A stretch of 64,000 nucleotides of DNA from Pyxidicoccus trucidator (GTDB lineage Bacteria; Myxococcota; Myxococcia; Myxococcales; Myxococcaceae), in NCBI RefSeq assembly GCF_010894435.1, contig NZ_JAAIXZ010000026.1, positions 1 to 64,000 of the forward strand, given 5' to 3'. This document shows, one piece after another, positions 1-64,000 of the stretch. Every line of letters begins with the position of its first letter. The first letter of the stretch is position 1. The notes beneath the pieces are model-generated. The model ran no database searches. It was not told the origin of the DNA and saw only the letters and a program-made list of their open reading frames with translations. A program made the position numbers and the translations under genes.

Positions 1-966
1 GCCAGATTGGCGTCAGCCTCAGTGTCGCCACCCGCACCGAGCACCTGCCCCTCGACTTCGAGCTGTACCTGCCCGAGGGCTGGACCAACGACGCGGCTCG
101 CCGCCGCGAGGCCCGAATCCCCGCCGATGTCCCCTTCAAGACCAAGCCCCAACTGGCGCTGCAAATGATTGACCGGGCCGTGAAGGACGGTGTTCCTCCG
201 GGTGTCGTCCTGGCGGACACCGCCTACGGCACCTCCAGTCAGTTCCGAGCGCACCTGCGCTCGTTGGGCTTGCACTACGCGGTGGCGGTGGACCCCCAAA
301 CCACCGTCTGCGGGCTGGATGAAAAGGGGCGTCCCCGAGGGGACGCGCGGAGTGTTTCGGACCTGGCCCTGCGCATTCATGAGCGGGGAGGCTTCCGCCG
401 GTGCACCTGGCGCAAGGGCACCCAGGAGGACTTGTCGGCATGCTTTGCCCTGCGTCGAGTCATCGCCGCGGGCGTGCCCCAGCGCGAGCAGGAGCCGCTG
501 GAGCTGCTCATCGAGTGGCGGGACGATGAGCCCGAGCCCGCCAATTACTTCCTCGTTTCCCTGCCGGGGTTCAGAACGAAGAAGCAGCTCATCCGTCTGG
601 TGATGCAGCGCTGGAGAACCGAGCGCGTCTACGAGGACCTCAAGGGCGAGCTGGGGCTGGACCATTACGAAGGCCGCCGCTTCCCCGGCTGGCATCACCA
701 CGTCTCGGTAGCCCTGTGCTGCTACGCGTTCATCGTTGCCTAACGTGCGCGGCGTTTTCCCCCCTCGGCCCGAGGGGCGGTTGAAGCCCACACGCAGCCG
801 CTCCCGGCCTGAGCGCCACTTCCACGACAGCTTCATCACCGTACGGCTCGCCATGGCGCGCGTGATTGCCACCTGGCTGCCTCGCTGTCCCACCTGCCAC
901 CGCTCCAACCACCGACGCGCCTCACGCAGCCTGCCCGGTCTCCCCGTTCATCCCGCGGGCCCCTGA
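1..966 (+). pseudogene. IS701-type transposase, 5' truncated by window edge and decayed at 3' end
   Basis: The window opens inside a DDE transposase. The frame read from base 3 gives 246 residues before TAA at 741-743. LADTAYGTSS (the block around a catalytic Asp) and YEDLKGELGLDHYEGR (the Y-E-K type block with the catalytic Glu) are typical of IS701/IS4-like enzymes. The copy is broken. After the TAA the same frame still reads RARRFPPSARG, then meets a second stop at 810-812. The expected C-terminal part (RPERHFHDSF, LPRCPTCHR) continues in the next frame to TGA 964-966. A nonsense change plus a frameshift therefore separate the catalytic core from its C-terminus. The beginning of the gene lies outside the window. 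No terminal inverted repeat could be identified by eye. Confidence 0.8.
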
Positions 967-1002
967 TGCAGTAGTGTTAGCAGGAGCCGGAAAAGAGCCC
1001 TG

Positions 1003-1158
1003 GGCAACGCGGCCATCTTCGTGAGGCACGTCAACGGCGAGCTGCTTGCGCCGTGGAAGACGGACAACTGCCACGACAACAAGGACTACGCCGTCCTGTT
1101 CTACCCGGCCAGCGGCAAGGTCATCGTGCCGCAGGGCAACCACGGCTACGACTGGTGA
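1003..1158 (+). pseudogene. C-terminal remnant of an unidentified gene beside the IS element
   Basis: Directly after the transposase a frame without its own start codon encodes about 51 residues with ordinary myxobacterial codon use (GNAAIFVRHV ... VPQGNHGYDW) and ends at TGA 1156-1158. It looks like the tail of a gene whose 5' part was removed or displaced by the insertion element. I do not recognise the family. The frame is open upstream to about 967, but those residues (rich in Ser and Arg) do not look coding. Confidence 0.45.
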
Positions 1159-1315
1159 GTCGTGACGTCGGGGCGCCCGCGGCTTCACTCCGTGGGCGTT
1201 CCGATGCGTCCTTCCGGCGGGTGCGGCGTGAAGCCACGTTGTCATGGCGCCGCACCCGCTCCGTGGAAGAATGGCCCCGCCGGGTGGGCCTTCCGCCCAT
1301 CCGCCGGGAGCAGTC

Positions 1316-2326
1316 ATGTCGCTGTGGGGTTCACTGCGAAAGCACTTCTTCGGAGCACCTCGGGAGCCGGGACGGGTGGACCGCTTCGAGGTGGAGCCCG
1401 GAGGGCTGGTGCTGTTGACGATGCGCCACACGCTCCGCGTGCAGGGAGGCCCCGTAGAGTGCCGCTCGTACGTGACGCAGGGGCTCGCGGCGCATGGGCA
1501 GCACGAGATGGTGTTCACCCTGCGCGAGAACTCCGGCATGGCGGACGACGTCCTCCAGCAGAAGCTGGCCTCGCTCTTCGACCGCTTCCGGCAGCTGGCG
1601 AGCGAGGGCCGCACGGTGGACGTGGGGGATGTCACCATCTTCGGTGAGCACCGGCTGTTCCCGGGGATGCACGTGCTCTACACCCGGGCCTCGCCCATTC
1701 CCGGGCTGCCGGTGCCGCCGAGCGCGCTCGCGCTCCTGCTCATCACCGACAAGGAGCTGGAGCTGGTGCAGCGCTGCGGGCCGGCGAGGATGATGGCCGC
1801 GCTGGGCAAGGCGTACAGCCACTACCCCTGCCCTTCGTGGTCGGACATCCGCCGCCCCGAGCTGCCCGTGGAGGCCATCCTCGAGCAGAGCCTGCTGCCC
1901 CGGGTCAGCCACTCGCGCGTGTGGAGCGCGCGCATCGTGAAGCAGGACGCGGACATCGTCCTGCGCATCGCCCCCGGCCAGCACGCGCAGTTCCGCCAGC
2001 TCTTCGAGCAGCTCCCCGAGGAGACGCAGCCCTTCGCGCTGCTCACCGGGATTGATGACGCCGCGAACGGGTGTCTCGCCTGGGAGCCGGGGCAGACGGG
2101 GCCCGTCGCCATCACCCCGCCGGGAAGCACGGGAGACCGCATCAGCGGGTGCTTCCTCCTCGTCCTCCCGGGCATGGAGCAGGAGGAGGCGCGGCTCCAC
2201 GAGGACGGCTTCATCTGGAGCCTCTCGCCCGCGTCCTCGAAGGCCCTGTGGACCGCGCTGTGCGAAGGACAGGGACTCGCGCTGCTCGTCGGCGAGACGC
2301 GGCTGCGCGTGGAGTGGGTGGCCTGA
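1316..2326 (+). CDS. Hypothetical protein, 336 aa
   Basis: The ATG at 1316 is preceded by GGGAG and begins MSLWGSLRKHFFG. Upstream in-frame codons are Pro/Arg-rich and unlikely to be coding. There is no signal peptide and no clear membrane segment, so the product is probably cytoplasmic. It has the mixed alpha/beta composition of a globular protein, with a central stretch (about residues 100-150) rich in Pro and Leu. I do not recognise a family. It lies alone between the IS remnant and a convergent kinase gene whose stop is only 15 bases away, so it is probably monocistronic. Confidence 0.75.
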   Translation: MSLWGSLRKHFFGAPREPGRVDRFEVEPGGLVLLTMRHTLRVQGGPVECRSYVTQGLAAHGQHEMVFTLRENSGMADDVLQQKLASLFDRFRQLASEGRTVDVGDVTIFGEHRLFPGMHVLYTRASPIPGLPVPPSALALLLITDKELELVQRCGPARMMAALGKAYSHYPCPSWSDIRRPELPVEAILEQSLLPRVSHSRVWSARIVKQDADIVLRIAPGQHAQFRQLFEQLPEETQPFALLTGIDDAANGCLAWEPGQTGPVAITPPGSTGDRISGCFLLVLPGMEQEEARLHEDGFIWSLSPASSKALWTALCEGQGLALLVGETRLRVEWVA

Positions 2327-2341
2327 GGCGCCCCCGCATCC

Positions 2342-5224
2342 CTACTTCCGCCGCTTGCGCTCCGTGCGCGGGGACTTCTTCGTGAACTTCGCGGGCTTCA
2401 CCTGCTCCTCCGGCGGCAGCGACTCCAGCCACGTCCGCACCGCGTCCGCGCGCGGGGCCCGGCCGGACTCCTTGAAGAGTGCGCCGGCCTTCGCCGCCTC
2501 GGCCCGCGCCTCGGCGGGCTGCCCTTCCTTGTAGAGCGCCTGGGCCAGCGCGAAGCCGGACTCGCCCAGCGAGTCCTCCTCCGCGCTCGTGAAGGTCACC
2601 GCCTTGCGCAGCGGCTCCAGCGCGTCGCGCGTGCGCCCCAGCCCCAGCAGCGCCTGACCGACGCCGTCGTACGAGTAGTGGAGCTCCTCGTCGTCCGCCT
2701 CCAGTTGCTGGCGCTTCACCGCCAGCGCCTCCTCATAGACTTTCAGCGCCTCTTCGTAGCGCTTCAGTCCGAGCAGGCTCATCCCCTCCTCGTCGAGCGC
2801 CTCCGACAGCTTCAGGTGGCTGCCCCCGAGCAGTTCGCGGTGCAGGGCCACCGACGCGCTCGCATGCTCCAGCGCCCGGGGGAAGTCCTCCAACCCGCGC
2901 AGCGCCATGGACAGCGCCTGGTGACGCCGCGCCACGTCCAGGTGCCGGGCCCCCACGGCCGCCTCCGTCTGGCGCAGCGCTTCCTCCAGTACCTTCGCCG
3001 CCTCGGCATACGCGCCCATCTCCAGCAGCGTCCGCCCCAGCGTGAAGGTGACCCGCGCCCGCTTCGGATGCCCCGGCTCCAGCGCCCTGCCCAGCAGCGC
3101 CGACGCTTCTTCCAACTGGCGGCGCGCGTCCTCCGGCTGGCCCTGCATCAGCGCGAGGTTCGCCCCGTTCACCAGCAAATCACCCTCCAGCACCGCGTCC
3201 CCGCCCAGCCGCTGGAGCGTGGCCTTTCCCAGCCGCGCCCACCGCGTGGCGTGCTCGAAGCGCTCGCGCTCACCCTCCACGAAGAGCAGCTTGTTGAGGA
3301 CGGAGACCTCCAGCCGGTCCGCCCGCCCCACCTCCGCGTCGAGGACGGCCTGCTCCAACAGCCCCGCGCCCTGCTCCTTCTCCCCTTGCAGCGCCTGGAG
3401 CCACCCCAGGTGGAAGCGCAGCTCCGCCACCAGCGGCAGGTACCCCGTCGCCACCACCTGCGGCTCCAGCGCGCGTGCCTTCTCCAGCGCGAGCGGATAG
3501 CGGCTCGTGTCCAGCAGCGCCTTCACCTCCGACAGCCGGCCCTCCACCGCCTCCAGCTCCGCCCGCTTCGCCGGGTCCGCCGGACGCGGCTGCTGCCCGG
3601 TGAGCGCCTCCAGGTCCGCGCAGTCCTTCGGCGACGGCAGCGCGTACGCCGCGTCCAGCGCCTTCTCCACGCCCGCCTTCTCCACACCGGCCAGCGCGTC
3701 CACCAGCGCGTGCAAATCCTGCCGCCGCCGCTCCAAACACACCACCCGCTGGGACAGCAGCGCCTCCGTCTGCACCGCGTGCACGCGCGTGGCCTCACAC
3801 GCCTCGGTGTGCTGCCGCGCCCACGCGCCCGCGTACGCGTCCAGCACTCCGCCCACGCGCGCCGCCATGTCCGCCGCCAGCGGGCTGCCCGTGGCCGCGA
3901 AGGCCGACGTCACCCGCTGCCGCGCCGCCGGGCCCCAGCTGTCCGCGAGCAGCCCCTCCGCCCCCGCGCAGACTCGCGACTGCCACCACGCCACGCCACC
4001 GACGGCCGCCACCAGCGCCGCCGCGGCGATGGCGCCGCCCCCTGCCCTGCGACGCCGCGCCAGCGCCTGCTCCTGCGACAGCGACTCCAGCAGCGCCGCC
4101 ATGGACTCGAAGCGGCCTTCCGGCTCCAGCGCCAGCCCGCGCATCACCGCGCGCCGCACCCAGGCAGGCACCTTCGCGTCGCGCGGGGGCTCCTGGATGA
4201 GCTCCGGCGCCAGCGTGGGACGCCGCGGCGCCTCACCCGGAGCACCAGGGCCAGACGGCAGCGCCTTCGCGGCCCGCGACAGCTGCTCCGGGTCGAACGG
4301 GCGCGTCCCGAAGAGCGAGCGGTACAGCGCGGCGCAGAAGCTGAACTGGTCCGAGCGCGCGTCCACCGCGTCACCCCGGAACTGCTCGGGCGACATGAAC
4401 TGGGGCGTGCCCAGCACCACGCCCGCCTGCGTGAGCGGCTCGTACAGCCGCCCCGAGCCCTCCGACGCGGGCGACGGCTCTTCCAGCGAGCCCTCGTCCC
4501 GCCCCGGATTTCCCACCGGCCGCGCCAGGCCGAAGTCGGTGACGTAGACGCGGTGGTCGCGCCCCACCAGCACGTTGGTGGGCTTGAAGTCGCGGTGCAC
4601 CAGGCCCGCCGCGTGCGCAGCCTCCAGCCCCCGGCCCGCGGCGAGGTACGTCACCAGGATTTCCCGCCACGAGCGCGGCTTCGCGTGCATCCAGTCGCGC
4701 AGCGTGCCGCCCTCCACCAGCTCCATGGCGACGAAGACCTGGTCCTCCCAGGTGCCCACCTCGAAGACGGGGATGACGTTGGGATGGGAGATGCGGGCCA
4801 TGGCCTGCGCCTCGCGCAGCAGCCGCGTCCGCCCCGCCTCCAGGGCCCTGGCCGAGCCCGCCACGCGCAGCAGCTTGACGGCCACCTTGCGGTCCAGGTC
4901 CGGGTCATAGGCCGCGTACACCACGCCCATGCCGCCCTGCCCCAACACCTTCAGCGGGATGAAGCGGCCCACCTGCGCGCCCAGCGTCCGCGAGCGCGCC
5001 CGCGCCTGCATGGGCTCATCACGCCCGGTGTTCGGCACGCTGCGCGGTGGTGACTCGTCCCCGCCCGACACCGTCACCTTCGTCGGCGGCTCCGGCTCCG
5101 GGCCGGTTCCACGCGGAGCCCCCGTGTCATCTCGGTCGACCATGCGCGCCAGTGTAGCGGTGAAGTCCCGGAGCGCTGCTTCCCGCCGCGACGACTCATC
5201 GCCTCCGGGGTTTCCCTTACGCAC
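2342..5224 (-). CDS. Ser/Thr protein kinase with C-terminal TPR sensor region, 960 aa
   Basis: This is a Hanks-type kinase followed by one membrane helix and a TPR-rich extracytoplasmic part. Counting from GTG 5224, the Gly loop is GQGGMG at 95-100, the ATP-anchoring Lys lies in VAVKLLR (about K117), the catalytic loop is HRDFKPTN at 210-217 and DFG is at 230-232. GTPQFMSPEQ forms the activation-segment end. All essential residues are present. A membrane helix lies at about 395-415, and the remainder (about 560-930) is alpha-helical TPR repeats, presumably binding a ligand or partner. The start is uncertain: GTG 5224 has GGGAG very close to it, and ATG 5143 (residue 28) would also give a complete kinase. 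It diverges from the protease gene at 5332. Confidence 0.9.
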   Translation of the reverse strand: MRKGNPGGDESSRREAALRDFTATLARMVDRDDTGAPRGTGPEPEPPTKVTVSGGDESPPRSVPNTGRDEPMQARARSRTLGAQVGRFIPLKVLGQGGMGVVYAAYDPDLDRKVAVKLLRVAGSARALEAGRTRLLREAQAMARISHPNVIPVFEVGTWEDQVFVAMELVEGGTLRDWMHAKPRSWREILVTYLAAGRGLEAAHAAGLVHRDFKPTNVLVGRDHRVYVTDFGLARPVGNPGRDEGSLEEPSPASEGSGRLYEPLTQAGVVLGTPQFMSPEQFRGDAVDARSDQFSFCAALYRSLFGTRPFDPEQLSRAAKALPSGPGAPGEAPRRPTLAPELIQEPPRDAKVPAWVRRAVMRGLALEPEGRFESMAALLESLSQEQALARRRRAGGGAIAAAALVAAVGGVAWWQSRVCAGAEGLLADSWGPAARQRVTSAFAATGSPLAADMAARVGGVLDAYAGAWARQHTEACEATRVHAVQTEALLSQRVVCLERRRQDLHALVDALAGVEKAGVEKALDAAYALPSPKDCADLEALTGQQPRPADPAKRAELEAVEGRLSEVKALLDTSRYPLALEKARALEPQVVATGYLPLVAELRFHLGWLQALQGEKEQGAGLLEQAVLDAEVGRADRLEVSVLNKLLFVEGERERFEHATRWARLGKATLQRLGGDAVLEGDLLVNGANLALMQGQPEDARRQLEEASALLGRALEPGHPKRARVTFTLGRTLLEMGAYAEAAKVLEEALRQTEAAVGARHLDVARRHQALSMALRGLEDFPRALEHASASVALHRELLGGSHLKLSEALDEEGMSLLGLKRYEEALKVYEEALAVKRQQLEADDEELHYSYDGVGQALLGLGRTRDALEPLRKAVTFTSAEEDSLGESGFALAQALYKEGQPAEARAEAAKAGALFKESGRAPRADAVRTWLESLPPEEQVKPAKFTKKSPRTERKRRK

Positions 5225-5270
5225 GCTCCCGTGTCGTCGATTTCAAAACATCCGAAAACATTTCTATTCG

Positions 5271-5298
5271 GCAACCCGGGAAAGGCCGGGTCGATAAT
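5271..5298 (+). promoter_or_regulatory. Promoter-like motif GCAACC-N16-GATAAT
   Basis: GCAACC (5271-5276) and GATAAT (5293-5298) are separated by 16 bases and lie 34 bases before the ATG at 5332. The same pair, with a 17-base spacer, precedes the calpain-like gene and the 834-residue gene of this cluster. The -35-like half resembles the AAC-containing -35 elements of ECF sigma factors, but the sigma factor is unknown. Confidence 0.5.
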
Positions 5299-5331
5299 GC
5301 GGCAGGCGATGAGCGTCTGGGAGGGCCCGCC

Positions 5332-6342
5332 ATGACCGTGAACCTCAATGTCTTCACCGCGCGCGTTCGGGACGGCGCGCTCACGGGTCCTGTGAAGGTG
5401 GAGGCGCCCACGGTCATCGGGCCCCAGCCACTCCCCTCCGCGCCGCAGATGGGCCCGGTAGCGCCCCAGCGGTTCCAGGACACCTTCGAGGCAGCCTGCA
5501 CGAAGCGGGAGGACCTGCCCAAGCTGACGGTGCCCGACGCGCCGGGAACGACGGAGCTGCCGCGCCTGAAGGACCCGGCGCCAGTGAATGAGGCGGCCGA
5601 GGCCCAGGCCCAGAAGGGTTGGGAAACCGACGAAGAGGCCGTTGCCCAGACGACGGAGTCCGGCTGCGGCGAGGCGAGCCTGGCCTTCGTGAGCAAGGCG
5701 AGCCGCAAGGACAAGGCCGAGAAGGCGAAGGCCCGGTCGGAGGAGAAGGAGCTCCAGGAGGTCCGCGCCAAGGCCGAGGCCATCAACACGCCGAAGACCA
5801 CCGAGAAGAAGGTGGACGTCAACCTGGCCGATGGAGCCACCGCCGAGGAGATGGGCGTGGTGCTCGGGGAGATGGGCATCGACGTCACCGACGGCTACGA
5901 GTCCTACGACTCCAACGCCATGAGCGAGGCCTTGAAGCGGGGCGAGTTCGGGCTGGCCCTGGTGGACTCCAACGCCATCCTCAATGCCGCCCTGCCCGCC
6001 CACAAGCAGCGCAAGGAGCCCGGCGTGCTGCACTGGGTGACCATCGACGGCTTCAACAGCGGCCGCTCGAAGAAGGACTCCTCGGACGACCTGTACCGCG
6101 TGAAGGACCCCGTCAACGGCGAGTACTGGGTGTCCGCGAAGGACCTGGAGAAGGCCATCGAGCAGGGCAAGAAGAGCCACGGTGGCGGCGGGGTGCTCGC
6201 CGTGGAGAAGCGGAACGACAAGGACGTGGACACTCGGGAGAAGCGCGAGTCGCTCGCCGAGAAGAACCGCCGCCACTCGGCCTCGCTCGGCAAGGCGGGC
6301 GGACATGGCAGCCGGCGCATGAGCGTGGGCGAGTCCAGCTAG
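5332..6342 (+). CDS. Putative C39-like cysteine protease, 336 aa
   Basis: The ATG at 5332 follows GGGAGG with good spacing. The first ~100 residues are Pro/Ala-rich and probably disordered. The core contains QTTESGCGEAS (Q106, C112), matching the Q-x5-CGxAS nucleophile block of C39-like papain-fold peptidases. LHWVTIDGF (H234) and the Asp of VKDPVNGEYWV (D259) can complete a Cys-His-Asp triad. A charged helical insertion (about 123-165, KAEKAKARSEEKELQE) sits between Cys and His. There is no signal peptide, so export, if any, would need a dedicated secretion route. The gene is followed by a small protein whose paralogue follows the calpain-like protease. Protease assignment is by motif only, and a non-proteolytic papain fold is possible. 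Confidence 0.6.
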   Translation: MTVNLNVFTARVRDGALTGPVKVEAPTVIGPQPLPSAPQMGPVAPQRFQDTFEAACTKREDLPKLTVPDAPGTTELPRLKDPAPVNEAAEAQAQKGWETDEEAVAQTTESGCGEASLAFVSKASRKDKAEKAKARSEEKELQEVRAKAEAINTPKTTEKKVDVNLADGATAEEMGVVLGEMGIDVTDGYESYDSNAMSEALKRGEFGLALVDSNAILNAALPAHKQRKEPGVLHWVTIDGFNSGRSKKDSSDDLYRVKDPVNGEYWVSAKDLEKAIEQGKKSHGGGGVLAVEKRNDKDVDTREKRESLAEKNRRHSASLGKAGGHGSRRMSVGESS

Positions 6343-6458
6343 GACGCGCCGCGCGCCAGGCCGCCGCTGCCTCGAAGCCGGCCCCATGCTAGCCTTGGCG
6401 CCCTTGAACACGGGCGGCACGGTGCGTGCGCGCCCGTCCCGATTGGGGGGTAACCGAC

Positions 6459-6749
6459 TTGGATTCCGACACGCTGACGCTGACCCGCGGCCATGGCCCC
6501 CTGATGCTGCCGGAGGTGCCGCACCTGCGGCTGGCCAGCGGCAACTTCTGGCCGGAAGAGGTGGGGGGCGAGCTGACGGCGGGCCTCTTCATCATCGACA
6601 CCCGCACCTCGCCCTCCAAGCAGGAGCATGTGCGCGTGCGCCCGGCCCAGGTGGTGGAGGTGGACGGGGCCACCCTGGAAATCGTCAAGGTCGGCCCCTA
6701 CGAGGAGGGCGGCGAGCCCGCAATCCAGCTCCGGGTGCGCGTGCGCTGA
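6459..6749 (+). CDS. Small protein, paralogue of the 7902 lipoprotein, 96 aa
   Basis: It shares a clear pattern with the lipoprotein at 7902: LTxGHGPL, LRLAxGNFWxEE, DxRTxPxxQxHVRV and QVVE in the same order and spacing. It is probably a compact all-beta domain. Two starts fit. TTG 6459 follows a run of G's (6445-6450) and begins MDSDTLTLTRG. GTG 6426 would add 11 residues without creating a signal peptide. Stops at 6390 and 6405 exclude longer forms. No export signal is seen, unlike the paralogue. It lies 116 bases after the C39-like protease and may share its transcript. Being paired with a protease suggests a partner, inhibitor or immunity role, which is inference only. Confidence 0.65.
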   Translation: MDSDTLTLTRGHGPLMLPEVPHLRLASGNFWPEEVGGELTAGLFIIDTRTSPSKQEHVRVRPAQVVEVDGATLEIVKVGPYEEGGEPAIQLRVRVR

Positions 6750-6783
6750 GGCGCGGTGCGTCAGGCGCCAGCGGGCGGGCCGC

Positions 6784-6812
6784 GCAACTCCAGATCCGCC
6801 CGCTGCGATAAT
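6784..6812 (+). promoter_or_regulatory. Promoter-like motif GCAACT-N17-GATAAT
   Basis: GCAACT (6784-6789) and GATAAT (6807-6812) repeat the arrangement seen before 5332 and 13076. It lies about 70 bases before the calpain-like gene, leaving a longer 5' leader than at the other two sites. Confidence 0.5.
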
Positions 6813-6882
6813 CCAACATACCGTCGCGCGCCCTTCGGGCAGCCGCGGCCTGCTGCAATCGCGATTCGAGGGGGAAACAGCC

Positions 6883-7905
6883 ATGAGCATGAAGATCGGT
6901 GGGAACGACGGAGTCCGGGTCACCCGTAGCACCCAGGAGTCCACCGAGGTCGCCCCGACGCAGACGAGCCGCGCGGAGCCCCAGGCTGTCGCGAAGGAGA
7001 CGACGCCAGCGTGGGTCAACGCCCGCTCGCAGGACGGCATGCTGCCCCCCAACCGCGGGAAGCAGTTCGCCGCCGCGCTCGGTGGCGCCGTGGAGCAGAC
7101 CAGCAACGCCGAGGGCCCCAAGGACCCGAAGGCCATCAAGAACCCCAACGTCACCGGCACCTATGGCCCCGTGCCCAACAGCTCCCTGTTCGAGGCGGGC
7201 GCGGACGGCACCAAGGCACACTGGAATGACGTGCAGCAGGGCCAGATTGGCGACTGCTATCTGATGACGTCCATGGGCGCCATCGCCCGCGCCAACCCGG
7301 CGGCGCTCGAGAACATGATCAAGGGCCCGGACAAGGAAGGGGCCTACACCGTCACGTTCCACGAGAAGGACTGGCTCGGCCGCGACAAGACGGTGGACAT
7401 CAAGGTCAGCCCCGAGATGCTGCTCGACAAGAACAAGAACCCCATCTACGCCGGCACGCCGCAGGACAACGGCAAGGCGGAGCTGTGGCCGGCCGTCATC
7501 GAGAAGGCCTATGCCCAGTGGAAGGGCGGCTACAAGGACATCGTCTCCGGCAACAGCTCCGACGCCATGGAGGCCATCACCGGGAAGGACAGCAGCAGCT
7601 TCAACCCGGACAAGGCCACGCTGGCGGACCTGGACAAGCGCCTGAAGGCGGGCGAGGCCCTCACGGCCGGCACGCACGACGACATCAAGTTCCTGGGCAT
7701 CGACTTCAAGGACGGCACCGACGGCGCGGCCTACAAGGACGGCCGGCTGGTGGCGGACCACGAGTACTTCATCACCGGCGTGGACACCAAGGCCGGCACG
7801 GTGACGCTGCGCAACCCCTGGGGCGCCGGGACGCCCGACGTGGTGCTCACGGAGAAGGAGTTCCGCGAGTCCTTCCAGTACGCCAACAGCAACCCGACGA
7901 AGTGA
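6883..7905 (+). CDS. Calpain-like (family C2) cysteine protease, 340 aa
   Basis: ATG 6883 has a strong GAGGGGGA ribosome site. The calpain triad is intact: nucleophile C125 in GQIGDCYLMTS, H293 in VADHEYFITGV and N311 in LRNPWG. The first ~100 residues are polar and low-complexity, like those of the C39-like protein upstream. There is no C2-like or Ca-binding EF-hand domain and no signal peptide. Bacterial calpain-like proteases occur in scattered lineages, and their roles are largely unknown. The stop codon overlaps the GTG start of the lipoprotein gene (GTGA), so the pair is translationally coupled. This is the clearest biochemical assignment in the cluster. Confidence 0.85.
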   Translation: MSMKIGGNDGVRVTRSTQESTEVAPTQTSRAEPQAVAKETTPAWVNARSQDGMLPPNRGKQFAAALGGAVEQTSNAEGPKDPKAIKNPNVTGTYGPVPNSSLFEAGADGTKAHWNDVQQGQIGDCYLMTSMGAIARANPAALENMIKGPDKEGAYTVTFHEKDWLGRDKTVDIKVSPEMLLDKNKNPIYAGTPQDNGKAELWPAVIEKAYAQWKGGYKDIVSGNSSDAMEAITGKDSSSFNPDKATLADLDKRLKAGEALTAGTHDDIKFLGIDFKDGTDGAAYKDGRLVADHEYFITGVDTKAGTVTLRNPWGAGTPDVVLTEKEFRESFQYANSNPTK

Positions 7906-8315
7906 GGCGACGGGGCCCGCGCGGAGGACTCCTGCCCGGCCTGGCGCTCGTCGCCGGGCTGGTGCTGGCCGGGTGCGCGCGCGAGGCCCCTGCTCCCCGT
8001 CCGTCGTCAGCCCAGGCACGGGACGCGGAGGTCGTCACGCTGACGAGCGGCCATGGTCCGCTCCAGGTGACGCCGGACCTGCGGCTGGCCACCGGCAACT
8101 TCTGGCGGGAGGAGACGGACGGAGGCGTGCGTCAGCCCACCGCCGCGCTGTTCCTCTTCGACTTGCGCACCGGGCCGCCCAACCAGCGGCACGTGCGCGT
8201 GCACGCGGGCCAGGTGGTGGAGGCCGCGGACCAGGAGGTCGAAGTAGTGGAGGTGGTGGAGCGCGGCGACAGCGGACCGGAGCTGCGGGTGCGGCTGCGG
8301 AGTCGCAAACCGTGA
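7902..8315 (+). CDS. Small lipoprotein coupled to the calpain-like protease, 137 aa
   Basis: The start is GTG 7902, overlapping the protease stop. It gives RRRGPRGG, then a hydrophobic helix ending in the lipobox LAGC (residues 22-25), so the mature protein is lipid-anchored. The mature domain aligns with the small protein at 6459 (LTSGHGPL, LRLATGNFW, HVRV, QVVE). Translational coupling to a predicted cysteine protease and presence of a paralogue behind a second protease suggest a cognate inhibitor, carrier or surface anchor. I do not recognise a named family. The last ~150 bases of the gene are duplicated at 12858-13015, on the other side of the R-M island. Confidence 0.8.
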   Translation: MRRRGPRGGLLPGLALVAGLVLAGCAREAPAPRPSSAQARDAEVVTLTSGHGPLQVTPDLRLATGNFWREETDGGVRQPTAALFLFDLRTGPPNQRHVRVHAGQVVEAADQEVEVVEVVERGDSGPELRVRLRSRKP

Positions 8316-8321
8316 GAATTC
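8164..8321 (+). repeat. Direct repeat copy A (158 bp) flanking the R-M island
   Basis: The 158 bases covering the 3' end of the small lipoprotein gene and GAATTC just after its stop recur at 12858-13015. There are four substitutions and no gaps (154/158 identical by hand alignment). Similarity ends abruptly after GAATTC on both sides. Confidence 0.95.
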
Positions 8322-8592
8322 TCCCTCAAAGCGCGACGCTGCTGCAGCGCCCGTCAATGGCACGAAGCCGAAGCCTCTCGCATCGCACGACAGGCGAGCC
8401 GCAAGCTGCTCTTCTGGGATGCGGCTACTTTAAAGCGATCGACGCCAGTATTCTGGTAACTCATCCGCCAAGTTCGCGCCTCCACGTTGGCAGCCCAGCA
8501 GGACGTGGCGCCCGTACAGAGTAGCGCCGACGGAAAATCCGTCTCGCCGCCATTAGTGCATCTTACGACTTGTTGACCACAAGCGATGCTGC

Positions 8593-11500
8593 GTGCGAAA
8601 TGGTGCAGTGCCGTCGACCACCAGCAAAACCGACCGTGAACTACTACGTCATGCCTGCAGAACCCTCGGACTAGTAGAGGGATGTCTGTTGCCTGCATCG
8701 AAGAGCCCGCAGGCAAGTAACGAATCTCACTGGACCGATAAGGGCGACTGGCTGGCTCTTGCACACCAACTTGATGCCGAAAGCCTCTTTTTTGTCGGTC
8801 AAGAACCAATAGCCGTTCTCGCATCACTTCCTGACGGGGAGGATGAGGCTCGCTTTTTCAATCGCGTTTGGTGCATGGCTCGCCCGCAGTTGTTCTTCTT
8901 GGCTCGTGCGGGGGAACTGGCTGTCTATCAATTGACCAAGCCACCAGTGCGCGGCAATGAATCTATCAACTCAAATGGCCGGCAGTTAGCGCTAGCTCGA
9001 TCGGCATCGGAGATCCAGGAGCAACTTGCGGATTTCAGGAGGGAAGCACTCGAATCAGGAATGATTTATGGCGACGAGCGCTTTTCATCCGGTGCCTTCC
9101 GAGCAGACCGCGCATTAGTCCATGATTTGAAGACAGTGCGCCGTCTCCTCATCACTGAGGGCAAGGGCCTGGATGCATCAATTGCCCATTCCCTAATTGG
9201 CCGAGCACTATTCGTGCGCTACTTGGAAGATCGGCGCATCATTACGCCTGACTACTTCCAATCCGTGGCTGCGCGACACCGTGAATGGCGATTGATTCTC
9301 GCGTCTGAAGAGGCGGAGCATTTTGCAGAGCCAGAACTCGCCTCAATTCTCTTCTTCAAAGTCCTGAAGGACAAAGACTTCACATATGCACTATTTGAGC
9401 AATTGGCTGCCGACTTCAACGGCGATATATTTCCTGTAAGCAGTGAGGAGAGTCGCGAGGTCAAACCTGCGCACCTTCTACTCTTGCGTCGCCTACTCAT
9501 GGGGGACTCAGTCTCACCCCAGCAGCAGCTTTTCCTATTTGCGTATAGATTTGACATTATTCCCATTGAACTAATCAGTAGCATCTACGAAGAGTTCTAC
9601 ACAGCCCATCGAGGCAAGGGAAAGAATCAATCCAGTTACTACACTCCACCGGCGCTAGTCGATTTTCTTCTTTCTCAGGTCTTAACCGAGAGAGTGTTAG
9701 ACCAACGACCTCGGGTCATTGACCCAGCCTGTGGCTCAGGAATTTTTCTTGTCGAAACATTCCGTCGCATGGTTCGCCAACGCGTGCGGAAGCACGGGCG
9801 ACGGTTATCACAGCGTGAATTGCGCTGCATCCTACGAGACCAGATTGCTGGGATTGATCTAAACCCAGAAGCGGTTCCTGTCACAGCATTTAGCCTTTAC
9901 CTTGCCTACCTACACTACCAAGAGCCGCGAGAGATCAACGTCGACCGACGGCTGCCCAACCTACGTTGGAACCCAGATCGAAAAGAGCGGCAACCAGATC
10001 AGCACTTTGACATCCTCTATTCTGGCAATGCCTTTGAAGCCATCGACGAGGAAGATGCGGTGGCTCATGCGCACTTTGGACCAGCCTGTGCCGACATTGT
10101 TGTCGGTAACCCTCCATGGGGGGAGATAAAGAGAGATGACGACCTAGGAAGAAGAGCGCTTCCTGCCATTCTCGACTGGTGCAAAGAGAAGAAGGAAAGA
10201 GTCATTGGGGACCTTGAGTTGTCCCAAGCTTTTGTTCACCTCGCCACGGAACTACTTCGAGACGGAGGAAAAGCTGCACTACTTCTCTCCTCTGGCGTGC
10301 TTTTTAAGCAGCATGTAAACAGCCGCCAATTCCGGCAATCATGGCTCACTCGCTGCAAGCTACGACAAGTCATCAACTTTGCGCACGTTCGACACCTATT
10401 CTTCTCTGACGCTGGCCGTCCTACAGAGAAGGGGCACGCAGTTCGCGAAAGCGCCGGTGTAGCGCCTTTCATTTCAGTAGTCTTTGCGAAGGAATCCCCA
10501 CCGGAAGATCATCGCTTTGCCTACTGGTCGGCAAAACGAACTCTTGAGGTTGAGAAGTCGCGCGCATTGATTCTCAGCCGTGCAGACATGCATTGGCTTA
10601 ATCAGACGGAATGCCTACGCTACGAAAGTCTCTGGAAGATTTACTGGTGGGGCACGAAACGGGATGAAGGACTCATCCGGACGCTGGAAAGATTCCCATC
10701 CCTTGAACATGTACTTCGTGAAAGGGATGCAGATTGCCTCATAGGCCAAGGATATACTCCTGGCAATGCATGGCCTTCACCTGAATGGATGATGGACTAC
10801 TCGGACTTACTGCCAGACGCGATGGTACGCTACTCGCCGCTCAGCAACATGCCCATGAGTCCTCCTCCACAACGTGTAGAATATCGGCCCCGCAGCGACG
10901 AACTCTTCAAGGGGCCTCGCCTCCTCGTACGTAGAGGCATCGGCGGAGTCGATAAACGTCCTATCGTTGCTCGGCTTGAGACATCGCCATTCTGCTTCCG
11001 CAGCTCAGTAAATGCATTCCGACTCGACTCAATGTCAGATGAAGAGCGACTTCTTGCTCTCGGTGTGTATTGGTCATCGCTCACGGAATATTATTTTTGG
11101 TTAACCGCGCATTCCTGGGGTCTCTGGCACGATGAACTGCAGAAGGAAGTAGCGGGCAAAATGCCACTCTGTCTAACAGGCAGCAAGGGTTCGACGAAGC
11201 GAGTCATCTCCGCCACGCGGGCATTGCGAGACTCCGCGCCTCTATTCGAGCAGGAAATTCAAAAGCTTGAGTCCGAACTCGATGAAGCGGTTTTTGATCT
11301 TTACGAACTCAATGAAGCGGACAGAGATTTGGTTCGTGACATGTCCCGCTTTGGCCTTGATTTTTACTATCGACGCAGCTCCAGCAATGGAGTAGCGCCC
11401 TTAAGACTTCCTTCCGTCCGCCACGGCCTTGCCTCTGACCTCCCTCAGAGAAAAGCAGATGGTTTAATTGGTTACCTTCAAGTCTTCCTTCGACAATGGA

Positions 11501-11856
11501 ATGCCGAGTTAGTGCCTGATGGCGAACTTGGATGGGAAGCTATTGAAGGCCCATCCGGAGCACCCATTCTGGCACTGCTCTTCTGCACGACGCCCAAGGG
11601 CGACAAGCCTTCCTGGGTTACCGACGATAGCAGTGCTGCTTGGGCGGACGTGCTTGGGCATATGGAGAAGAATAGCCTCGTAGCACTAGACGCCCAGAAG
11701 ATGATCTATACCGACACTTTCATCCGAGCGGTGAGCGAACATGAAATCTTAATCGTGAAGCGCAATGAGCAGCGGTTCTGGACACGTAGCATGGCTCGTG
11801 AGGATGCAGATACGACTCTCGTGCAAGCCATGCGCCTTTCCGAGCAGAGCAGATGA
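8593..11856 (+). CDS. Class I N6-adenine DNA methyltransferase of an R-M system (Eco57I/PglX-like), 1087 aa
   Basis: The product is predicted to methylate DNA with SAM. Motif I is DPACGSGIFLVE (D377 onward, from GTG 8593) and motif IV is NPPWGE (N506), the signature of N6-adenine methylases. An N-terminal helical part includes FVRYLEDRRIITPDYF (about 205-220), common in large R-M methylases. The long C-terminal part (about 650-1087) is probably the target-recognition and helical region. I see no nuclease motif in the N-terminus, so cleavage is probably supplied by the downstream gene, whose start overlaps this stop (ATGA at 11853-11856). GTG 8593 is the chosen start, and the ribosome site is not distinct. 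Base composition marks it as acquired. Confidence 0.85.
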   Translation: MRNGAVPSTTSKTDRELLRHACRTLGLVEGCLLPASKSPQASNESHWTDKGDWLALAHQLDAESLFFVGQEPIAVLASLPDGEDEARFFNRVWCMARPQLFFLARAGELAVYQLTKPPVRGNESINSNGRQLALARSASEIQEQLADFRREALESGMIYGDERFSSGAFRADRALVHDLKTVRRLLITEGKGLDASIAHSLIGRALFVRYLEDRRIITPDYFQSVAARHREWRLILASEEAEHFAEPELASILFFKVLKDKDFTYALFEQLAADFNGDIFPVSSEESREVKPAHLLLLRRLLMGDSVSPQQQLFLFAYRFDIIPIELISSIYEEFYTAHRGKGKNQSSYYTPPALVDFLLSQVLTERVLDQRPRVIDPACGSGIFLVETFRRMVRQRVRKHGRRLSQRELRCILRDQIAGIDLNPEAVPVTAFSLYLAYLHYQEPREINVDRRLPNLRWNPDRKERQPDQHFDILYSGNAFEAIDEEDAVAHAHFGPACADIVVGNPPWGEIKRDDDLGRRALPAILDWCKEKKERVIGDLELSQAFVHLATELLRDGGKAALLLSSGVLFKQHVNSRQFRQSWLTRCKLRQVINFAHVRHLFFSDAGRPTEKGHAVRESAGVAPFISVVFAKESPPEDHRFAYWSAKRTLEVEKSRALILSRADMHWLNQTECLRYESLWKIYWWGTKRDEGLIRTLERFPSLEHVLRERDADCLIGQGYTPGNAWPSPEWMMDYSDLLPDAMVRYSPLSNMPMSPPPQRVEYRPRSDELFKGPRLLVRRGIGGVDKRPIVARLETSPFCFRSSVNAFRLDSMSDEERLLALGVYWSSLTEYYFWLTAHSWGLWHDELQKEVAGKMPLCLTGSKGSTKRVISATRALRDSAPLFEQEIQKLESELDEAVFDLYELNEADRDLVRDMSRFGLDFYYRRSSSNGVAPLRLPSVRHGLASDLPQRKADGLIGYLQVFLRQWNAELVPDGELGWEAIEGPSGAPILALLFCTTPKGDKPSWVTDDSSAAWADVLGHMEKNSLVALDAQKMIYTDTFIRAVSEHEILIVKRNEQRFWTRSMAREDADTTLVQAMRLSEQSR

Positions 11857-12608
11857 GAGAGCTTCCAAAGAGACCTTCTCTCATTTCGCCAAAGCGGTGG
11901 GAGGTAAGGCGCGCGCACTATCTCGCCGTTTTCGAGAAGGCACTGCTGCTCCTTCGAACCTGTAATGAACTTCCAGAAGACGAACCGAACTTGACTCGTG
12001 AATTGTGGTTCAAAATAACAACCGCGCGCCGAGAACTCGACCCCGAGGGTAGATTCTCCCATCCTGTTCCACAGGCAGATAATCTACCCGATCCCGATGC
12101 TACCGAAGTGCAGTCGCATGAATTCAAGAAGCCAGACTTTCAATGGATTCACGACGATGACAGCGAAGCAGATGAGCGTTATATCCAAAAATCTTTCGCC
12201 ATCGAATGCAAGCGACTCGGTGCGCCGACGAAGTCTCGTTGGCGGCTTAATGAGCAATATGTTGTTGGCGGAATGAATCGCTTCCGCGACCCCCGATGGA
12301 AGTATGGCCGAGGAATGGCTGAAGGAGCCATGATTGGATTTATCCAAAACATGGAGTTCGAAGCAATTTCCTCCGCAATAGATTCGGACTCAAAACGAAT
12401 TGGCTTCGACCGTATTAGCCGCGACCCAAGGGGCTGGCAGGAACGAAGCGTCAGCCGCCTTGGCAACTCATTCCGCCGAGAGTTTCCCATTACTCCGTTT
12501 CGCCTCTTCCATTTATGGCTAGACATCAGAGATGTTCCCTTGAAAGCCAAGAGAAGTGTTCATCCAGCACCCAAATGCGCACCCAAGCGACGCCGCACGC
12601 CGCGTTAG
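11853..12608 (+). CDS. Predicted PD-(D/E)XK nuclease, partner of the methyltransferase, 251 aa
   Basis: KKPDFQW (P94-D95) followed by FAIECKRLG (E118-x-K120) fits the PD...ExK metal-binding core of restriction-type nucleases, and the Q at residue 112 and the intervening acidic loop are compatible. The rest of the fold is not obvious. The start codon ATG 11853 overlaps the methyltransferase stop by four bases, so the two are made in a coupled ratio. The tail is Lys/Arg-rich (PKRRRTPR), possibly contacting DNA. It is the natural restriction subunit of this island, although the family was recognised only through motif and context. A methylation-dependent or accessory nuclease cannot be excluded. 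Confidence 0.65.
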   Translation: MRELPKRPSLISPKRWEVRRAHYLAVFEKALLLLRTCNELPEDEPNLTRELWFKITTARRELDPEGRFSHPVPQADNLPDPDATEVQSHEFKKPDFQWIHDDDSEADERYIQKSFAIECKRLGAPTKSRWRLNEQYVVGGMNRFRDPRWKYGRGMAEGAMIGFIQNMEFEAISSAIDSDSKRIGFDRISRDPRGWQERSVSRLGNSFRREFPITPFRLFHLWLDIRDVPLKAKRSVHPAPKCAPKRRRTPR

Positions 12609-12857
12609 CTATACATACTTCTCAGTAAATCGTCCTTTCGTAGCCTCCTGGCACGAAGCGATCGCTCGCAGGCGCGAGCAAAGATGGCACAGCACTTTCA
12701 CATACCAACGTGGCTTCGAAAATACGTCGTTACCCGAGAAAGCAGACCGCCCACGGCGAATGAGAGCCGTTTCATGAGTCGCCGCTTCCTCATGTTCCCG
12801 CGAACCCGCAATACGCCACCTGACGATGTCCACCACTGGGTAAGGAGGTAAAGTGCC

Positions 12858-13015
12858 TGCGCACCGGGCCGCCCAACCAACGGCACGTGCGCGTGCACGC
12901 GGGCCAGGTGGTGGAGGCCGCGGACCAGGAGGTCGAGGTGGTGGAGGTGGTGGAGCGCGGCGACAGCGGACCGGAGCTGCGGGTGCGGCTGCAGAGTCGC
13001 AAACCGTGAGAATTC
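12858..13015 (+). repeat. Direct repeat copy B (158 bp), orphan 3' fragment of the small lipoprotein gene
   Basis: Copy B matches 8164-8321 at 154 of 158 positions and encodes the last ~51 residues of the lipoprotein (TGPPNQRHVRV to SRKP) without a standard start codon or signal peptide. It is followed by the native sequence leading to the 13076 gene. It marks the distal boundary of the island. Confidence 0.93.
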
Positions 13016-13028
13016 AGTAGCCACTCGG

Positions 13029-13057
13029 GCAACCGCTCATTCCCTGCCGCCGATAAT
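13029..13057 (+). promoter_or_regulatory. Promoter-like motif GCAACC-N17-GATAAT
   Basis: GCAACC (13029-13034) and GATAAT (13052-13057) lie just after repeat copy B and 19 bases before the ATG at 13076. This is the same layout as before the two protease genes. It sits outside the island, so the cluster's regulation survived the insertion. Confidence 0.5.
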
Positions 13058-13075
13058 CGGCCGGAGGAGTGAGCC

Positions 13076-15580
13076 ATGACCCGGATTGGTGATGCGGCAG
13101 CCGAAGCGGCACGTCGGGCGGCGGAAGCCATGGAGCGCGCGCGCAAGGCGGCCGACGAGGCCGCGAAGCGCGCGGCCCAGCAGGCCAGGAGCGCTCCTGG
13201 GCTTCGCGCTACCGCGAGCACCTTCGAGACGCGCCCGAGGGCACCCGTGGCGCTGGAGGCGCGGCCGAGCGACGCTCCGTCCCCGGGAAGTGGTGTGCCA
13301 CGGCACATGCTGGCGCAGTGGACCGCGCCGGCCTCCGACGCTCCAGGTACAGCGACAGCGCTGCTCGCGGGCCTTGTCTCCATGCCCGAGGCAGCGGCGG
13401 CGACGCTCGCGGGCTTTGCCTCCATGCCCGAGGCAGCGACAGCGCCACTCGCGGGCTTTGTCTCCACGCCCGAGGCAGCCACAGCGTCGCTCGCGGGCTT
13501 TGTCTCCACGACTGGTAACGCGGACTCCGTCGCCGCCACGACCGACCCGGCGGTCTGCGACCTGACCACCGGGGACGCGGCGGAAATCAACGAGCTGGCG
13601 GAGACGAACCCGGCCGAGGCCGCGCGGCGGATGGAGGAGCTCATCGCCACCGACCCGAAGTACCAGGACCCGGCGATGGTGGACATGCTCCTCCGGAACT
13701 GTGCCCCGGCGCTCACCGCCATCTACGAAGTGCTGGGCAAGCGGGCCGAGAATGGCTTCGACGACTCGGGGAACTCGCCCTACACGCGCGACACGCTGGA
13801 GGCGCTGGCCTTCATCACCTCGCGAGCATCCCCGGAAATGCAGCAGCAGATTGGCGAGGGCCTCGCCTTCTGGCTCCCGGACGGCGACCTGAACCAGCTC
13901 GACGACATCCTCGGGGAGCTGACCGCCGCGGGAGGGCCGGGCGCGACGCTCTACAACGTGCTCTTCGGCGCGCTGTCCGCGACGAAGCCGGCGGCGGCGC
14001 AACAACTGGAAGCCGAGCGCATCGCCGCCGCCACCCAAGCCTTCAACGAGGCGCAGGCCGGCATCGACGAGCTCAACAACGAGCTGGCGGCCCTCATCGG
14101 CGCCGCCGGGCCGGGACTGACGCAGGCCGAGTACGACGCGATTGTCGCCAACTTCATGGCGGAGCATGCGCAGGAGTACGCGCGCTTCGAGGCCGCTGGC
14201 GCCGACCTCACCGCGCTCATCGCGGACAACGAGGACGTGCTCCTGCATCCGGAGAACTACGACCCGGACCTCGTCGCCCAGGTGCAAGGCGCGGCGAACG
14301 AGCTTCCGGAGCTGGCACGGACGCAGGCCGGCTTCCAGTACCTCAACAACGAGATGCTCGCGTCGGGCCGGGGCGAGCCGTCGCTGTTCGACGCGCTCAC
14401 CGAGGGCGCGGAGTGGCTCGAGACGCCCGTGGAGTTCTACGACGCGCTCTCCACGGTGCTGGTGGAGGCCGCGGGGCTGGCCATGCTGACGGGCCGCCCC
14501 GAGGATGCCGAGGCGGCGCTCGCCTTCCTGGAGGCAAAGCCACACGTCTTCGGGCTCGACAAGAAGGAGGCGCAGCAGCTCCGGAGGGACCTGCACGACA
14601 TCCACATGGGCGCGCAGCGAGGCGCCTCCCGTGCGGACATGGCACGGCGCTTCGAGACGCTCCGTACGCACGTCGAAGGCTTCGGACTCTCCTCCCGGGG
14701 CGCGGACAAGCTCCTGGCGCTGGGGGCCATCATCGGACTGGCGGGGACGGACTTCAGCCCCGAGAGCGTGTCCGAGGCGCTCGGCACCGCGCTGGAGTTC
14801 CTCGGGGGCTCCGCGGACGTCGGCACCTTCGTGCTGGGCTCCGCCAGCCGCATCGGTGGGACGCTGGGGCACGTCTCCCTGGCGACGGGGTTCCTCACCG
14901 GGGTGATGGACGGCGTCCAGGCGTATGCCTACGCCCGGCAGGGTGAGTGGGACCATGCCACGTCGAGCAGCCTGCTCGCGGCGAGCGGCCTTGCCCCGCT
15001 CATTGGCGCCTGCATGGGGTTCCCGGGACTGGGGACGCTGGTCGGCGGCGTGCTCCTGCTGGGCGGGGCGGGCGTGGGACTGTGGGCCCAGCAGAACGAC
15101 CAGGAGCAGTTCAAGGAGCAGCGGCTGGAGGCGCTGCTCGCGGCCGGCGTCCCCGAGCACGTCGCCAGGGTGCTGGTGGACGCGGACCCCTTCCGCATGC
15201 AGCAGCTCCAGGACGCGGGCTTCACGCCCGACCAGATTCGCGTCATGGCCGAGCGCTATCCCGGCATGCTCACTGGAGACACCGCGTCGCCCACCGAGGG
15301 GATGTACCACGCGGTGATGAGCGGCGCGTTCACCCCGGACGAGGTGATGGCGATGCTCGATGCCGCCAGCCAGGGCGGCACGGACCCCTTCGGCGCGGAC
15401 ACGCTCCTGATGGCGTTCGAGACCCTCCCGCACGAGTCGGGCCGGCTCGACGGCGGCCCCACCACCCGCGAGGGGTGGATGGAGCTGCTGAACTGGGCGC
15501 TGGAGAACAGCACGCACTCCGTCATCGACAGTGACGTCGGCCGCGCGGCGATAGAGCGGGCCCTGGCCGCGCTCGGGTAG
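13076..15580 (+). CDS. Large Ala-rich repeat-bearing protein of unknown function, 834 aa
   Basis: ATG 13076 follows GGAGGAG at ideal spacing. The N-terminus is an Ala/Arg/Glu-rich amphipathic helix (EAARRAAEAMERARKAADEA). Residues ~97-146 carry 3.6 copies of a 14-residue repeat of the form LAGFVSxPEAATAx. The middle is helical and acidic. Around residues 580-680 are Gly-rich hydrophobic segments (ATGFLTGVMDG, FPGLGTLVGGVLLLGGAGVGLW) that could enter a membrane. The C-terminal ~150 residues contain ALLAAGVPEHVARVLVDADP-like helical repeats. There is no signal peptide. The family is not recognised. It shares a promoter motif with the cysteine proteases upstream, so it may be a co-regulated effector, pore-former or delivery factor. 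That role is speculative. Confidence 0.7.
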   Translation: MTRIGDAAAEAARRAAEAMERARKAADEAAKRAAQQARSAPGLRATASTFETRPRAPVALEARPSDAPSPGSGVPRHMLAQWTAPASDAPGTATALLAGLVSMPEAAAATLAGFASMPEAATAPLAGFVSTPEAATASLAGFVSTTGNADSVAATTDPAVCDLTTGDAAEINELAETNPAEAARRMEELIATDPKYQDPAMVDMLLRNCAPALTAIYEVLGKRAENGFDDSGNSPYTRDTLEALAFITSRASPEMQQQIGEGLAFWLPDGDLNQLDDILGELTAAGGPGATLYNVLFGALSATKPAAAQQLEAERIAAATQAFNEAQAGIDELNNELAALIGAAGPGLTQAEYDAIVANFMAEHAQEYARFEAAGADLTALIADNEDVLLHPENYDPDLVAQVQGAANELPELARTQAGFQYLNNEMLASGRGEPSLFDALTEGAEWLETPVEFYDALSTVLVEAAGLAMLTGRPEDAEAALAFLEAKPHVFGLDKKEAQQLRRDLHDIHMGAQRGASRADMARRFETLRTHVEGFGLSSRGADKLLALGAIIGLAGTDFSPESVSEALGTALEFLGGSADVGTFVLGSASRIGGTLGHVSLATGFLTGVMDGVQAYAYARQGEWDHATSSSLLAASGLAPLIGACMGFPGLGTLVGGVLLLGGAGVGLWAQQNDQEQFKEQRLEALLAAGVPEHVARVLVDADPFRMQQLQDAGFTPDQIRVMAERYPGMLTGDTASPTEGMYHAVMSGAFTPDEVMAMLDAASQGGTDPFGADTLLMAFETLPHESGRLDGGPTTREGWMELLNWALENSTHSVIDSDVGRAAIERALAALG
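13364..13513 (+). repeat. 42-bp in-frame tandem repeat, about 3.6 copies
   Basis: Units begin at 13364, 13406, 13448 and 13490. Each encodes LAG(F/L)(V/A)S(M/T)PEAA-type sequence, and the last copy decays after LAGFVST. Near-identical DNA between units points to recent expansion. Confidence 0.9.
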
Positions 15581-15613
15581 CACGCGCGGCGGGCCCGGAC
15601 TCCAGACCGGCCG

Positions 15614-16477
15614 CTACTCCTTCTCGATGTCGCGGTCCCAGAGCTGGACGCGGGTGTTGGCGTCCTGGAGGCGGCGCGTCAGCTCGGCGGCGATGGCCAC
15701 CGAGCGGTGCTTGCCGCCCGTGCACCCCAGCGCGACGGTGAGGTACGCCTTCCCCTCCTTCTGGTAGCGGGGGAAGAGGAAGCGGCAGAGGTCCACGACC
15801 TTCTCGAGGAACTGCTGCGTCTCCTCGCGGTCCAGCACGTAGGCGGACACCTTCGGCACCTTGCCCGTCAGCCCCTTCAGCTCGGGGACGAAGTACGGGT
15901 TGGGCAAGAAGCGCACGTCCAGGACGAGGTCCGCCTGCGGCGGCACCCCGTACCGGTAGCCGAACGACATGATGGACAGGCTGGGCCCCGCCGCCGGCTC
16001 CGGGCTGAAGCGCGCCTGCACCATGCGCTTCAAGTCGTGCACGTTCAGCGCGGACGAGTCGATGACCTGGTCCGCCAGCTCGCGCAAGTCGCGCAGCGCC
16101 TCGCGCTCGGCCTTGATGCCCTCGGCGACGGTGCCGCTGGGCGCCAGCGGGTGGCGGCGGCGCGTCTCGCTGAAGCGGCGGATGAGGCTGTCATCGCTGG
16201 AGTCCAGGAAGAGCACCTCCACCTGGTGCCCGGCGCGGCGGACCTCGGCCAGCATGCGCGGCGCGTCCTTGAGGAAGACGCCCTCGCGGACGTCCACCAC
16301 CAGGGCCATGCGCTCGAAGTTGCCGCCACCCGCCAGCTCCGTGAGCTTGGGCAGCAGCAGGACCGGCAGGTTGTCGATACAGAAGAACCCCGCATCCTCC
16401 AGCGCCCGGATGGCGGTGGACTTTCCGGAGCCGGACATGCCGGTGATGACGACGATTTGCTTGGCGGGCGCGGTCAC
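15614..16477 (-). CDS. rapZ: RapZ-like P-loop nucleotide-binding protein, 287 aa
   Basis: The length matches the RapZ/YvcJ family (about 285 aa). The P-loop is [12 protein letters not shown] at residues 11-22. [13 protein letters not shown] and the C-terminal block [18 protein letters not shown] are the family's conserved features. In enterobacteria RapZ binds small RNAs and controls GlmS; in other phyla its role is less defined. It follows hprK with a 4-base overlap (ATGA at 16474-16477), the usual proteobacterial hprK-rapZ pair. The ptsH/ptsI-type genes that often follow are not in the window: the next gene downstream is convergent and unrelated. Confidence 0.95.
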
Positions 16478-17439
16478 TCGACCTCTTCTCCCAGGGTGCG
16501 GCGCATCGCCCCTTCGGCGATGGCGCGGTTGAGCCGCTCGGCGAACTCTCGCGCCGAATGGTGGCCCTGCAGCTTCAGCAACTGGTTGCGGGCGGCCACC
16601 TCGATGATGGTCGCCATGTTACGGCCCGGACGGACCGGAACCACGGACAGCGGGATGTCCACCCCGACGATTTGGAGATGTTTGTCGTCCACTCCCAAAC
16701 GGTCGTACTCCTGATGCGGGTCCCACTCCTGCAACTCGATGACCAATTCAATCTTCTTCTGCTCTCGGACGGCGGCAACCCCGAAGAGGTCCTTGATGTT
16801 GATGATGCCGAGGCCCCGAATCTCCATGTGGTGCTTGATGACGGGGTTGCCGGCGCCGTAGACGGCGCCCTTGCGGCGGGTGACGTCGACGATGTCGTCG
16901 GCCACCAGCCGGTGGGCCCGCATCACCAGGTCCAGGGCAATCTCGCTCTTGCCGATGCCGCTCTTGCCCAGCAGCAGGATGCCGACGCCGAAGACGTCCA
17001 TCAGCACGCCGTGGAGGCTGCTGGACTCGGTGAGGGCCTCCTCCAGGAAGGTCTGGATGCGCATGATGAAGTCGCTGGAGAGCAGCGGCGTCTTCATCAG
17101 GGCCAGGCCCCCCGCCTCGCACGCGGCGACGAGGGCGGCCGGAATCTCCAGCTCCTTCGTCACGACGACGCAGGCCAGGTCCTCCTCGCCGAACAGCTTG
17201 GCGAGCGACTCGTGCTGTTTCTCCTCCGGCAGGGTGCGGAGGTAGGAAATCTCGGTGTTGCCGAAGACCTGGACGCGGTGGGGGTGCAGGTGCTCGGTGA
17301 AGCCCGCCAGGGCCAGGCCCGGCTTCTGGATGCGCGACGAGTCCACGGTGCGCGCCAGGCCGCCGGAGCCGGCGACCAGGGTCAGCCGCAAGTCGTAGTC
17401 GCGGTCGTCCAGGAGCTGGGAGATGCGGATGGATTTCAT
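16474..17439 (-). CDS. hprK: HPr kinase/phosphorylase, 321 aa
   Basis: Phosphorylates HPr of the phosphotransferase system on Ser and reverses the reaction. The Walker A loop is [12 protein letters not shown] (G158-S165) with an upstream conserved His in [11 protein letters not shown] (H143). VADDIVDV and the C-terminal [14 protein letters not shown] block complete the family signature. The start is ATG 17439 ([10 protein letters not shown]); longer frames add only a spurious N-terminus. It is transcribed with rapZ. Only about 32-50 bases separate it from the divergent glycosyltransferase gene, so the two promoters must overlap or lie within coding DNA. Confidence 0.95.
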
Positions 17440-17471
17440 CGTCAGGACGTGGATATCACCGGAGCGCCCTT

Positions 17472-18980
17472 TTGAGGTGTCCGCCAACCGTGCCCCCTGC
17501 CCCGCCCCCCGCTCCCACCTCCGGCGACTCCCCTGACGCCCCTCCGGAGGTCCTGACCGAGGGGGCCCTCGGCCGGGCCCTGCTGATGGCAGTCCTGGCC
17601 TCGGGGGCGGCCCTCCGGATTCATTGGGCCCTCAACGATGAGGGGCTGTACTGGCCGGACGAGGTGTACCAGAGCCTGGAGCCGGCCCACCGGCTCGTCT
17701 TCGGCTACGGGCTGGTGGCCTGGGAGTTCGTCGAGGGCGCGCGCAACTGGGCGCTTCCGGGGCTGGTGGCGGGGGTGCTGGGGCTCGCCCGCCTGTTCGG
17801 TGGCACCAACCCGGCCGTGTACCTGGACGTCATCAAGGGCTTCTTCGCCCTGCTCGGGGTGGCGACGGCCTGGGGGAGCTGGCGGCTGGCCCGGGCGTAC
17901 GGGGCCTCCGAGCTGGCGGCGACGGCGGGGGCGTCCCTCTTCGCGCTGGCCGCGGTGCCCATCTACTTCGCCCCCCGGGCGCTGAGTGAGAACGCCTCCG
18001 CGCTGCCGGTGGTGCTGGGGCTGGCCCTGGCCCTGCCCAGGGGAAGCTCGCGGCGGGCGGTGCTGGCCGGGGCGTCGCTGCTGGGGCTGGCGGTGCTGCT
18101 GCGCCTGCAGAATGGCGTCTTCTGCGTGGGCCTGCTGGGGGTGCTGGTGGCGCAGCGGCGGTGGCGCGCGGCGGGCGAGTCCCTGGCGGTGCTCGCCGGG
18201 TGGGCCTTCGCATATGGCCTGCTGGACAGGCTCACCTGGGGCCGCTGGTTCCACTCGGCGCGGGTGTACCTGGACTTCAACATCCTGCGGGACGGGGCGT
18301 CTGCCTGGGGCACCGCGCCCTTCAGCTACTACGGCCGCGTCTTCTTCCAGGGCATGCCGGCCGTGGCCCTGCTCACGGGCGGGCTGGCGCTGCTGGCCGC
18401 GCGCCGGGCCCCGGGGCTGCTGGCCGTCACCGCCCTCTTCTTCCTGCTGCACGCGCTCCAGCCGCACAAGGAACTGCGCTTCCTGGTGCCCGCCCTGCCG
18501 CTGTTCGCCGCGCTGGCGGGCGTGGGGCTGGACGCGGTGCTGGCGAGCTGGCCGCCCCGGTTCGCACGCGTCGCGGCAATGGGCGTGGTGGCCGTGGCCA
18601 CCGTGTCCGGGGCCAAGGCAGGGAGCCTCACCTTCGGGGACGTGGGCCAGTACGAGGACTCGCGGCCGGGGGCGAGCGCCTGGGACGACTCGGGGGACGT
18701 CAACCGGCTGCTGCTGGCGGCCAGCCGGCGCCAGGACCTGTGCGGGCTGAAAATCGAGGTGGTGCACCTGGCCTGGACGGGTGGCTACAGCTACCTGCAC
18801 CAGCCGGTGCCGCTGTACCCCCACAACGGACCGCCCCGGGGCTCGGGCCTCTACAGCCATGTCATCACCCTGCCCGGGTACGCCCCCGGCGAGGTGGTGG
18901 CCCAGTCGGGGCCGCTGGTGCTGTCCCGCCTGCGCGAGGGGTGCGTGCCGGACCCCGGCTACGCGTGGCGGCTTCCGTGA
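17472..18980 (+). CDS. GT22-like (PIG-B/ALG9-type) mannosyltransferase family membrane protein, 502 aa
   Basis: A polytopic membrane protein with about 9-11 hydrophobic segments. DEVYQSLEPAHRLVFGYGL near residues 57-75 corresponds to the acidic first-loop motif of GT-C enzymes of family 22. LQPHKELRFLVPALP (around residue 333) is the diagnostic HKExRF block. Such enzymes add mannose or related sugars from polyprenyl-phosphate donors outside the cytoplasmic membrane, and the acceptor here is unknown. The C-terminal ~110 residues form a soluble domain. Starts are TTG 17472 or GTG 17490, neither with a clear ribosome site. A HIT protein gene follows 60 bases later on the same strand. Confidence 0.8.
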   Translation: MRCPPTVPPAPPPAPTSGDSPDAPPEVLTEGALGRALLMAVLASGAALRIHWALNDEGLYWPDEVYQSLEPAHRLVFGYGLVAWEFVEGARNWALPGLVAGVLGLARLFGGTNPAVYLDVIKGFFALLGVATAWGSWRLARAYGASELAATAGASLFALAAVPIYFAPRALSENASALPVVLGLALALPRGSSRRAVLAGASLLGLAVLLRLQNGVFCVGLLGVLVAQRRWRAAGESLAVLAGWAFAYGLLDRLTWGRWFHSARVYLDFNILRDGASAWGTAPFSYYGRVFFQGMPAVALLTGGLALLAARRAPGLLAVTALFFLLHALQPHKELRFLVPALPLFAALAGVGLDAVLASWPPRFARVAAMGVVAVATVSGAKAGSLTFGDVGQYEDSRPGASAWDDSGDVNRLLLAASRRQDLCGLKIEVVHLAWTGGYSYLHQPVPLYPHNGPPRGSGLYSHVITLPGYAPGEVVAQSGPLVLSRLREGCVPDPGYAWRLP

Positions 18981-19040
18981 GCGAACGGAAGCCCACCGAG
19001 GCCATTCCCCCGGGCCTCGCGCGTTGCTAAGCCCGGGGCC

Positions 19041-19385
19041 ATGTCCGACTGCCTCTTCTGCCGAATCCGAGACGGCCTCATCCCCGCGCGCATCGTCTAC
19101 CGCGATGAGCTGTGCCTGGCCTTCGAGGACATCAATCCCCAGGCGCCCACTCACGTGCTGTTCGTCCCGCTCCAGCACATCGCCACGGTGAACGACATCA
19201 CCGCGGAGGACCGCGAGGTGGTGGGCCACCTCTTCACCGCCGCCGCCAAGGTGGCCCGGGAGCGCGGCCACGCCGACAACGGCTACCGTGTGGTCATGAA
19301 CACCCAGCGCGACGCCGGGCAGACGGTGTTCCACATCCACCTGCACCTGCTGGCGGGCCGGCCCCTGCTGTGGCCGCCGGGCTGA
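19041..19385 (+). CDS. HIT-family (HINT-type) nucleotide hydrolase, 114 aa
   Basis: It contains the histidine triad HIHLHLL near the C-terminus, and CLFC (C4, C7) at the N-terminus as in zinc-binding HINT proteins. The length is typical (about 115 aa). Family members hydrolyse purine nucleoside phosphoramidates and similar adducts in the cytoplasm. The ATG at 19041 is the only sensible start. It stands 60 bases after the glycosyltransferase gene and may share its transcript. Confidence 0.95.
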   Translation: MSDCLFCRIRDGLIPARIVYRDELCLAFEDINPQAPTHVLFVPLQHIATVNDITAEDREVVGHLFTAAAKVARERGHADNGYRVVMNTQRDAGQTVFHIHLHLLAGRPLLWPPG

Positions 19386-19402
19386 GGGCCCCCTCGTCCA
19401 GG

Positions 19403-19461
19403 AGACCGGGCTGAGCGCCCCGGTCCTCCAGAAGACCGGGCTGCGCGCCCGGTCCTCCAGA
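19403..19461 (+). repeat. Two tandem 29/30-bp units, each able to form a hairpin
   Basis: Units at 19403-19432 and 19433-19461 differ by one substitution and one missing C. Each holds ACCGGG ... CCCGGT, which can pair. The pair lies 18 bases after the HIT stop and may end transcription, although no U-run follows. The rest of 19462-19577 shows no gene. Confidence 0.7.
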
Positions 19462-19577
19462 AGACTCCGCCGCGCCCGGCTTCCCACCGGCCATCCGAGC
19501 GGGACGGTGGGGATGCGCCGCCCGACGGGTGTCCCGGCGGGTGGTAGCGTAAGGCGTCCGTCGGGGTTCCCTGCCGT

Positions 19578-20348
19578 ATGCCTTTCAGCGCCCAATCGTC
19601 CCCTCGCCATCGACGCGCCTACACGGTGCTCTCCCTGCTGCTGGCGGGCGTGGCGGGGGCGGTGAACGCCACGGGCTTCGTGGCGCTCGGGCTCCACACG
19701 TCCCATATGTCCGGAAACATGGCCACGCTGGGCGAGTCCCTCGCGTCCCGGGACTGGCGCATGGCGATGCTGGGCGCGCAGGTGCTGCTGGCCTTCCTGC
19801 TGGGGGCCGTGGCCGCGTCCGCGTTGATGGAGGCCGCGCGTCACCGCGCGAGGGGCCGGCATGCGCCCGCGCTGCTGCTGGAGGCGGTCATCCTGGGGGG
19901 CATCGGCGTGTGGCTCACGTCCACGCCCGGCACGCGCGAGCCCACCCTCATGTGGGGCCTGTCCTTCGCCATGGGCCTGCAGAACGCGCTCGTCACCCGC
20001 GTGTCCGGCGCGGTGGTGCGCACCACGCACATCACGGGCGTCCTCACCGACATCGGCATCCAGGTGGTGCAGATGTTCGCCTGGGTGCGGGACGGCGCCC
20101 GGGGCGACGGCTTCCGGGGCGTGCTGCGCCAGATGCGGGCGTTGCCCTCCGCCATCCAGTTCGAGCGCACCCGGCTGCACCTGGGACTGGCCGCCGCCTT
20201 CCTCTTCGGGTGCACCACCGGGCCGATGCTCTATCTCCAGTACGGCCCGGCCACGCTGGGGCTGCCGTGCGCGGTGCTGGTGCTGCTGGCGGCGCTCGAC
20301 TTGAGCCCCGCCGCCCTTGCCCAGGCCGAGCCCGCGCCGCGCACCTGA
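19578..20348 (+). CDS. DUF1275 (YoaK-type) membrane protein, 256 aa
   Basis: The pattern GAVNATGFVALGLHTSHMSGN at the first helix and MGLQNALVTRVSG...RTTHITG in the middle are the two signature blocks of DUF1275 proteins. Six or so hydrophobic helices are visible and the length is usual. The function of this inner-membrane family is not established. The stop is 30 bases from the convergent stop of the spermidine synthase-like gene, and no strong hairpin was seen in that short gap. Confidence 0.9.
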   Translation: MPFSAQSSPRHRRAYTVLSLLLAGVAGAVNATGFVALGLHTSHMSGNMATLGESLASRDWRMAMLGAQVLLAFLLGAVAASALMEAARHRARGRHAPALLLEAVILGGIGVWLTSTPGTREPTLMWGLSFAMGLQNALVTRVSGAVVRTTHITGVLTDIGIQVVQMFAWVRDGARGDGFRGVLRQMRALPSAIQFERTRLHLGLAAAFLFGCTTGPMLYLQYGPATLGLPCAVLVLLAALDLSPAALAQAEPAPRT

Positions 20349-20378
20349 GTCACTCCGGCGCAGGCCGCGAGACCCGGG

Positions 20379-22619
20379 TCACTGCGGCTCTGGCTGCGAC
20401 ACCTGAGACGGTGCGGGAGGGCCGGAGGAGGGCTCCACGTCCTTGACGATTGGCGCGGGGCCCTGCCGACGAATCACGTGCAGCACGCTGCTCTGCTCGT
20501 CCGTCCAGATGAAGTCGGGCTCGCTGCGCAGGCCCAGGCGGCGCACACGCGCGGAGGCCTGGGTGAAGGTGGGGCCCCAGGAGAACTCCCGGTCCGGGCT
20601 GAGCACCATCCAGTTGCTGCGCAGCGCGTCCTCCGACGTCTCGTGGAAGATGAACGTCGAGTGCAGGCCCAGCGCCCGCGCGTGCGCCAGCGTCACCGGC
20701 ACCAGGTCCAGGTGCACGTTGCTGATGTGCAGCGCGAGCACGCCGTGCGGCGCGAGGTGCTTCTGGTAGAGCGCCACCGCCTCGCGGGTGAGCAGGTGGA
20801 CGGGGATGGCGTCGGAGGAGAAGGTGTCCAGCGCGAGCAGGTCGAAGGCCTGGGGCTCGCCGCGCTCCAGCTCCTGCTCCAGGGAGATGCGCGCGTCGCC
20901 CTCCACCACCTCCACGTTCGCGGGCGTGTCCTTCAGGAAGCTGAAGAAGCCGCCCTCGCCCTCGGCCAGGGAGATGACCACCGGGTTGATTTCGTAGAAG
21001 CGGCCGGAGTCCCCCGCCTCGAGGAGCGCCGCGCTCGTGCCCACGCCCAGCCCCAGCACGCCCACGCGCAGGCCCGGAGCAAGGCCCACGGCCTCGCGCA
21101 GCCGGCGCTGCTCGGCGATGGCGAGGCCCAGCCCGGACTCGCGCGTGAAGTAGGTGGTGGGCTGGTTGCGCCGCTCGGGGGCGACGTACTGCCAGCCGTG
21201 GGTGATGGCGCCGTGCCGCAGGCTGTAGAGGCGCGCCTTCGGGTCGTCCGCGTTCTGCTCCATCACCCGCACCACGCCGAAGAAGTTGCGGGCGCTGAAG
21301 CTGGACCGGCCCAGCTCGCGGCCCACGGTGATGACCAGGTTCAGCGCGACGACGGCGAGCATCACCCCGCGCAGCATGCGCCGCACGTGCAGGCTCCGCG
21401 TTTCCGCCGGGGGCTGGCGCGCCATGCCCACCAGCGCCACGAGGCAGCACAGGCCCAGCGCCAGCGGGTACTCCCAGTAGGCGCGGAACAGCGCGGTGGC
21501 CACGATGCTGACGAACAGGCCACCGAGCACGCCGCCCGCGGAGACCCACAGGAAGAAAGCGCTCAGGTGACGCGGCGAGGGGCGCAGGCGGTACAGCTCG
21601 CCATGGCACACCATGCAGCCCGCGAAGAGTGCCGTCGAGTACGCGACGAGCTGCAAGGCGAGCGCGGCGTGAGGCCCGGCCGTCTGCGCGTGCGCGACGC
21701 CCGCCCCCGAGGCGATGAGCAGCACCGAGCACAGGGCGCGCGAGTAGAAGGACTCGCGGGAGAACGCGAGGATGAAGGTGAGGAGGTAGATGGCCAGCGG
21801 CAGCACCCAGAGGAAGGGGCCGGCCGCCACGTCCTGGGAGAGCTGGTTCGTCGTCGCGAGGAGCAGCACCGAGGCGCACGCGCTCAGCCCCAGCCACAGC
21901 AGCGTGAGCCGGAGGCCGGGACGGGGCTCCTCGCCGGCCGCGCCGCTCGCGTCCACCGGGAGGCCCCCTTCCATGGCCGGCGCCGTGACTGGCACCGCCA
22001 CCTGCGCATCCGCGTTCCGCAGCACGTCCACGGCGCACACCGCGCACGCCACCGCGAAGAGGACGAAGCCCGCCCCCCAGCCCCACGCCTGCGCGCCCCG
22101 CCCCACCCAGGGCTCCACCAGGAAGGGGTAGCCGAGCAGCGCCAGCAGCGAGCCCACGTTGGACAGCGCGTACAGCGGATACGGTGAGCGGCCCGGCCGT
22201 GCGCGCGCGAACCACGACTGCAAGAGCGGCCCGGTGGTGCTCAGCACGAAGAAGGGCAGGCCGATGGTGGCCGCCAGCATCGCCAGCAGCCGGAGCACCG
22301 GCAGGTCCGTCCCTGTCGGCCGCCATCCGGGCCCCGGCGCCACCGGCGAGCCCTCCCACAGCGTCCGCGCGCCCAGCACCGCCACCGCCACCGCGAGCAG
22401 CCCCAGGTGCACCCGTGCCTGCGTGCGGGGAGCCAGCCGCGACGCCAGCCCGTGCGCGTACGCGTACCCGCCCAGCAGCGCCACCTGGAAGAAGAGCATG
22501 CACGCCGTCCACACGCCGGGCGTGCCGCCGTACCACGGCAGCGCATAGCGCCCCGCGAGCGGCTGGACGCCGAACAGCAGGAACGCGCTCGTGAAGATGG
22601 CCAGGGCGTAGCGGAACAT
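20379..22619 (-). CDS. Fused MFS transporter/spermidine synthase-like protein, 746 aa
   Basis: The N-terminal ~430 residues hold about 11-12 hydrophobic helices starting FTSAFLLFGVQPLAGRYALP, typical of the membrane half of fused MFS/spermidine synthases. The C-terminal part is a Rossmann-type aminopropyltransferase domain: VGVLGLGVGTSAAL (SAM-type loop), FYEINP, VVEGDAR and DLLALDTFSSDAIPVHLLT. Canonical spermidine synthases use a GGGDG loop and a catalytic Asp. Here the loop is degenerate (GLGVGT), so polyamine synthesis is doubtful and another transferase or sensor role is possible. The gene is 34 bases downstream of cstA on the same strand, probably the same transcript. Confidence 0.85.
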   Translation of the reverse strand: MFRYALAIFTSAFLLFGVQPLAGRYALPWYGGTPGVWTACMLFFQVALLGGYAYAHGLASRLAPRTQARVHLGLLAVAVAVLGARTLWEGSPVAPGPGWRPTGTDLPVLRLLAMLAATIGLPFFVLSTTGPLLQSWFARARPGRSPYPLYALSNVGSLLALLGYPFLVEPWVGRGAQAWGWGAGFVLFAVACAVCAVDVLRNADAQVAVPVTAPAMEGGLPVDASGAAGEEPRPGLRLTLLWLGLSACASVLLLATTNQLSQDVAAGPFLWVLPLAIYLLTFILAFSRESFYSRALCSVLLIASGAGVAHAQTAGPHAALALQLVAYSTALFAGCMVCHGELYRLRPSPRHLSAFFLWVSAGGVLGGLFVSIVATALFRAYWEYPLALGLCCLVALVGMARQPPAETRSLHVRRMLRGVMLAVVALNLVITVGRELGRSSFSARNFFGVVRVMEQNADDPKARLYSLRHGAITHGWQYVAPERRNQPTTYFTRESGLGLAIAEQRRLREAVGLAPGLRVGVLGLGVGTSAALLEAGDSGRFYEINPVVISLAEGEGGFFSFLKDTPANVEVVEGDARISLEQELERGEPQAFDLLALDTFSSDAIPVHLLTREAVALYQKHLAPHGVLALHISNVHLDLVPVTLAHARALGLHSTFIFHETSEDALRSNWMVLSPDREFSWGPTFTQASARVRRLGLRSEPDFIWTDEQSSVLHVIRRQGPAPIVKDVEPSSGPPAPSQVSQPEPQ

Positions 22620-22653
22620 GGTGTGGGGCCAGGGGAAGGCGGGGGACGTCAGG

Positions 22654-24345
22654 TTACACCGCCGGTGCGGTGGCCTGGGGCCCCCCTCGTGAAAACAGGG
22701 CGCGCGCGCCCGCGGTGAAGAGGGACAGCGCCAGCGCCAGCAACACCACCGCCACCACGCCGTTGACCCGCGCCGCCGCCGCGCTGGCCGGCAGCAGCGC
22801 CTCGCGCACCAGCAGCACCAGGCTGGACAGCGTCACCGCCCCCACGAAGAGCATGGGCACCAGCGCGTAGACGTACGGCCGGTTCGTCCGCTTCAACCAC
22901 ACGCAGATGCCCAGCAGGGACAGCGACGCGAGCAGTTGGTTCGACGTGCCGAACAGCGTCCAGAACGAGCGCCACGCCCCGGAGCCCGCCAGCAGCACGA
23001 AGCCCAGCGGCACGCCACACGTCACCGCCGTGCCCACCATCGCCGCGACGCGCCCCTTCCGGTTCGACAGCTCCTGGAGGATGTAGCGGCCCAGCCGCGT
23101 GGACACGTCCAGCGTGTCGAACACGAAGGTGGAGAAGGCCATGGCGCCGAAGGTGGTGGCGATGACCAGGTACTCCGGGCCCAGCACCGTGACGATGAAG
23201 CGGCCCAGCCCCGCGCCATACACCGCGCCCGGCGCCTTGCCCATCAGCTCACCCTTCGTGGCAATCATCACCGTGGCCAGCGCGATGAGGGCCACGAAGC
23301 CCTCCAGCAGCATGGCCCCGTAGCCCACCGGCTTGCAGTGCGGCTCCCTGTCTATCTGCTTCGACGTGGTGCCCGAGCACACCAGCCCGTGGAAGCCCGA
23401 GCACGCCCCGCAGGCGATGGTGACGAAGAGGAACGGGAAGAGCGAGCCCGTGGCCCCGGGCACCTGGAAGCCCGAGAAGGCCGGCTGCTGAATCGACACC
23501 TCGCCGGTGAAGCCGCCGTAGAAGATGCCCACCACGCCCACCGCCAGCGCGGCGTAGAGGACGAAGCCGCCCAGGTAGCCGCGCGGCTGCAGCAGCACCC
23601 ATACCGGCGTGAGCGACGCGACGAAGCAGTAGGCGAGGATGAGCGCGGACCAGCTCTTCGCGTCCATCACCAGCAGCGTGGAGTAGCGCGTGCCCAGCCA
23701 CACCACCCCCAGCGTGGCCGGAACGAAGATGAGCGTCTGCAGCCACAGCGGCGGCTTGAGGAAGCGGTCCACCAGCCCCATCACCATTGCCAGCAGCAGA
23801 TAGGCAATCGAGGCGAAGGCCACCGCGCCGCCCGGGTTGAAGCGGAAGGTGATACCCGTCAGCTCCACGTCGCCGCTGACGAAGGTGGACGCGGTGGCGT
23901 CCGTGAAGGCGACGATGACGTAGACGAGCGTCACCCAGATGAAGGCCAGCATCGCCACGCCCGCCGTGGGCCCCAGCTGGCCGCGCACCACCTCCGCGAT
24001 GGACACCCCGCCGTGCCGCACGCTGGCCACCAGCGTGGCGAAGTCATGCATGGCGCCGATGAACACCGAGCCCACGACAATCCACAGCAGCGCCGGCAGC
24101 CAGCCGAACTGCTGCGCCGCCAGGATGGGGCCGGCGATGGGGCCCGCCGCGGCGATGGCGCTGAAGTGCTGCCCCAGCAGGTAGAAGGGCTTCGTGGGCA
24201 CGAAGTCCACGCCGTCCCGCTGCGTGTGCGCGGGCGTGGCCGCCGCGCCGTCCAGGCGGAACTGCCGCTCGATGAAGCCGCCGTAGAAGCGATAGCCGAG
24301 GGCCAGCACCGCCAGGAAGGCACCGGCAAGCAGGGGGAGGCTCAT
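22654..24345 (-). CDS. cstA: CstA-family pyruvate/peptide transporter, 563 aa
   Basis: About 14-16 hydrophobic segments and the conserved blocks GYRFYGGFIERQ, HFSAIAAAGPIAGPILA, GSVFIGAMHDF, ACGACSGFHGLVCSGTTSKQ and FDTLDVSTRLGRY identify a carbon starvation protein A homologue of the shorter type. Family members take up pyruvate or peptides when carbon is limiting. ATG 24345 (MSLPLLAGAFLAVLALG) starts at the first membrane helix; an upstream GTG would add 12 unlikely residues. It lies between the ABC ATPase gene (87 bases) and the spermidine synthase-like gene (34 bases). Confidence 0.93.
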   Translation of the reverse strand: MSLPLLAGAFLAVLALGYRFYGGFIERQFRLDGAAATPAHTQRDGVDFVPTKPFYLLGQHFSAIAAAGPIAGPILAAQQFGWLPALLWIVVGSVFIGAMHDFATLVASVRHGGVSIAEVVRGQLGPTAGVAMLAFIWVTLVYVIVAFTDATASTFVSGDVELTGITFRFNPGGAVAFASIAYLLLAMVMGLVDRFLKPPLWLQTLIFVPATLGVVWLGTRYSTLLVMDAKSWSALILAYCFVASLTPVWVLLQPRGYLGGFVLYAALAVGVVGIFYGGFTGEVSIQQPAFSGFQVPGATGSLFPFLFVTIACGACSGFHGLVCSGTTSKQIDREPHCKPVGYGAMLLEGFVALIALATVMIATKGELMGKAPGAVYGAGLGRFIVTVLGPEYLVIATTFGAMAFSTFVFDTLDVSTRLGRYILQELSNRKGRVAAMVGTAVTCGVPLGFVLLAGSGAWRSFWTLFGTSNQLLASLSLLGICVWLKRTNRPYVYALVPMLFVGAVTLSSLVLLVREALLPASAAAARVNGVVAVVLLALALSLFTAGARALFSRGGPQATAPAV

Positions 24346-24432
24346 GCCCCCAGGCTTTCCCGCACCCAGGCCCCTTGTCAAAACCCCGGCGTCACGGTGC
24401 GCCGAGCAGGCAGCCGGAGCAGGCCTCTCGAC

Positions 24433-25215
24433 TCAGCGCGGCGGCGCCCGGGGAGCGAAGAGCCGTGCGCCGGAAGGGGCGAGCGCCATCTCCATGGGCA
24501 GGCCATAGAGGGACTCCAGCGCGTCCCGCTCCAGCACCGTGGCGGCCGGGCCCCGCGCGAGCACCTTCCCGTCTCGCAGCAGCAGCACGTGCGTGGCGAA
24601 GGCGGCGGCCAGGTTGACGTCGTGCAGCACCGCCACCGCGCCCAGCCCCGCGTCCACGCGCGCGCGCACCCGGGCGAGCGTGCCCACCTGGTGGGCCACG
24701 TCGAGGAAGGCGGTGGGCTCGTCCAGCAGCAGCAGCTCCGGCGCCTGCACCAGGCCCCGGGCCAGCAGCAGCATGCGCCGCTCGCCGCCGGAGAGCGCCT
24801 CGCCGGGCCGGTCCGCGAGGTAGGCGACGCCCAGCTCCTCCAGCACCGCGCGCGCCAGCGCCACGTCCTTCGCCGAGGGCAGGCCCCACAGCCCCAGGTA
24901 CGGGCCACGGCCCATCAGCACCAGCTCCAGCCCGCTGAAGCCCTCCGCCGGCTCGAAGGTCTGCGGCACCCACGCCAGCTTCCGGGCCAGCGCGCGAGGC
25001 TCCCACTCCGCGCGCTCCTGGCCGAACAGCCGCACCTCGCCGCGCATCCAGGGCACCACGCCGAGCACCGCGCGCAGCAGCGTGCTCTTCCCCGTGCCGT
25101 TGGGGCCGAGCACCGCCCACAGCTCGCCGGGGCGCACCTCGCAGTCCACCCCGTGCAGCACGGGGCGCGGACCGTAGCCCGCGTGCAGCGCCCGGGTGAC
25201 GAGCAGCGGCGTCAC
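24433..25215 (-). CDS. ABC transporter ATPase, BtuD/FecE type, 260 aa
   Basis: Walker A is LGPNGTGKSTLL (37-44), the signature is LSGGERRM, Walker B is LLLLDEPTAFLD and the H-loop is VLHDVNLAAA. The sequence style matches ATPases of FecCD-type importers for cobalamin, haem or siderophores. The window has one matching permease (33721) and binding protein (35456) but no other ATPase, so this is the probable energiser of the B12 importer, separated from it by about 8.5 kb. Its start is only four bases after the stop of the kinase gene at 25220, so it is probably co-transcribed with that kinase rather than with the other B12 genes. Confidence 0.88.
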   Translation of the reverse strand: MTPLLVTRALHAGYGPRPVLHGVDCEVRPGELWAVLGPNGTGKSTLLRAVLGVVPWMRGEVRLFGQERAEWEPRALARKLAWVPQTFEPAEGFSGLELVLMGRGPYLGLWGLPSAKDVALARAVLEELGVAYLADRPGEALSGGERRMLLLARGLVQAPELLLLDEPTAFLDVAHQVGTLARVRARVDAGLGAVAVLHDVNLAAAFATHVLLLRDGKVLARGPAATVLERDALESLYGLPMEMALAPSGARLFAPRAPPR

Positions 25216-25219
25216 GGGG

Positions 25220-28200
25220 CTATTCCAGCTCCCGCTGTTTGGCCAGCAGCTGGACCTTCATTTTCTTCACCTTCTTCAGCGTGTCCGGGTCGTTGACGTC
25301 GCCGGCCGCCTCCACCTCGCTGCGGATGTCCTCATACCGATTGCACCACAGGCCGAGCTGGATGCAGGAGTACTGGGACTCGAGCTTCTTGTAGAGCGCG
25401 TTCGCCTCGCGCCACTCGCGCTGGAGCGGCGTGGCTTCCTTCCCGCGAGAAACGACCCGCACCTTCTTCGCCGCTGGCGCACGCTTCACCTGGGCCGGCT
25501 TCTGCGTGGGCGCCTCGGGCGAGGGAAGCGGCGCGAGGAGGTCCGAGTCGTCGACGGCAATCGCCTCGGGCGGGCCCGCGGGTTCAGGAGCAGGGGCCGC
25601 CGCCTCGGCCACGGGCGCGGGTGCTTCCCCTGCTTTCGGGGCGGCGGCATCGGGGGCGGCCGCAACCTGGGCGGGCTCGACAGCCTCGGAAGGAGCGGCC
25701 TCGGGAGGAGCGGCCTCGGGAGGAGCAGCCTCGGTGGGAGCGCCTTCGGTGGGAGCAGCGGCTGAGGGGGCCGTGTCCTCGGTGGGAGCGGCCTGGGAGT
25801 CCCCGCCGGCCTTGGAAGCACCCGAGGAGGGGGACGACTTGCGCGTCGGCCCCATGGGCTTCGGCAGCGGAGGGCCGTCCGGAATCCCCTGCTCCAGCCC
25901 CATCGACATACGGAGCGCGGGGCTGAGCGCGAGCGTCAGGATGGCCCCCGCCAGCAGGAGCACCACGAGGCCCACGGCCATCACCCCCGTCCCCTTGCGG
26001 CTGGAACCGGGGGCCGGTATCGCCGTGCGGCGGGTGTCCTCTCCAGGGCGCCGCGCGCCAGGCTCCGAGCCCGGGCGGACGGGAATGGGAGTGCGGCGCG
26101 TCTCCTCATGCGGGGTGAGGGACACGCGGACGTCATCGTCCTCGTCTTCGTCGTCCATCCGCACCGGCGCGGGCGCGGGCGCCGGGCGAATCGCGGCGAC
26201 GGGGCCCGTGCGGCGCGCGCCCCCCTGCACGGGGATTCCCACGGCGGAGGCGGTGCGCGGCCGGCGAGGCGCGCCCCTCGGGCGGTTCGGCCCGGACTTC
26301 TCGTCAGGCTCGTTGGAGGTGCCCTCGACGTCGCGCAGGAGCGCCTCGTCCAGCACCACTCGGGGCTGCGTGGCGTCGTGACGCTGCTGGACGCGCGGGT
26401 CCGTGTCGCCATCGCGCGCGACGCGGGGCTGAGTGTCCTCGTGCCGCTCGGTCCGGGACGGACGGGCGAAGCGCGGGTGCGTGTCCACCTCGCCGGGCCG
26501 GGACGCATCCTCGGCGTGGCCCATCTGCTCCGGGGTGAGGACAGGCAATTCCGAGTCGGCCCCGCCCTCCGCGCCGCTGTCGGGCGAAGCGCCCCAGGAG
26601 GCGTCCTCCTCGGACTCGGCGACACCGGGCACCACGTCCAGCTCGGCCGAGGGCGTGACAGGGGGCGTGCCCCGGGACGGCGTGGAGCCCGGGGGCGGCG
26701 CCACCACGGGCATCGCCGTCAGGGACGCGGTGCGCTGCGGAGGAGGCACCGGCGCCGCCACGGCGATGGCGGGCATCATCACCGCGCCCGTGCGCTGCGG
26801 AGGCGGTATCCCGGCGGCACGCAGGGCCTGCGACTCGGACGGAGCAGGCGCCGGGGGCGCGACGGGCGGCGGGGCGACGCCCACCGCCGGACGCGGCGGC
26901 ACCACCGCGGGCGGAGGCGGTGCGCCCACCGCCGGACGCGCCGGCATCATCGCGGGCGCCACGGCGGGCGGCGGCACCGGCGCGTGCGCCTGGGGTGCAC
27001 CCGCGCGAGGAGTCGCGGAGACCGGGGCGGGTGCCGCTGGCGGGCGGGGCGCTTGCGGCGCGCCCACCGCGGGGAACGCGGAGGCGACGGCCGGCATGCC
27101 CGTGCGCGACGGCGGAGGAGGCGGAGGCGGTATCCCCGCGGCGCGCAGGGCCTGCGACTCGGACGGAGCGGGAGCGAGCGGCTCGGCCCGGGGGTCGGTC
27201 GCCTCCGCCATCCTGGCGGCGGGCGGCTCCTCGGCGCCGTCATCCCACGGCATCTCAGGGGGGACCTGGCGGGGCTGGACGCTGGGCAGCGCGAGCTCGG
27301 TGGGGCGCAGGTCCGGCGACATGGGCCGAGGCTCGGGCGCGGGAGGAATCGCCTCCGGCGGCAGCACCGCCATCGGCACTTCGCGCGTCATCGAGGGCGG
27401 TCGAGGAGCGGGCGGCGGCTCGGCGGGAAGCTGGCGGTCGAAGGCCTCCGGCCGCACCTCCACCGAGGACGAGGACTCGCCCGCGGCGGATTGCTGCCGG
27501 GCGGCGCGGGCGCGGGCCTCCTCCTCCAGCGCCTCCAGCGGGAAGGCGGGCCGGGTGGACTCGTCCACCATGACGCCAGGACGCGTCTCGCCGTCCGACA
27601 CCGGGCCACCGCCCTCGCGGCTGCGCGGCGTGGGATGGAAGGACAGCGGCTGCACCGGCCCATCCAGGCGGATGGTCTTCGCGGGCAGCATGGCCGGCAT
27701 CATCGGGCGCGGCGTCAGGCCCCCCTCCTCCGGCCAGGACTCGCCGGCCGGCACGCGCGGCACCTCCTTGAGGGTCGCCAGCAGCCGGCGCTCGGACTGG
27801 AAGTCCGCGGCGAACAGCTCGCGCATGAAGCGGCTGACGCTCTCCGGGCCCGCGTTCGCGTCAATCTCCATCAGGCACGCCTGCAAGCGCCCGCGGAACT
27901 CCTCCGCCGTCTGGAAGCGCTGCGACGGCTCCACCGCCAGCGCCTTGCTCACCAGCGCCGTCACCACGCGCGGCGTGAGCGGCTCCACCTCGTCCAGCGG
28001 GGCAATCTTCGGCTGCGCCACCACCGTCATCAGCTCGCCGGGGTGCACGCTGTCGAAGGGGTTCTTCCCACAGATGAGCTCGTAGAGGCACAGGCCCACC
28101 GCGTACAAGTCGCTGCGGCGGTCCACCGGCTGGTGCCGCGCCTGCTCCGGCGACATGTAGAGGAACTTGCCCAGGATGATGCTCGGGTTCGTCTTCGCCG

Positions 28201-28759
28201 CCGACAGCCGGCTCTTCGCCAAGCCGAAGTCGATGACCTTCACCTCCCCCTCGTAGGAGATGAGGATGTTCTGCGGAGAGATGTCGCGGTGGACGAGCCG
28301 CAGCTCCTCCCCGTCGTCATCCTTCTTGCGGTGCGCGTAGGCGAGCGCGTCCAGCACCCGGCCCATGGTGTAGAGGATGAACGTGAGCGGCAGCGGCGAC
28401 TGCCTGTCGCGCACCCGCGCCGCCACCTTGCGCAGGTCCTTGCCGTCCACGTACTCGAGGGCCATGTAGGCCTCGCCCTCGTGGAGGCCCATGTCCAGCA
28501 CCTGGGCGATGGAGCCGTGGCTGAGCCGCACCAGCGTGCGCGCCTCGCCCACGAAGCGCTCCACGAAGTCCGAGTCCGCCGCGAGCTGCGGCAGGATTTT
28601 CTTGATGACGCAGAGCTTCTCGAAGCCCTGCGCGCCCTCCAGGCGGGCGAGGTAGATCTCCCCCATGCCACCCGTCGCCAGGTGCGACAGGAGCGTGTAC
28701 CGGCCAAAGGGCTGGGGCCTGAAGGGTCTCAGCCGGGCGGGTTGGTTCGAGGCGTTCAT
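25220..28759 (-). CDS. Ser/Thr protein kinase with long Pro/Ala-rich linker and C-terminal extracytoplasmic region, 1179 aa
   Basis: The Hanks kinase domain occupies residues ~20-290: LATGGMGEIYLAR (Gly loop), VIKKIL (K53/54), HRDISPQN (157-164), DFGLAKS (177-183) and LYMSPEQ. All catalytic residues are present. It is followed by ~600 residues of Pro/Ala/Arg-rich, probably disordered sequence containing repeated PSESQALRAAGIPPP blocks. One membrane helix lies near 922-945 (VMAVGLVVLLLAGAILTLAL), followed by an Ala/Glu/Pro-rich stretch and a short helical C-terminus. This topology is common in myxobacterial membrane kinases. The ABC ATPase gene begins four bases after its stop. Confidence 0.93.
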   Translation of the reverse strand: MNASNQPARLRPFRPQPFGRYTLLSHLATGGMGEIYLARLEGAQGFEKLCVIKKILPQLAADSDFVERFVGEARTLVRLSHGSIAQVLDMGLHEGEAYMALEYVDGKDLRKVAARVRDRQSPLPLTFILYTMGRVLDALAYAHRKKDDDGEELRLVHRDISPQNILISYEGEVKVIDFGLAKSRLSAAKTNPSIILGKFLYMSPEQARHQPVDRRSDLYAVGLCLYELICGKNPFDSVHPGELMTVVAQPKIAPLDEVEPLTPRVVTALVSKALAVEPSQRFQTAEEFRGRLQACLMEIDANAGPESVSRFMRELFAADFQSERRLLATLKEVPRVPAGESWPEEGGLTPRPMMPAMLPAKTIRLDGPVQPLSFHPTPRSREGGGPVSDGETRPGVMVDESTRPAFPLEALEEEARARAARQQSAAGESSSSVEVRPEAFDRQLPAEPPPAPRPPSMTREVPMAVLPPEAIPPAPEPRPMSPDLRPTELALPSVQPRQVPPEMPWDDGAEEPPAARMAEATDPRAEPLAPAPSESQALRAAGIPPPPPPPSRTGMPAVASAFPAVGAPQAPRPPAAPAPVSATPRAGAPQAHAPVPPPAVAPAMMPARPAVGAPPPPAVVPPRPAVGVAPPPVAPPAPAPSESQALRAAGIPPPQRTGAVMMPAIAVAAPVPPPQRTASLTAMPVVAPPPGSTPSRGTPPVTPSAELDVVPGVAESEEDASWGASPDSGAEGGADSELPVLTPEQMGHAEDASRPGEVDTHPRFARPSRTERHEDTQPRVARDGDTDPRVQQRHDATQPRVVLDEALLRDVEGTSNEPDEKSGPNRPRGAPRRPRTASAVGIPVQGGARRTGPVAAIRPAPAPAPVRMDDEDEDDDVRVSLTPHEETRRTPIPVRPGSEPGARRPGEDTRRTAIPAPGSSRKGTGVMAVGLVVLLLAGAILTLALSPALRMSMGLEQGIPDGPPLPKPMGPTRKSSPSSGASKAGGDSQAAPTEDTAPSAAAPTEGAPTEAAPPEAAPPEAAPSEAVEPAQVAAAPDAAAPKAGEAPAPVAEAAAPAPEPAGPPEAIAVDDSDLLAPLPSPEAPTQKPAQVKRAPAAKKVRVVSRGKEATPLQREWREANALYKKLESQYSCIQLGLWCNRYEDIRSEVEAAGDVNDPDTLKKVKKMKVQLLAKQRELE

Positions 28760-28852
28760 GCGGTGTGGGGAGGCACCACTGGGGCGGCGGGGAGGGCATT
28801 GAACCCCGTCCTGGCCCGTTCCATCAACCCGTCAACCGGCCGCGAGGGGTTT

Positions 28853-30541
28853 TCACCTCAGGCCCGGGTTGGTGAGCATGCCTACATCCTCTTCGAGCAC
28901 CTCGAAGGCGGCCATCCGGTCCTTGGGCGGGCGCAGGAGCCGCTCTCCCAGGGGCTGCACGTCGAAGCGGGCCCCCACGGAGGCCAGGACCTTGCCCGTA
29001 ATCAGCACCTGCCCGGGGTTGCCGGTAGCAGCCAGCCAGCCAGCCACTCCCACGCCCTCGCCCACGGCCGTGTAGTCCGAGCGCACCTCGTTGCCGATCA
29101 TCCCCACCAGCGCGCGGGTGGTGTGCAGGGCGATGCGCAGCTCGCAGCGCTCGTCCTGGGGGCGCCGGAACATGGCCCGCTCCCAGTCGGAGCGCAGGGA
29201 CAGCGCGGCGCGGACGGCCCGCACCGAGTCCTCGCCCTTGGCGTAGGGCACGCCGAAGAGGGCGCGCATGGACTCGCCGAGGAAGCCCTCCACCGTGGCC
29301 TCGAAGCTGAAGACGATGCCCGTCATCCGCGAGTGGAAGTCGTTGAGCATCTGCGACGCCCGCTGCGCGCCGAGCTTCCCGGCCAGCTCGGTGAAGCCCA
29401 CCAGCTCCGCGTGCAGCACGGTGACGTTGCGCTCCTCCAGCCCGGGGAGTCGGCCGCCCTGGCGCTGGGCCTCGGAGGCGCGGCGCTCGGCCACGTCCGC
29501 GGGGTGGTAGCGCTCCAGCGCGCGTCGCATCCGCTCGGTGGCGGGCGAGCTCTCGCGCGGGCCGAACTTCTGCACGCCGGTGGCGACCAGGTGCGCCACC
29601 GCGCTGCAAGCGTCCAGCATCACCTCCACGCTGGTGTCGCCCTTGGCGGCGGTGTTGACGTAGAGGACGCCGGTATAGGGCGGCTCGGAGCCGATGGGGA
29701 TGCACAGCACCCGGTCCACGCCGTAGAGCATGACGCTCTCGCGGCCGGCGAAGCGGCGGTCGTCGCGCACGTCGTCCACGGCGAGCGCGCGGCCCTGGCG
29801 CAGGGCCTCCTCGACGATGGCGTCCGACACGGGCACTTCGCCCTTGGCCAGCTTCCCCCGGTGCCGCACCGCCGCGGGCACCATGGCGCCGGACGAGTGC
29901 TTGAGCAGCACCACCGCGGTGGTGGCGTCCGTGCGCTCCAGCAGCCGGTCCATGGTGGTGTCCAGGAAGCCGGACAGCGTGGTGGCGGAGGCCAGCGCTT
30001 CCGCGGTGCGGAACAGCAGCACCAGCGACTCCTGGCCCACCCGGGGACTGGCGGTGGGCGGCACCGGCGAGGACCCGGAGAAGGAGTCATCGAAGGGGAC
30101 GGACCCCACGTTGTCCAGCAGGCGCAGGACGTCCGCGTCCTTCACGTTCTTCGCGAGCAGCACGGACGGGCCCACGTCCTGCCCGTGGCCGAAGCGCACC
30201 ACCCCGCCCGCGCCCAGGTCCACCATCTCCGTGGCCGCGCTCTCCACCGTGTTGGGCTGGCGGACGGAGAGCGTGTTCTCCCCCAGCGCCACCATGTCCC
30301 CGGGCGACAGCTGCCGCGAGCCCTGCAGCGGCGCGCCGTTGACGCGGCTGCCGTTGCGGCTGCCCAGGTCCTCGATGCGCAGCACGTCACCCTCGACATA
30401 GAGGCGTGCGTGACGGCGCGAGACGAGGTCGCCGCCCAGGACGATGTCGTTCTCGTCCGCTCGGCCGAGACTCGTCACGCCCTCGGGCAGATCGTAGGAC
30501 GTGTCGAAGTAGCCGGGCCCGTTGATGATGATCTGCCACAT
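28853..30541 (-). CDS. FHA-GAF-class III cyclase-like protein with altered catalytic residues, 562 aa
   Basis: Start ATG 30541 gives MWQIIINGPGYFDT; an in-frame GTG 66 bases upstream is less likely. Residues ~1-100 form an FHA domain (LGRADENDIVL, SRRHARL, GSRNGSRVNG), which binds phosphothreonine. The middle (~150-330) looks like a GAF domain. The C-terminal ~200 residues are a class III nucleotide cyclase fold, but both metal-binding Asp positions are Glu (HAELVGFTEL for the usual AD-I-GFT, and GFLGESMRALFG for the usual K-F-GD) and the substrate Lys is Gly. Cyclase activity is therefore doubtful. The domain may sense or pair with other cyclases. It sits 93 bases upstream of the kinase gene, a likely partner for FHA recognition. 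Confidence 0.85.
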   Translation of the reverse strand: MWQIIINGPGYFDTSYDLPEGVTSLGRADENDIVLGGDLVSRRHARLYVEGDVLRIEDLGSRNGSRVNGAPLQGSRQLSPGDMVALGENTLSVRQPNTVESAATEMVDLGAGGVVRFGHGQDVGPSVLLAKNVKDADVLRLLDNVGSVPFDDSFSGSSPVPPTASPRVGQESLVLLFRTAEALASATTLSGFLDTTMDRLLERTDATTAVVLLKHSSGAMVPAAVRHRGKLAKGEVPVSDAIVEEALRQGRALAVDDVRDDRRFAGRESVMLYGVDRVLCIPIGSEPPYTGVLYVNTAAKGDTSVEVMLDACSAVAHLVATGVQKFGPRESSPATERMRRALERYHPADVAERRASEAQRQGGRLPGLEERNVTVLHAELVGFTELAGKLGAQRASQMLNDFHSRMTGIVFSFEATVEGFLGESMRALFGVPYAKGEDSVRAVRAALSLRSDWERAMFRRPQDERCELRIALHTTRALVGMIGNEVRSDYTAVGEGVGVAGWLAATGNPGQVLITGKVLASVGARFDVQPLGERLLRPPKDRMAAFEVLEEDVGMLTNPGLR

Positions 30542-30706
30542 CGATTGCCCGACATTACACGACTCTCCCGACTCTTGAGAGAGGGAGGAAAAGGCATGGG
30601 TCTCCACGGGGTCTACCCGGACTCTCGGCGGGACTTCCGGGCGCGCGCCTTGACTGGGAGTACGGCCCGGGCGCTCGGGGAGGTGGGCGCCCCCCCGGCC
30701 CCGGGG

Positions 30707-31240
30707 TCAGCGGGGCCGGTGGATGAAGACGGAGTCCCCCACCCTCACGGCCGGAAAGGCGGTGAGGGGGCGGGTGGCGGGCCCGGTCAGCACCCGGCCG
30801 TCCTGCCCGAAGCGCGAGCCATGGCAGGGGCACTCCAGCACGCCGTCGGCGGGCTTCCACCCCACGGCGCAGTCCCCGTGCGTGCAGATGCGCCAGAGGG
30901 CCGCGTAGCAGCCGGGCGAGGTGTGCACCACCACCACGTCCAGCAGCGCCTGGGGGACGCGCACCTCGGCGAACCCGTCTGGCTCCCTGAGCCCGGGGTG
31001 CTCTTCGAGCCGCACCTCCACCCAGCCCTCCCCGGCGGTGCCCGGCGTGGGCCCCCCGGAGCAGGCCGCGCCCGGCGCCCCGGCATCCGGAGCCGGCGCG
31101 TCGAGCACCACCGCGTCCCGCCACTCCCCGCCACACCCGGCCCCGACGGCGGCCAGGGCGCAGGTGCCCCGCAGCAGGGTGCGGAGCGCGGCGCGGCGGT
31201 CCACCTCCTTTATATGCGGGGCAGGCGGAGTCCTGCTCAC
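30707..31240 (-). CDS. Exported Rieske [2Fe-2S] protein, last gene of a B12-riboswitch operon, 177 aa
   Basis: The Rieske cluster ligands are CTHGDC and CPCHGSRFG, both intact. The N-terminus has DRRAALRTLL followed by a hydrophobic stretch ending VGAGC, so a twin-arginine-type lipoprotein signal is likely, which would fit export of a folded iron-sulfur protein. Its start overlaps the stop of the upstream surface lipoprotein gene by four bases. Being in a cobalamin-controlled operon suggests an electron-transfer step linked to corrinoid acquisition, such as reduction of cobalt before uptake or release. That role is inference. No oxygenase or cytochrome partner is nearby. Confidence 0.88.
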   Translation of the reverse strand: MSRTPPAPHIKEVDRRAALRTLLRGTCALAAVGAGCGGEWRDAVVLDAPAPDAGAPGAACSGGPTPGTAGEGWVEVRLEEHPGLREPDGFAEVRVPQALLDVVVVHTSPGCYAALWRICTHGDCAVGWKPADGVLECPCHGSRFGQDGRVLTGPATRPLTAFPAVRVGDSVFIHRPR

Positions 31241-32007
31241 GGCGGGGTCCCCTGGAGGGGCTCCCCATTCACCACGGCGACGGCGTCCAGGTCGAAGCCG
31301 CCGCCCGTGCCGCCGTAGCCGTTGGCGCCGCTGTCGGTGATGCGGACGTAACGAATGCGTGACAGGCCCAGGGTGGCCAGGTCGAAGCCGTCACCGCCCG
31401 CCACCGCGGGGTCCGTGGCGCTGACGCCGTTGGCCGGGTTGGCCTGGATGGGGCGGACGCCGGCACAGCCCGGGTAGCCCCCGTCCGCGTCGGTGGCGGC
31501 GCAGGGGAACGGGTGAAAGGTGACGCCGTCGTCGCTCACCGCCACCACGCCCGTCTCCGAGTAGGTGCCTCCGCCGGGAATGGCGAAGGCGTTCTCGAAG
31601 ACGAGCAGGTCCACGCCGGGCCCATCCACCACGCCCACGTCGGTGAAGCGCAGGATGATGGTGCCCCCGCGGCCCAGCGAGAGCACGTCGAGCGAGCCGT
31701 TGTCGGGGCCCACGCCCACGGGAGGACCGAGGACGATGGAGGGGAAGCGGTCCTGTCCGAAGCCGGCGCCTTCACCGGGCTCGAAGGAGACCACCTCGTC
31801 GGCGTACGGGTCCGACGGGCGGACTCCAGCGTCGGTGCCGCTGTCCGGCGTGCCGGCGTCGGTGCCGCTGTCCGCACCCGCGTCCCCGGCAGGGTCCGTC
31901 CCCGCATCTGGCGTGGTGGGGCCGTCCTCGTCACCGCAGGCGGCGAGCGACAGGAGCACGGCGAGCGCCGCGCCCCAGGGCCAGAGGCTGGAGCCGCGCG
32001 AGCTCAT
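31237..32007 (-). CDS. Surface lipoprotein with repetitive Asp-rich linker, B12-riboswitch operon, 256 aa
   Basis: The lipobox LAAC follows a short hydrophobic signal (residues ~10-23). An Asp/Ala/Gly/Thr-rich flexible linker (about 24-65) precedes a globular domain with VVSFEPGEGAGFGQDRFPSIVLGPP, DLLVFENAFA and GFDLATLGLSRIRYVRITD. This layout occurs in bacterial cell surface proteins that hold a beta-sandwich and often sit beside cobalamin uptake genes. The four-base overlaps with both neighbours show a tight operon. A corrinoid-binding function analogous to BtuH of Bacteroides is possible but rests on context. Confidence 0.75.
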   Translation of the reverse strand: MSSRGSSLWPWGAALAVLLSLAACGDEDGPTTPDAGTDPAGDAGADSGTDAGTPDSGTDAGVRPSDPYADEVVSFEPGEGAGFGQDRFPSIVLGPPVGVGPDNGSLDVLSLGRGGTIILRFTDVGVVDGPGVDLLVFENAFAIPGGGTYSETGVVAVSDDGVTFHPFPCAATDADGGYPGCAGVRPIQANPANGVSATDPAVAGGDGFDLATLGLSRIRYVRITDSGANGYGGTGGGFDLDAVAVVNGEPLQGTPP

Positions 32008-33308
32008 GGCGCCTGCTGGATGCGAACGAGGCGGCGGCCGTTCTTGTCACGCAGGCCCACCAACAGGTCCGAGCCGAGGGGCGCCATCAGCTCCACCGCG
32101 GTGCACTGGGTGGTGTCGTAGGTGAGCACGGGCACGCGCTCGCCGATGGTGACAGTCTGGGGGCCGCCGATGCCGAACGTGAGCGCGAAGCGGGACACGT
32201 CGGTGGAGACGAAGTTGAAGGAGGCATCGTAGGCGCCGCGGTTGAACACCACGCCTTCGCCGAAGGTCGAAGAGGCGTTGGCGTTGCTGCCCACGTCAAT
32301 CTCCGGCTGGTCGGCCAGCGTGAACGGCGTGCCGGAGGTGAGGGCGTCGGCCACCACCGTCGGCGGCACCGCATGCGCCTTGTTGCCAGCGGAAGCAAAG
32401 TAGCCCAGCACCGCGATGTCGTTCTCCGCCACATGGGTGACGCCGCTGCCCGTCGTGCCGTCAGGGAAGTTGGCCAGCTTGGACGTCACGAACGGCTCGC
32501 GGGACGTGAGCAGCGCATAGATGCCCAGGCCGCTGGCCGTGTCGCCCAGGGCCGCGCCGTTGACCAGGAACGCCGTGGTGCCGTCCCGGTTGAAGGCATC
32601 GGCGGTGAAGTTGCTCGCCGCGGTGACGTAGGTCGACGCCGCGGGGGTGGCCACGTCATAGACGGCGAGGTTGCCCGCGAAGCCCGTGCTGCTCGTCGTG
32701 TACCCGGCGGCCAGCCGCTTGCCGTCGTAGGCGAGGTAGCCGTTGGCGAACACCATGGGAGTGCCCGCGCGGTCCGCGGCGGTGACGACGTCGTAGAGCT
32801 TCGGGTTGGCCGTCTGCAGGTCCGGCCACGTGCCCAGCGAGCTCAGCGCCGCCTCCTTGCCACCGCCGCGCAGCGCGTAGAGCGAGTACGTGGGCCCGGG
32901 CGTCGACGCCACCGTCACCACGTCGTCCGGCAGGGCGACGGACTCGGCGGACGTGAAGCCCGTCTGGAGCATCAGCGTGCCCAGCTTCGCGTCATGGGGA
33001 ACGGGGTCGCACGGGTTGCCCGCGTCCGTCCCGGCATCCGTGCCCGCGTCCGTCCCGGCATCCGTGCCCGCGTCCGTCCCGGCGTCCACGGGCGGCGGCG
33101 TGCCTTCGAGGGGGACGGTGTCGCACTGCTCGTCGCGGCAGACCCACTGCTCGCCCTCGGGGGGCTGGCCGTTGTCGCTGCGGCAGTCGTACGCGTCGAC
33201 GCACTCGGGATTGCAACCGGTGGTGGTCAGGGCCAGGACGAGCGTGGCCACGGCGAGGGCCGCGGGCTTCGTCCAGGGTGCGGCGCGCTTCAGGTCGGCG
33301 GTCTTCAT
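32004..33308 (-). CDS. Lipoprotein with repetitive linker and propeller-like domain, first gene after a cobalamin riboswitch, 434 aa
   Basis: ATG 33308 begins MKTADLKRAAPW. The signal ends at the lipobox TTGC, followed by a Cys-rich segment (NPECVDAYDC, CRDEQC) and a (DAGT)n linker. The remaining ~330 residues are beta-rich with repeated short blade-like units (GYLAYDGKRLAAGY, GNLAVYDVATP, GLGIYALL), resembling a beta-propeller. BtuG, the cobalamin-capturing surface lipoprotein of Bacteroides, is also a propeller, so an analogous role is plausible given the riboswitch directly upstream. No sequence identity to BtuG is claimed. It is translationally coupled to the next lipoprotein. Confidence 0.72.
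   Translation of the reverse strand: MKTADLKRAAPWTKPAALAVATLVLALTTTGCNPECVDAYDCRSDNGQPPEGEQWVCRDEQCDTVPLEGTPPPVDAGTDAGTDAGTDAGTDAGTDAGNPCDPVPHDAKLGTLMLQTGFTSAESVALPDDVVTVASTPGPTYSLYALRGGGKEAALSSLGTWPDLQTANPKLYDVVTAADRAGTPMVFANGYLAYDGKRLAAGYTTSSTGFAGNLAVYDVATPAASTYVTAASNFTADAFNRDGTTAFLVNGAALGDTASGLGIYALLTSREPFVTSKLANFPDGTTGSGVTHVAENDIAVLGYFASAGNKAHAVPPTVVADALTSGTPFTLADQPEIDVGSNANASSTFGEGVVFNRGAYDASFNFVSTDVSRFALTFGIGGPQTVTIGERVPVLTYDTTQCTAVELMAPLGSDLLVGLRDKNGRRLVRIQQAP
33023..33092 (-). repeat. 12-bp tandem repeat encoding Asp-Ala-Gly-Thr
   Basis: About six near-identical units encode the DAGT linker of the lipoprotein. A looser version is present at 31805-31915 in the adjacent gene. Such repeats can change copy number and so linker length. 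Confidence 0.8.
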
Positions 33309-33460
33309 CGGCGTCCAGCTTCCTCTCCGCCCCCACGGGCGGGTTGGGCCTCGAAAGCGAGGAGCGGGACGAAGGCACACCCCGGACACACGTGCGCAGG
33401 GGTGGACGCCTCCGTCGCCTCCCCTCGGAGGCTTCGGTGATGTCCGTGCATGGGGCACGG

Positions 33461-33640
33461 GTCTTCGGCAGGTCTTCGGACTCGCAGGCGCGGGAGCCCG
33501 AAGGCACCCACCTACTGGCCGCCGCTTCCCAGCCCGAGGGCCAGTGCGTGCTCGACGGCGTTCGTTCCTGCTCACCGCTGCGGGGCAGTCCCGGACTCAC
33601 ACCGGGTTCCCTTGAGCCGCCGTGGAATCACGGAGGCACC
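33461..33640 (-). promoter_or_regulatory. Cobalamin riboswitch upstream of the surface lipoprotein operon
   Basis: On the minus strand the order is GGTGCC (33640), GGGAACCCGGTGTGAGTCCG, ACTGCCCCGCAGCGGTGAG and, near the 3' end, GAGTCCGAAGACCTGCC. These are the conserved core and B12-box blocks of the adenosylcobalamin riboswitch class. It ends about 150 bases before the lipoprotein start at 33308. Family behaviour predicts lower expression when cobalamin is plentiful. Confidence 0.93.
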
Positions 33641-33720
33641 GAGGACTGGCGGGGAAGTACGGCGGGTAGAGGGCGTTGTCAATGCTCGGACAGGCCGCCC
33701 CCGTCCGGTGGCACACCCTC

Positions 33721-34800
33721 TCAGGTCTGCCCCAGCCGCACGCTTCGCCGCAGCAAGCCAAGAAAGAGCGGACCTCCGAGGAGCGCGGTGACGACGCCCA
33801 CGGGAAGGTCCTGGTTGAAGAGGGGGAAGGCCAGCCGCGCCAGCAGGTCCGCGAGCAGGAGGAAGGCCGCGCCGCCCAGCGCGGACAGCGGAACCAGCAG
33901 CCGCTGGTCCGGGCCGAAGGCCAGCCGCAGCAAGTGCGGGACGATGAGGCCCACGAAGCCGATGAGTCCCGTGAGCGCCACCGCGCCGGCCACGCTGACA
34001 CTGGAGGCGAGCAGCAGCCAGCGGCGGGTGGCATTCACCGGCACGCCTAGCGAAGCCGCGTCATCGTCACCGAGCGACAGGAGGTTGAGCCGGCCGGACA
34101 GCGCCCACATGACGCCGACCGCCGCCACCTGGAGGAGCGCTGACAGGGCCAGCGTGTTGCCGCGCTCATAGCCGAGCGTCCCCACGAGCCAGTGGAGGAT
34201 TTCGCCCAGCCGCTCCGGAGCGGACATCGTCTTGATGAGGGTGATGGCGGCGGAGGCGAAGGCGTTGAAGACGACCCCGGTGAGGAGGGCGGCGTAGGGC
34301 GCGCGGGCGGTGGCGCCCCCGCTGGCGGAGAGAACGAAGAGGATGGAGGCGCCCGCGCCGAGGAAGGCGAACAGCGCGGGTGCGGACAGGCGGGCCAGCG
34401 CTCCGCCCAGGCCTGGAGCGACCTCGCTCACGGTGCCCAGGCCCACGGCGAGCGCCAGGGTGGCCCCGAGCGCGGCCCCGCCGGAGACACCGAGGATGAA
34501 GGGGTCGGCCAGGGGGTTGCGAAGCAGGCCCTGGAGCGTGGTGCCCGAGACGGCGAGCCCCGCGCCGACGATGGCGGCGAGCAGCGCGCGGGGCAGGCGC
34601 AGGGACCAGAAGATGACCGCGTCGGAGGAGGCGGGGTCCGTCAGCGCGGCGGTGAGGGAGATGGGCTGCTCACCGAAGCGCACGGCCACGGCGAACGAGA
34701 CGCACAGCAGCGCGAGGAAGGCACAGAAGAGCGCGAGGACTCGCGAGGCGCGGAAGCCATACGCGCCTCTGCTCGAAACGGGTGTCTCCGCGCTCGTCAC
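33721..34800 (-). CDS. btuC: FecCD-type permease of a cobalamin ABC importer (BtuC-like), 359 aa
   Basis: About ten hydrophobic helices with the family blocks LPRALLAAIVGAGLAVSG, LQGLLRNPLADPFILGVSGGA, GLIGFVGLIVPHLLR and LLADLLAR identify a BtuC/FecD/FhuB permease. The length is typical. It is the last gene of the minus-strand set that begins with the TonB-dependent receptor and its cobalamin riboswitch, so the substrate is most likely cobalamin. A possible signal anchor precedes helix one. The ATPase is not adjacent, and the nearest candidate is at 24433. Confidence 0.88.
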   Translation of the reverse strand: MTSAETPVSSRGAYGFRASRVLALFCAFLALLCVSFAVAVRFGEQPISLTAALTDPASSDAVIFWSLRLPRALLAAIVGAGLAVSGTTLQGLLRNPLADPFILGVSGGAALGATLALAVGLGTVSEVAPGLGGALARLSAPALFAFLGAGASILFVLSASGGATARAPYAALLTGVVFNAFASAAITLIKTMSAPERLGEILHWLVGTLGYERGNTLALSALLQVAAVGVMWALSGRLNLLSLGDDDAASLGVPVNATRRWLLLASSVSVAGAVALTGLIGFVGLIVPHLLRLAFGPDQRLLVPLSALGGAAFLLLADLLARLAFPLFNQDLPVGVVTALLGGPLFLGLLRRSVRLGQT

Positions 34801-34867
34801 GGCGCGCCCCTCCCTTCGCCAGGGACGCGGTGCGAGTCACGGCTCGGGATGCGTGCGCCCACCCCCG

Positions 34868-35347
34868 TCACCGCTTGGGCCGCATGAGGACGTAGCGCCG
34901 CGTGCTGCCATCCACGTCGACGGTGGCGACGACCTGCCACCCCTCGGCGCCGAGCTGCTGGAGCTGCGCGAGGTCCGCCTCCGGGTCCTCGCGGCGCAGG
35001 AACGTGTACTCCACGGCCTGCACGGGCGCGGGGGACGGAGGCGAGGGGGCGACGGCGGCCGAGGACGACTCGGTGGGCACGGCCTTGCGGGTGGAGGCCG
35101 GTGGGCGGGAAGCCGGAGCTCGCACGGGTGCCTCAGCCGGAGCAGCCACCCGGGTGGGCGTCGCGGCCGGCGCGGGAGCTGGAGGTCGCGCCTCGGTCCG
35201 GGAGGAAGCCGGCGCGGGAGTGGAAGCGTCGGGGCGCGCCGAGGGCGAGGCCGCCTGCGCGTGGCCGTCGGCAGGCAGCAGCGAGGCGCCCAGGGCAACC
35301 GGCACGAGGCACGCGGAGACGACGAGTGACGACAGACGGCGGAGCAT
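34868..35347 (-). CDS. Exported Pro/Ala-rich protein with DUF4177-like C-terminus, 159 aa
   Basis: ATG 35347 (MLRRLSSLVV) opens a signal peptide ending near DGHAQA. Residues ~30-110 are Pro/Ala/Ser/Arg-rich and disordered, long enough to span part of the periplasm. The last ~50 residues (VEYTFLRRE, LQQLGAEGWQVVATVD, YVLMRPKR) resemble the small DUF4177-type domain. It lies between btuF and btuC on the same strand with gaps of 108 and 67 bases, so it may be a component of the B12 importer. No function is known. Confidence 0.7.
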   Translation of the reverse strand: MLRRLSSLVVSACLVPVALGASLLPADGHAQAASPSARPDASTPAPASSRTEARPPAPAPAATPTRVAAPAEAPVRAPASRPPASTRKAVPTESSSAAVAPSPPSPAPVQAVEYTFLRREDPEADLAQLQQLGAEGWQVVATVDVDGSTRRYVLMRPKR

Positions 35348-35455
35348 GGGGGAGCACTCCAGGGAGAGACGGCCACGCATCTACTCCGGTCGCCGCCGCC
35401 CCGAAAGCCCTCCGCGCATCACCCGTTCGGAAGGGCACCGCACGCCCCGGTGCGG

Positions 35456-36361
35456 CTAGGGCTTCGCGCCACCCTTCCCGGCCGCTTCCGGGTGAAGCAG
35501 CCGGAACAGCTCCTCCAGGCCCTGGCCCAGCGACGGACCGGGCTGCAGCAGCGCGAGCGAGGGCAGCTCTACCCAGCGAGCGCCCGACAGGCCCGGGAGC
35601 CCACGCAGCTTGTCCTTGCCCACGTCCACGTCCGCGGCGTCCACCACCACGTCGGGACGGGAGCGAACGACGCGCTCCACCGAGTACACGGGATACGCGG
35701 AGCCTCCATCCGCGGCCACGTTGATGCCCCCCGCGTCCTTCAGCAGCTCATTCGCGAAGGAGCCAGGGCCGGCGACCACGAGCGGCTCGAAGCCATAGGC
35801 GAACAGCACGCGCGGCGCGGGGAGCTTCTTCGCGGCCTCGCGGACGCGAGTGCGCGTGGCCTCGATGCGGGAGACGACGGCCTCCGCCTCCTTCTGCCGG
35901 CCGAGCGCCACGCCCACCGCGCGCATGCCGGCGAGCACGTCCGCGACGGAGTGCAGCGGCAGGAGCAGCACGGGCACACCCAGCTCCGCCATCTTCTCCA
36001 CGGGGCGCTGGTTGCCCGGACCCGGCTGCACCAGGACGAGGTCCGGCTTCAGCGCCACCACCGACTCGACGGACGGGTCCACGAAGCCGCCCACGCGGGG
36101 GAGCTTCTCCACCTCCTTCGCCTCGTCGAAGCGAGACACGCCCACCAGCGTGCTGCCCGCCCCCACCGTGAGCACCATCTCCGTCAGCGATGGGGCCAGC
36201 GTCACCACGCGTCGCACCCGGGCCGGAGCCGGCGGCCCCAGCGTGCGAGGCCCCTGGTGCGTGGGGGCACTGGCCGCCCCCGCCGAGCCCGTGACGAGGC
36301 ACAGCACGGTGGCCAGCACGGCAAGCCACGGGACGCGGAAGCTGGAAGAGCGCAGGTTCAT
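35456..36361 (-). CDS. btuF: Periplasmic cobalamin-binding protein (BtuF-like), 301 aa
   Basis: ATG 36361 gives a signal peptide (FRVPWLAVLATVLCLVTGSAGA). The mature part has RVVTLAPSLTEMVLTVGAG, LVGVSRFDE, VGGFVDPSVESVVALKPDLVL and a C-terminal lobe, the class III binding-protein fold of BtuF. BtuF hands B12 to BtuCD. It lies 28 bases downstream of the Cys-rich lipoprotein and upstream of the permease, in line with one riboswitch-led operon. A siderophore or haem substrate is less likely because of the riboswitch. Confidence 0.9.
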   Translation of the reverse strand: MNLRSSSFRVPWLAVLATVLCLVTGSAGAASAPTHQGPRTLGPPAPARVRRVVTLAPSLTEMVLTVGAGSTLVGVSRFDEAKEVEKLPRVGGFVDPSVESVVALKPDLVLVQPGPGNQRPVEKMAELGVPVLLLPLHSVADVLAGMRAVGVALGRQKEAEAVVSRIEATRTRVREAAKKLPAPRVLFAYGFEPLVVAGPGSFANELLKDAGGINVAADGGSAYPVYSVERVVRSRPDVVVDAADVDVGKDKLRGLPGLSGARWVELPSLALLQPGPSLGQGLEELFRLLHPEAAGKGGAKP

Positions 36362-36389
36362 TCTCACGGTGGATTCACCCTCGGGAACT

Positions 36390-38000
36390 TCAAGGCAGCG
36401 CGGTGACGTCGATGGCATTGGACACGGGACGGCGAGGGTCCACGGGGCACGCCTCCAGGGCCGGGCCTCGCGCCTGGGGCGTCGTGTGGCCACGGCGCTC
36501 CACGAGCCTGCCGTCCTCCACCTCCACCACGAAGACGCGGCCCGCGTTGGTGTCGCCCAGATACACGGCGCCTCCCGCCACGGCGAAGCGGCTGGCCACG
36601 GCGAGACGGCAGCCCTGGGTGCCAGGCTCGCAACCCGGGCTCAGCGCGTAGGACGCCACGGCCACGTCGTCCTTCACCAGCACCAGTCCGGTGGCGCGCA
36701 CGGAGTCGGCGAGGCCGCCATTCGCACGGTCGAGTCGGGCCTCGCCCAGGCAGGCGACCACGAGTTGCTCCCCCACTCCCTCCACATAGCCGGCGTTGAG
36801 GCAGTCCTCCGCGCCCAGGTCGATGGCACTCACCCCACCATCCGCGGGGTCGATGCGCGCGAGCATCCCCGGCCCGTTGGGCAGGTAGTTGTTGTACGGG
36901 TTGAGGTTGGTGAGGGCCACGTACACGCCACCGTCCGTCGCCGCCACCGAGTACGGCAGCGGCAGCACCGTGCCGCCGTCGAAGGACTTCAAGTCCAACC
37001 CGGTGAGCGGAATCGTGTCCACCCTGCTCGGCTGCTCGGGGTTGGAGACGTCCAGCCGGACCACCGCGTTGCCGGAAGCGAAGTCATTGCTGGCGGTGCC
37101 GAACAACGGGACGTAGAGCAGCGTGCCCCACTTCGCGATGCCCTGCGGGCTGGTGTTCCGCCCCAGGTTCACCTGCGACACGGTGCGCAGGCCCAGGCCG
37201 CCGCCCTGGGTGGGGCCCTCGCGCTTGAGCACCTGGAGCGTGTTGTTCACCGAGTCGACGACGTAGACATACGGCGGGTCCACGAACACGTCATTGGGCG
37301 AGCCGGCCGTCGCGCCCAGCGAGTCCTCCTCCACCACGGCCCCCAGCTCACCGCCCGCGGCCTGGAGCAGCCGGGAGTTCGTCGCGTCCGCGGCGAGCAC
37401 GAAGCCCTCCCACGCGGCGAGCGACTGCACTCCGGCACCAAACTGCCGCCGGGGCCCGAGTGCATCCGTCCCCGCCTGGATGCCCACCAACTGCCCGTTG
37501 GTGTAGCAGGCCGTCACCACGTCGTACGCGCACCGGCCCGCGTGACACGACTGCACGTCCGGGCACGCGTTGCCGCAAGCGCCACAGTTCAACGTGTCCG
37601 CCCGGAGGTCCACGCACGAGTCTCCACACCGCGTCGCGCCCGCCGAGCAGCCCTCGCGGCACGTCCCTGTCTCGCACACCTGGCCGGAGGGACACGCGTT
37701 GCCACACGCGCCGCAGTGGGCCACGTCGCTCGCGGTGGCCACGCACGCGCCGCCGCAGGACTCCGTGCCGGGGCGGCACTCACACGCGCCCTGCTGACAG
37801 GACTGCCCGGCGCCGCACGCATTGCCGCACGCGCCACAGTTCGACGTGTCACCGCCGAGGTCCACACACGTCTCGCCACAGACACTGAGGCCCGAGGTGC
37901 ACACCACGCCCTCGTCCGGGCAGCCGGTGAGCGTCAGGCCCGCCAGGGCCACCAGCAGCAGCGGGAGGAGCGGCTCAAGGGGACGAGGCCAGCGCGGCAT
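36390..38000 (-). CDS. Cys-rich, propeller-like surface lipoprotein in the B12 operon, 536 aa
   Basis: The signal ends with the lipobox LTGC (about residue 27). Three copies of a Cys module follow, each containing NCGACGNAC or HCGACGNAC and ending GxxCxxGxC (about 50-155), similar to Stig1-like modules common in myxobacterial surface proteins. Residues ~165-536 look like a beta-propeller (SPNDVFVDPPYVYVVDS, GTLLYVPLFG, GVYVALTNLNPY, AVYLGDTNAGRVFVVE). The gene starts 26 bases inside the 3' end of the receptor gene, so it is tightly coupled to it. By context it may capture cobalamin at the surface and pass it to the receptor, like BtuG. This is inference. Confidence 0.78.
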   Translation of the reverse strand: MPRWPRPLEPLLPLLLVALAGLTLTGCPDEGVVCTSGLSVCGETCVDLGGDTSNCGACGNACGAGQSCQQGACECRPGTESCGGACVATASDVAHCGACGNACPSGQVCETGTCREGCSAGATRCGDSCVDLRADTLNCGACGNACPDVQSCHAGRCAYDVVTACYTNGQLVGIQAGTDALGPRRQFGAGVQSLAAWEGFVLAADATNSRLLQAAGGELGAVVEEDSLGATAGSPNDVFVDPPYVYVVDSVNNTLQVLKREGPTQGGGLGLRTVSQVNLGRNTSPQGIAKWGTLLYVPLFGTASNDFASGNAVVRLDVSNPEQPSRVDTIPLTGLDLKSFDGGTVLPLPYSVAATDGGVYVALTNLNPYNNYLPNGPGMLARIDPADGGVSAIDLGAEDCLNAGYVEGVGEQLVVACLGEARLDRANGGLADSVRATGLVLVKDDVAVASYALSPGCEPGTQGCRLAVASRFAVAGGAVYLGDTNAGRVFVVEVEDGRLVERRGHTTPQARGPALEACPVDPRRPVSNAIDVTALP

Positions 38001-40185
38001 GAGGCTCCTCGGGGGTAGGAGAGGCGGATGAGGTGGAGGGCGCGGAGCCCTCCCGGTCCAGCGCCACCGCGAGCGTCACGTACGCGGCGCGGCCCGGCAG
38101 CGGGAAGCCGGTGAAGTCATAGGCCCGCACGTCGAGGAGGTTCTTCACCTCGACGGAGAGGGTAAGGTCCGGCTTGTGCAGGAAGGTGCTGGAAGCGCCC
38201 GCGCTCAGCAGGGCGCGCGAGGGCAGGCTGCGCGAGCCGGTGCGGTTGACGAGCTGCGAGGCCTGGTAGAGCACCTCGGTGCGGGCGTTGAGCCAGTCCG
38301 GGCCCGCGCGCACGCGCCCTACCCACTTGTGGCGGGGGCGGTACGGCAGGTCCATGCCAAAGAAGCGCGGGTCTCCAAAACGGTTCTGCGTGCGCAGCCA
38401 CGTGTAGCTGGCGCTGGCGGACAGCCACGGGAGCGGGTGTGCCTCGCCCTCCAGCTCCGCGCCCCACACGCGCGCGGCGTCGAAGTTGTACGGACGCGCG
38501 AGCAGCGGCGGGTACAGCTCATACGCGATGAGGTTCTCGTACAGCGCGCCGAAGACCCCCGCGGTGGCGCTCCAGCGGGGCTCCGCGTCGTCCTCCTCGC
38601 CCGCGCGAGCGTCGGAGCGCCAGGACACCGCCGCGTCCGCGTACAGGGCGCGCTCGGGCTTGAGTCCCGGGTTGGGCAGCAGTGTGCCCTGGCGGATGTA
38701 CAGCTCCAGGAAGGACGGCGCACGGTGGGACTGGCCGACGTTGGCGCGCAGGCTGAAGCCGCCGCCTGGTGACACGGCCGCGCCCAGCTTCGGGGACAGC
38801 AGCCAGTACGGACCCACGCGCTCCACCCGCAGCGAGGGCACCACACTCACGGCGCCGCCGAGGAGCCGCACCTCGTCCATCGCCATGACGCTCGCGCGCC
38901 ACCATGACGCGGACTGCGCGTCCTGCGCCTCGGTGACACCCTCGGCGGAGGAGGCCACCGTGACGGTGAGCGCCTGCATGTCCCCCAACGCCCGGCGTCC
39001 CTCCAGCTCCACACCGCCCACCGAGTGCCGCTGCACGCCGCCCGCGCCCGGCAGGGCTCCCGTCACCTCCAGCCCGTTGCGCTGGAAGAAGCCTCGCGCA
39101 CTGCCCTGCCCCACGGCGCCAAGGAGTCCCGACCAGCGCAGGCCCAGCGCCAGTCGGCCCAGCTCCTGGTTGCCGGAGGACTGTGGGTTCTGCACGGTGC
39201 CGGGGATGGCGCGGTCCTCCAGCGACAGCTCCGCGAGCGCATCCAGGCGTGAGCCTCCGGGAAGCCGCCGCCGGTAGCGCAGCAGCCCACCGCCACCCCG
39301 CGCGTCGTTGCGCGCGCGCAGCTCGGAGACGAGCGGGTTGTCGTCCACCGCGGGCAGCTCGTCCAGCTCGTACGTGAAGTCCCCGTCCGAGCGCCCCGCA
39401 TGCACCAACAACAGCGCCTGTCCGTCGAGCAGCGGGCCCGTGGCGGCCACATGGCCCAGCACCGTGTCCCAGCTCCCGTACGTCACCTCGCCGCTGGTGC
39501 GCAGGTGCGGACCGGGCGCGCGGGTGATGATGTTCACCGCGCCGCCGAGTCCTCCCGAGCCATAGCGCGCGCCCGCGCCACCGCGCAGCACCTCGAAGCG
39601 CTCCACCAGCGCGGCGGGAATCTGCGACAGGTCCGCCATGCCGCCCGCGCCGTTGAGGGGAATCCCATCCAGGAACACGAGCACGCCGTTGGCCGCCGCA
39701 CCGCGCACCACCAGGCTCTTGCTCTGCCCGTAGCCACCGGAGTCCTGCACCGCGAGCCCCACGGAGCCCACGAGCAGCTCCGCCGTGTCACGCGCCTCAC
39801 CCGCGCGCTCGCGAGCGTCGATGACGGTGATGGCGCCGGTGGGGTCTCGACGCTCCGGCGACTCCGGAGGCGGGGGCGTCTTCCCGCGGACCACGGTGGT
39901 GCGAGGAGCGAACGGCTCGGACTCAACAGCGGGGGCATCACCCGGCGCGGAGGCAGCGGCCGGCATCCCGCCATCGGCCGGCTTGGAGGCAGCAGCCGGC
40001 TCGGAGGCAACAGCCGGCTCGGAGGCAGCGGCCGGCTCGGACGCAACAGCCGGCTCGGACGCAGCGGCCGGCTCGGAGGCAGCAGGGGGCACCCCGCCAT
40101 CGGCCTCGGGAGCCTGTGCGTGCGCGACGAGCGGGATGTTGAGCGCCAGGCACGCCACGGCCCTGGCGAGGAAGGTCCACCGCAT
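37975..40185 (-). CDS. btuB: TonB-dependent outer-membrane receptor, probable cobalamin receptor (BtuB-like), 736 aa
   Basis: ATG 40185 (MRWTFLARAVACLALN) follows the riboswitch and opens a signal peptide ending HAQA. A repetitive SEPAAA/SEPAVA stretch (about residues 35-65) comes next. TTVVRG is a plausible TonB box. The plug domain contains ELLVGSVGLAVQDSGGYGQ, LVFLDGIPLNG and RYGSGGLGGAVNIITRAPG. The C-terminal ~550 residues form the beta-barrel, ending with aromatic-rich strands (FTGFPLPGRAAYVTLAVALD) before a short tail. Size fits BtuB-like receptors. The cobalamin riboswitch upstream makes B12 the likely substrate. Confidence 0.9.
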   Translation of the reverse strand: MRWTFLARAVACLALNIPLVAHAQAPEADGGVPPAASEPAAASEPAVASEPAAASEPAVASEPAAASKPADGGMPAAASAPGDAPAVESEPFAPRTTVVRGKTPPPPESPERRDPTGAITVIDARERAGEARDTAELLVGSVGLAVQDSGGYGQSKSLVVRGAAANGVLVFLDGIPLNGAGGMADLSQIPAALVERFEVLRGGAGARYGSGGLGGAVNIITRAPGPHLRTSGEVTYGSWDTVLGHVAATGPLLDGQALLLVHAGRSDGDFTYELDELPAVDDNPLVSELRARNDARGGGGLLRYRRRLPGGSRLDALAELSLEDRAIPGTVQNPQSSGNQELGRLALGLRWSGLLGAVGQGSARGFFQRNGLEVTGALPGAGGVQRHSVGGVELEGRRALGDMQALTVTVASSAEGVTEAQDAQSASWWRASVMAMDEVRLLGGAVSVVPSLRVERVGPYWLLSPKLGAAVSPGGGFSLRANVGQSHRAPSFLELYIRQGTLLPNPGLKPERALYADAAVSWRSDARAGEEDDAEPRWSATAGVFGALYENLIAYELYPPLLARPYNFDAARVWGAELEGEAHPLPWLSASASYTWLRTQNRFGDPRFFGMDLPYRPRHKWVGRVRAGPDWLNARTEVLYQASQLVNRTGSRSLPSRALLSAGASSTFLHKPDLTLSVEVKNLLDVRAYDFTGFPLPGRAAYVTLAVALDREGSAPSTSSASPTPEEPHAALASSP
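39978..40092 (-). repeat. Tandem repeat encoding Ser-Glu-Pro-Ala-x-Ala near the receptor N-terminus
   Basis: About six 18-bp units encode (A)SEP-AAA or SEP-AVA between the signal peptide and the TonB box. Differences are mostly single substitutions, suggesting recent expansion. It probably forms a flexible periplasmic tether. Confidence 0.8.
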
Positions 40186-40260
40186 GCTCCGCCTTCCGCT
40201 CTCTCCATCGAAGAGAGAAGGCCACCCGCCCGTGCCGTTGCATGGCACGGTCGAACCCCT

Positions 40261-40475
40261 GGGCAGGTCTCCTGGCTGACGGGCTCCGGAGTCAGGCGCA
40301 CGCCGCGCCATTCCGGAAGGGGCCTTCCGCCTTCCCCCGAAGCGCCGCGAGGCCGCTGCCGGAGTGGCGACTGACCGAAGTCCCCGGCCCTGACCTCAGG
40401 GCTGCCCGTTCACAGTGGCGGGACCGCGCCGGAATCTCACCGGCTTCCCTCTTGAAAGCCCGACATGGGCACCCA
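40261..40475 (-). promoter_or_regulatory. Cobalamin riboswitch upstream of the TonB-dependent receptor
   Basis: On the minus strand: GGTGCCC (40473), GAGGGAAGCCGGTGAGATTC, GGTCCCGCCACTGTGAACGG, and near the 3' end GACTCCGGAGCCCGTCAGCC then AGGAGACCTGCCC. This is the standard cobalamin riboswitch order. It ends about 75 bases before the receptor start. A small hairpin (ACCCC/GGGGGT, 40482-40497) sits upstream between it and the FHA gene stop. Confidence 0.96.
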
Positions 40476-40497
40476 AGGGCGCACCCCTTCTAGGGGG

Positions 40498-41025
40498 TCA
40501 CCCCCCGCGCGTCAAGCGAGCCGGGGGACGCAGCGCGGACGAGCGGACATACTGTTCGAACGCCTCCGCCTGGAGGAACAACAACTCCACACCGCCCAGC
40601 CGCAGCGAGGCCTGGCGGAACAGCGGCGCGGGCCGGCCCGGGAGAATCAGCACCCCGTCCTGGAACGTCCCGTTGTGGCTCTCCAAATCCGTGACGCTCC
40701 ACATGCCGGTGTGCGGCTCCTGGCGGAAACGCGCGTGCATGCGGGACACGGTGGGCTCCGACACGACGATGTCGCACTCGGAGCTTCGGCCCACCGTCAC
40801 CTCGGACGTGCCGGTGCGCGGACGCGGGCGGACCTCGAAGACGAGCGGCTCCACCGAGCGGGCCTGGGGCCTGCGCCCCGTCTGAGTGAGGCCCTGCGTC
40901 TGCGTCACGGTGGTCGGCAGCGCGGGCACCGCCTCCCACACCAGCACGGGCCAGCGGAGGGTGCGCAGCAGCGCGTCACGGTCGGCCAGCAACTGGGAAA
41001 CCAGGGTGGACAGGCGATGGAGCAC
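40498..41025 (-). CDS. FHA domain protein, 175 aa
   Basis: Start GTG 41025 has an excellent GGAGG nine bases before it; a longer TTG start at 41121 is possible but lacks one. The N-terminal ~70 residues are helical (HRLSTLVSQLLADRD). The FHA domain (about 75-170) has VTVGRSSECDIVV, SRMHARF and ESHNGTFQDG, retaining the Gly-Arg, Ser, His and Asn that bind phosphothreonine. No output domain is attached, so it is probably an adaptor for one of the many Ser/Thr kinases. Its stop is close to the riboswitch promoter region of the receptor operon. Confidence 0.88.
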   Translation of the reverse strand: MLHRLSTLVSQLLADRDALLRTLRWPVLVWEAVPALPTTVTQTQGLTQTGRRPQARSVEPLVFEVRPRPRTGTSEVTVGRSSECDIVVSEPTVSRMHARFRQEPHTGMWSVTDLESHNGTFQDGVLILPGRPAPLFRQASLRLGGVELLFLQAEAFEQYVRSSALRPPARLTRGG

Positions 41026-41145
41026 GGGCTGGTTCCTCCAGCGCGAGAAGCGGCGGAGCGAACCTGTGCATGGGGGTTCCAACCGGACACCCCCCGGTGC
41101 TCGGAATTTCGGCGGACGCAACCACCCCGGCGGGCAGGCGCAGCG

Positions 41146-41421
41146 TTACTCCGCCACCACTCCCGCGTCGCCGCACGGCACGCCCGCGTCAGCCACATCC
41201 CGGGCACAGTCGGGCAGGAAGCCCTCGTCCGGAGACGGAGCCCACTGCCCGTCCGGTCCTTCATCGTCCGTGGACAGCGGGCCCGAGCCCGAGTCCGGGG
41301 AGAGGATGTAGGCGACCGGGTCCTCCACGGCACAGCCCACCGCCCACGCCAGGAGCCCCGCGAGGAGCAGCCCTCGTGCGCCGACGAAGCGGGAACGCGG
41401 AACGGAGGGAAGGCGATTCAT
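41146..41421 (-). CDS. Small Asp-rich lipoprotein, 91 aa
   Basis: ATG 41421 opens a basic then hydrophobic signal (GARGLLLAGLLAWAVGC) with lipobox AVGC. The mature ~62 residues are acidic and rich in Gly, Pro and Ser with two further Cys residues, so it is probably unstructured or disulfide-linked. No family is recognised. It is followed by the FHA gene after 120 bases and preceded by the 222-residue exported protein after 46 bases, in line with one transcript. Confidence 0.7.
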   Translation of the reverse strand: MNRLPSVPRSRFVGARGLLLAGLLAWAVGCAVEDPVAYILSPDSGSGPLSTDDEGPDGQWAPSPDEGFLPDCARDVADAGVPCGDAGVVAE

Positions 41422-41467
41422 CGTCCTCTACTTTCGCGCAGGAGGAACAGGAGTGCCATCGGGGCGC

Positions 41468-42136
41468 TCACGGGAGGACGACGAACGCGAGGGTCAACCG
41501 GGGCTGCACCGCCCAGCCACGGTGGAGCGGCTGGAAGCCGTCGTCCGTGACGTAGCCCAGGATGGGGCGGCCGAAGACGACATCCATCGCGGCGGTGCCC
41601 TCCACCGCGAAGAAGCGCGACAGGCGCCAGCGCACGGAGGTATCGGGGCCCGTGAGGAGCGAGGGGATGAAGCGCGGCTTCGCCGGCTGGACGCCCCCGA
41701 ACAGGGGGAAGGAGGACCGCGCGAAGACGCGCAGGCCCGCGCCCAGGCCCGCGCCCCACCGCAGGCGCCGGGTGCGGAGCACCGCCGCGTCCAGCCAGAA
41801 GCCAAAGGTGTACTGCTCCAGCTTCACCTGGGTGCGGGGGTCGAAGATGTCGTCCGGCAGGCCCGCCAGGAACTGGAAGCGGAAGCGCAGCAGCGGGAAC
41901 TCCCACCCCGACCCGAGCAGCAGTCCCTGGTGGCCTGATGGGGTGTACCCATCCAGCGAGGCCAGGCCGCCCACCATCAGCTGCCACTGCACGGAAGAGC
42001 GCGCCACCTGCGCCGAGGGCGGAGACTCCGGAACTTCCGTCACGGGTGGAGGCGACGTCTCCTCGGCCAGCGAGGCCGGGCCGACGAGGAGCGCCACCAC
42101 GAATCCGAACCGAAGCAACCCACTGCCCGATGCCAT
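41468..42136 (-). CDS. Exported protein, probable outer-membrane beta-barrel, 222 aa
   Basis: ATG 42136 (MASGSGLLRFGFVVALLVG) starts a signal peptide ending near SLAEE. After a Pro-rich stretch the sequence alternates hydrophobic and polar residues with Gly/aromatic-rich strands (LEQYTFGFWLDAAVL, WGAGLGAGLRVFAR, FFAVEGTAAMDVVFG) and ends in LTLAFVVLP, as in small eight-stranded barrels. The family is not recognised. The next gene downstream on the strand is the small lipoprotein. Confidence 0.68.
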   Translation of the reverse strand: MASGSGLLRFGFVVALLVGPASLAEETSPPPVTEVPESPPSAQVARSSVQWQLMVGGLASLDGYTPSGHQGLLLGSGWEFPLLRFRFQFLAGLPDDIFDPRTQVKLEQYTFGFWLDAAVLRTRRLRWGAGLGAGLRVFARSSFPLFGGVQPAKPRFIPSLLTGPDTSVRWRLSRFFAVEGTAAMDVVFGRPILGYVTDDGFQPLHRGWAVQPRLTLAFVVLP

Positions 42137-42246
42137 GCCCCGGACGCTAGCGCCCGGGGACGCGGTGGGGGAAGGCCCAGGGGGGCCGCCGGCCCGCATC
42201 CTTGACGCACGGTAGGGGTGGGTTGACGGGAGGCGGGTTTCTCCCC

Positions 42247-43518
42247 TCAGCGCTGGACACCCGGGGACGCACGCAGCTCGCGGCTGACGCGCTCGGCCTC
42301 GCGGAAGACGCGCAGCAGGTTGCCGCCGAGAATCTTGTGGAGCTGCTCGCGGGTATAGCCCCGGGCCATGAGGGCCTCGGTGATGCGGGGCAGGTCGGCC
42401 ACGGACTCGAGGCCCTCCGGCGTGGAGGTGATGCCGTCGAAGTCCGAGCCCAGGCCCACGTGGTCCACGCCCGCCACCTTGGCGATGTGGTCGATGTGGT
42501 TGATGAGCGCGTCGAGCGGAGGCCGCTTCACCTTGGCGGCCCACTCGAACTCGGCCTCCTGGGACTTGCGGAAGCGCGTGGCGGGGTCGGCGTCCTTGAG
42601 GCTCGCCTCCAGCGCTTCGATGGCGGCCCGCCGCTCGGGAGCCGCGGCGGCGTAGCCCTTGCGGAAGGTGTCGTCGATGAAGGCCGAGAAGAAGTTGACC
42701 ATGACGACGCCGCCGTTGGTGGCGACGGCCTTGAGCATCTCGTCGGTCATGTTGCGCGGGTGGTCGGTGAGCGCGCGGGCGGACGAGTGCGACGCGATGA
42801 CCGGCGCCTTCGTCACCTTCATCACGTCGAAGAAGGTGGAGTCGGCCACGTGGGAGATGTCCACGAGCATGCCCAGCCGGTTCATCTCGCGGACGACCTC
42901 CTCTCCGAAGGGAGTGAGGCCGTCATGGTGCTTCACCTTGGGGTCATTGATGTCGCCGGACGAGTCGGCCCAGTCGGTGGAGTTGGACCAGGTGAGCGTC
43001 ATGTACCGCGCGCCCAGGCGGTAGAAGTCGCGCAGCACGCCCAGGTCGTTCTGGATGGCGTGGCCGCCCTCGACGCCCATCAGCGTGGCGAGCTTCTTCC
43101 GCTTGCCCGCGCGCGCGGCGACGATGTCCTTCGAGGAGAGGGCCAGCACCATCTCATCCGGGTGGCGCTCCACCTGCTGGAGCACGGCGTCGATGAGGCG
43201 CAGGGCGCGGTGGGTGTGCTGGCCTGCGAACTCCTTCGGCTCCACCCAGATGGAGAAGAAGGCGGCGCCCAGGTTGCCGGCGCGAGCGCGGGTGAGGTCC
43301 AGGTGGCCCGCGCCATTGGGCGGCTTCGAGCCCAGGTCGAAGCCCTCTTCGAGCATCCGAAGGGGCGTGTCCACGTGGGTGTCGATGATGAGCGCGGACT
43401 CGTGGACGGCGCGGGCCTTGGCGGAGACCTGCGTGGGCGGAGCGGCGGGAGCAGCGGGCGTCGCGGCGAGAGCGGGAGCCCCCAGCAGGAGCACGGAAGC
43501 GAGGACGGAGCGATTCAC
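42247..43518 (-). CDS. Membrane dipeptidase (peptidase family M19), 423 aa
   Basis: Start GTG 43518 has GAGGTG seven bases upstream and opens a signal peptide (SVLASVLLLGAPALAA). The dinuclear zinc site is present: DTHVDTP (HxD), GVEGGHAI (bridging Glu), DISHVADSTF and SHSSARAL (His), and SDFDGI (Asp). Family M19 enzymes cleave dipeptides, including D-amino-acid-containing ones, and act in the periplasm or outside. The length is usual. It appears monocistronic, 110 bases upstream of the barrel protein start. Confidence 0.93.
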   Translation of the reverse strand: MNRSVLASVLLLGAPALAATPAAPAAPPTQVSAKARAVHESALIIDTHVDTPLRMLEEGFDLGSKPPNGAGHLDLTRARAGNLGAAFFSIWVEPKEFAGQHTHRALRLIDAVLQQVERHPDEMVLALSSKDIVAARAGKRKKLATLMGVEGGHAIQNDLGVLRDFYRLGARYMTLTWSNSTDWADSSGDINDPKVKHHDGLTPFGEEVVREMNRLGMLVDISHVADSTFFDVMKVTKAPVIASHSSARALTDHPRNMTDEMLKAVATNGGVVMVNFFSAFIDDTFRKGYAAAAPERRAAIEALEASLKDADPATRFRKSQEAEFEWAAKVKRPPLDALINHIDHIAKVAGVDHVGLGSDFDGITSTPEGLESVADLPRITEALMARGYTREQLHKILGGNLLRVFREAERVSRELRASPGVQR

Positions 43519-43798
43519 GCGGGCACCTCGGGAAGAACGGACGCGGGGACTCTCCCATGGGGCGCTGACAGGATGAAGCGCGCCGAGCAGCCCGCTCTCG
43601 TCCACTGAGAAGCCACTGGAGCATCCACGCCCGTCCTGCCAGCGGGACGGCTTTCACGAACCTGCACGGTGCCTGGCGGGTGCTTCCGAGGGAAGGCGCG
43701 CTGGCACGCCGCCTGCTCATGCAGCCGTCGACCTCAGGCGGTCGAGCTGACGAGGCAGCCGCGCCGTGGTGGCGCGGTGAGGAGCGTGGAGGTGGTTG
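43519..43798. other. Divergent intergenic region with two inverted repeats
   Basis: No gene seen. TCGACC/GGTCGA (43728-43733 and 43740-43745) and CCGCGCC/GGCGCGG (43759-43765 and 43771-43777, five-base loop) lie upstream of the plus-strand gene at 43799 and could be operator sites or 5' leader hairpins. Confidence 0.5.
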
Positions 43799-44047
43799 AT
43801 GCTTACGGCGGGAAAGCGGTTGGCGGTGTTCTCCATTCGTGAGGGCAAGGGCGGGAGCATCTGGGTGCGGGCGGGGAGCGCCTTCGTGAACAAGGACGGC
43901 TCGCTGAACGTGTTGCTGGATGTGCTGCCGCTGGACGGGAAGCTGCACGTGCGCGAGGCGGCGGAGAAGCGGGACGCGGCGGCGGCGGGCAGCCGGTACG
44001 CGGGGGAGTCGGGCCTGGACTCGATGCCCGTGGGTGGCCACTCGTGA
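43799..44047 (+). CDS. Hypothetical protein, 82 aa
   Basis: ATG 43799 lies after GGAGG. The sequence is beta-rich (LAVFSIREG, SIWVRAGSAFVNKDGSLNVLL, DGKLHVRE) with an Ala/Arg tail. It has no signal peptide. The NKDGSLNVLLD block recalls small single-domain OB-like proteins, but I do not recognise a family. Its stop overlaps the GTG start of the ComEA-like gene (GTGA at 44044-44047), so the two are translationally coupled. Confidence 0.75.
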   Translation: MLTAGKRLAVFSIREGKGGSIWVRAGSAFVNKDGSLNVLLDVLPLDGKLHVREAAEKRDAAAAGSRYAGESGLDSMPVGGHS

Positions 44048-44394
44048 GGGGGCTGTGGGCGGTGGTGCTGGGCCTGCTGCTGTGCGGGCCCGGCGTCGCG
44101 GAGGCCGGCAAGCTGCGCACGCAGTACTCGGGCACGGTGAACCTCAACGAGGCGACGGCGGAGCAGCTGGACCTGCTGCCGGGCGTCGGTGAGAAGGCCG
44201 CGCAGCGAATCATCGAGCATCGCAAGAAGCGGCCCTTCCAGCGGGTGGAGGAGCTGGTGCGGGTGAAGGGCTTCGGGAAGAAGAAGTTCCTCAAGCTCAA
44301 GGCGCACCTGGCCCTCGTGGGGCCCACCAACTTGAGGGTGGAGCAGGTGCCCGCCCCTTCCGAGAGAAAGGAGGTGGTCGACACGAACAACTGA
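44044..44394 (+). CDS. ComEA-like exported helix-hairpin-helix protein, 116 aa
   Basis: GTG 44044 starts a signal peptide (MRGLWAVVLGLLLCGPG ending AEA). Residues ~35-95 are a ComEA-type domain: VNLNEATAEQLDLLPGVG, then KAAQRIIEHRKKRPF and LVRVKGFGKKKFLKLK, two helix-hairpin-helix motifs that bind double-stranded DNA. In competent bacteria ComEA pulls transforming DNA into the periplasm. It is coupled to the small upstream gene and followed by a strong hairpin. Confidence 0.88.
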   Translation: MRGLWAVVLGLLLCGPGVAEAGKLRTQYSGTVNLNEATAEQLDLLPGVGEKAAQRIIEHRKKRPFQRVEELVRVKGFGKKKFLKLKAHLALVGPTNLRVEQVPAPSERKEVVDTNN

Positions 44395-44421
44395 ACTCCT
44401 GAATCAGAACTCCGGCAAAGG

Positions 44422-44468
44422 GGGCCGCCGCCCGGGACTTTTCCTCTCGTGGCCTGGGGCGGCGGCCC
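44422..44468 (+). terminator. Strong hairpin after the ComEA-like gene
   Basis: A perfect 12-bp inverted repeat, GGGCCGCCGCCC (44422-44433) and GGGCGGCGGCCC (44457-44468), lies 28 bases after the stop. No U-run follows. Confidence 0.65.
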
Positions 44469-44572
44469 TGTCGTGGGTCCTCGCGCCAACGAGGTACAGG
44501 TAAAGTTCGTACAAGCCGGTCCGAGGGCACGGCGGTACATCGCCGGTATGCTCGAAGCGAGAGGGAATCCCC

Positions 44573-44998
44573 ATGAGTGACAGCGTGAGTCAGCCGGCAG
44601 CCCCGAAGGGTGCGGCGAAGTCACTGAGCTCTACGTACGTCCACCTGCGCGACGACAAGTCCGCGGCCGACGTCGAGGTGACACCGACGTTCTGGCAGGA
44701 GCTTGGCAGCGGCGAGCGACCCGGGCTCGACGCCGGGCGCCTGCTCATGCAGCTCGACTCCACCGAGGACTGGCCGACGTGGGAGATGCACCCGGCGGGC
44801 GACGAGGTGGTGTTTCTCGTCGCGGGAACCGTCGAGTTCGTGCTCGAAGTGGATGGACAGGAACAATGCGTAACGCTCAAGGCGCCAGGGGACTTCGTCC
44901 GCGTGCCGCGCGGCGTCTGGCACACGGCGCGTATCTCCAGTCACTGCTCGCTGGTCTTCGTAACGCCGGGGGAAGGAACCCTGAACCGGCCCAGGTGA
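44573..44998 (+). CDS. Cupin-domain protein, 141 aa
   Basis: The C-terminal ~85 residues hold a single cupin barrel: WEMHPAGDEVVFLVAGTVEFVLEV and then APGDFVRVPRGVWHTARI, with candidate metal ligands His, Glu and His. The N-terminal ~55 residues are polar. The enzymatic or binding role cannot be deduced. The ATG at 44573 follows GAGAGGGAA. It is about 50 bases upstream of the promoter for the cysteine leader, on the same strand, but that promoter suggests a separate transcript for cysK. Confidence 0.85.
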   Translation: MSDSVSQPAAPKGAAKSLSSTYVHLRDDKSAADVEVTPTFWQELGSGERPGLDAGRLLMQLDSTEDWPTWEMHPAGDEVVFLVAGTVEFVLEVDGQEQCVTLKAPGDFVRVPRGVWHTARISSHCSLVFVTPGEGTLNRPR

Positions 44999-45049
44999 CG
45001 CCAGGGGTCCTCCCGTGCGCGCAGAGCAGGGGTCAGTGCCGTCCCGGGA

Positions 45050-45079
45050 TTGACGGCCCCCATTCTCGACGGACATAGT
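45050..45079 (+). promoter_or_regulatory. Sigma-70-like promoter for the cysteine leader and cysK
   Basis: TTGACG (45050-45055) and CATAGT (45074-45079) are separated by 18 bases. The predicted start of transcription (about 45086) would fall only a few bases before the leader peptide's ATG, so the leader may be translated from a leaderless or nearly leaderless message. Confidence 0.55.
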
Positions 45080-45088
45080 GACGGGTGA

Positions 45089-45193
45089 ATGTTCCTCCCG
45101 CTCCCCACGACTGGCGCTCAGTGCTGCTGCTGCTGCCGCGTGGCGTGTGCCTGCTGCTGTCTGGCGGGCCCCGAGCCCCGGGAGAGCGCGTAA
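45089..45193 (+). CDS. Cysteine-rich leader peptide of an attenuator, 34 aa
   Basis: The reading frame from ATG 45089 to TAA 45191-45193 encodes MFLPLPTTGAQ, then five consecutive Cys (codons 45122-45136), then RVACACCC (Cys at 45146, 45152, 45155, 45158) and LAGPEPRESA. Nine of 34 residues are Cys. It ends 107 bases before cysK and is followed by a terminator and a matching antiterminator segment. Its likely job is to sense charged tRNA-Cys: ribosomes stall on the Cys run when cysteine is short. There is no good ribosome site, but the promoter places the transcript start almost at the ATG. The peptide itself probably has no function. Confidence 0.8.
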   Translation: MFLPLPTTGAQCCCCCRVACACCCLAGPEPRESA

Positions 45194-45262
45194 CGCGTTC
45201 CTGAACTCTCCCGTCGCTCGCGCGGCCCGCCCTCCAACGAGGTGTCGGGCCGCTTCCATTTT
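45163..45262 (+). promoter_or_regulatory. Terminator/antiterminator of the cysteine attenuator upstream of cysK
   Basis: The terminator stem is GCGGCCCG (45222-45229) with CGGGCCGC (45246-45253), followed by TTCCATTTT. GGCGGGCC (45163-45170), just after the last Cys codon of the leader, is an exact complement of GGCCCGCC (45224-45231) in the terminator's 5' arm and can form an antiterminator. A further stem, GGGAGAG/CTCTCCC (45180-45186 and 45206-45212), brackets the leader stop codon. Stalling on the first Cys run would leave 45163-45170 free to pair and let transcription reach cysK. Confidence 0.78.
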
Positions 45263-45300
45263 CACGTCCTGAAGTCCCCTTCCCACCACGAGGCCCCGCG

Positions 45301-46215
<915 letters not shown>

Positions 46216-46302
46216 CGTCCCACCGCGTCAACGGAGAGCAACCAGGGAGGCACACTCCCTGAGCGGTAGCCAACCGGAAGCGACTTGGTAGGCTCCGCCG
46301 CC

Positions 46303-48018
46303 ATGAACCGACGCATTGCGAACCTGCTCACGGTGCTGCCCGTCACGGCGGCACTGGTCGCTCCGCCCGTGCTCGCCTGCACCAGCATGGTGGTGTCCAA
46401 GGGAGCCACGGTGGACGGCGCCACCCTGATGACCTACTCGGCGGACGCGCACGAGCTGTACGGCGAGCTGTACTACACGCCCGCGCGCCGCCACGCGACG
46501 GGCGCCATGCGCGACATCTTCGAGTGGGACACCGGGAAGTTCCTCGGCCGGATTCCGCAGCCGCCCGCCACGTACTCGGTGGTGGGCAACATGAACGAGC
46601 ACCAGCTCTCCATCGGCGAGTCCACCTTCACGGGCCGCGAGGAGCTGGAAGGGCCGGCGGGCATCGTCGACTACGGCTCGCTCATCTACATCGCCCTGGA
46701 GCGCGCGAAGACGGCGCGCGAGGCCATCCAGGTGATGACCTCCCTGGTCGCCGAGCACGGCTATGCCTCCACGGGCGAGACGTTCTCCATCGCCGACCCG
46801 AAGGAGGCCTGGCTGCTGGAGCTGATTGGCAAGGGCAAGGGCCAGAAGGGCGCGGTGTGGGTGGCCCTCCGGCTGCCGGACGGCTACATCTCCGCGCACG
46901 CCAACCAGGCGCGCATCACCCAGTTCCCCCTGAACGACCCGAACAACGCGCTCTACTCGAAGGACGTCATCTCCTTCGCGAAGGAGAAGGGCTGGTTCAA
47001 GGGCGCGGACGACAAGTTCAGCTTCGCGGACGCGTACCACCCACTGGACTTCGGCGGGCAGCGCTTCGCCGAGGGGCGCGTGTGGAGCATCTTCCGGCGC
47101 GCGGCCCCGTCGATGAAGCTGGGCGTGGAGTACGCGGACGGCTCGGCGCCGGGCAAGCGGCTGCCGCTGTGGGTGAAGCCGGACAAGAAGCTGTCCGTGC
47201 AGGACACCATGGCGCTGATGCGGGACCACTTCGGGGGCACCCCGCTGGACATGACGAAGGACGTGGGCGCGGGCCCGTACGCGGCGCCCTACCGCTGGCG
47301 GCCGATGACGTGGGAGGTGGATGGGAAGAAGTATGTCCACGAGCGCGCCATCTCCACGCAGCAGACGGCCTTCTCGCTCGTCGCGCAGATGCGCCAGTCG
47401 ATGCCGGGCCCCATTGGCGGAGTGCTCTGGTTCGGCCTGGATGACACGGCAATGACGGTCTACACGCCCATGTACGCGGGCATCCGCGAGGTGCCGAAGA
47501 ACTTCGCCCAGGGCGTGGCGAGCCGCGGGAAGTTCTCCTGGGACTCGTCCTTCTGGGTGTTCAACTGGGTGTCGAACCAGGCCTACGCGCGCTGGAGTGA
47601 CATATCCGTGGACGTGCAGCGCGAGCAGGGCGCGCTGGAGGGCCAGTTCCTCGCGGACCAGGCCGACGTCGAGAAGGCCGCGCTGGAGCTGTACAAGCGC
47701 AGCCCCGAGGAGGCGCGCCAGTACCTCACCGCGTACTCGGTGAAGCAGGGCGAGCGGGTCCACAGCCAGTGGCGCAAGCTGGGTGAGACGCTGCTCGTGA
47801 AGTACATCGACGGCAACGTCCGCGACGAGCAGGGCAAGGTGAACCACCCGAAGCACTCGGAGGAGTGGTACCGGCGCATCGCGAAGGAGCGGGGCAGGAC
47901 GCTGGAGATGCCGCCCGAGCCCGAGAAGGAGGAGCCGAAGCCCGTTGCCGCTCCGGCAGCTCCCGCGACTCCGGCCGCGAAGCCCGGACCGAAGCCCACC
48001 GTGGCCCCGGCGCCGTAG
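46303..48018 (+). CDS. Family C69 (PepD-type) dipeptidase, exported, 571 aa
   Basis: The N-terminal hydrophobic stretch (LLTVLPVTAALVAPPVLA) ends directly before CTSMVVSKGATVDGATLM. In C69/U34 peptidases this Cys becomes the N-terminal nucleophile after processing. TYSADAH, GLDDTAMTVYTPMY and FSWDSSFWVFNWVSN are further family blocks. ATG 46303 is used; an in-frame TTG 18 bases upstream is possible. The C-terminal ~50 residues are Pro/Ala/Lys-rich. It probably releases amino acids from peptides in the periplasm or outside. A strong terminator follows. Confidence 0.9.
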   Translation: MNRRIANLLTVLPVTAALVAPPVLACTSMVVSKGATVDGATLMTYSADAHELYGELYYTPARRHATGAMRDIFEWDTGKFLGRIPQPPATYSVVGNMNEHQLSIGESTFTGREELEGPAGIVDYGSLIYIALERAKTAREAIQVMTSLVAEHGYASTGETFSIADPKEAWLLELIGKGKGQKGAVWVALRLPDGYISAHANQARITQFPLNDPNNALYSKDVISFAKEKGWFKGADDKFSFADAYHPLDFGGQRFAEGRVWSIFRRAAPSMKLGVEYADGSAPGKRLPLWVKPDKKLSVQDTMALMRDHFGGTPLDMTKDVGAGPYAAPYRWRPMTWEVDGKKYVHERAISTQQTAFSLVAQMRQSMPGPIGGVLWFGLDDTAMTVYTPMYAGIREVPKNFAQGVASRGKFSWDSSFWVFNWVSNQAYARWSDISVDVQREQGALEGQFLADQADVEKAALELYKRSPEEARQYLTAYSVKQGERVHSQWRKLGETLLVKYIDGNVRDEQGKVNHPKHSEEWYRRIAKERGRTLEMPPEPEKEEPKPVAAPAAPATPAAKPGPKPTVAPAP

Positions 48019-48043
48019 GCGGAGCCCAACGACTCGCGCCAAT

Positions 48044-48083
48044 GGCCCTTCCCGCCCGCACCGGGGAAGGGCCTTCGTGTTTC
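48044..48083 (+). terminator. Rho-independent-type terminator after the C69 dipeptidase
   Basis: GGCCCTTCCC (48044-48053) pairs perfectly with GGGAAGGGCC (48064-48073), followed by TTCGTGTTTC. Bases 48084-48326 contain no gene I can support. TGGTGACCA at 48231-48239 is a possible operator half-palindrome for the MarR regulator. Confidence 0.8.
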
Positions 48084-48326
48084 AGCCGCCTACGCGACGC
48101 GGCAAGCGACCAGGCAAGCCCCTCCAGCCTCCCCCCTCCCCCCAGGCCCTTCCCGCCGCGTGGCCCGTCCAGCGCGCCAGGGCCGCCCGGGGGCTCCCAG
48201 GGCGAGCGGAAGTCCGGCCCGTCGCTTGCTGGTGACCAACAGGCAACGGATTTTCCTCAGCAGGAGTCCCCCTGAAGGGATACACCATGTGCGACTCAAA
48301 CGACCGGAGAGACAGGGAGGCAGCAG

Positions 48327-48887
48327 GTGAAGGATGATGTATCCATGAAGGACATGGACACCGACGAGCCAGCGCCGCAGGAAGGCGAGCGGCCCAAGGG
48401 CCCTCCCCTCGGAGAGGTGCTCGAGTTCATGCGCCTGCTCTGGGCCGTGGACCACGGCCTCCAGTCCACCTCCAAGCGCATGGAGTCCACGCTCGGGCTC
48501 ACCGGGCCGCAGCGACTGGTCGTCCGTCTGGTCGGCCGCTTCCCGGGCATCACCGCCGGCACGCTCGCGCAGATTCTCCATGTGCACCCCAGCACCCTCA
48601 CCGGCGTCCTCAAGCGGCTGGAGAAGCGAGGCCTGCTGGAGCGCAAGGCGGATCCGCTCGACGGGCGCAAGGCGCTGTTCGCCCTCACCGAGACGGGCCG
48701 CTCGCTCGACATCCCCTCCGAGGGCACCGTGGAGTCCGCCGTACAGCGCGTCCTCTCCCGCATGTCGCGCACGCGCATCCTCTGTACCCAGGACGTGCTC
48801 ACCGCGCTCGCCCAGGAGCTGGGTGGCGTCCCCATGCCGGAAGACGACGGCGGCGAGTCCGGCGCCCGGAAGCCCGCCTCGCGCTGA
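48327..48887 (+). CDS. MarR-family transcriptional regulator, 186 aa
   Basis: The winged-helix core lies in residues ~45-140: LGLTGPQRLVVRLVGRFPG, ITAGTLAQILHVHPSTLTGVLKRLEKRGLLER (recognition helix region) and the wing DPLDGRKALFALTETG. These are the classical MarR features. GTG 48327 has GGGAGG seven bases upstream; ATG 48345 would drop six residues. It dimerises through terminal helices and usually responds to small phenolic or oxidising ligands. Its target is not evident, and a hairpin separates it from the downstream gene. Confidence 0.9.
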   Translation: MKDDVSMKDMDTDEPAPQEGERPKGPPLGEVLEFMRLLWAVDHGLQSTSKRMESTLGLTGPQRLVVRLVGRFPGITAGTLAQILHVHPSTLTGVLKRLEKRGLLERKADPLDGRKALFALTETGRSLDIPSEGTVESAVQRVLSRMSRTRILCTQDVLTALAQELGGVPMPEDDGGESGARKPASR

Positions 48888-48897
48888 CCGGCCGCCC

Positions 48898-48924
48898 GCC
48901 CCCCGCCAGGAGCGCGCGGGGGGC
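48898..48924 (+). terminator. Hairpin after the MarR gene
   Basis: GCCCCCCGC (48898-48906) and GCGGGGGGC (48916-48924) form a perfect 9-bp stem 10 bases after the stop. No U-run follows. Confidence 0.65.
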
Positions 48925-49118
48925 CTGGAAGGGTCGGGTGTCCCCTCGCGTTGCCTCCCGGACCCTCTCCCTTCCGCCTCCTTCCGGCGCCCGACACCGC
49001 GAGCCGCTCCCGTGAGTCCCCGGGCCCGGGCACCTCGCGCCGGAGGTGAGGCTGCTAGAGAATCGGGAAATAGGCTGCCTCGGTACGGGTTGCCTCGCCA
49101 CAGAGCGGACAGGACAGC

Positions 49119-52100
49119 GTGAATCTCGACACCCCGCAGACCCCAGGCCCCGAGCTGCCGCCCCCGCCTCCCCCGCCCCCCTGGGCGCCGGCCTCCCGGG
49201 CCACGCCGGGCTCCCAGACGCTGGGGGTGGCGGCCCTCCTCTCCGAGGTGCGCACCCGCCAGCGCCGCAACCTGTGGCTGCAAGGGAGCATGCTGGGCCT
49301 CTCCGCGGCGGCGGTGCTGCTGGTGGCCGGTGGCTTCCTCGGACTGGCAGTCCCCCGTCTGGGTGGCTCCGTGCTGTGGCTCGCCCTCCCCGTCGGCGTC
49401 GCGGTGGCCTGCGCCTTCGGCCTGTGGCGCGCGAAGCAGCAGGTGGGCGACGACGTCCGCACCGCGCGGCTGGTGGGCCAGCGGCGCCCGGAGCTGTCGC
49501 TGGACGTGCTCGCCGCCGTCGAACTGAAGCGCCAGCGAGGCCCCGAGGCGGGCTGGTCCTCGGACCTGGCCGGCGCCTTCCTGGAGCAGATGGACACGCG
49601 GGTGCGCACCGTGGACGTGCGCTCCGTGGTGGACGGCCGCCCGGTGCGCCGCGCCGCGCTCGCCTCCGGTGGCGTCCTGCTGGCCCTGGCCGTGTTGATG
49701 GTGCTGCTGGGCGGGCGTTGGAGCGCCGGCCTGGCGCGCATCCGTGAGCTGGCCAGGAGCCCCCAGGCCCAGGCGCAGGTCGAGCCGATTACCGGCGACA
49801 TCGAGCTGACGTACCGATACCCCGCGTACACGGGCCTCACGCAGCGCACCGTGCCCGGCACCAACGGAGAGGTGAGCGCCCCGGCGGGCACCGAGGTGGT
49901 GCTCAAGACGCGCTCGGACCGCCCCGTGGAGCGCGCGGAGCTGGTGGTCAACGGCCAGCCGCTGCCCCTCACCGTCGCCGGCAACCGGGAGTTGGAGGGC
50001 TCCTTCGTCGCGAAGCAGTCCGGCCACTACCGCTTCGTCTTCTATGGCCCGCGCGACAAGCTCCTCGTCACCGGCCCCGAAATCGCCCTCAACGTGGAGG
50101 CGGACAAGGCGCCGCAGGTGTCGCTGATGACGCCCGCGATGGAGCTGGAGGTGGACCCTGGCGAGAAGGTGACGCTCAAGTACGAGGCCACCGACGACTA
50201 CGGCCTGTCCGGCCTCGCGCTCGTCTTCCGCACGCCCGGCACGACGAAGGAGACGCGTGTCCCGCTGCCGCGCGAGGACGGCCGCCGCAACCGCGCCACG
50301 CACACGTGGGACCTGGGCGCGCTCAAGGTCGACCCTGGCGACAGGATTACCTACTACGTGGAGGCGCAGGACAACGACGCGGTGGAGGGCCCGAAGAAGG
50401 GCGTCAGCCGCACGCAGGTGCTGCGCATCTACTCCGCCGCCGAGCACCGCCGCGCCGCGCTGGAGAAGGCCGAGCAGCTCTGGGGCCGCATGGTGGACCA
50501 CCTCGCGGACCGCCTGGAGGGCCCGGACCGCGCGAAGCAGAAGGACCCGCAGGCCGTGGCCTCCGCCGCGTCCGTGGACACCAGCGGGCAGCAGTTGGTG
50601 ACGGACATGCGCACGCTGGCCCGGGAGCTGGCGCGCGAGCGCGACGTGCCCACCGAGCTGGTCTCCGCGCTGAGCCACATCTCCGAGTCGCTCGGCAGCC
50701 ACATCAACGGCACCGCCGACTTCCGCCGCCTCTACCTGCGCACCCAGCGCGCCCGGGGCGAGGACTGGGGCACCGGCAACCGCCTCACCTCCACCGTCAA
50801 CGAGGAGATTGAGGAGCTGGAGAAGGACATCCTCTACCTGGAGTCGCTCATCGACCGGCAGAAGCTGGAGGCCCTGCAGGAGCTGGGCAAGCAGCTCGCC
50901 AACGAGCGGCGCGAGCTGGCCAACCTCGTCGAGCAGTTCAAGAACAACCCCGACGAGGAGGCCCGCCAGGCGGTGATGGAGCAGATTCAGCAGCTCAAGA
51001 ATCGCATCAACGAGCTGATGCAGCGCATGGCGGAGATGCGCAAGGGCATCCGCGACGAGCACTACAACGCCGAGGCCCTCTCCGAGATGATGAAGGAGCA
51101 GGACATGCAGGGCGCGCTCGACGAAGTCGAGAAGCTCATGCGCGAGGGCAAGACGGAAGAGGCCCTGGCCAAGCTCCAGGAGCTCGGCATGCAGATGGAC
51201 GAGATGCTCCAGAACCTGGACAAGGAGTCGAGCGAGCTCGGCTCCGAGCAGAACCCCGAGCTGGTGGAGAAGTTCGGCAAGTTCATGGAGGAGCTGCAGA
51301 CCACGGTGCAGGAGCAGCAGAAGGTGGCGGACCAGACGCGCCAGCTGAGAGACCAGGCCCGCTCTCAGAACCGCGAGCGGCTGGCGGAGAAGGGCAAGGC
51401 CCTCAAGGACGAGCTGCTGCGCAAGGTGCAGCAGGCGCAGGAGGACTACAAGAAGCTCCAGCCCGAGCAGCTCAACAGCCGCGCCGCGCGTCCCCTGGAA
51501 GAGGCCCAGTCCGAGCTGCAGAACGTGGAGCAGGCGCTGAAGGTGAACGACTTCGACCTCGCGGCCGAGGCCGCCGCGCGCGCCGAGGACGCCGCCCGGC
51601 AGCTCTCCATGATGGGCGAGCAGCAGAAGCAGCTCGACGAGATGTTCGGCAACCCGCCCGAGGTGCGGCAGCAGTCCGCCAACCTCGCGCAGCGCCTGGA
51701 GCGCGACGCGCGCAACGTGGAGGAGGTCAACAAGCAGCTCCAGTCCCTCTTCCCGCCGCCGGGCTCGCAGCTGTCGCAGCAGGAGCGGCAGCAACTGCAG
51801 CAGCTCTCGCAGCAGCAGGGCGAGCTGGAGCAGCGCGCGCAGGGGCTGCGCCAGCAGATGGAGGAGATGCAGCAGATGGCGCCCCTCTTCGGTGAGGAGG
51901 CCACGCAGCAGATGGAGGGCGTGGGCCAGCGCATGGGCGAGGCCGCGCAGCGGATGCAGGGCAAGGACCCGGGCCGCGGCTACGGCGAGCAGCAGGCGGC
52001 GCTGGAGGGCCTGCGCCAGTTCCAGCGGCAGATGCAGGAGGGCCAGCGCGGCGGCAAGGGCGGCCTGCCCCTGCCCATGGGCGCGGGCTCGCGCCGCCAG

Positions 52101-52265
52101 GAGGGCAACGGGAAGGACCCGCGCAACGAGGTGGAGCTGCCCGACGAGGACGCCTTCCAGGCGCCGAAGGAGTTCCGCAAGGACCTGCTGGACGCGATGA
52201 AGCAGGGCGCGCCGGAGAAGTACCGCGAGCAGGTGAAGCGCTACTACGAGGAGCTGGTGAAGTGA
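49119..52265 (+). CDS. Large DUF4175-type membrane protein with coiled coils, 1048 aa
   Basis: GTG 49119 opens a Pro-rich N-terminus. Hydrophobic helices lie at ~55-75, ~82-102 and ~185-205. Residues ~220-440 are beta-rich (DIELTYRYPAYTGL, NVEADKAPQVSL, KYEATDDYGLSGLALVF), as in DUF4175 proteins. The remaining ~600 residues are long Gln/Glu/Lys-rich coiled coil (MEQIQQLKNRINELMQRMAE and similar). The family is found beside aerotolerance-type operons, and its role is probably structural or in the cell envelope. The stop overlaps the start of the gluzincin/TPR gene (GTGA at 52262-52265), so the two are coupled and probably function together. Confidence 0.85.
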   Translation: MNLDTPQTPGPELPPPPPPPPWAPASRATPGSQTLGVAALLSEVRTRQRRNLWLQGSMLGLSAAAVLLVAGGFLGLAVPRLGGSVLWLALPVGVAVACAFGLWRAKQQVGDDVRTARLVGQRRPELSLDVLAAVELKRQRGPEAGWSSDLAGAFLEQMDTRVRTVDVRSVVDGRPVRRAALASGGVLLALAVLMVLLGGRWSAGLARIRELARSPQAQAQVEPITGDIELTYRYPAYTGLTQRTVPGTNGEVSAPAGTEVVLKTRSDRPVERAELVVNGQPLPLTVAGNRELEGSFVAKQSGHYRFVFYGPRDKLLVTGPEIALNVEADKAPQVSLMTPAMELEVDPGEKVTLKYEATDDYGLSGLALVFRTPGTTKETRVPLPREDGRRNRATHTWDLGALKVDPGDRITYYVEAQDNDAVEGPKKGVSRTQVLRIYSAAEHRRAALEKAEQLWGRMVDHLADRLEGPDRAKQKDPQAVASAASVDTSGQQLVTDMRTLARELARERDVPTELVSALSHISESLGSHINGTADFRRLYLRTQRARGEDWGTGNRLTSTVNEEIEELEKDILYLESLIDRQKLEALQELGKQLANERRELANLVEQFKNNPDEEARQAVMEQIQQLKNRINELMQRMAEMRKGIRDEHYNAEALSEMMKEQDMQGALDEVEKLMREGKTEEALAKLQELGMQMDEMLQNLDKESSELGSEQNPELVEKFGKFMEELQTTVQEQQKVADQTRQLRDQARSQNRERLAEKGKALKDELLRKVQQAQEDYKKLQPEQLNSRAARPLEEAQSELQNVEQALKVNDFDLAAEAAARAEDAARQLSMMGEQQKQLDEMFGNPPEVRQQSANLAQRLERDARNVEEVNKQLQSLFPPPGSQLSQQERQQLQQLSQQQGELEQRAQGLRQQMEEMQQMAPLFGEEATQQMEGVGQRMGEAAQRMQGKDPGRGYGEQQAALEGLRQFQRQMQEGQRGGKGGLPLPMGAGSRRQEGNGKDPRNEVELPDEDAFQAPKEFRKDLLDAMKQGAPEKYREQVKRYYEELVK

Positions 52266-54052
52266 GCCACGCCATGCCGAAGCACGAGTCTCCGCTGGCC
52301 GTGAGGGCCCTCTTCGCCGTGCTGGCCGTGGCCGTCTGCTGCCTGCCTCCGGCGGCGTGGGCGCAGGACGCCTCGCTCAAGGACGAGGTGAAGGACCGGC
52401 TGGGCCGCGTGGACCAGTCCCTGGACGACTGGGACCTCCCCGGCGCGAAGCGCGAGCTGGCCGAGGTGGAGCCGCTCGTCCCCGCCGAGCTGGAGCCGCT
52501 GAAGTACTACCAGGGCCGCCTGGCCTTCGAGGAGGGGCGCTACGAGGACGCGGTGTCCCTGCTGCAGGGCGCCAACATCGAGGACAAGCCGGGCAGCTAC
52601 CTGCGGCTGGCCAAGGACACGCGCGACATCATCAAGAGGCACCAGCGCGCGGAGAGCGAGCACTTCATCTTCTTCTACCCGAACGGGAAGGAGGAGGTGC
52701 TCGTCCCCTACGCCCTGGAGACGCTGGAGGCCATCCACCGCGCCATGGCCGAGGACCTGGGCTGGACGCCGCCGGGCGGGAAGATTCGCGTCGAAGTCGT
52801 CAACAACGCGCGCGAGCTGGCGCGGGTGAGCACGCTGACGGAGAAGCAGATTCGCACCACGGGCACCATCGCCATCTGCAAGTTCAGCAAGCTGATGGTG
52901 ACCAGCCCCAAGGCCGTGGCCCAGGGCTACGACTGGCAGGACACGCTGGCGCACGAGTACATCCACCTCGTCATCAGCCAGATGAGCCGCAACACCGTGC
53001 CCATCTGGCTGCACGAGGGCCTGGCCAAGTTCCTGGAGTCGCGCTGGCGCGGCAAGGGCGGCCTGGCCATGACGCCCTCCACGCAGGCCCTGCTGGGCAA
53101 GCGCGTGAAGGCGGACACGCTCATCCCCTTCGAGAAGATGCACCCGTCGATTGCGCTGCTGCCCACGGCGGAGGACGCGGCCGTCGCGTTCGCCGAGGTG
53201 TTCTACGCCATCGACTACGTGCACCAGACGAAGGGCTCCGCGGGGTTTCGCGCCATCATCCAGGAGCTGAAGGCCGGGCAGAAGGACCGCAAGGCGGTGG
53301 AGACGGCCACGGGCATGCCCTTCGCCCTCTTCGAGAAGGCGTGGCTGGCCCACATCAAGAAGCAGCCCTTCCCGCAGGAGCTGCTCCCGCGCGAGGAGCG
53401 CGTGGTGCTCAAGGAGGACGCCAAGGGCAAGGCGAAGGACGAGAGCGAAAAGAAGGGGCGGGAAATCTCCTTCGGCGACTTCGACAACGTGGAGGAGGTG
53501 CCGGCGCGCCGCTTCGCCCATCTGGGAGAGGTGCTGCGCGAGCGCAACCGGGTGAAGGCCGCGGCGGAGGAGTACGCCAAGGCCCACAAGCTGGTGGGCG
53601 ACAAGTACGAGTCCATCTCCAACAAGTACGCGCTGGCGCTGCTGGAGCTGCGGCGGCTGGACGAGGCGGAGAGCGTGCTGCGCGGCAGCCTGCGCGTGTA
53701 CCCGGGCTCGCCCTCCACCAACGTGCACCTGGGCCGCATCCTCGTGTTCCGCAAGGACTACCCGAAGGCGAAGACGGCATACCTGGAGGCCCTGGCCTCG
53801 GACCCGTTCGACCCGGAAATCCACCTGGCCCTCACGCGCATCCACGGCGAACTGGGCGAGTCGGCGCTGGCCACCCGCGCGCGCACAGCCGCCGTGAAGC
53901 TCACCAACCTCAAGCCCGAGCAGGTGGACCACGTGGCCCAGACCTTCCTCAAGGATGAGGATGAGCTGTCGGAGATGAATGTCTCCGCCGCCGGAGTCCC
54001 TGGCGGGGAGCAGCCGGCACAGCAGCAGCAGGCGCCCGACGCCGGACGCTGA
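52262..54052 (+). CDS. Exported MA-clan metallopeptidase-like protein with TPRs, 596 aa
   Basis: Start GTG 52262 overlaps the upstream stop; ATG 52274 is an alternative. The signal peptide (VRALFAVLAVAVCCLPPAAWAQ) ends near residue 34. AHEYIHLVI supplies HExxH, and the second block WLHEGLAKFLE supplies the Glu ligand, typical of gluzincin peptidase-MA-like domains (residues ~120-360). TPRs lie on both sides (about 45-110 and 420-570). The C-terminus is Gln/Ala-rich. It is predicted to act in the periplasm, coupled to the DUF4175-type protein. Confidence 0.85.
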   Translation: MSHAMPKHESPLAVRALFAVLAVAVCCLPPAAWAQDASLKDEVKDRLGRVDQSLDDWDLPGAKRELAEVEPLVPAELEPLKYYQGRLAFEEGRYEDAVSLLQGANIEDKPGSYLRLAKDTRDIIKRHQRAESEHFIFFYPNGKEEVLVPYALETLEAIHRAMAEDLGWTPPGGKIRVEVVNNARELARVSTLTEKQIRTTGTIAICKFSKLMVTSPKAVAQGYDWQDTLAHEYIHLVISQMSRNTVPIWLHEGLAKFLESRWRGKGGLAMTPSTQALLGKRVKADTLIPFEKMHPSIALLPTAEDAAVAFAEVFYAIDYVHQTKGSAGFRAIIQELKAGQKDRKAVETATGMPFALFEKAWLAHIKKQPFPQELLPREERVVLKEDAKGKAKDESEKKGREISFGDFDNVEEVPARRFAHLGEVLRERNRVKAAAEEYAKAHKLVGDKYESISNKYALALLELRRLDEAESVLRGSLRVYPGSPSTNVHLGRILVFRKDYPKAKTAYLEALASDPFDPEIHLALTRIHGELGESALATRARTAAVKLTNLKPEQVDHVAQTFLKDEDELSEMNVSAAGVPGGEQPAQQQQAPDAGR

Positions 54053-54086
54053 GCCGGCGACGCGGGCGGGCAGCAGCCGTCCGGCC

Positions 54087-54112
54087 GAGCGCCCACCCAT
54101 CCATGGGCGCTC
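54087..54112 (+). terminator. Hairpin between the peptidase and DUF1622 genes
   Basis: GAGCGCCCA (54087-54095) pairs with TGGGCGCTC (54104-54112), perfect 9 bp, eight-base loop, followed by CCCTGT. Confidence 0.6.
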
Positions 54113-54149
54113 CCCTGTCCGTGCGTAGCTTCAGGCGCGGGGGGGCAGG

Positions 54150-54548
54150 ATGGAGCTCGACTCGCTCATCGCGCTGTCCGCGCAAATCATGGAGGTCGCG
54201 GGCGTGGCCGCCATGGTGCTGGGCGCCCTCCTGTCCCTGGTGCTGCTCGCGATGCGCGGGGGCCTGATGCGGGACGTGGCCTACCACCGCTTCCGACTCA
54301 ACCTGGGTCGCGCGATTCTGCTGGGCCTGGAGTTCCTCGTCGCCGCCGACATCATCCGCACGGTGAGCGAGGAGCCCTCGCTGCGCGCCGTCCTCGTGCT
54401 GGGCCTCATCGTCCTCATCCGGACCTTCCTCAGCTTCACCCTCACCGTGGAGCTGGAGGGCCGCTGGCCCTGGCAGCAGCGCGAGACGGGCTCCAAGGCC
54501 GTGAATGGCCCCGGGGCTCCCCCCGCGTCGCCCCCGCGTGCCCCGTGA
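54150..54548 (+). CDS. DUF1622 membrane protein, 132 aa
   Basis: Three hydrophobic helices (IMEVAGVAAMVLGALLSLVLL, AILLGLEFLVAADIIRTV, AVLVLGLIVLIRTFLSFTLT) with the conserved LGLEFLVAADIIRT and RTFLSFxLxxE blocks define DUF1622. The tail is Pro/Ala-rich. The function of this small inner-membrane family is unknown. A perfect 13-bp hairpin follows the stop. Confidence 0.9.
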   Translation: MELDSLIALSAQIMEVAGVAAMVLGALLSLVLLAMRGGLMRDVAYHRFRLNLGRAILLGLEFLVAADIIRTVSEEPSLRAVLVLGLIVLIRTFLSFTLTVELEGRWPWQQRETGSKAVNGPGAPPASPPRAP

Positions 54549-54560
54549 GGCCGATGAGGC

Positions 54561-54589
54561 GGAGCGCTCCATGCGGCATGGAGCGCTCC
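54561..54589 (+). terminator. Perfect 13-bp inverted repeat after DUF1622
   Basis: GGAGCGCTCCATG (54561-54573) and CATGGAGCGCTCC (54577-54589) are separated by CGG only. It lies 12 bases after the stop and no U-run follows. Confidence 0.75.
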
Positions 54590-54767
54590 CAACCGAGACT
54601 GATGGGCAGGGCCACCGTTGGCCGGCGCACCCATGAGCCCTCCGAACGTGTGGTGCTTCACGGACCGCCGGTCCGGCGCATACGACTTGCCGCGACCTCG
54701 TTCCAAGGTGCGCGCCCGACAGCCAGGGGTTTCAAGACTTTCCGAAGTACGAAAGGAGAAGCACGAC

Positions 54768-55505
54768 ATGAAGCGCACCCTTCAGGGAATCATCGTCACG
54801 GCCTCGCTCCTCACCGGCGGTCTCGCCCTCGCCCAGGGCCCGGGCAGCCCGTCTCCCGGTCAGCCGATGAAGGCCGAGAAGGGCATGGGCGGCGACTTCA
54901 AGGGCTTCATGGCCCCCAAGGACGAGAAGGCGCTGCTGGACCAGCTGCACTACGCCAACCAGCAGGAAATCAAGCTCGGCCAGCTCGCCGAGAAGAGCGC
55001 CATGAATCCCGAGGTGAAGTCCTTTGCCAGCATGATGGTCAAGGACCACACCGCCATGGACCAGAAGCTCATGGACCATGCGAAGGGCAAGGGCCTGAAG
55101 GTCGCGGACATGCCGAAGCCGGCGAACGACCTGGAGAAGAAGATGATGGCCCAGGACAAGGCCAGCATGGAGGAACTCCAGGTGCTCAAGGGCGCCGCCT
55201 TCGACTCGGCCTACATGGCCGGCCAGGTCGCCGACCACGACGCCACGCTCGGCAAGGTGATGGCGTCGAAGCAGGCCATGCCCACCATGGACCCGCAGAT
55301 GACGGCGATGATGCAGGAGCTCACCCAGAAGGTGCCCGCGCACCGCGAGCAGGCCTGGACCATCCTCGGCAAGCTGGACGACGGCATGGCCGTGGGCGGC
55401 TCCGGCACCATGGGCAGCACGGGCGGCAACATGGACCACGGCTCCATGGGCCACGGCTCCACGGGTGGCACGACGGCGCCCACCACGCCCGCACCGAAGA
55501 AGTAG
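54768..55505 (+). CDS. DUF4142 exported helical protein, 245 aa
   Basis: ATG 54768 follows AAAGGAGAA. The signal peptide is MKRTLQGIIVTASLLTGGLALA. Residues ~50-195 form the DUF4142 four-helix domain (LHYANQQEIKLGQLAEKSAM, EVKSFASMMVKDHTAMDQKL, YMAGQVADHDATL), resembling ferritin-like bundles. The C-terminal ~50 residues are Gly/Ser/Met/His-rich (MDHGSMGHGS), which could bind metal such as copper. The family is periplasmic and its role is not established. The 180 bases upstream hold no other gene. Confidence 0.88.
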   Translation: MKRTLQGIIVTASLLTGGLALAQGPGSPSPGQPMKAEKGMGGDFKGFMAPKDEKALLDQLHYANQQEIKLGQLAEKSAMNPEVKSFASMMVKDHTAMDQKLMDHAKGKGLKVADMPKPANDLEKKMMAQDKASMEELQVLKGAAFDSAYMAGQVADHDATLGKVMASKQAMPTMDPQMTAMMQELTQKVPAHREQAWTILGKLDDGMAVGGSGTMGSTGGNMDHGSMGHGSTGGTTAPTTPAPKK

Positions 55506-55551
55506 CCCTCGTCACCTCGGCAATACGGGCGCGTTTTCGCCTCATGACACC

Positions 55552-55590
55552 CCGCGCCTCCTGGTGATTCCGGGGGGCGCGGCTTCGTTG
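55552..55590 (+). terminator. Hairpin between DUF4142 and the Cys-rich lipoprotein
   Basis: CCGCGCCTCC (55552-55561) pairs with GGGGGCGCGG (55573-55582), ten pairs including one G-T, followed by CTTCGTTG. Confidence 0.65.
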
Positions 55591-55604
55591 CATGATGCCG
55601 CGCC

Positions 55605-55886
55605 ATGATGCTCCGGACCCTGACCCTGGCCACCGCGCTCACCCTCGGCTCGCTGCTGACGGGCTGCGCGAACGACGCGGACTCCATCTGCGACAAGCGG
55701 CAGAACTGCTTCGACGACGACATCGACACCGGCGCGTGCGCCGAGCGCGTCGAGGAGTGGGTGGAGGAGGACGACGAGGACGACCGCCGGGAGCGCGTGG
55801 AGAACTGCGCTCGCTGCATCGACGACCGCACCTGCGCGGAGGTCCTCGAGAACTGCATCGACGAGTGCTTCGACATCCCGTCCTGA
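55605..55886 (+). CDS. Small acidic Cys-rich lipoprotein, 93 aa
   Basis: The signal (LTLATALTLGSLLTGC) ends at lipobox LTGC. The mature part is strongly acidic (EEWVEEDDEDDRRE) and contains eight further Cys residues in spaced pairs (CDKRQNC, CARCIDDRTC, CIDEC), which probably form disulfides in the envelope. The ATG at 55605 is one of two adjacent starts (MM). No family is recognised. It converges on the S9 peptidase gene with a strong bidirectional hairpin between them. Confidence 0.78.
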   Translation: MMLRTLTLATALTLGSLLTGCANDADSICDKRQNCFDDDIDTGACAERVEEWVEEDDEDDRRERVENCARCIDDRTCAEVLENCIDECFDIPS

Positions 55887-55922
55887 GTCGCGCCGACGCT
55901 CCTGCGCCGCTCGGGAGGCGTA

Positions 55923-55969
55923 CCGGGGCCCGCGCCTGAAGCGGGGCCCCGGCGGGCGTGACTCACGCC
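55923..55969. terminator. Bidirectional hairpins between convergent genes
   Basis: CCGGGGCCCGC (55923-55933) pairs with GCGGGGCCCCGG (55941-55952) with one bulged base. A second palindrome, GGCGTGA-C-TCACGCC, is at 55955-55969. They separate the Cys-rich lipoprotein from the S9 peptidase. Confidence 0.75.
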
Positions 55970-55970
55970 G

Positions 55971-58007
55971 CTACTTGCGCGTCCACTGGTCCAGCCAGGC
56001 CAGCACCTCGTCGTGCCACTGCACGCTGTTGGCCGGCTTCATCACCCAGTGATTCTCGTCGGGGAAGTAGAGCAGCTTCGAGGGGATGCCCTTGCGCTGC
56101 AGGGCGGTGAAGGTGCCCATCCCCTGCGTCTCCACCACGCGGAAGTCCTGGCCGCCGTGGATGACCATCATCGGCGTCTTCCACTTCGCCACGTGGTTGA
56201 TGGGGCTGTGCTTGCCGTAGCCCTCGGGGTTCTCCCAGGGCGTGCCCTTGTGCTCCCACTCGGGGAACCACAGCTCCTCCGTGTCGAAGTAGCCCATGCG
56301 CTCGTCGAGGATGCCGTCGTGGTTGACGAGGCACTGGAAGCCGTCCGGCCAGTTGCCGGCAATCCAGTTGATCATGTAGCCGCCGTAGCTGGCGCCCAGC
56401 GCGCACCCGCGCGTCTTGTGGATGAAGGGGTAGCGCTCCCGGGCGGCGGCGAGGCCCTTCTGCAAGTCCTCCAGCGGCTTGCCACCCCAGTCATCGCGGA
56501 TGGCGTCGGTGAAGGCCTGCCCGTAGCCGGTGGAGCCGTGGAAGTCGACCATGACGGCCACGTAGCCACGCGCCGCGTACGACTGCGGGTTCCATCGGTA
56601 GTGGAAGTGGTTGCCGAAGGAGCCCTGCGGGCCGCCGTGGATGAGGAAGGCCAGCGGGTACTGGCGCTTCGCATCGAAGTCCACCGGCTTCACCACCCAG
56701 GCGCGCACCGTCTCGTTGTTCCAGCCGGGGAACTCGAACTGCTCGAAGGCGCCGAAGCGGATGCGGGCCAGGTGCTCCTGGTTCACCTGGGTGAGCTGAC
56801 GCGAGCCGGTGCCGTCCGCGTTCATGACATGCAGGTCCGCGGGCGAGTCCAGGTCGTCATGCACGTAGACGACGCGGCCTCCGGCGGCGGGCTGCGGGGA
56901 GTCGTCGGTGCCGTCCTTGGTGAGCTGGCTCACCTTGCCGCTGGCCACGTCCAGCGCGAAGACGGGCTGCAGGCCGAGGTGGTTGGCCACCGCGTAGAGC
57001 GTCTTGCCGTCCGCGCTCCACGCGAGGGCGGAGGCGGAGCGGTCCCACTCCTCGGCGAGCACGCGCTCCTGGCCGCCCGGCCAGGCACGGAGGATGACGC
57101 GGTAGCGGTCCGCCTCGTAGCCGGGACGCGACATGGCGAGGTACGCCAGCGTCTTGCCGTCCGGGCTGAAGACGGGGCTGGTGTCGGTGGCGCGGTTCTT
57201 CTCGGTGAGCTTGCGCGGCTTCGCCTTGCCGTCCACGGGGGCGAGGAAGAGGTCCAGGTCCGTGGACCAGGACTCGGCGCGGCCCACGTCGCGAGCGGTG
57301 AAGACCACGCTCTTGCCGTCCGGGGTGAAGGTGAACTCGTCCGCGCCGCCGAAGGGCTTGGAGGGGCTGTCCGCGTCCATGCCCTTCATCACGTCCACGG
57401 GCGTGCCGCCGGCCACGGGGACGACGAACAGGTGCGAGCGCTTGCCCTCCTTCCACGTGTCCCAGTGCCGGACGAAGAGCTTGTCGTAGCTGCGGCCGGT
57501 GGCCTTCTTCTTGGAGCGCTCGACCTCACGCTGGGGGGAGCACTCCAGGTTGGGGCAGTCGGGGAACACCTCCAGGGCGACGGCCAGCTGGCTGCCGTCG
57601 CGGGACAGGCGGAAGGCGCCCACGTCGAGGGGGAGCTTCGTTACTTGAAGCGGCTCGCCGCCGTCCACGGGCAGGCGCCACACCTGCGAGGAGCCGCCGC
57701 GCGAGGAGAGGAAGAAGAGGCTCTTCCCGTCGGGGGCCCAGATGGGCTCGGAGTCCGCGTCCGGGTGCGAGGTGAGCTGGCGTGGGGCGCCCTCGGCGTC
57801 GAGGTGGGCGAGCCACAAGTCCGTGCGCCCGCGGTTGGCCTCCATGTCGGTGGTGCGCAGGACGTAGGCGAGCTGCTTTCCATCCGGGGAGACGCGCGGG
57901 TTGCTCAGCCGGCGTAGGGTGACCTGGTCCTGGATGGTGTACGGCTGGGGCCGGGCCGGCGCGGGTGCAGCGCCAAGGGCCAGGGCCGCGATGAGCGACA
58001 GCGGCAA
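55971..58007 (-). CDS. Prolyl oligopeptidase-family (S9) peptidase, exported, 678 aa
   Basis: A short signal (MPLSLIAALALGAAPAPA) is followed by a beta-propeller (about 30-420) with WD-like units such as RVSPDGKQLAYVLR, VFSPDGKTLAYLAM and LAWSADGKTLYAV. The C-terminal alpha/beta hydrolase (about 430-678) has the nucleophile elbow GCALGASYGGYM, the Asp in IHGGQDFRV and the His in DENHWV. This is the acylaminoacyl-peptidase/DPP-IV-like layout, and the enzyme cleaves peptides behind Pro or Ala. It is probably periplasmic or secreted. It diverges from the TGA-containing oxidoreductase gene, 211 bases apart. Confidence 0.93.
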   Translation of the reverse strand: MPLSLIAALALGAAPAPARPQPYTIQDQVTLRRLSNPRVSPDGKQLAYVLRTTDMEANRGRTDLWLAHLDAEGAPRQLTSHPDADSEPIWAPDGKSLFFLSSRGGSSQVWRLPVDGGEPLQVTKLPLDVGAFRLSRDGSQLAVALEVFPDCPNLECSPQREVERSKKKATGRSYDKLFVRHWDTWKEGKRSHLFVVPVAGGTPVDVMKGMDADSPSKPFGGADEFTFTPDGKSVVFTARDVGRAESWSTDLDLFLAPVDGKAKPRKLTEKNRATDTSPVFSPDGKTLAYLAMSRPGYEADRYRVILRAWPGGQERVLAEEWDRSASALAWSADGKTLYAVANHLGLQPVFALDVASGKVSQLTKDGTDDSPQPAAGGRVVYVHDDLDSPADLHVMNADGTGSRQLTQVNQEHLARIRFGAFEQFEFPGWNNETVRAWVVKPVDFDAKRQYPLAFLIHGGPQGSFGNHFHYRWNPQSYAARGYVAVMVDFHGSTGYGQAFTDAIRDDWGGKPLEDLQKGLAAARERYPFIHKTRGCALGASYGGYMINWIAGNWPDGFQCLVNHDGILDERMGYFDTEELWFPEWEHKGTPWENPEGYGKHSPINHVAKWKTPMMVIHGGQDFRVVETQGMGTFTALQRKGIPSKLLYFPDENHWVMKPANSVQWHDEVLAWLDQWTRK

Positions 58008-58218
58008 GGTGTTCCTCCTGGGTGGGCCCGCGTCCGCCCCACGAGGAGTCAGGGCGCGGGAGTGCGTTCGGGAGTGGACGCTGCCCGCTCCCCCGAGCGC
58101 TGTCCACCTCGCGTCACAAGGACCGCGCGTGACGCGCCCTGGGCCGGTGCGTCACGTCCACGGCCGCACACCGCGCCTTCACGTAGGCATGACGGCGCGA
58201 GGCGAGGGTGTTAGAGCC

Positions 58219-58845
58219 ATGGGCATGAGCGACCCTGTCATCGTCCGCGTCTGGTCCGACTTCGTCTGACCCTGGTGCTACGTCGGCCTCGTGGAGGTCG
58301 AGAAGCTGAAGAAGGAATATGACGTCCAGGTGGACTGGCGTCCGTTCTTCCTGCGCCCGGAGACCCCGCCAGAGGGCCTGCCCCTGCCGGCCTACGTGCG
58401 CGAGAAGATGAAGGACCCCAACAACCCGCTGAAGCGCCGCGCGGCCGCGGCCGGGCTGACCATGGTGGAGCGGGAGGTCATTCCCTCCACCCGGCGTGCC
58501 CACCAGGCCGCGGAGTACGCCCGAGAGCACGGGAAGCTGGAGCCCTTCAACGCCGCCATCCTCCGGCGCTACTGGAGCGAGGGCCAGGACCTGTGGCAGT
58601 GGGACACGCTCCGGGGCGCGGCCCAGGAAGCCGGGCTGAATCCGGACGACGTGCAGCGCGCCGTCGAGGAGGGCCGCTACAAGGAGGCCGTGGAGGACTC
58701 CGTGCGTCAGGCCCATGAAATGGGCATCAACGCGGTGCCTACCTTCATCCTCGGCGACAAGTTCGGCCTCCAGGGCGCCCAGGAGTACTCCGTCTTCAAG
58801 CAGGCGATGCAGCGGCTGGGCGTGCAGCCCCGCGCCACGCCCTGA
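58219..58845 (+). CDS. DsbA/FrnE-like thiol oxidoreductase with in-frame TGA at the active site (predicted selenoprotein), 208 aa
   Basis: From ATG 58219 (or 58225) the frame reads MGMSDPVIVRVWSDFV, then TGA (58267-58269), then PWCYVGLVEVEKLKKEY and on to a normal stop at 58843-58845. FrnE-type DsbA proteins carry CPWC at exactly this place, so the TGA replaces the first, nucleophilic Cys (residue 17), giving U-PWC if read as selenocysteine. The rest is a standard thioredoxin fold with helical insert: VDWRPFFLRPETPPEGLPL, GINAVPTFILGDKF (cis-Pro loop) and a C-terminal helix. Length is normal for the family. A possible SECIS hairpin follows the TGA. The alternative, a nonsense mutation of TGC or TGT, would truncate the protein to a useless 16-residue peptide. 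No signal peptide is seen, in line with cytoplasmic FrnE. Confidence 0.78.
58285..58299 (+). promoter_or_regulatory. Candidate bacterial SECIS hairpin downstream of the in-frame TGA
   Basis: GGCCTC (58285-58290) can pair with GAGGTC (58294-58299), six pairs including one G-U, leaving the loop GUG. The loop begins 22 bases after the TGA and starts with G, as expected of bacterial SECIS elements recognised by SelB. A competing fold pairs CTACG (58278-58282) with CGTGG (58290-58294) around UCGGCCU. Confidence 0.5.
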
Positions 58846-58857
58846 GCGTTCCTGGTG

Positions 58858-58884
58858 CCCCGGGGGGCTTTCCTGTCCCCGGGG
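58858..58884 (+). terminator. Hairpin after the oxidoreductase gene
   Basis: CCCCGGGG occurs twice (58858-58865 and 58877-58884) and the copies can pair across an 11-base loop, 12 bases after the stop. Confidence 0.6.
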
Positions 58885-58906
58885 AGTCGCTTAGGAATGG
58901 GGCGCG

Positions 58907-59242
58907 ATGACCACCGCGTCGGGCGATGCCCGCTTCCAAATCGAAGTCGTCAAGCTGCTGCTCCAGGTCGCCACCAGCGATGACCGCGTCACGCGCGAGG
59001 AAATCGAGCACGTCGTGGACACCGCGCGCGGCATGAGCGTGCCTCTGGAGGAGCTTGCCGCGATTACCCGGTGCCTGAAGAACGGCGAGCCGCTCCCCGC
59101 GCCGAACCTGGGCGTGCTGCGCGCCAATCCGGACGCCGTCATCCAGTCGGCCCGGACGCTGATGGCCAGCGACAGCCACGTGCATGGGGACGAAATCGAG
59201 ATGCTGCGGCAGCTCCGCGAGCTGCTCGGCGTCACGCGCTGA
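58907..59242 (+). CDS. TerB-like helical protein, 111 aa
   Basis: The layout IEVVKLLLQVATSDDRVTREEIEHV, then LMASDSHVHGDEIEMLRQLRELL, gives two helix-Asp-rich-loop-helix repeats as in TerB/tellurite-resistance-like domains, which bind divalent metals. The product is small, soluble and cytoplasmic. The start ATG 58907 gives MTTASGD. Function is unknown: TerB-like domains occur in stress and defence proteins, but no ter operon is nearby. Confidence 0.75.
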   Translation: MTTASGDARFQIEVVKLLLQVATSDDRVTREEIEHVVDTARGMSVPLEELAAITRCLKNGEPLPAPNLGVLRANPDAVIQSARTLMASDSHVHGDEIEMLRQLRELLGVTR

Positions 59243-59257
59243 CTCGTCCTCCGAGGC

Positions 59258-59284
59258 CCCGGGCTCACGCCTTCACGGCCCGGG
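59258..59284. terminator. Bidirectional hairpin between convergent TerB-like and FliB-like genes
   Basis: CCCGGGC (59258-59264) pairs with GCCCGGG (59278-59284), seven pairs with a 13-base loop. Confidence 0.6.
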
Positions 59285-59296
59285 CGGCGTGACGGC

Positions 59297-60565
59297 TCAC
59301 AGTCCCTTGAGCAGCACCAGCATCCGGCCCAGCGTCTCCGCGCCGCCCTTCCCCGCCAGGCCCTGCGCGAGCGAGTGCAGCTCCGGCGCCTGCTCCACGT
59401 GCTTCGCGATGACCTGGAAGCACTCCACCGCGGCGGCGTCGAGCCGGGCCCGCGCCTCCCCGGTGTCCCCTGCCCCGCCCTCGCACAGCGCCACCACCGC
59501 CGGGTGCCCGAAGAGCGTCCACCGCAGCACCGCCGCGCGCAGCGTCAGCCGGAACACGTAGTCCAGCAGCGTGGGCGCATCGGTGAACGGGTGGCGCAGC
59601 CAGTGGTTCACCGCGTGGTGACGGAAGTACTGCTCCACCCGCTCGGCCAGCGCCGGGTGCAGCCGCTCGCGCCGCTCCGCATGGATTCGCCACGCCGCGT
59701 CCGGTACCTCCGCGCCGCCGTAGGACGTGAGGACCGTACGCACCAGCGTGCTGAACCGCTCGCTCCGGACGGAGCCCAGGCGGGCCCTGAGCACGGTGGC
59801 GCAGATGCCGGCCCACGGCCCTCCGGGCAGCGACAGTGAAGTGAAGCCCTCGTGCAGCTCCGCCAGCGTCTCCGGCAGGGTGAAGGAGCGCAGCACGTCG
59901 GAGAGCAGGGCCGCGGACTCCCCGTCGAACGCCTCTGTCCCGCGGAAGTAGAACCCGTCCACCCGGAGCGCGAGCTGCCCGAGCGCGAACAGCCGCGAAG
60001 CAAACGGAAGCTCCCGCCGCTGGAGCAGCGCCACCGCCGTCGCGCGCACGGCCTCCGCGTGCCGCGTCCACGCATCCTCCGCGTCGCCTCCGAGCCGCCG
60101 CGCGACTTCCGGGCGCACGGCCACGTCCTCGGAGACGGGCACGGGCTCCACGCCGTCCTCCGCGAGCAGGCACAGCCGAGCCACCTCCGGGCACGCGAGC
60201 GAGCCGACCACTTCCAGCCGCTCACCCCACCGCGTGGCCACACGTGGGAAGGTGGCGCAGGCATCCGGCAGGACGGCCTCTCCGTGCGCGCGGTGGAGCG
60301 AGCACAGCTTGCGCTCATCGAGGAACGTGCAGTGCCCGTCCTCGCGCTTCGCGATGACCCCAGCCTCCGCGCCGGGGCCGCTGCCTTCATCCGGCCGGAT
60401 GAGCGCCTCCACCCGCGCCGCGTCCGGGCCACCCGCCACCGTCTCGCGCAGCCGCTTCCAGCGCGCCTCGCTGACGGTGACCACGAGCCCCGCGCAGCAG
60501 GTGTCCTCGCAGGAATCCGCGAGGCACCTGAAGCGCGTCATGTAGCGGGGCGCAGAGGCCGTCAT
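59297..60565 (-). CDS. FliB-family (flagellin lysine-N-methylase-like) Cys-rich protein, 422 aa
   Basis: The N-terminal Cys clusters (RCLADSCEDTCCAGLVV, CTFLDERKLCSLHRAHGEA, LPDACATFPR, GSLACPEVARLC) match FliB/YkgJ-type proteins, whose Cys residues probably hold an iron-sulfur cluster. The remainder is helical. FliB methylates flagellin lysines in enterobacteria, but myxobacteria have no flagella, so the substrate must differ. It begins ten bases after the stop of the PilZ-Hsp70 gene and is probably in its transcript. The length is near that of FliB. Confidence 0.82.
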   Translation of the reverse strand: MTASAPRYMTRFRCLADSCEDTCCAGLVVTVSEARWKRLRETVAGGPDAARVEALIRPDEGSGPGAEAGVIAKREDGHCTFLDERKLCSLHRAHGEAVLPDACATFPRVATRWGERLEVVGSLACPEVARLCLLAEDGVEPVPVSEDVAVRPEVARRLGGDAEDAWTRHAEAVRATAVALLQRRELPFASRLFALGQLALRVDGFYFRGTEAFDGESAALLSDVLRSFTLPETLAELHEGFTSLSLPGGPWAGICATVLRARLGSVRSERFSTLVRTVLTSYGGAEVPDAAWRIHAERRERLHPALAERVEQYFRHHAVNHWLRHPFTDAPTLLDYVFRLTLRAAVLRWTLFGHPAVVALCEGGAGDTGEARARLDAAAVECFQVIAKHVEQAPELHSLAQGLAGKGGAETLGRMLVLLKGL

Positions 60566-60575
60566 GGCGCGCGGG

Positions 60576-63500
60576 CTACTTGCGGCCCAGCGCCTTCTTG
60601 ACGAAGCCCCAGAAGCCGCCGGCGCGCTCCTTGAGGTCGGCGCCGCGCCGGTCCTCCGCCGCCTTGACCGACTCCTTGCTCACCTGGAGCTGCTTCTGCA
60701 GCTCCTCGGGCGAGTAGCGCGTGGCCAGCGTGGCCTTCACTTCCTTGCGCGTGGAGTACTCGCGCGCCTCCACGTGCAGCACGCACTCGGAGTCGAGCTT
60801 GATGGTGACGGCGACGCGGACGGAGCCCTTGGGTCCCCGGGGCAGGCCCTCGATTCGCACCGTGCCCAGGTACTCGTTGGCGGAGATGTGGTTGTCCTCG
60901 CCCTGGAAGATGGACAGCTCGAGGAACTCCTCGTTGTCCTTCGTCGTGTTGATGGCGAAGGAGCGCTGGGCAGGCAGCGGGCTGTTGCGCTCGATGACGC
61001 GCTTGAAGGCGCCGCCGGGCATGGCCACGCCCACCGTCATCGGCAGCACGTCGATGAGCACCACGCTGCTCACCTTGTCCACCGAGCCCGAGTACAGCGC
61101 CGCGCCCAGGGCCACCGCCTCGTCCGCGTTGACGCTGGCCTGCGGCCCCTTGCCGAACAGCTCCTTCAGCTTGTCGCGCACCATGGGCATGCGGCTCATG
61201 CCGCCCACGAGGATGATGTCGTCCACCTCGGAGGCCTTGAGCTTCGCGTCCAGCAGCACGTCGCGCACCACGTCCACGGTGCGGCTGAGCAGCGGGTCGC
61301 AGATCTTCTCCAGCTCCGGCCGCGTGAAGACGACGCGCAGGTCCCGGGGCCGCCCCGCCGCGTCCATCATCAGCATGGGGATGTGGACCTCGAAGCTGGC
61401 GCGCTCGGAGAGCGCCATCTTCGCGCGCTCGGCCGCGTCGCTCACGCGCGACAGGGCGATGCCGTCGCCGGTGAAGGCGATGCCCTCCTTCTCCTGGAAG
61501 CGCGCGAGGAGGAAGTCGACGATGAGGTTGTCGAAGTCGATACCGCCCAGGAAGATGTCGCCGCCGGTGCCGAGCACCTCGAAGACGTTCTTCTCGATTT
61601 TGAGGATGGTGGCGTCGAAGGTACCGCCGCCCAAATCGTAGACGAGGACCTTCTTGTTCAGCTCGCGGTTGAGGCCGTAGGCGAGCGCCGCGGAGGTGGG
61701 CTCGTTGAGGATGCGCTCCACCTTGAGTCCCGCGAGGATGCCGGACTTGCGGACGGCCTCACGCTGCGGCTCGGAGTAGTACGCGGGCACCGTCACCACC
61801 GCGCGCTCCACCTTCTGGTTGAGGTGGGCCTCCGCCATCTCCTTGCACTCGCGGAGGATGATGGCCTGCACCTCCTCGAGCGACAGGACGTTTTCGCCGA
61901 GCAACACGGCCGCGCGGCCCGCGGCATCGGGGACGATTTCGTAGTGGAAGCGCTCGCGGACCTGGTTCACCACGGCGCTGTCGTAGGGACGGCCCACCAG
62001 TCGCTTCGCGCCGTAGATGGTCTGCTGCGGGCGCAGCACGAGCTGGTTCTTCGCCCGGTGGCTGACGAGCAGCTTGTTCTGCGCGTTGAGCGAGATGACG
62101 GAGGGGATGGTGTTGTAGCCCTCGCGCGAGCGCAGCACGACGGGCCGTCCGTTGCTGAGCAGCGCCACGCACGAGTTGGTGGTGCCCAGGTCGATGCCGA
62201 TGACCGGCCCCGTGCCGGCGACCTGCCCCGGCGGCGACAGGAAGACGAGTCGGGGCAGGCCGCGCTCGTCCAGCGGGGGCGCGACGGGCGCCTGCTTCGC
62301 CGCGGCCGGGCTGAGCAGCGTGGGCATGCCCACGGGCTCGGGCGCGCGAGGCGCCTCACGGCGGACGTTGGGCAGGGACGGCGCGGCCGGAGGCGCGGGA
62401 GGCGGCGCGACAGGCGCGGGCCGGGGCGCCTGGGCCGCCGCCGGAGGAGGCGGAGGCGGCACCGGAGCGGCCATGGGCCTGGGCGGAGGAGGCGGCGCCT
62501 TGGCGGCGGGCGCGGGCGTCGGGCTCCCGAACTCGAACGCGTCGACATCCTCCGACATGTCCAGGTCGAACTCGATGCTGCCACCCGAAGCGCGGGCCGC
62601 GGGGGGCGCCGGAGGTGGCGTCACCGGCGCAGCGGGCGCTGCGCGAGGCGGAGGGGGGGCCTCGAGGGGCGCCTCCTCCATGGCGTCGGACAGGTCCAGG
62701 TCGAACTCGAAGCTACCGCCCGAGCGGGCCGCGGCGGGCGCCGGAGGCGGAGCCACGGGAGCCGGTGCAGCGCGAGGAGGCGGAGGCGGGGCGGCGCGAG
62801 GCGGCGGCGCCACGGGTGCCTCTTCCACGGCGTCGCCCAGGTCCAGCTCGAACTCCAGGGCTCCACCCGAGGTGGGGGGAGGCGGCGGAGGCGGAGCGGC
62901 GCGGGGCGGCGGGGCCGCAGCGCGGGGCGGCGGCGGCGCCTCTTCCACGGCATCGCCGAAGTCCAGCTCGAACTCCAGGGGCGCGCCCGAGGGCGGAGGG
63001 CCCGAGGAGGACGGCTCGAGCTCCACCGTGAAGCCGACCTCGATGGGCGGCTCGTCGAGCGGCTCGCCCAGGGCCACGGGCGTGCCGGTGACAGGGGCCT
63101 CCATCTCGAACTCGAACCCGGGCAGCGGCTCGTCCCCGTCCGGGGGCGAGGGTGGAGGCGGGGTGCTCGCGATGAGCTCGTCGAGCGGGATGTCCACGTC
63201 GTCCTCCGCGGGCGGAGGCGGCGCGAAGGCCATGGCGGCCGGGAAGGGCGCGGGCGTCCGGGGCTCGGCGACGGGAGGCGGGAAGTTGAACGGCTCATCC
63301 GCGACAGGCGCCTCGGGCCCCTCCGAGGACTCCAGGTCATCGAAGAGCGAGTCGAGCGCCATGCCCCCCGCCGCGCGCGGAGCAGATGCCGGAGCCACCG
63401 GGGGCGCGGGGGCAGGCCGCACCTGCGCGGGAGCAACCCTGGGCGCCACGGCGGGGGCGACGGCGGGAGCCACGGAAGGGGCCACCAAGGGAGCCACGGA

Positions 63501-63866
63501 AGGCAGCGACGGAGCGACGGAAGCGACGGCGTCCGGCTTGCGTTGGAGCATCATGTCGACGAGCGCGCGGCTCGCCGTGTCGAGCTCCTCGAACTGGAGT
63601 CCCATGCCGGGAGGCCCGGACGGGTCTCCGACTTCGCGGACCCAGCGCACCAGGGCGGCGCCGCGCAGCACGCGCACGCCCCCGGCGATCTGCACCTCGA
63701 ACTTGACGGGTGTCCCCACGGGCTGTGGGGTGCGCGAGCGGATGAACATCCCGCCCGGGCTCAGGTTTGTGGCGAACTCTTCAGCGAAGCTCCCCACGGT
63801 TTCATGCTTGAGCTTCACCAGCAGACCCACTGCTTTGCGGTCCGTGGTGCGCCTGCCTTGATCCAT
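60576..63866 (-). CDS. PilZ-like domain fused through a repetitive linker to an Hsp70 (DnaK-like) chaperone, 1096 aa
   Basis: Residues 1-~110 form a PilZ-type domain of the myxobacterial TIGR02266 kind (RKAVGLLVKLKHE, NLSPGGMFIRS, GMGLQFEEL). The DnaK-like part starts near residue 550: GIDLGTTNSCVALL (phosphate loop 1), VYDLGGGTFDATIL, ILVGGMSRMP and AVALGAALYSG, with a shortened substrate-binding half. The ~430-residue Pro/Ala linker holds four copies of an acidic motif (LEFELDxGDAVEEAP). The usual DnaK lid is reduced. PilZ domains may bind cyclic di-GMP, and the RxxxR pattern is only partly visible here, so nucleotide binding is uncertain. The FliB-like gene follows after ten bases. Confidence 0.92.
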   Translation of the reverse strand: MDQGRRTTDRKAVGLLVKLKHETVGSFAEEFATNLSPGGMFIRSRTPQPVGTPVKFEVQIAGGVRVLRGAALVRWVREVGDPSGPPGMGLQFEELDTASRALVDMMLQRKPDAVASVAPSLPSVAPLVAPSVAPAVAPAVAPRVAPAQVRPAPAPPVAPASAPRAAGGMALDSLFDDLESSEGPEAPVADEPFNFPPPVAEPRTPAPFPAAMAFAPPPPAEDDVDIPLDELIASTPPPPSPPDGDEPLPGFEFEMEAPVTGTPVALGEPLDEPPIEVGFTVELEPSSSGPPPSGAPLEFELDFGDAVEEAPPPPRAAAPPPRAAPPPPPPPTSGGALEFELDLGDAVEEAPVAPPPRAAPPPPPRAAPAPVAPPPAPAAARSGGSFEFDLDLSDAMEEAPLEAPPPPRAAPAAPVTPPPAPPAARASGGSIEFDLDMSEDVDAFEFGSPTPAPAAKAPPPPPRPMAAPVPPPPPPAAAQAPRPAPVAPPPAPPAAPSLPNVRREAPRAPEPVGMPTLLSPAAAKQAPVAPPLDERGLPRLVFLSPPGQVAGTGPVIGIDLGTTNSCVALLSNGRPVVLRSREGYNTIPSVISLNAQNKLLVSHRAKNQLVLRPQQTIYGAKRLVGRPYDSAVVNQVRERFHYEIVPDAAGRAAVLLGENVLSLEEVQAIILRECKEMAEAHLNQKVERAVVTVPAYYSEPQREAVRKSGILAGLKVERILNEPTSAALAYGLNRELNKKVLVYDLGGGTFDATILKIEKNVFEVLGTGGDIFLGGIDFDNLIVDFLLARFQEKEGIAFTGDGIALSRVSDAAERAKMALSERASFEVHIPMLMMDAAGRPRDLRVVFTRPELEKICDPLLSRTVDVVRDVLLDAKLKASEVDDIILVGGMSRMPMVRDKLKELFGKGPQASVNADEAVALGAALYSGSVDKVSSVVLIDVLPMTVGVAMPGGAFKRVIERNSPLPAQRSFAINTTKDNEEFLELSIFQGEDNHISANEYLGTVRIEGLPRGPKGSVRVAVTIKLDSECVLHVEAREYSTRKEVKATLATRYSPEELQKQLQVSKESVKAAEDRRGADLKERAGGFWGFVKKALGRK

Positions 63867-64000
63867 AGCGCCTGACCATCGCGGTACGGGCCGCTCCGCT
63901 CAAGAGGGTTTTGACCCCTCGGCTGGCCGCTCGGCGAATGGACGACACCAGGTACGCCTGTGACCTACCTGCACCTTCCTATATCCTGATGGCCTTCGCA
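63867..64000. other. Upstream region of the PilZ-Hsp70 gene
   Basis: Contains no supportable gene within the window. TGTGAC (about 63957-63962) and TATATC (about 63979-63984) could be promoter elements for a plus-strand gene beginning near the window edge (ATGGCCTTCGCA), but the evidence is weak. Confidence 0.3.

Follow-up and report, generated by a model that had tools for sequence, protein, structure and literature searches.

A probable FrnE/DsbA-type selenoprotein of Pyxidicoccus trucidator and its cysteine-containing counterparts at the same locus in myxobacteria

Selenoproteins of the DsbA-like class (COG2761, with a UxxC motif) were reported from Sargasso Sea data in 2005 (PMC1088965) and from Anaeromyxobacter dehalogenans and other organisms in 2006 (PMC1794560). 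A table of 2016 gives 41 and 45 for DsbA-like selenoproteins, presumably counts of organisms and genes (PMC5029168), and UxxC selenoproteins of the Pfam family PF01323 appear in reviews of 2022 and 2026 (PMC9312934, PMC13188914). According to the relevant passages of another review, FrnE proteins are predicted cytoplasmic thiol oxidoreductases; cadmium and diamide sensitivity is described for the frnE mutant of Deinococcus radiodurans, and the C-terminal CXXXXC of the D. radiodurans protein (drFrnE) is proposed to help in the regeneration of the enzyme and reported to be important for it (PMC8945050).

Judged by titles and the beginnings of abstracts, searches of the open literature on selenoproteins of Myxococcus, myxobacteria, Myxococcota or Corallococcus, or on FrnE, yielded no paper treating the gene described here. 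The main text of a prediction paper of 2025 (PMC12013277) contains none of the terms Myxococc-, DsbA, Corallococcus, Archangium or FrnE.

The reading frame across an internal TGA

We analysed a stretch of 64,000 nucleotides from Pyxidicoccus trucidator, hereafter the window. The gene in question, and the readings proposed for it, are made up of the following features.

58225..58845, + strand: FrnE/DsbA-type gene read as a selenoprotein gene; 206 residues with Sec at position 15 (UPWC); PF01323 (DSBA) at 129.1 bits against a cut-off of 25.6
58267..58269, + strand: in-frame TGA read as Sec, at the first Cys position of the CPWC active site in the alignment of 106 homologues
58276..58278, + strand: resolving Cys, residue 18 of UPWC; an invariant column and the sole Cys codon of the protein
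58738..58740, + strand: Pro 172 of AVPTF; an invariant column
58843-58845, + strand: stop codon TGA of the gene, the frame being open up to here past the internal TGA
58219..58221, + strand: upstream in-frame ATG put forward by the initial annotation; none seen at that place in close relatives
58291..58845, + strand: conventional ORF with a GTG start inside the putative SECIS loop; 184 residues, active site missing

From 58225 the + strand reads ATG AGC GAC CCT, and around the site TTC GTC TGA CCC TGG TGC TAC GTC GGC CTC GTG GAG GTC GAG. The internal TGA is preceded by VWSDFV and followed by PWCYVG. The initial annotation had stated that the frame runs through this TGA to a normal stop codon, and the sequence bears this out; its observation is thus confirmed, and its interpretation of the gene as a probable selenoprotein is supported. 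Only its choice of start codon did not hold. It had placed the start at ATG 58219. We saw no equivalent of this ATG in the close relatives; these mostly begin at the equivalent of ATG 58225 (MSDP...), which appears to be the likelier start codon. Rfam gave no match above the family threshold around the gene (one chance match, E 0.4), and ARAGORN found no tRNA in the whole window.

An open frame and a downstream hairpin are not sufficient by themselves, and we rejected the two as proof, because the window, being GC-rich, has many of both. Among its 1245 TGA triplets, 93 are followed by 190 or more open codons and preceded by 14 or more. The abundance of such frames lends some support to the reading in which the TGA is a true stop and the working gene either starts at GTG 58291 or is a decaying pseudogene. 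The GTG ORF exists, as the initial annotation had anticipated when it noted that a conventional reading would start there and lose the active site; we do not regard it as the true product. Several points tell against a true stop. Apart from the TGA, the gene in the window has no frame damage. In the TGA forms, the residues before the TGA are kept as WSD[FY]V in the main group of homologues and as [LM]YSDFV-like segments in a second group, and those between the TGA and the GTG are kept as PWCY[VI]GL in close relatives. In 23 Sec forms, pS/pN was 0.235/0.135 before the TGA, 0.199/0.028 over codons 1-8 after it, and 0.33/0.088 far after it; the conservation ahead of the TGA (pN 0.135) is moderate. 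Finally, the TGA alternates solely with Cys codons, never with TAA, TAG or others, as described below. We therefore regard a true stop as highly improbable.

The codon at the active site and the selenocysteine machinery

The codon was read across two surveys. The first covered 96 genomes of the GTDB family, 81 of which have a homologue (94 matches); 82 of these matches were read at the site, the other 12, all without stops, being two pieces from one genome and ten distant matches (31-35% identity). The second covered 147 genomes of the class and added 25 matches from other families of the same order, of which 24 align at the site; the remaining one (L197) was left out since its contig ends before the site. 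We observed 43 TGA, 24 TGC and 15 TGT among the 82 family loci, and 21 TGA, 2 TGC and 1 TGT among the 24 loci of the other families. Taken together, the 106 aligned myxobacterial homologues have 64 TGA (in 63 genomes), 42 Cys codons (TGC/TGT) and no other codon at this position. It is this distribution at one position that lifts the signal above chance. It also agrees with the earlier proposal that the TGA occupies the place of the first active-site Cys.

The initial annotation had further named decay of the downstream frame in relatives as evidence that would count against a selenoprotein. We did not find such decay; the TGA forms keep the frame downstream. The one relative with a broken frame, a metagenome assembly in which the gene lies in the two pieces mentioned above (G050, named locus L024), is a Cys form. 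Stop flags from the search were not taken at face value, and were rejected as such, since in two Cys forms (L117, L122) the flagged TGA is the end of the gene and does not lie at the site. Among 14 PF01323 matches in the P. trucidator genome, only the gene in the window has a stop inside.

A sequencing or assembly error in place of TGC or TGT would need a single base. However, besides the gene in the window the same TGA occurs in another 63 homologues, spread over 62 other genomes, accompanied by the SECIS-specific conservation described in the next section. As independent genomes share the TGA, we consider an error very unlikely, to the point of being negligible.

The P. trucidator assembly (12.67 Mb, 136 contigs) was searched for selB, selD and tRNA-Sec, and selA was searched both there and across the family. 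The absence of the sel genes and of tRNA-Sec would have spoken against Sec insertion; all were found, selA at 475.6 bits, selB at 289 bits, selD at 374.8 bits with one in-frame TGA, and tRNA-Sec(UCA) at 73.7 bits, above the Rfam cut-off and called tRNA-SeC(tca) by ARAGORN. Two of the genes found in the genome have an in-frame TGA of their own.

G000:C1:52118-53047 (locus L098), - strand: selD with an in-frame TGA (SHCAG-U-AAKL), read as MADEQPVKPKRLTELSHCAG-U-AAKL
G000:C8:408744-409283 (L219:445-984): peroxiredoxin-like gene with an in-frame TGA in FTGG-U-TREL, a further selenoprotein candidate

The predicted product of selD is a Sec-containing selenophosphate synthetase. Past the TGA of the peroxiredoxin-like gene, a hairpin structure is predicted (-25.8 kcal/mol over 57 nt). 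Since these two and the gene in the window each have an in-frame TGA, the genome holds at least three selenoprotein candidates. No Sec-containing formate dehydrogenase that would use the machinery was seen, there being no stop in any of the three PF00384 matches of the genome.

That UGA is read here as some other residue, such as Trp, through a changed code or plain read-through, has nothing to recommend it beyond the in-frame TGA itself. The gene and most of its relatives terminate with TGA, the alternative in relatives is always Cys, and tRNA-Sec, selA and selB are present. Such a reading seems to us improbable in the extreme, and the gene in the window is almost certainly a true selenoprotein gene, as judged from its sequence and those of its homologues.

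Presence of the machinery does not tell the two forms apart, and we rejected it as a separator. A selA gene was found in 88 of the 96 family genomes, in all 43 family genomes with a TGA form and in all 23 genomes with named loci, Cys forms included; of the 38 family genomes that have a homologue but no TGA form, 35 have it as well (the 38 include genomes whose matches were left unread). The three homologue-bearing genomes without a selA match, G032 and G036 (about 80% completeness) and G059 (complete), all have Cys forms.

The hairpin downstream of the TGA

The candidate SECIS element lies directly downstream of the site.

58283..58301, + strand: putative bacterial SECIS stem-loop UCGGCCUC-GUG-GAGGUCGA; 8 bp, loop 21 nt after the UGA

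The initial annotation had described a hairpin GGCCUC-GUG-GAGGUC, 15 bases past the TGA and with G first in its loop. This is right for the 6-bp core (GGCCTC at 58285-58290, loop GTG at 58291-58293, GAGGTC at 58294-58299), which two more pairs extend to UCGGCCUC/GAGGUCGA. The predicted energy of the core is -11.5 kcal/mol; against shuffled sequences the fold has z = -1.8, and 5 of 200 shuffles were as low. A published model of bacterial SECIS elements, as given in the passage of the 2026 review on them, sets a loop of 3-9 nt, a stem of 4-16 bp, G in the first two loop positions, a place 16-37 nt after the UGA and an MFE of -7.5 or below (PMC13188914). The hairpin in the window falls within these limits with its GUG loop, 8 bp and 21 nt. 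So do 62 of the 64 Sec forms and 5 of the 42 Cys forms under this loose model (PMC13188914), and likewise 253 of the window's 1241 TGA triplets. A stricter form retained 60 of the 64 Sec loci vs 1 of the 42 Cys loci. When the loop had to be G[G/U] and the stem 6 bp or longer, 36 of the 1241 TGAs of the window remained, and with 8 bp 13 of 1241; by its fold the hairpin belongs to this rarest kind. On its own, it is weak evidence.

The comparison among homologues is more telling. The 42 UPWC-type Sec forms have 7 distinct 19-mers, in every one of which the loop begins with G followed by G or U. Over these 7 stems, 94.6% of the cells are paired and four pairs show compensatory change; the covariation score was reached by none of 500 shuffles, and the number of such pairs by 10 of 500. 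With the divergent L200 type set aside, 6 stems and two compensatory pairs remained, the score being reached by 10 and the number by 61 of 500 shuffles; covariation then appears to give the stem moderate support. Three of the 7 stems lack the pair adjoining the loop. Main-clade Cys forms are 73.4% paired.

Synonymous differences at the stem codons +5, +6, +7, +9 and +10 were zero in 36 main-clade Sec forms vs 0.25-0.57 in 28 Cys forms. Of 60 seven-codon windows of the gene, the four with the least synonymous difference in the Sec forms cover the hairpin (starts +3 to +6). Codons -3, -2, +4 and +20, outside the stem, likewise show no synonymous change in the Sec forms, and in the Cys forms there are windows equally low elsewhere in the gene.

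Two other hairpin types were observed. The divergent UPWC homologues L200, L204 and L207, three of the 42 above, have a third hairpin type, UCAGUAC-CGUGC-GUAUUGA, after the TGA, and their SECIS may be of its own origin. The second DsbA/FrnE-like group (UPFC/UPYC, about 30-41% identity) has its own hairpin, GCAGCCU-GGUC-AGGCUGC, with the loop 32 nt after the UGA. Its 18-mer is identical in 20 of the 22 Sec loci of this group (L173-L177, L181, L182, L198, L199, L201-L203, L205, L206, L208-L215), and hairpin pairs are broken in all five of its Cys loci (L178-L180, L183, L216).

The locus, the protein and their known relatives

The neighbours of the gene were compared among the 23 named loci.

55971..58007, - strand: S9 peptidase gene (PF00326), divergent neighbour; conserved flank
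59297..60565, - strand: CxxCxxCC-domain gene (PF03692), downstream neighbour; conserved flank
60576..63866, - strand: PilZ-Hsp70 (DnaK-like) gene; conserved flank

These flanks are kept in 20 of the 23 named loci, around Sec and Cys forms alike, the exceptions (L005, L006, L023) being all Sec. As the same flanks surround both forms, the exchange of Sec and Cys took place in the same gene, in place. Three side observations concern these loci. A small TerB-like protein at 58907-59242 adjoins the selenoprotein gene and occurs among the 23 named loci only in L002-L004, all Sec. In L003 and L016 the best match to the CxxCxxCC-domain neighbour is partial, and the gene may be split or frame-shifted there. 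The locus L017 (BNCN01000012.1), titled Comamonas sp. KCTC 72670, is Myxococcus-like with myxobacterial synteny, and its title is probably wrong.

Parsimony on a quick protein tree of the 106 rows, with the site masked and costs equal, required 9 changes. With a Cys root these were 2 gains and 7 losses, and with a Sec root all 9 were losses. Making losses costlier turned the balance round, to 11 gains and 2 losses at double cost and 18 gains at fivefold cost. The number and direction of the changes are rough, because no single branch sets the outgroup apart and the tree has many weak branches. From the tree, Sec is probably ancestral in the FrnE-type subfamily, several lineages having changed to Cys at the same locus with later decay of the SECIS, a direction that depends on the assumed costs. 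Members of the Corallococcus terminator/praedator group (L154-L156, the names being those of L021 and L022) combine a Cys codon with an intact 8-bp stem whose loop is GCC, not G[G/U]; this hairpin is best read as a putative fossil SECIS left by a recent Sec-to-Cys change. We thus think it fairly probable that the myxobacterial FrnE-type selenoprotein subfamily was ancestrally Sec and underwent repeated Sec-to-Cys change in place while selA, and by inference the whole machinery, was kept. The SECIS would then decay and could be caught as a fossil, and whether a lineage retains Sec would depend on this enzyme and not on whether the machinery was lost, in bacteria that are usually considered aerobic.

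The protein itself has as its nearest named relative that of Pyxidicoccus caerfyrddinensis (94% identity). AlphaFold2, run with 35 rows, gave a model with pLDDT 94.6 and pTM 0.90. In this predicted fold the N-terminus MSDPVIVRVWSDFV passes straight into strand 5-11, and U15-P-W-C18 forms a UxxC at the thioredoxin-fold active site, with U15 directly ahead of helix 16-31. U15 and C18 are the only Sec and Cys residues of the protein; Pro 172 is presumably the cis-Pro that faces the active site in the thioredoxin fold. Among solved structures the fold comparison ranks Deinococcus FrnE (5cp1 and others; TMq 0.81-0.84) first and SCO1869 next, and phmmer gives E 1.3e-28 to FrnE. Sequence and fold thus agree with the earlier assignment to the FrnE type, and by both measures the nearest solved structures place the protein with the FrnE subfamily (cd03024). 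No NCBIfam model reaches its cut-off for the protein; membership in NF041057 was rejected at 40.6 of the 190 bits required.

Our explanation as a whole, in which we place high confidence, is that the gene would encode a probably cytoplasmic FrnE/DsbA-type thiol/disulfide oxidoreductase with the Sec nucleophile in U15-P-W-C18, decoded via SelB and the hairpin, likely acting in thiol repair and probably ancestrally Sec. SelB with Sec-tRNA(UCA) would bind the stem-loop at 58283-58301 past the UGA at 58267, so that Sec is inserted and the chain is not ended. The selenol of U15 would attack a substrate disulfide or oxidised thiol, C18 would resolve the intermediate via a Se-S bond, and an outside reductant would restore the enzyme; regeneration must come from outside because the protein has no further Cys and hence no C-terminal CXXXXC pair. 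By analogy with FrnE, the most likely role would be cytoplasmic thiol repair under oxidative stress.

A selenoprotein of this fold might instead serve as a specific isomerase, a glutathione-transferase-kappa-like enzyme or a peroxide/metal detoxifying enzyme, with no part in general disulfide reduction. DsbA-fold enzymes are diverse, and GST-kappa and HCCA isomerase are among the lower-ranked fold matches; to our knowledge, neither of these has a CxxC. The best matches in both sequence and fold are FrnE, and a UxxC with a resolving Cys suits thiol/disulfide exchange, so we regard such another task as possible but doubtful and retain the thiol/disulfide oxidoreductase as the preferred function.

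The Sec/Cys orthologue set at this one locus is unusually clean. With nearly all of the species having selA, it offers a natural experiment and a clean test of the benefit of Sec to the enzyme. A gene finder that halts at every TGA would remove the active site of such proteins. Myxococcaceae are mainly aerobic. According to the 2026 review, in its passage on this point, aerobic bacteria rarely retain selenoproteins (PMC13188914). Of the genomes of this family, 88 of 96 have selA.

The initial annotation had presented a UPWC protein of the FrnE type as an under-annotated case. The type stands; the protein is less new than first suggested, because it falls in the long-known DsbA-like UxxC class of PF01323 and COG2761 (we take the latter to be the FrnE family), one member of which is from Anaeromyxobacter. 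In the main-text passages on DsbA-like selenoproteins we found no family-wide listing for myxobacteria (PMC1088965, PMC1794560). What appears to be new in detail is the spread in the family, the repeated in-place Sec/Cys change and the fossil SECIS elements.

Among single described proteins, D. radiodurans FrnE (DR_0659; PDB 5cp1, 5cnw and others) is the best match in sequence and the top one in fold, with CPWC there and UPWC here; it has a C-terminal CXXXXC, whereas the protein of the window has no Sec or Cys besides U15 and C18. SCO1869 (PDB 3gl5), from Streptomyces coelicolor and by its title a putative DsbA oxidoreductase, is similar in fold (TMq 0.85) but more distant in sequence (E 5.5e-17). 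The Rcas_1661 family of thioredoxin-like (seleno)lipoproteins (NF041057) shows partial C-terminal similarity, the protein of the window lying below its cut-off. With the DsbA-like UxxC selenoprotein family, as it is described in the texts of the two early reports (PMC1088965, PMC1794560), the gene shares PF01323, Sec as the first residue of UxxC, a bacterial SECIS downstream and a host of the delta group; it differs in that here the protein is traced through one myxobacterial family, with Sec and Cys alternating at one syntenic locus.
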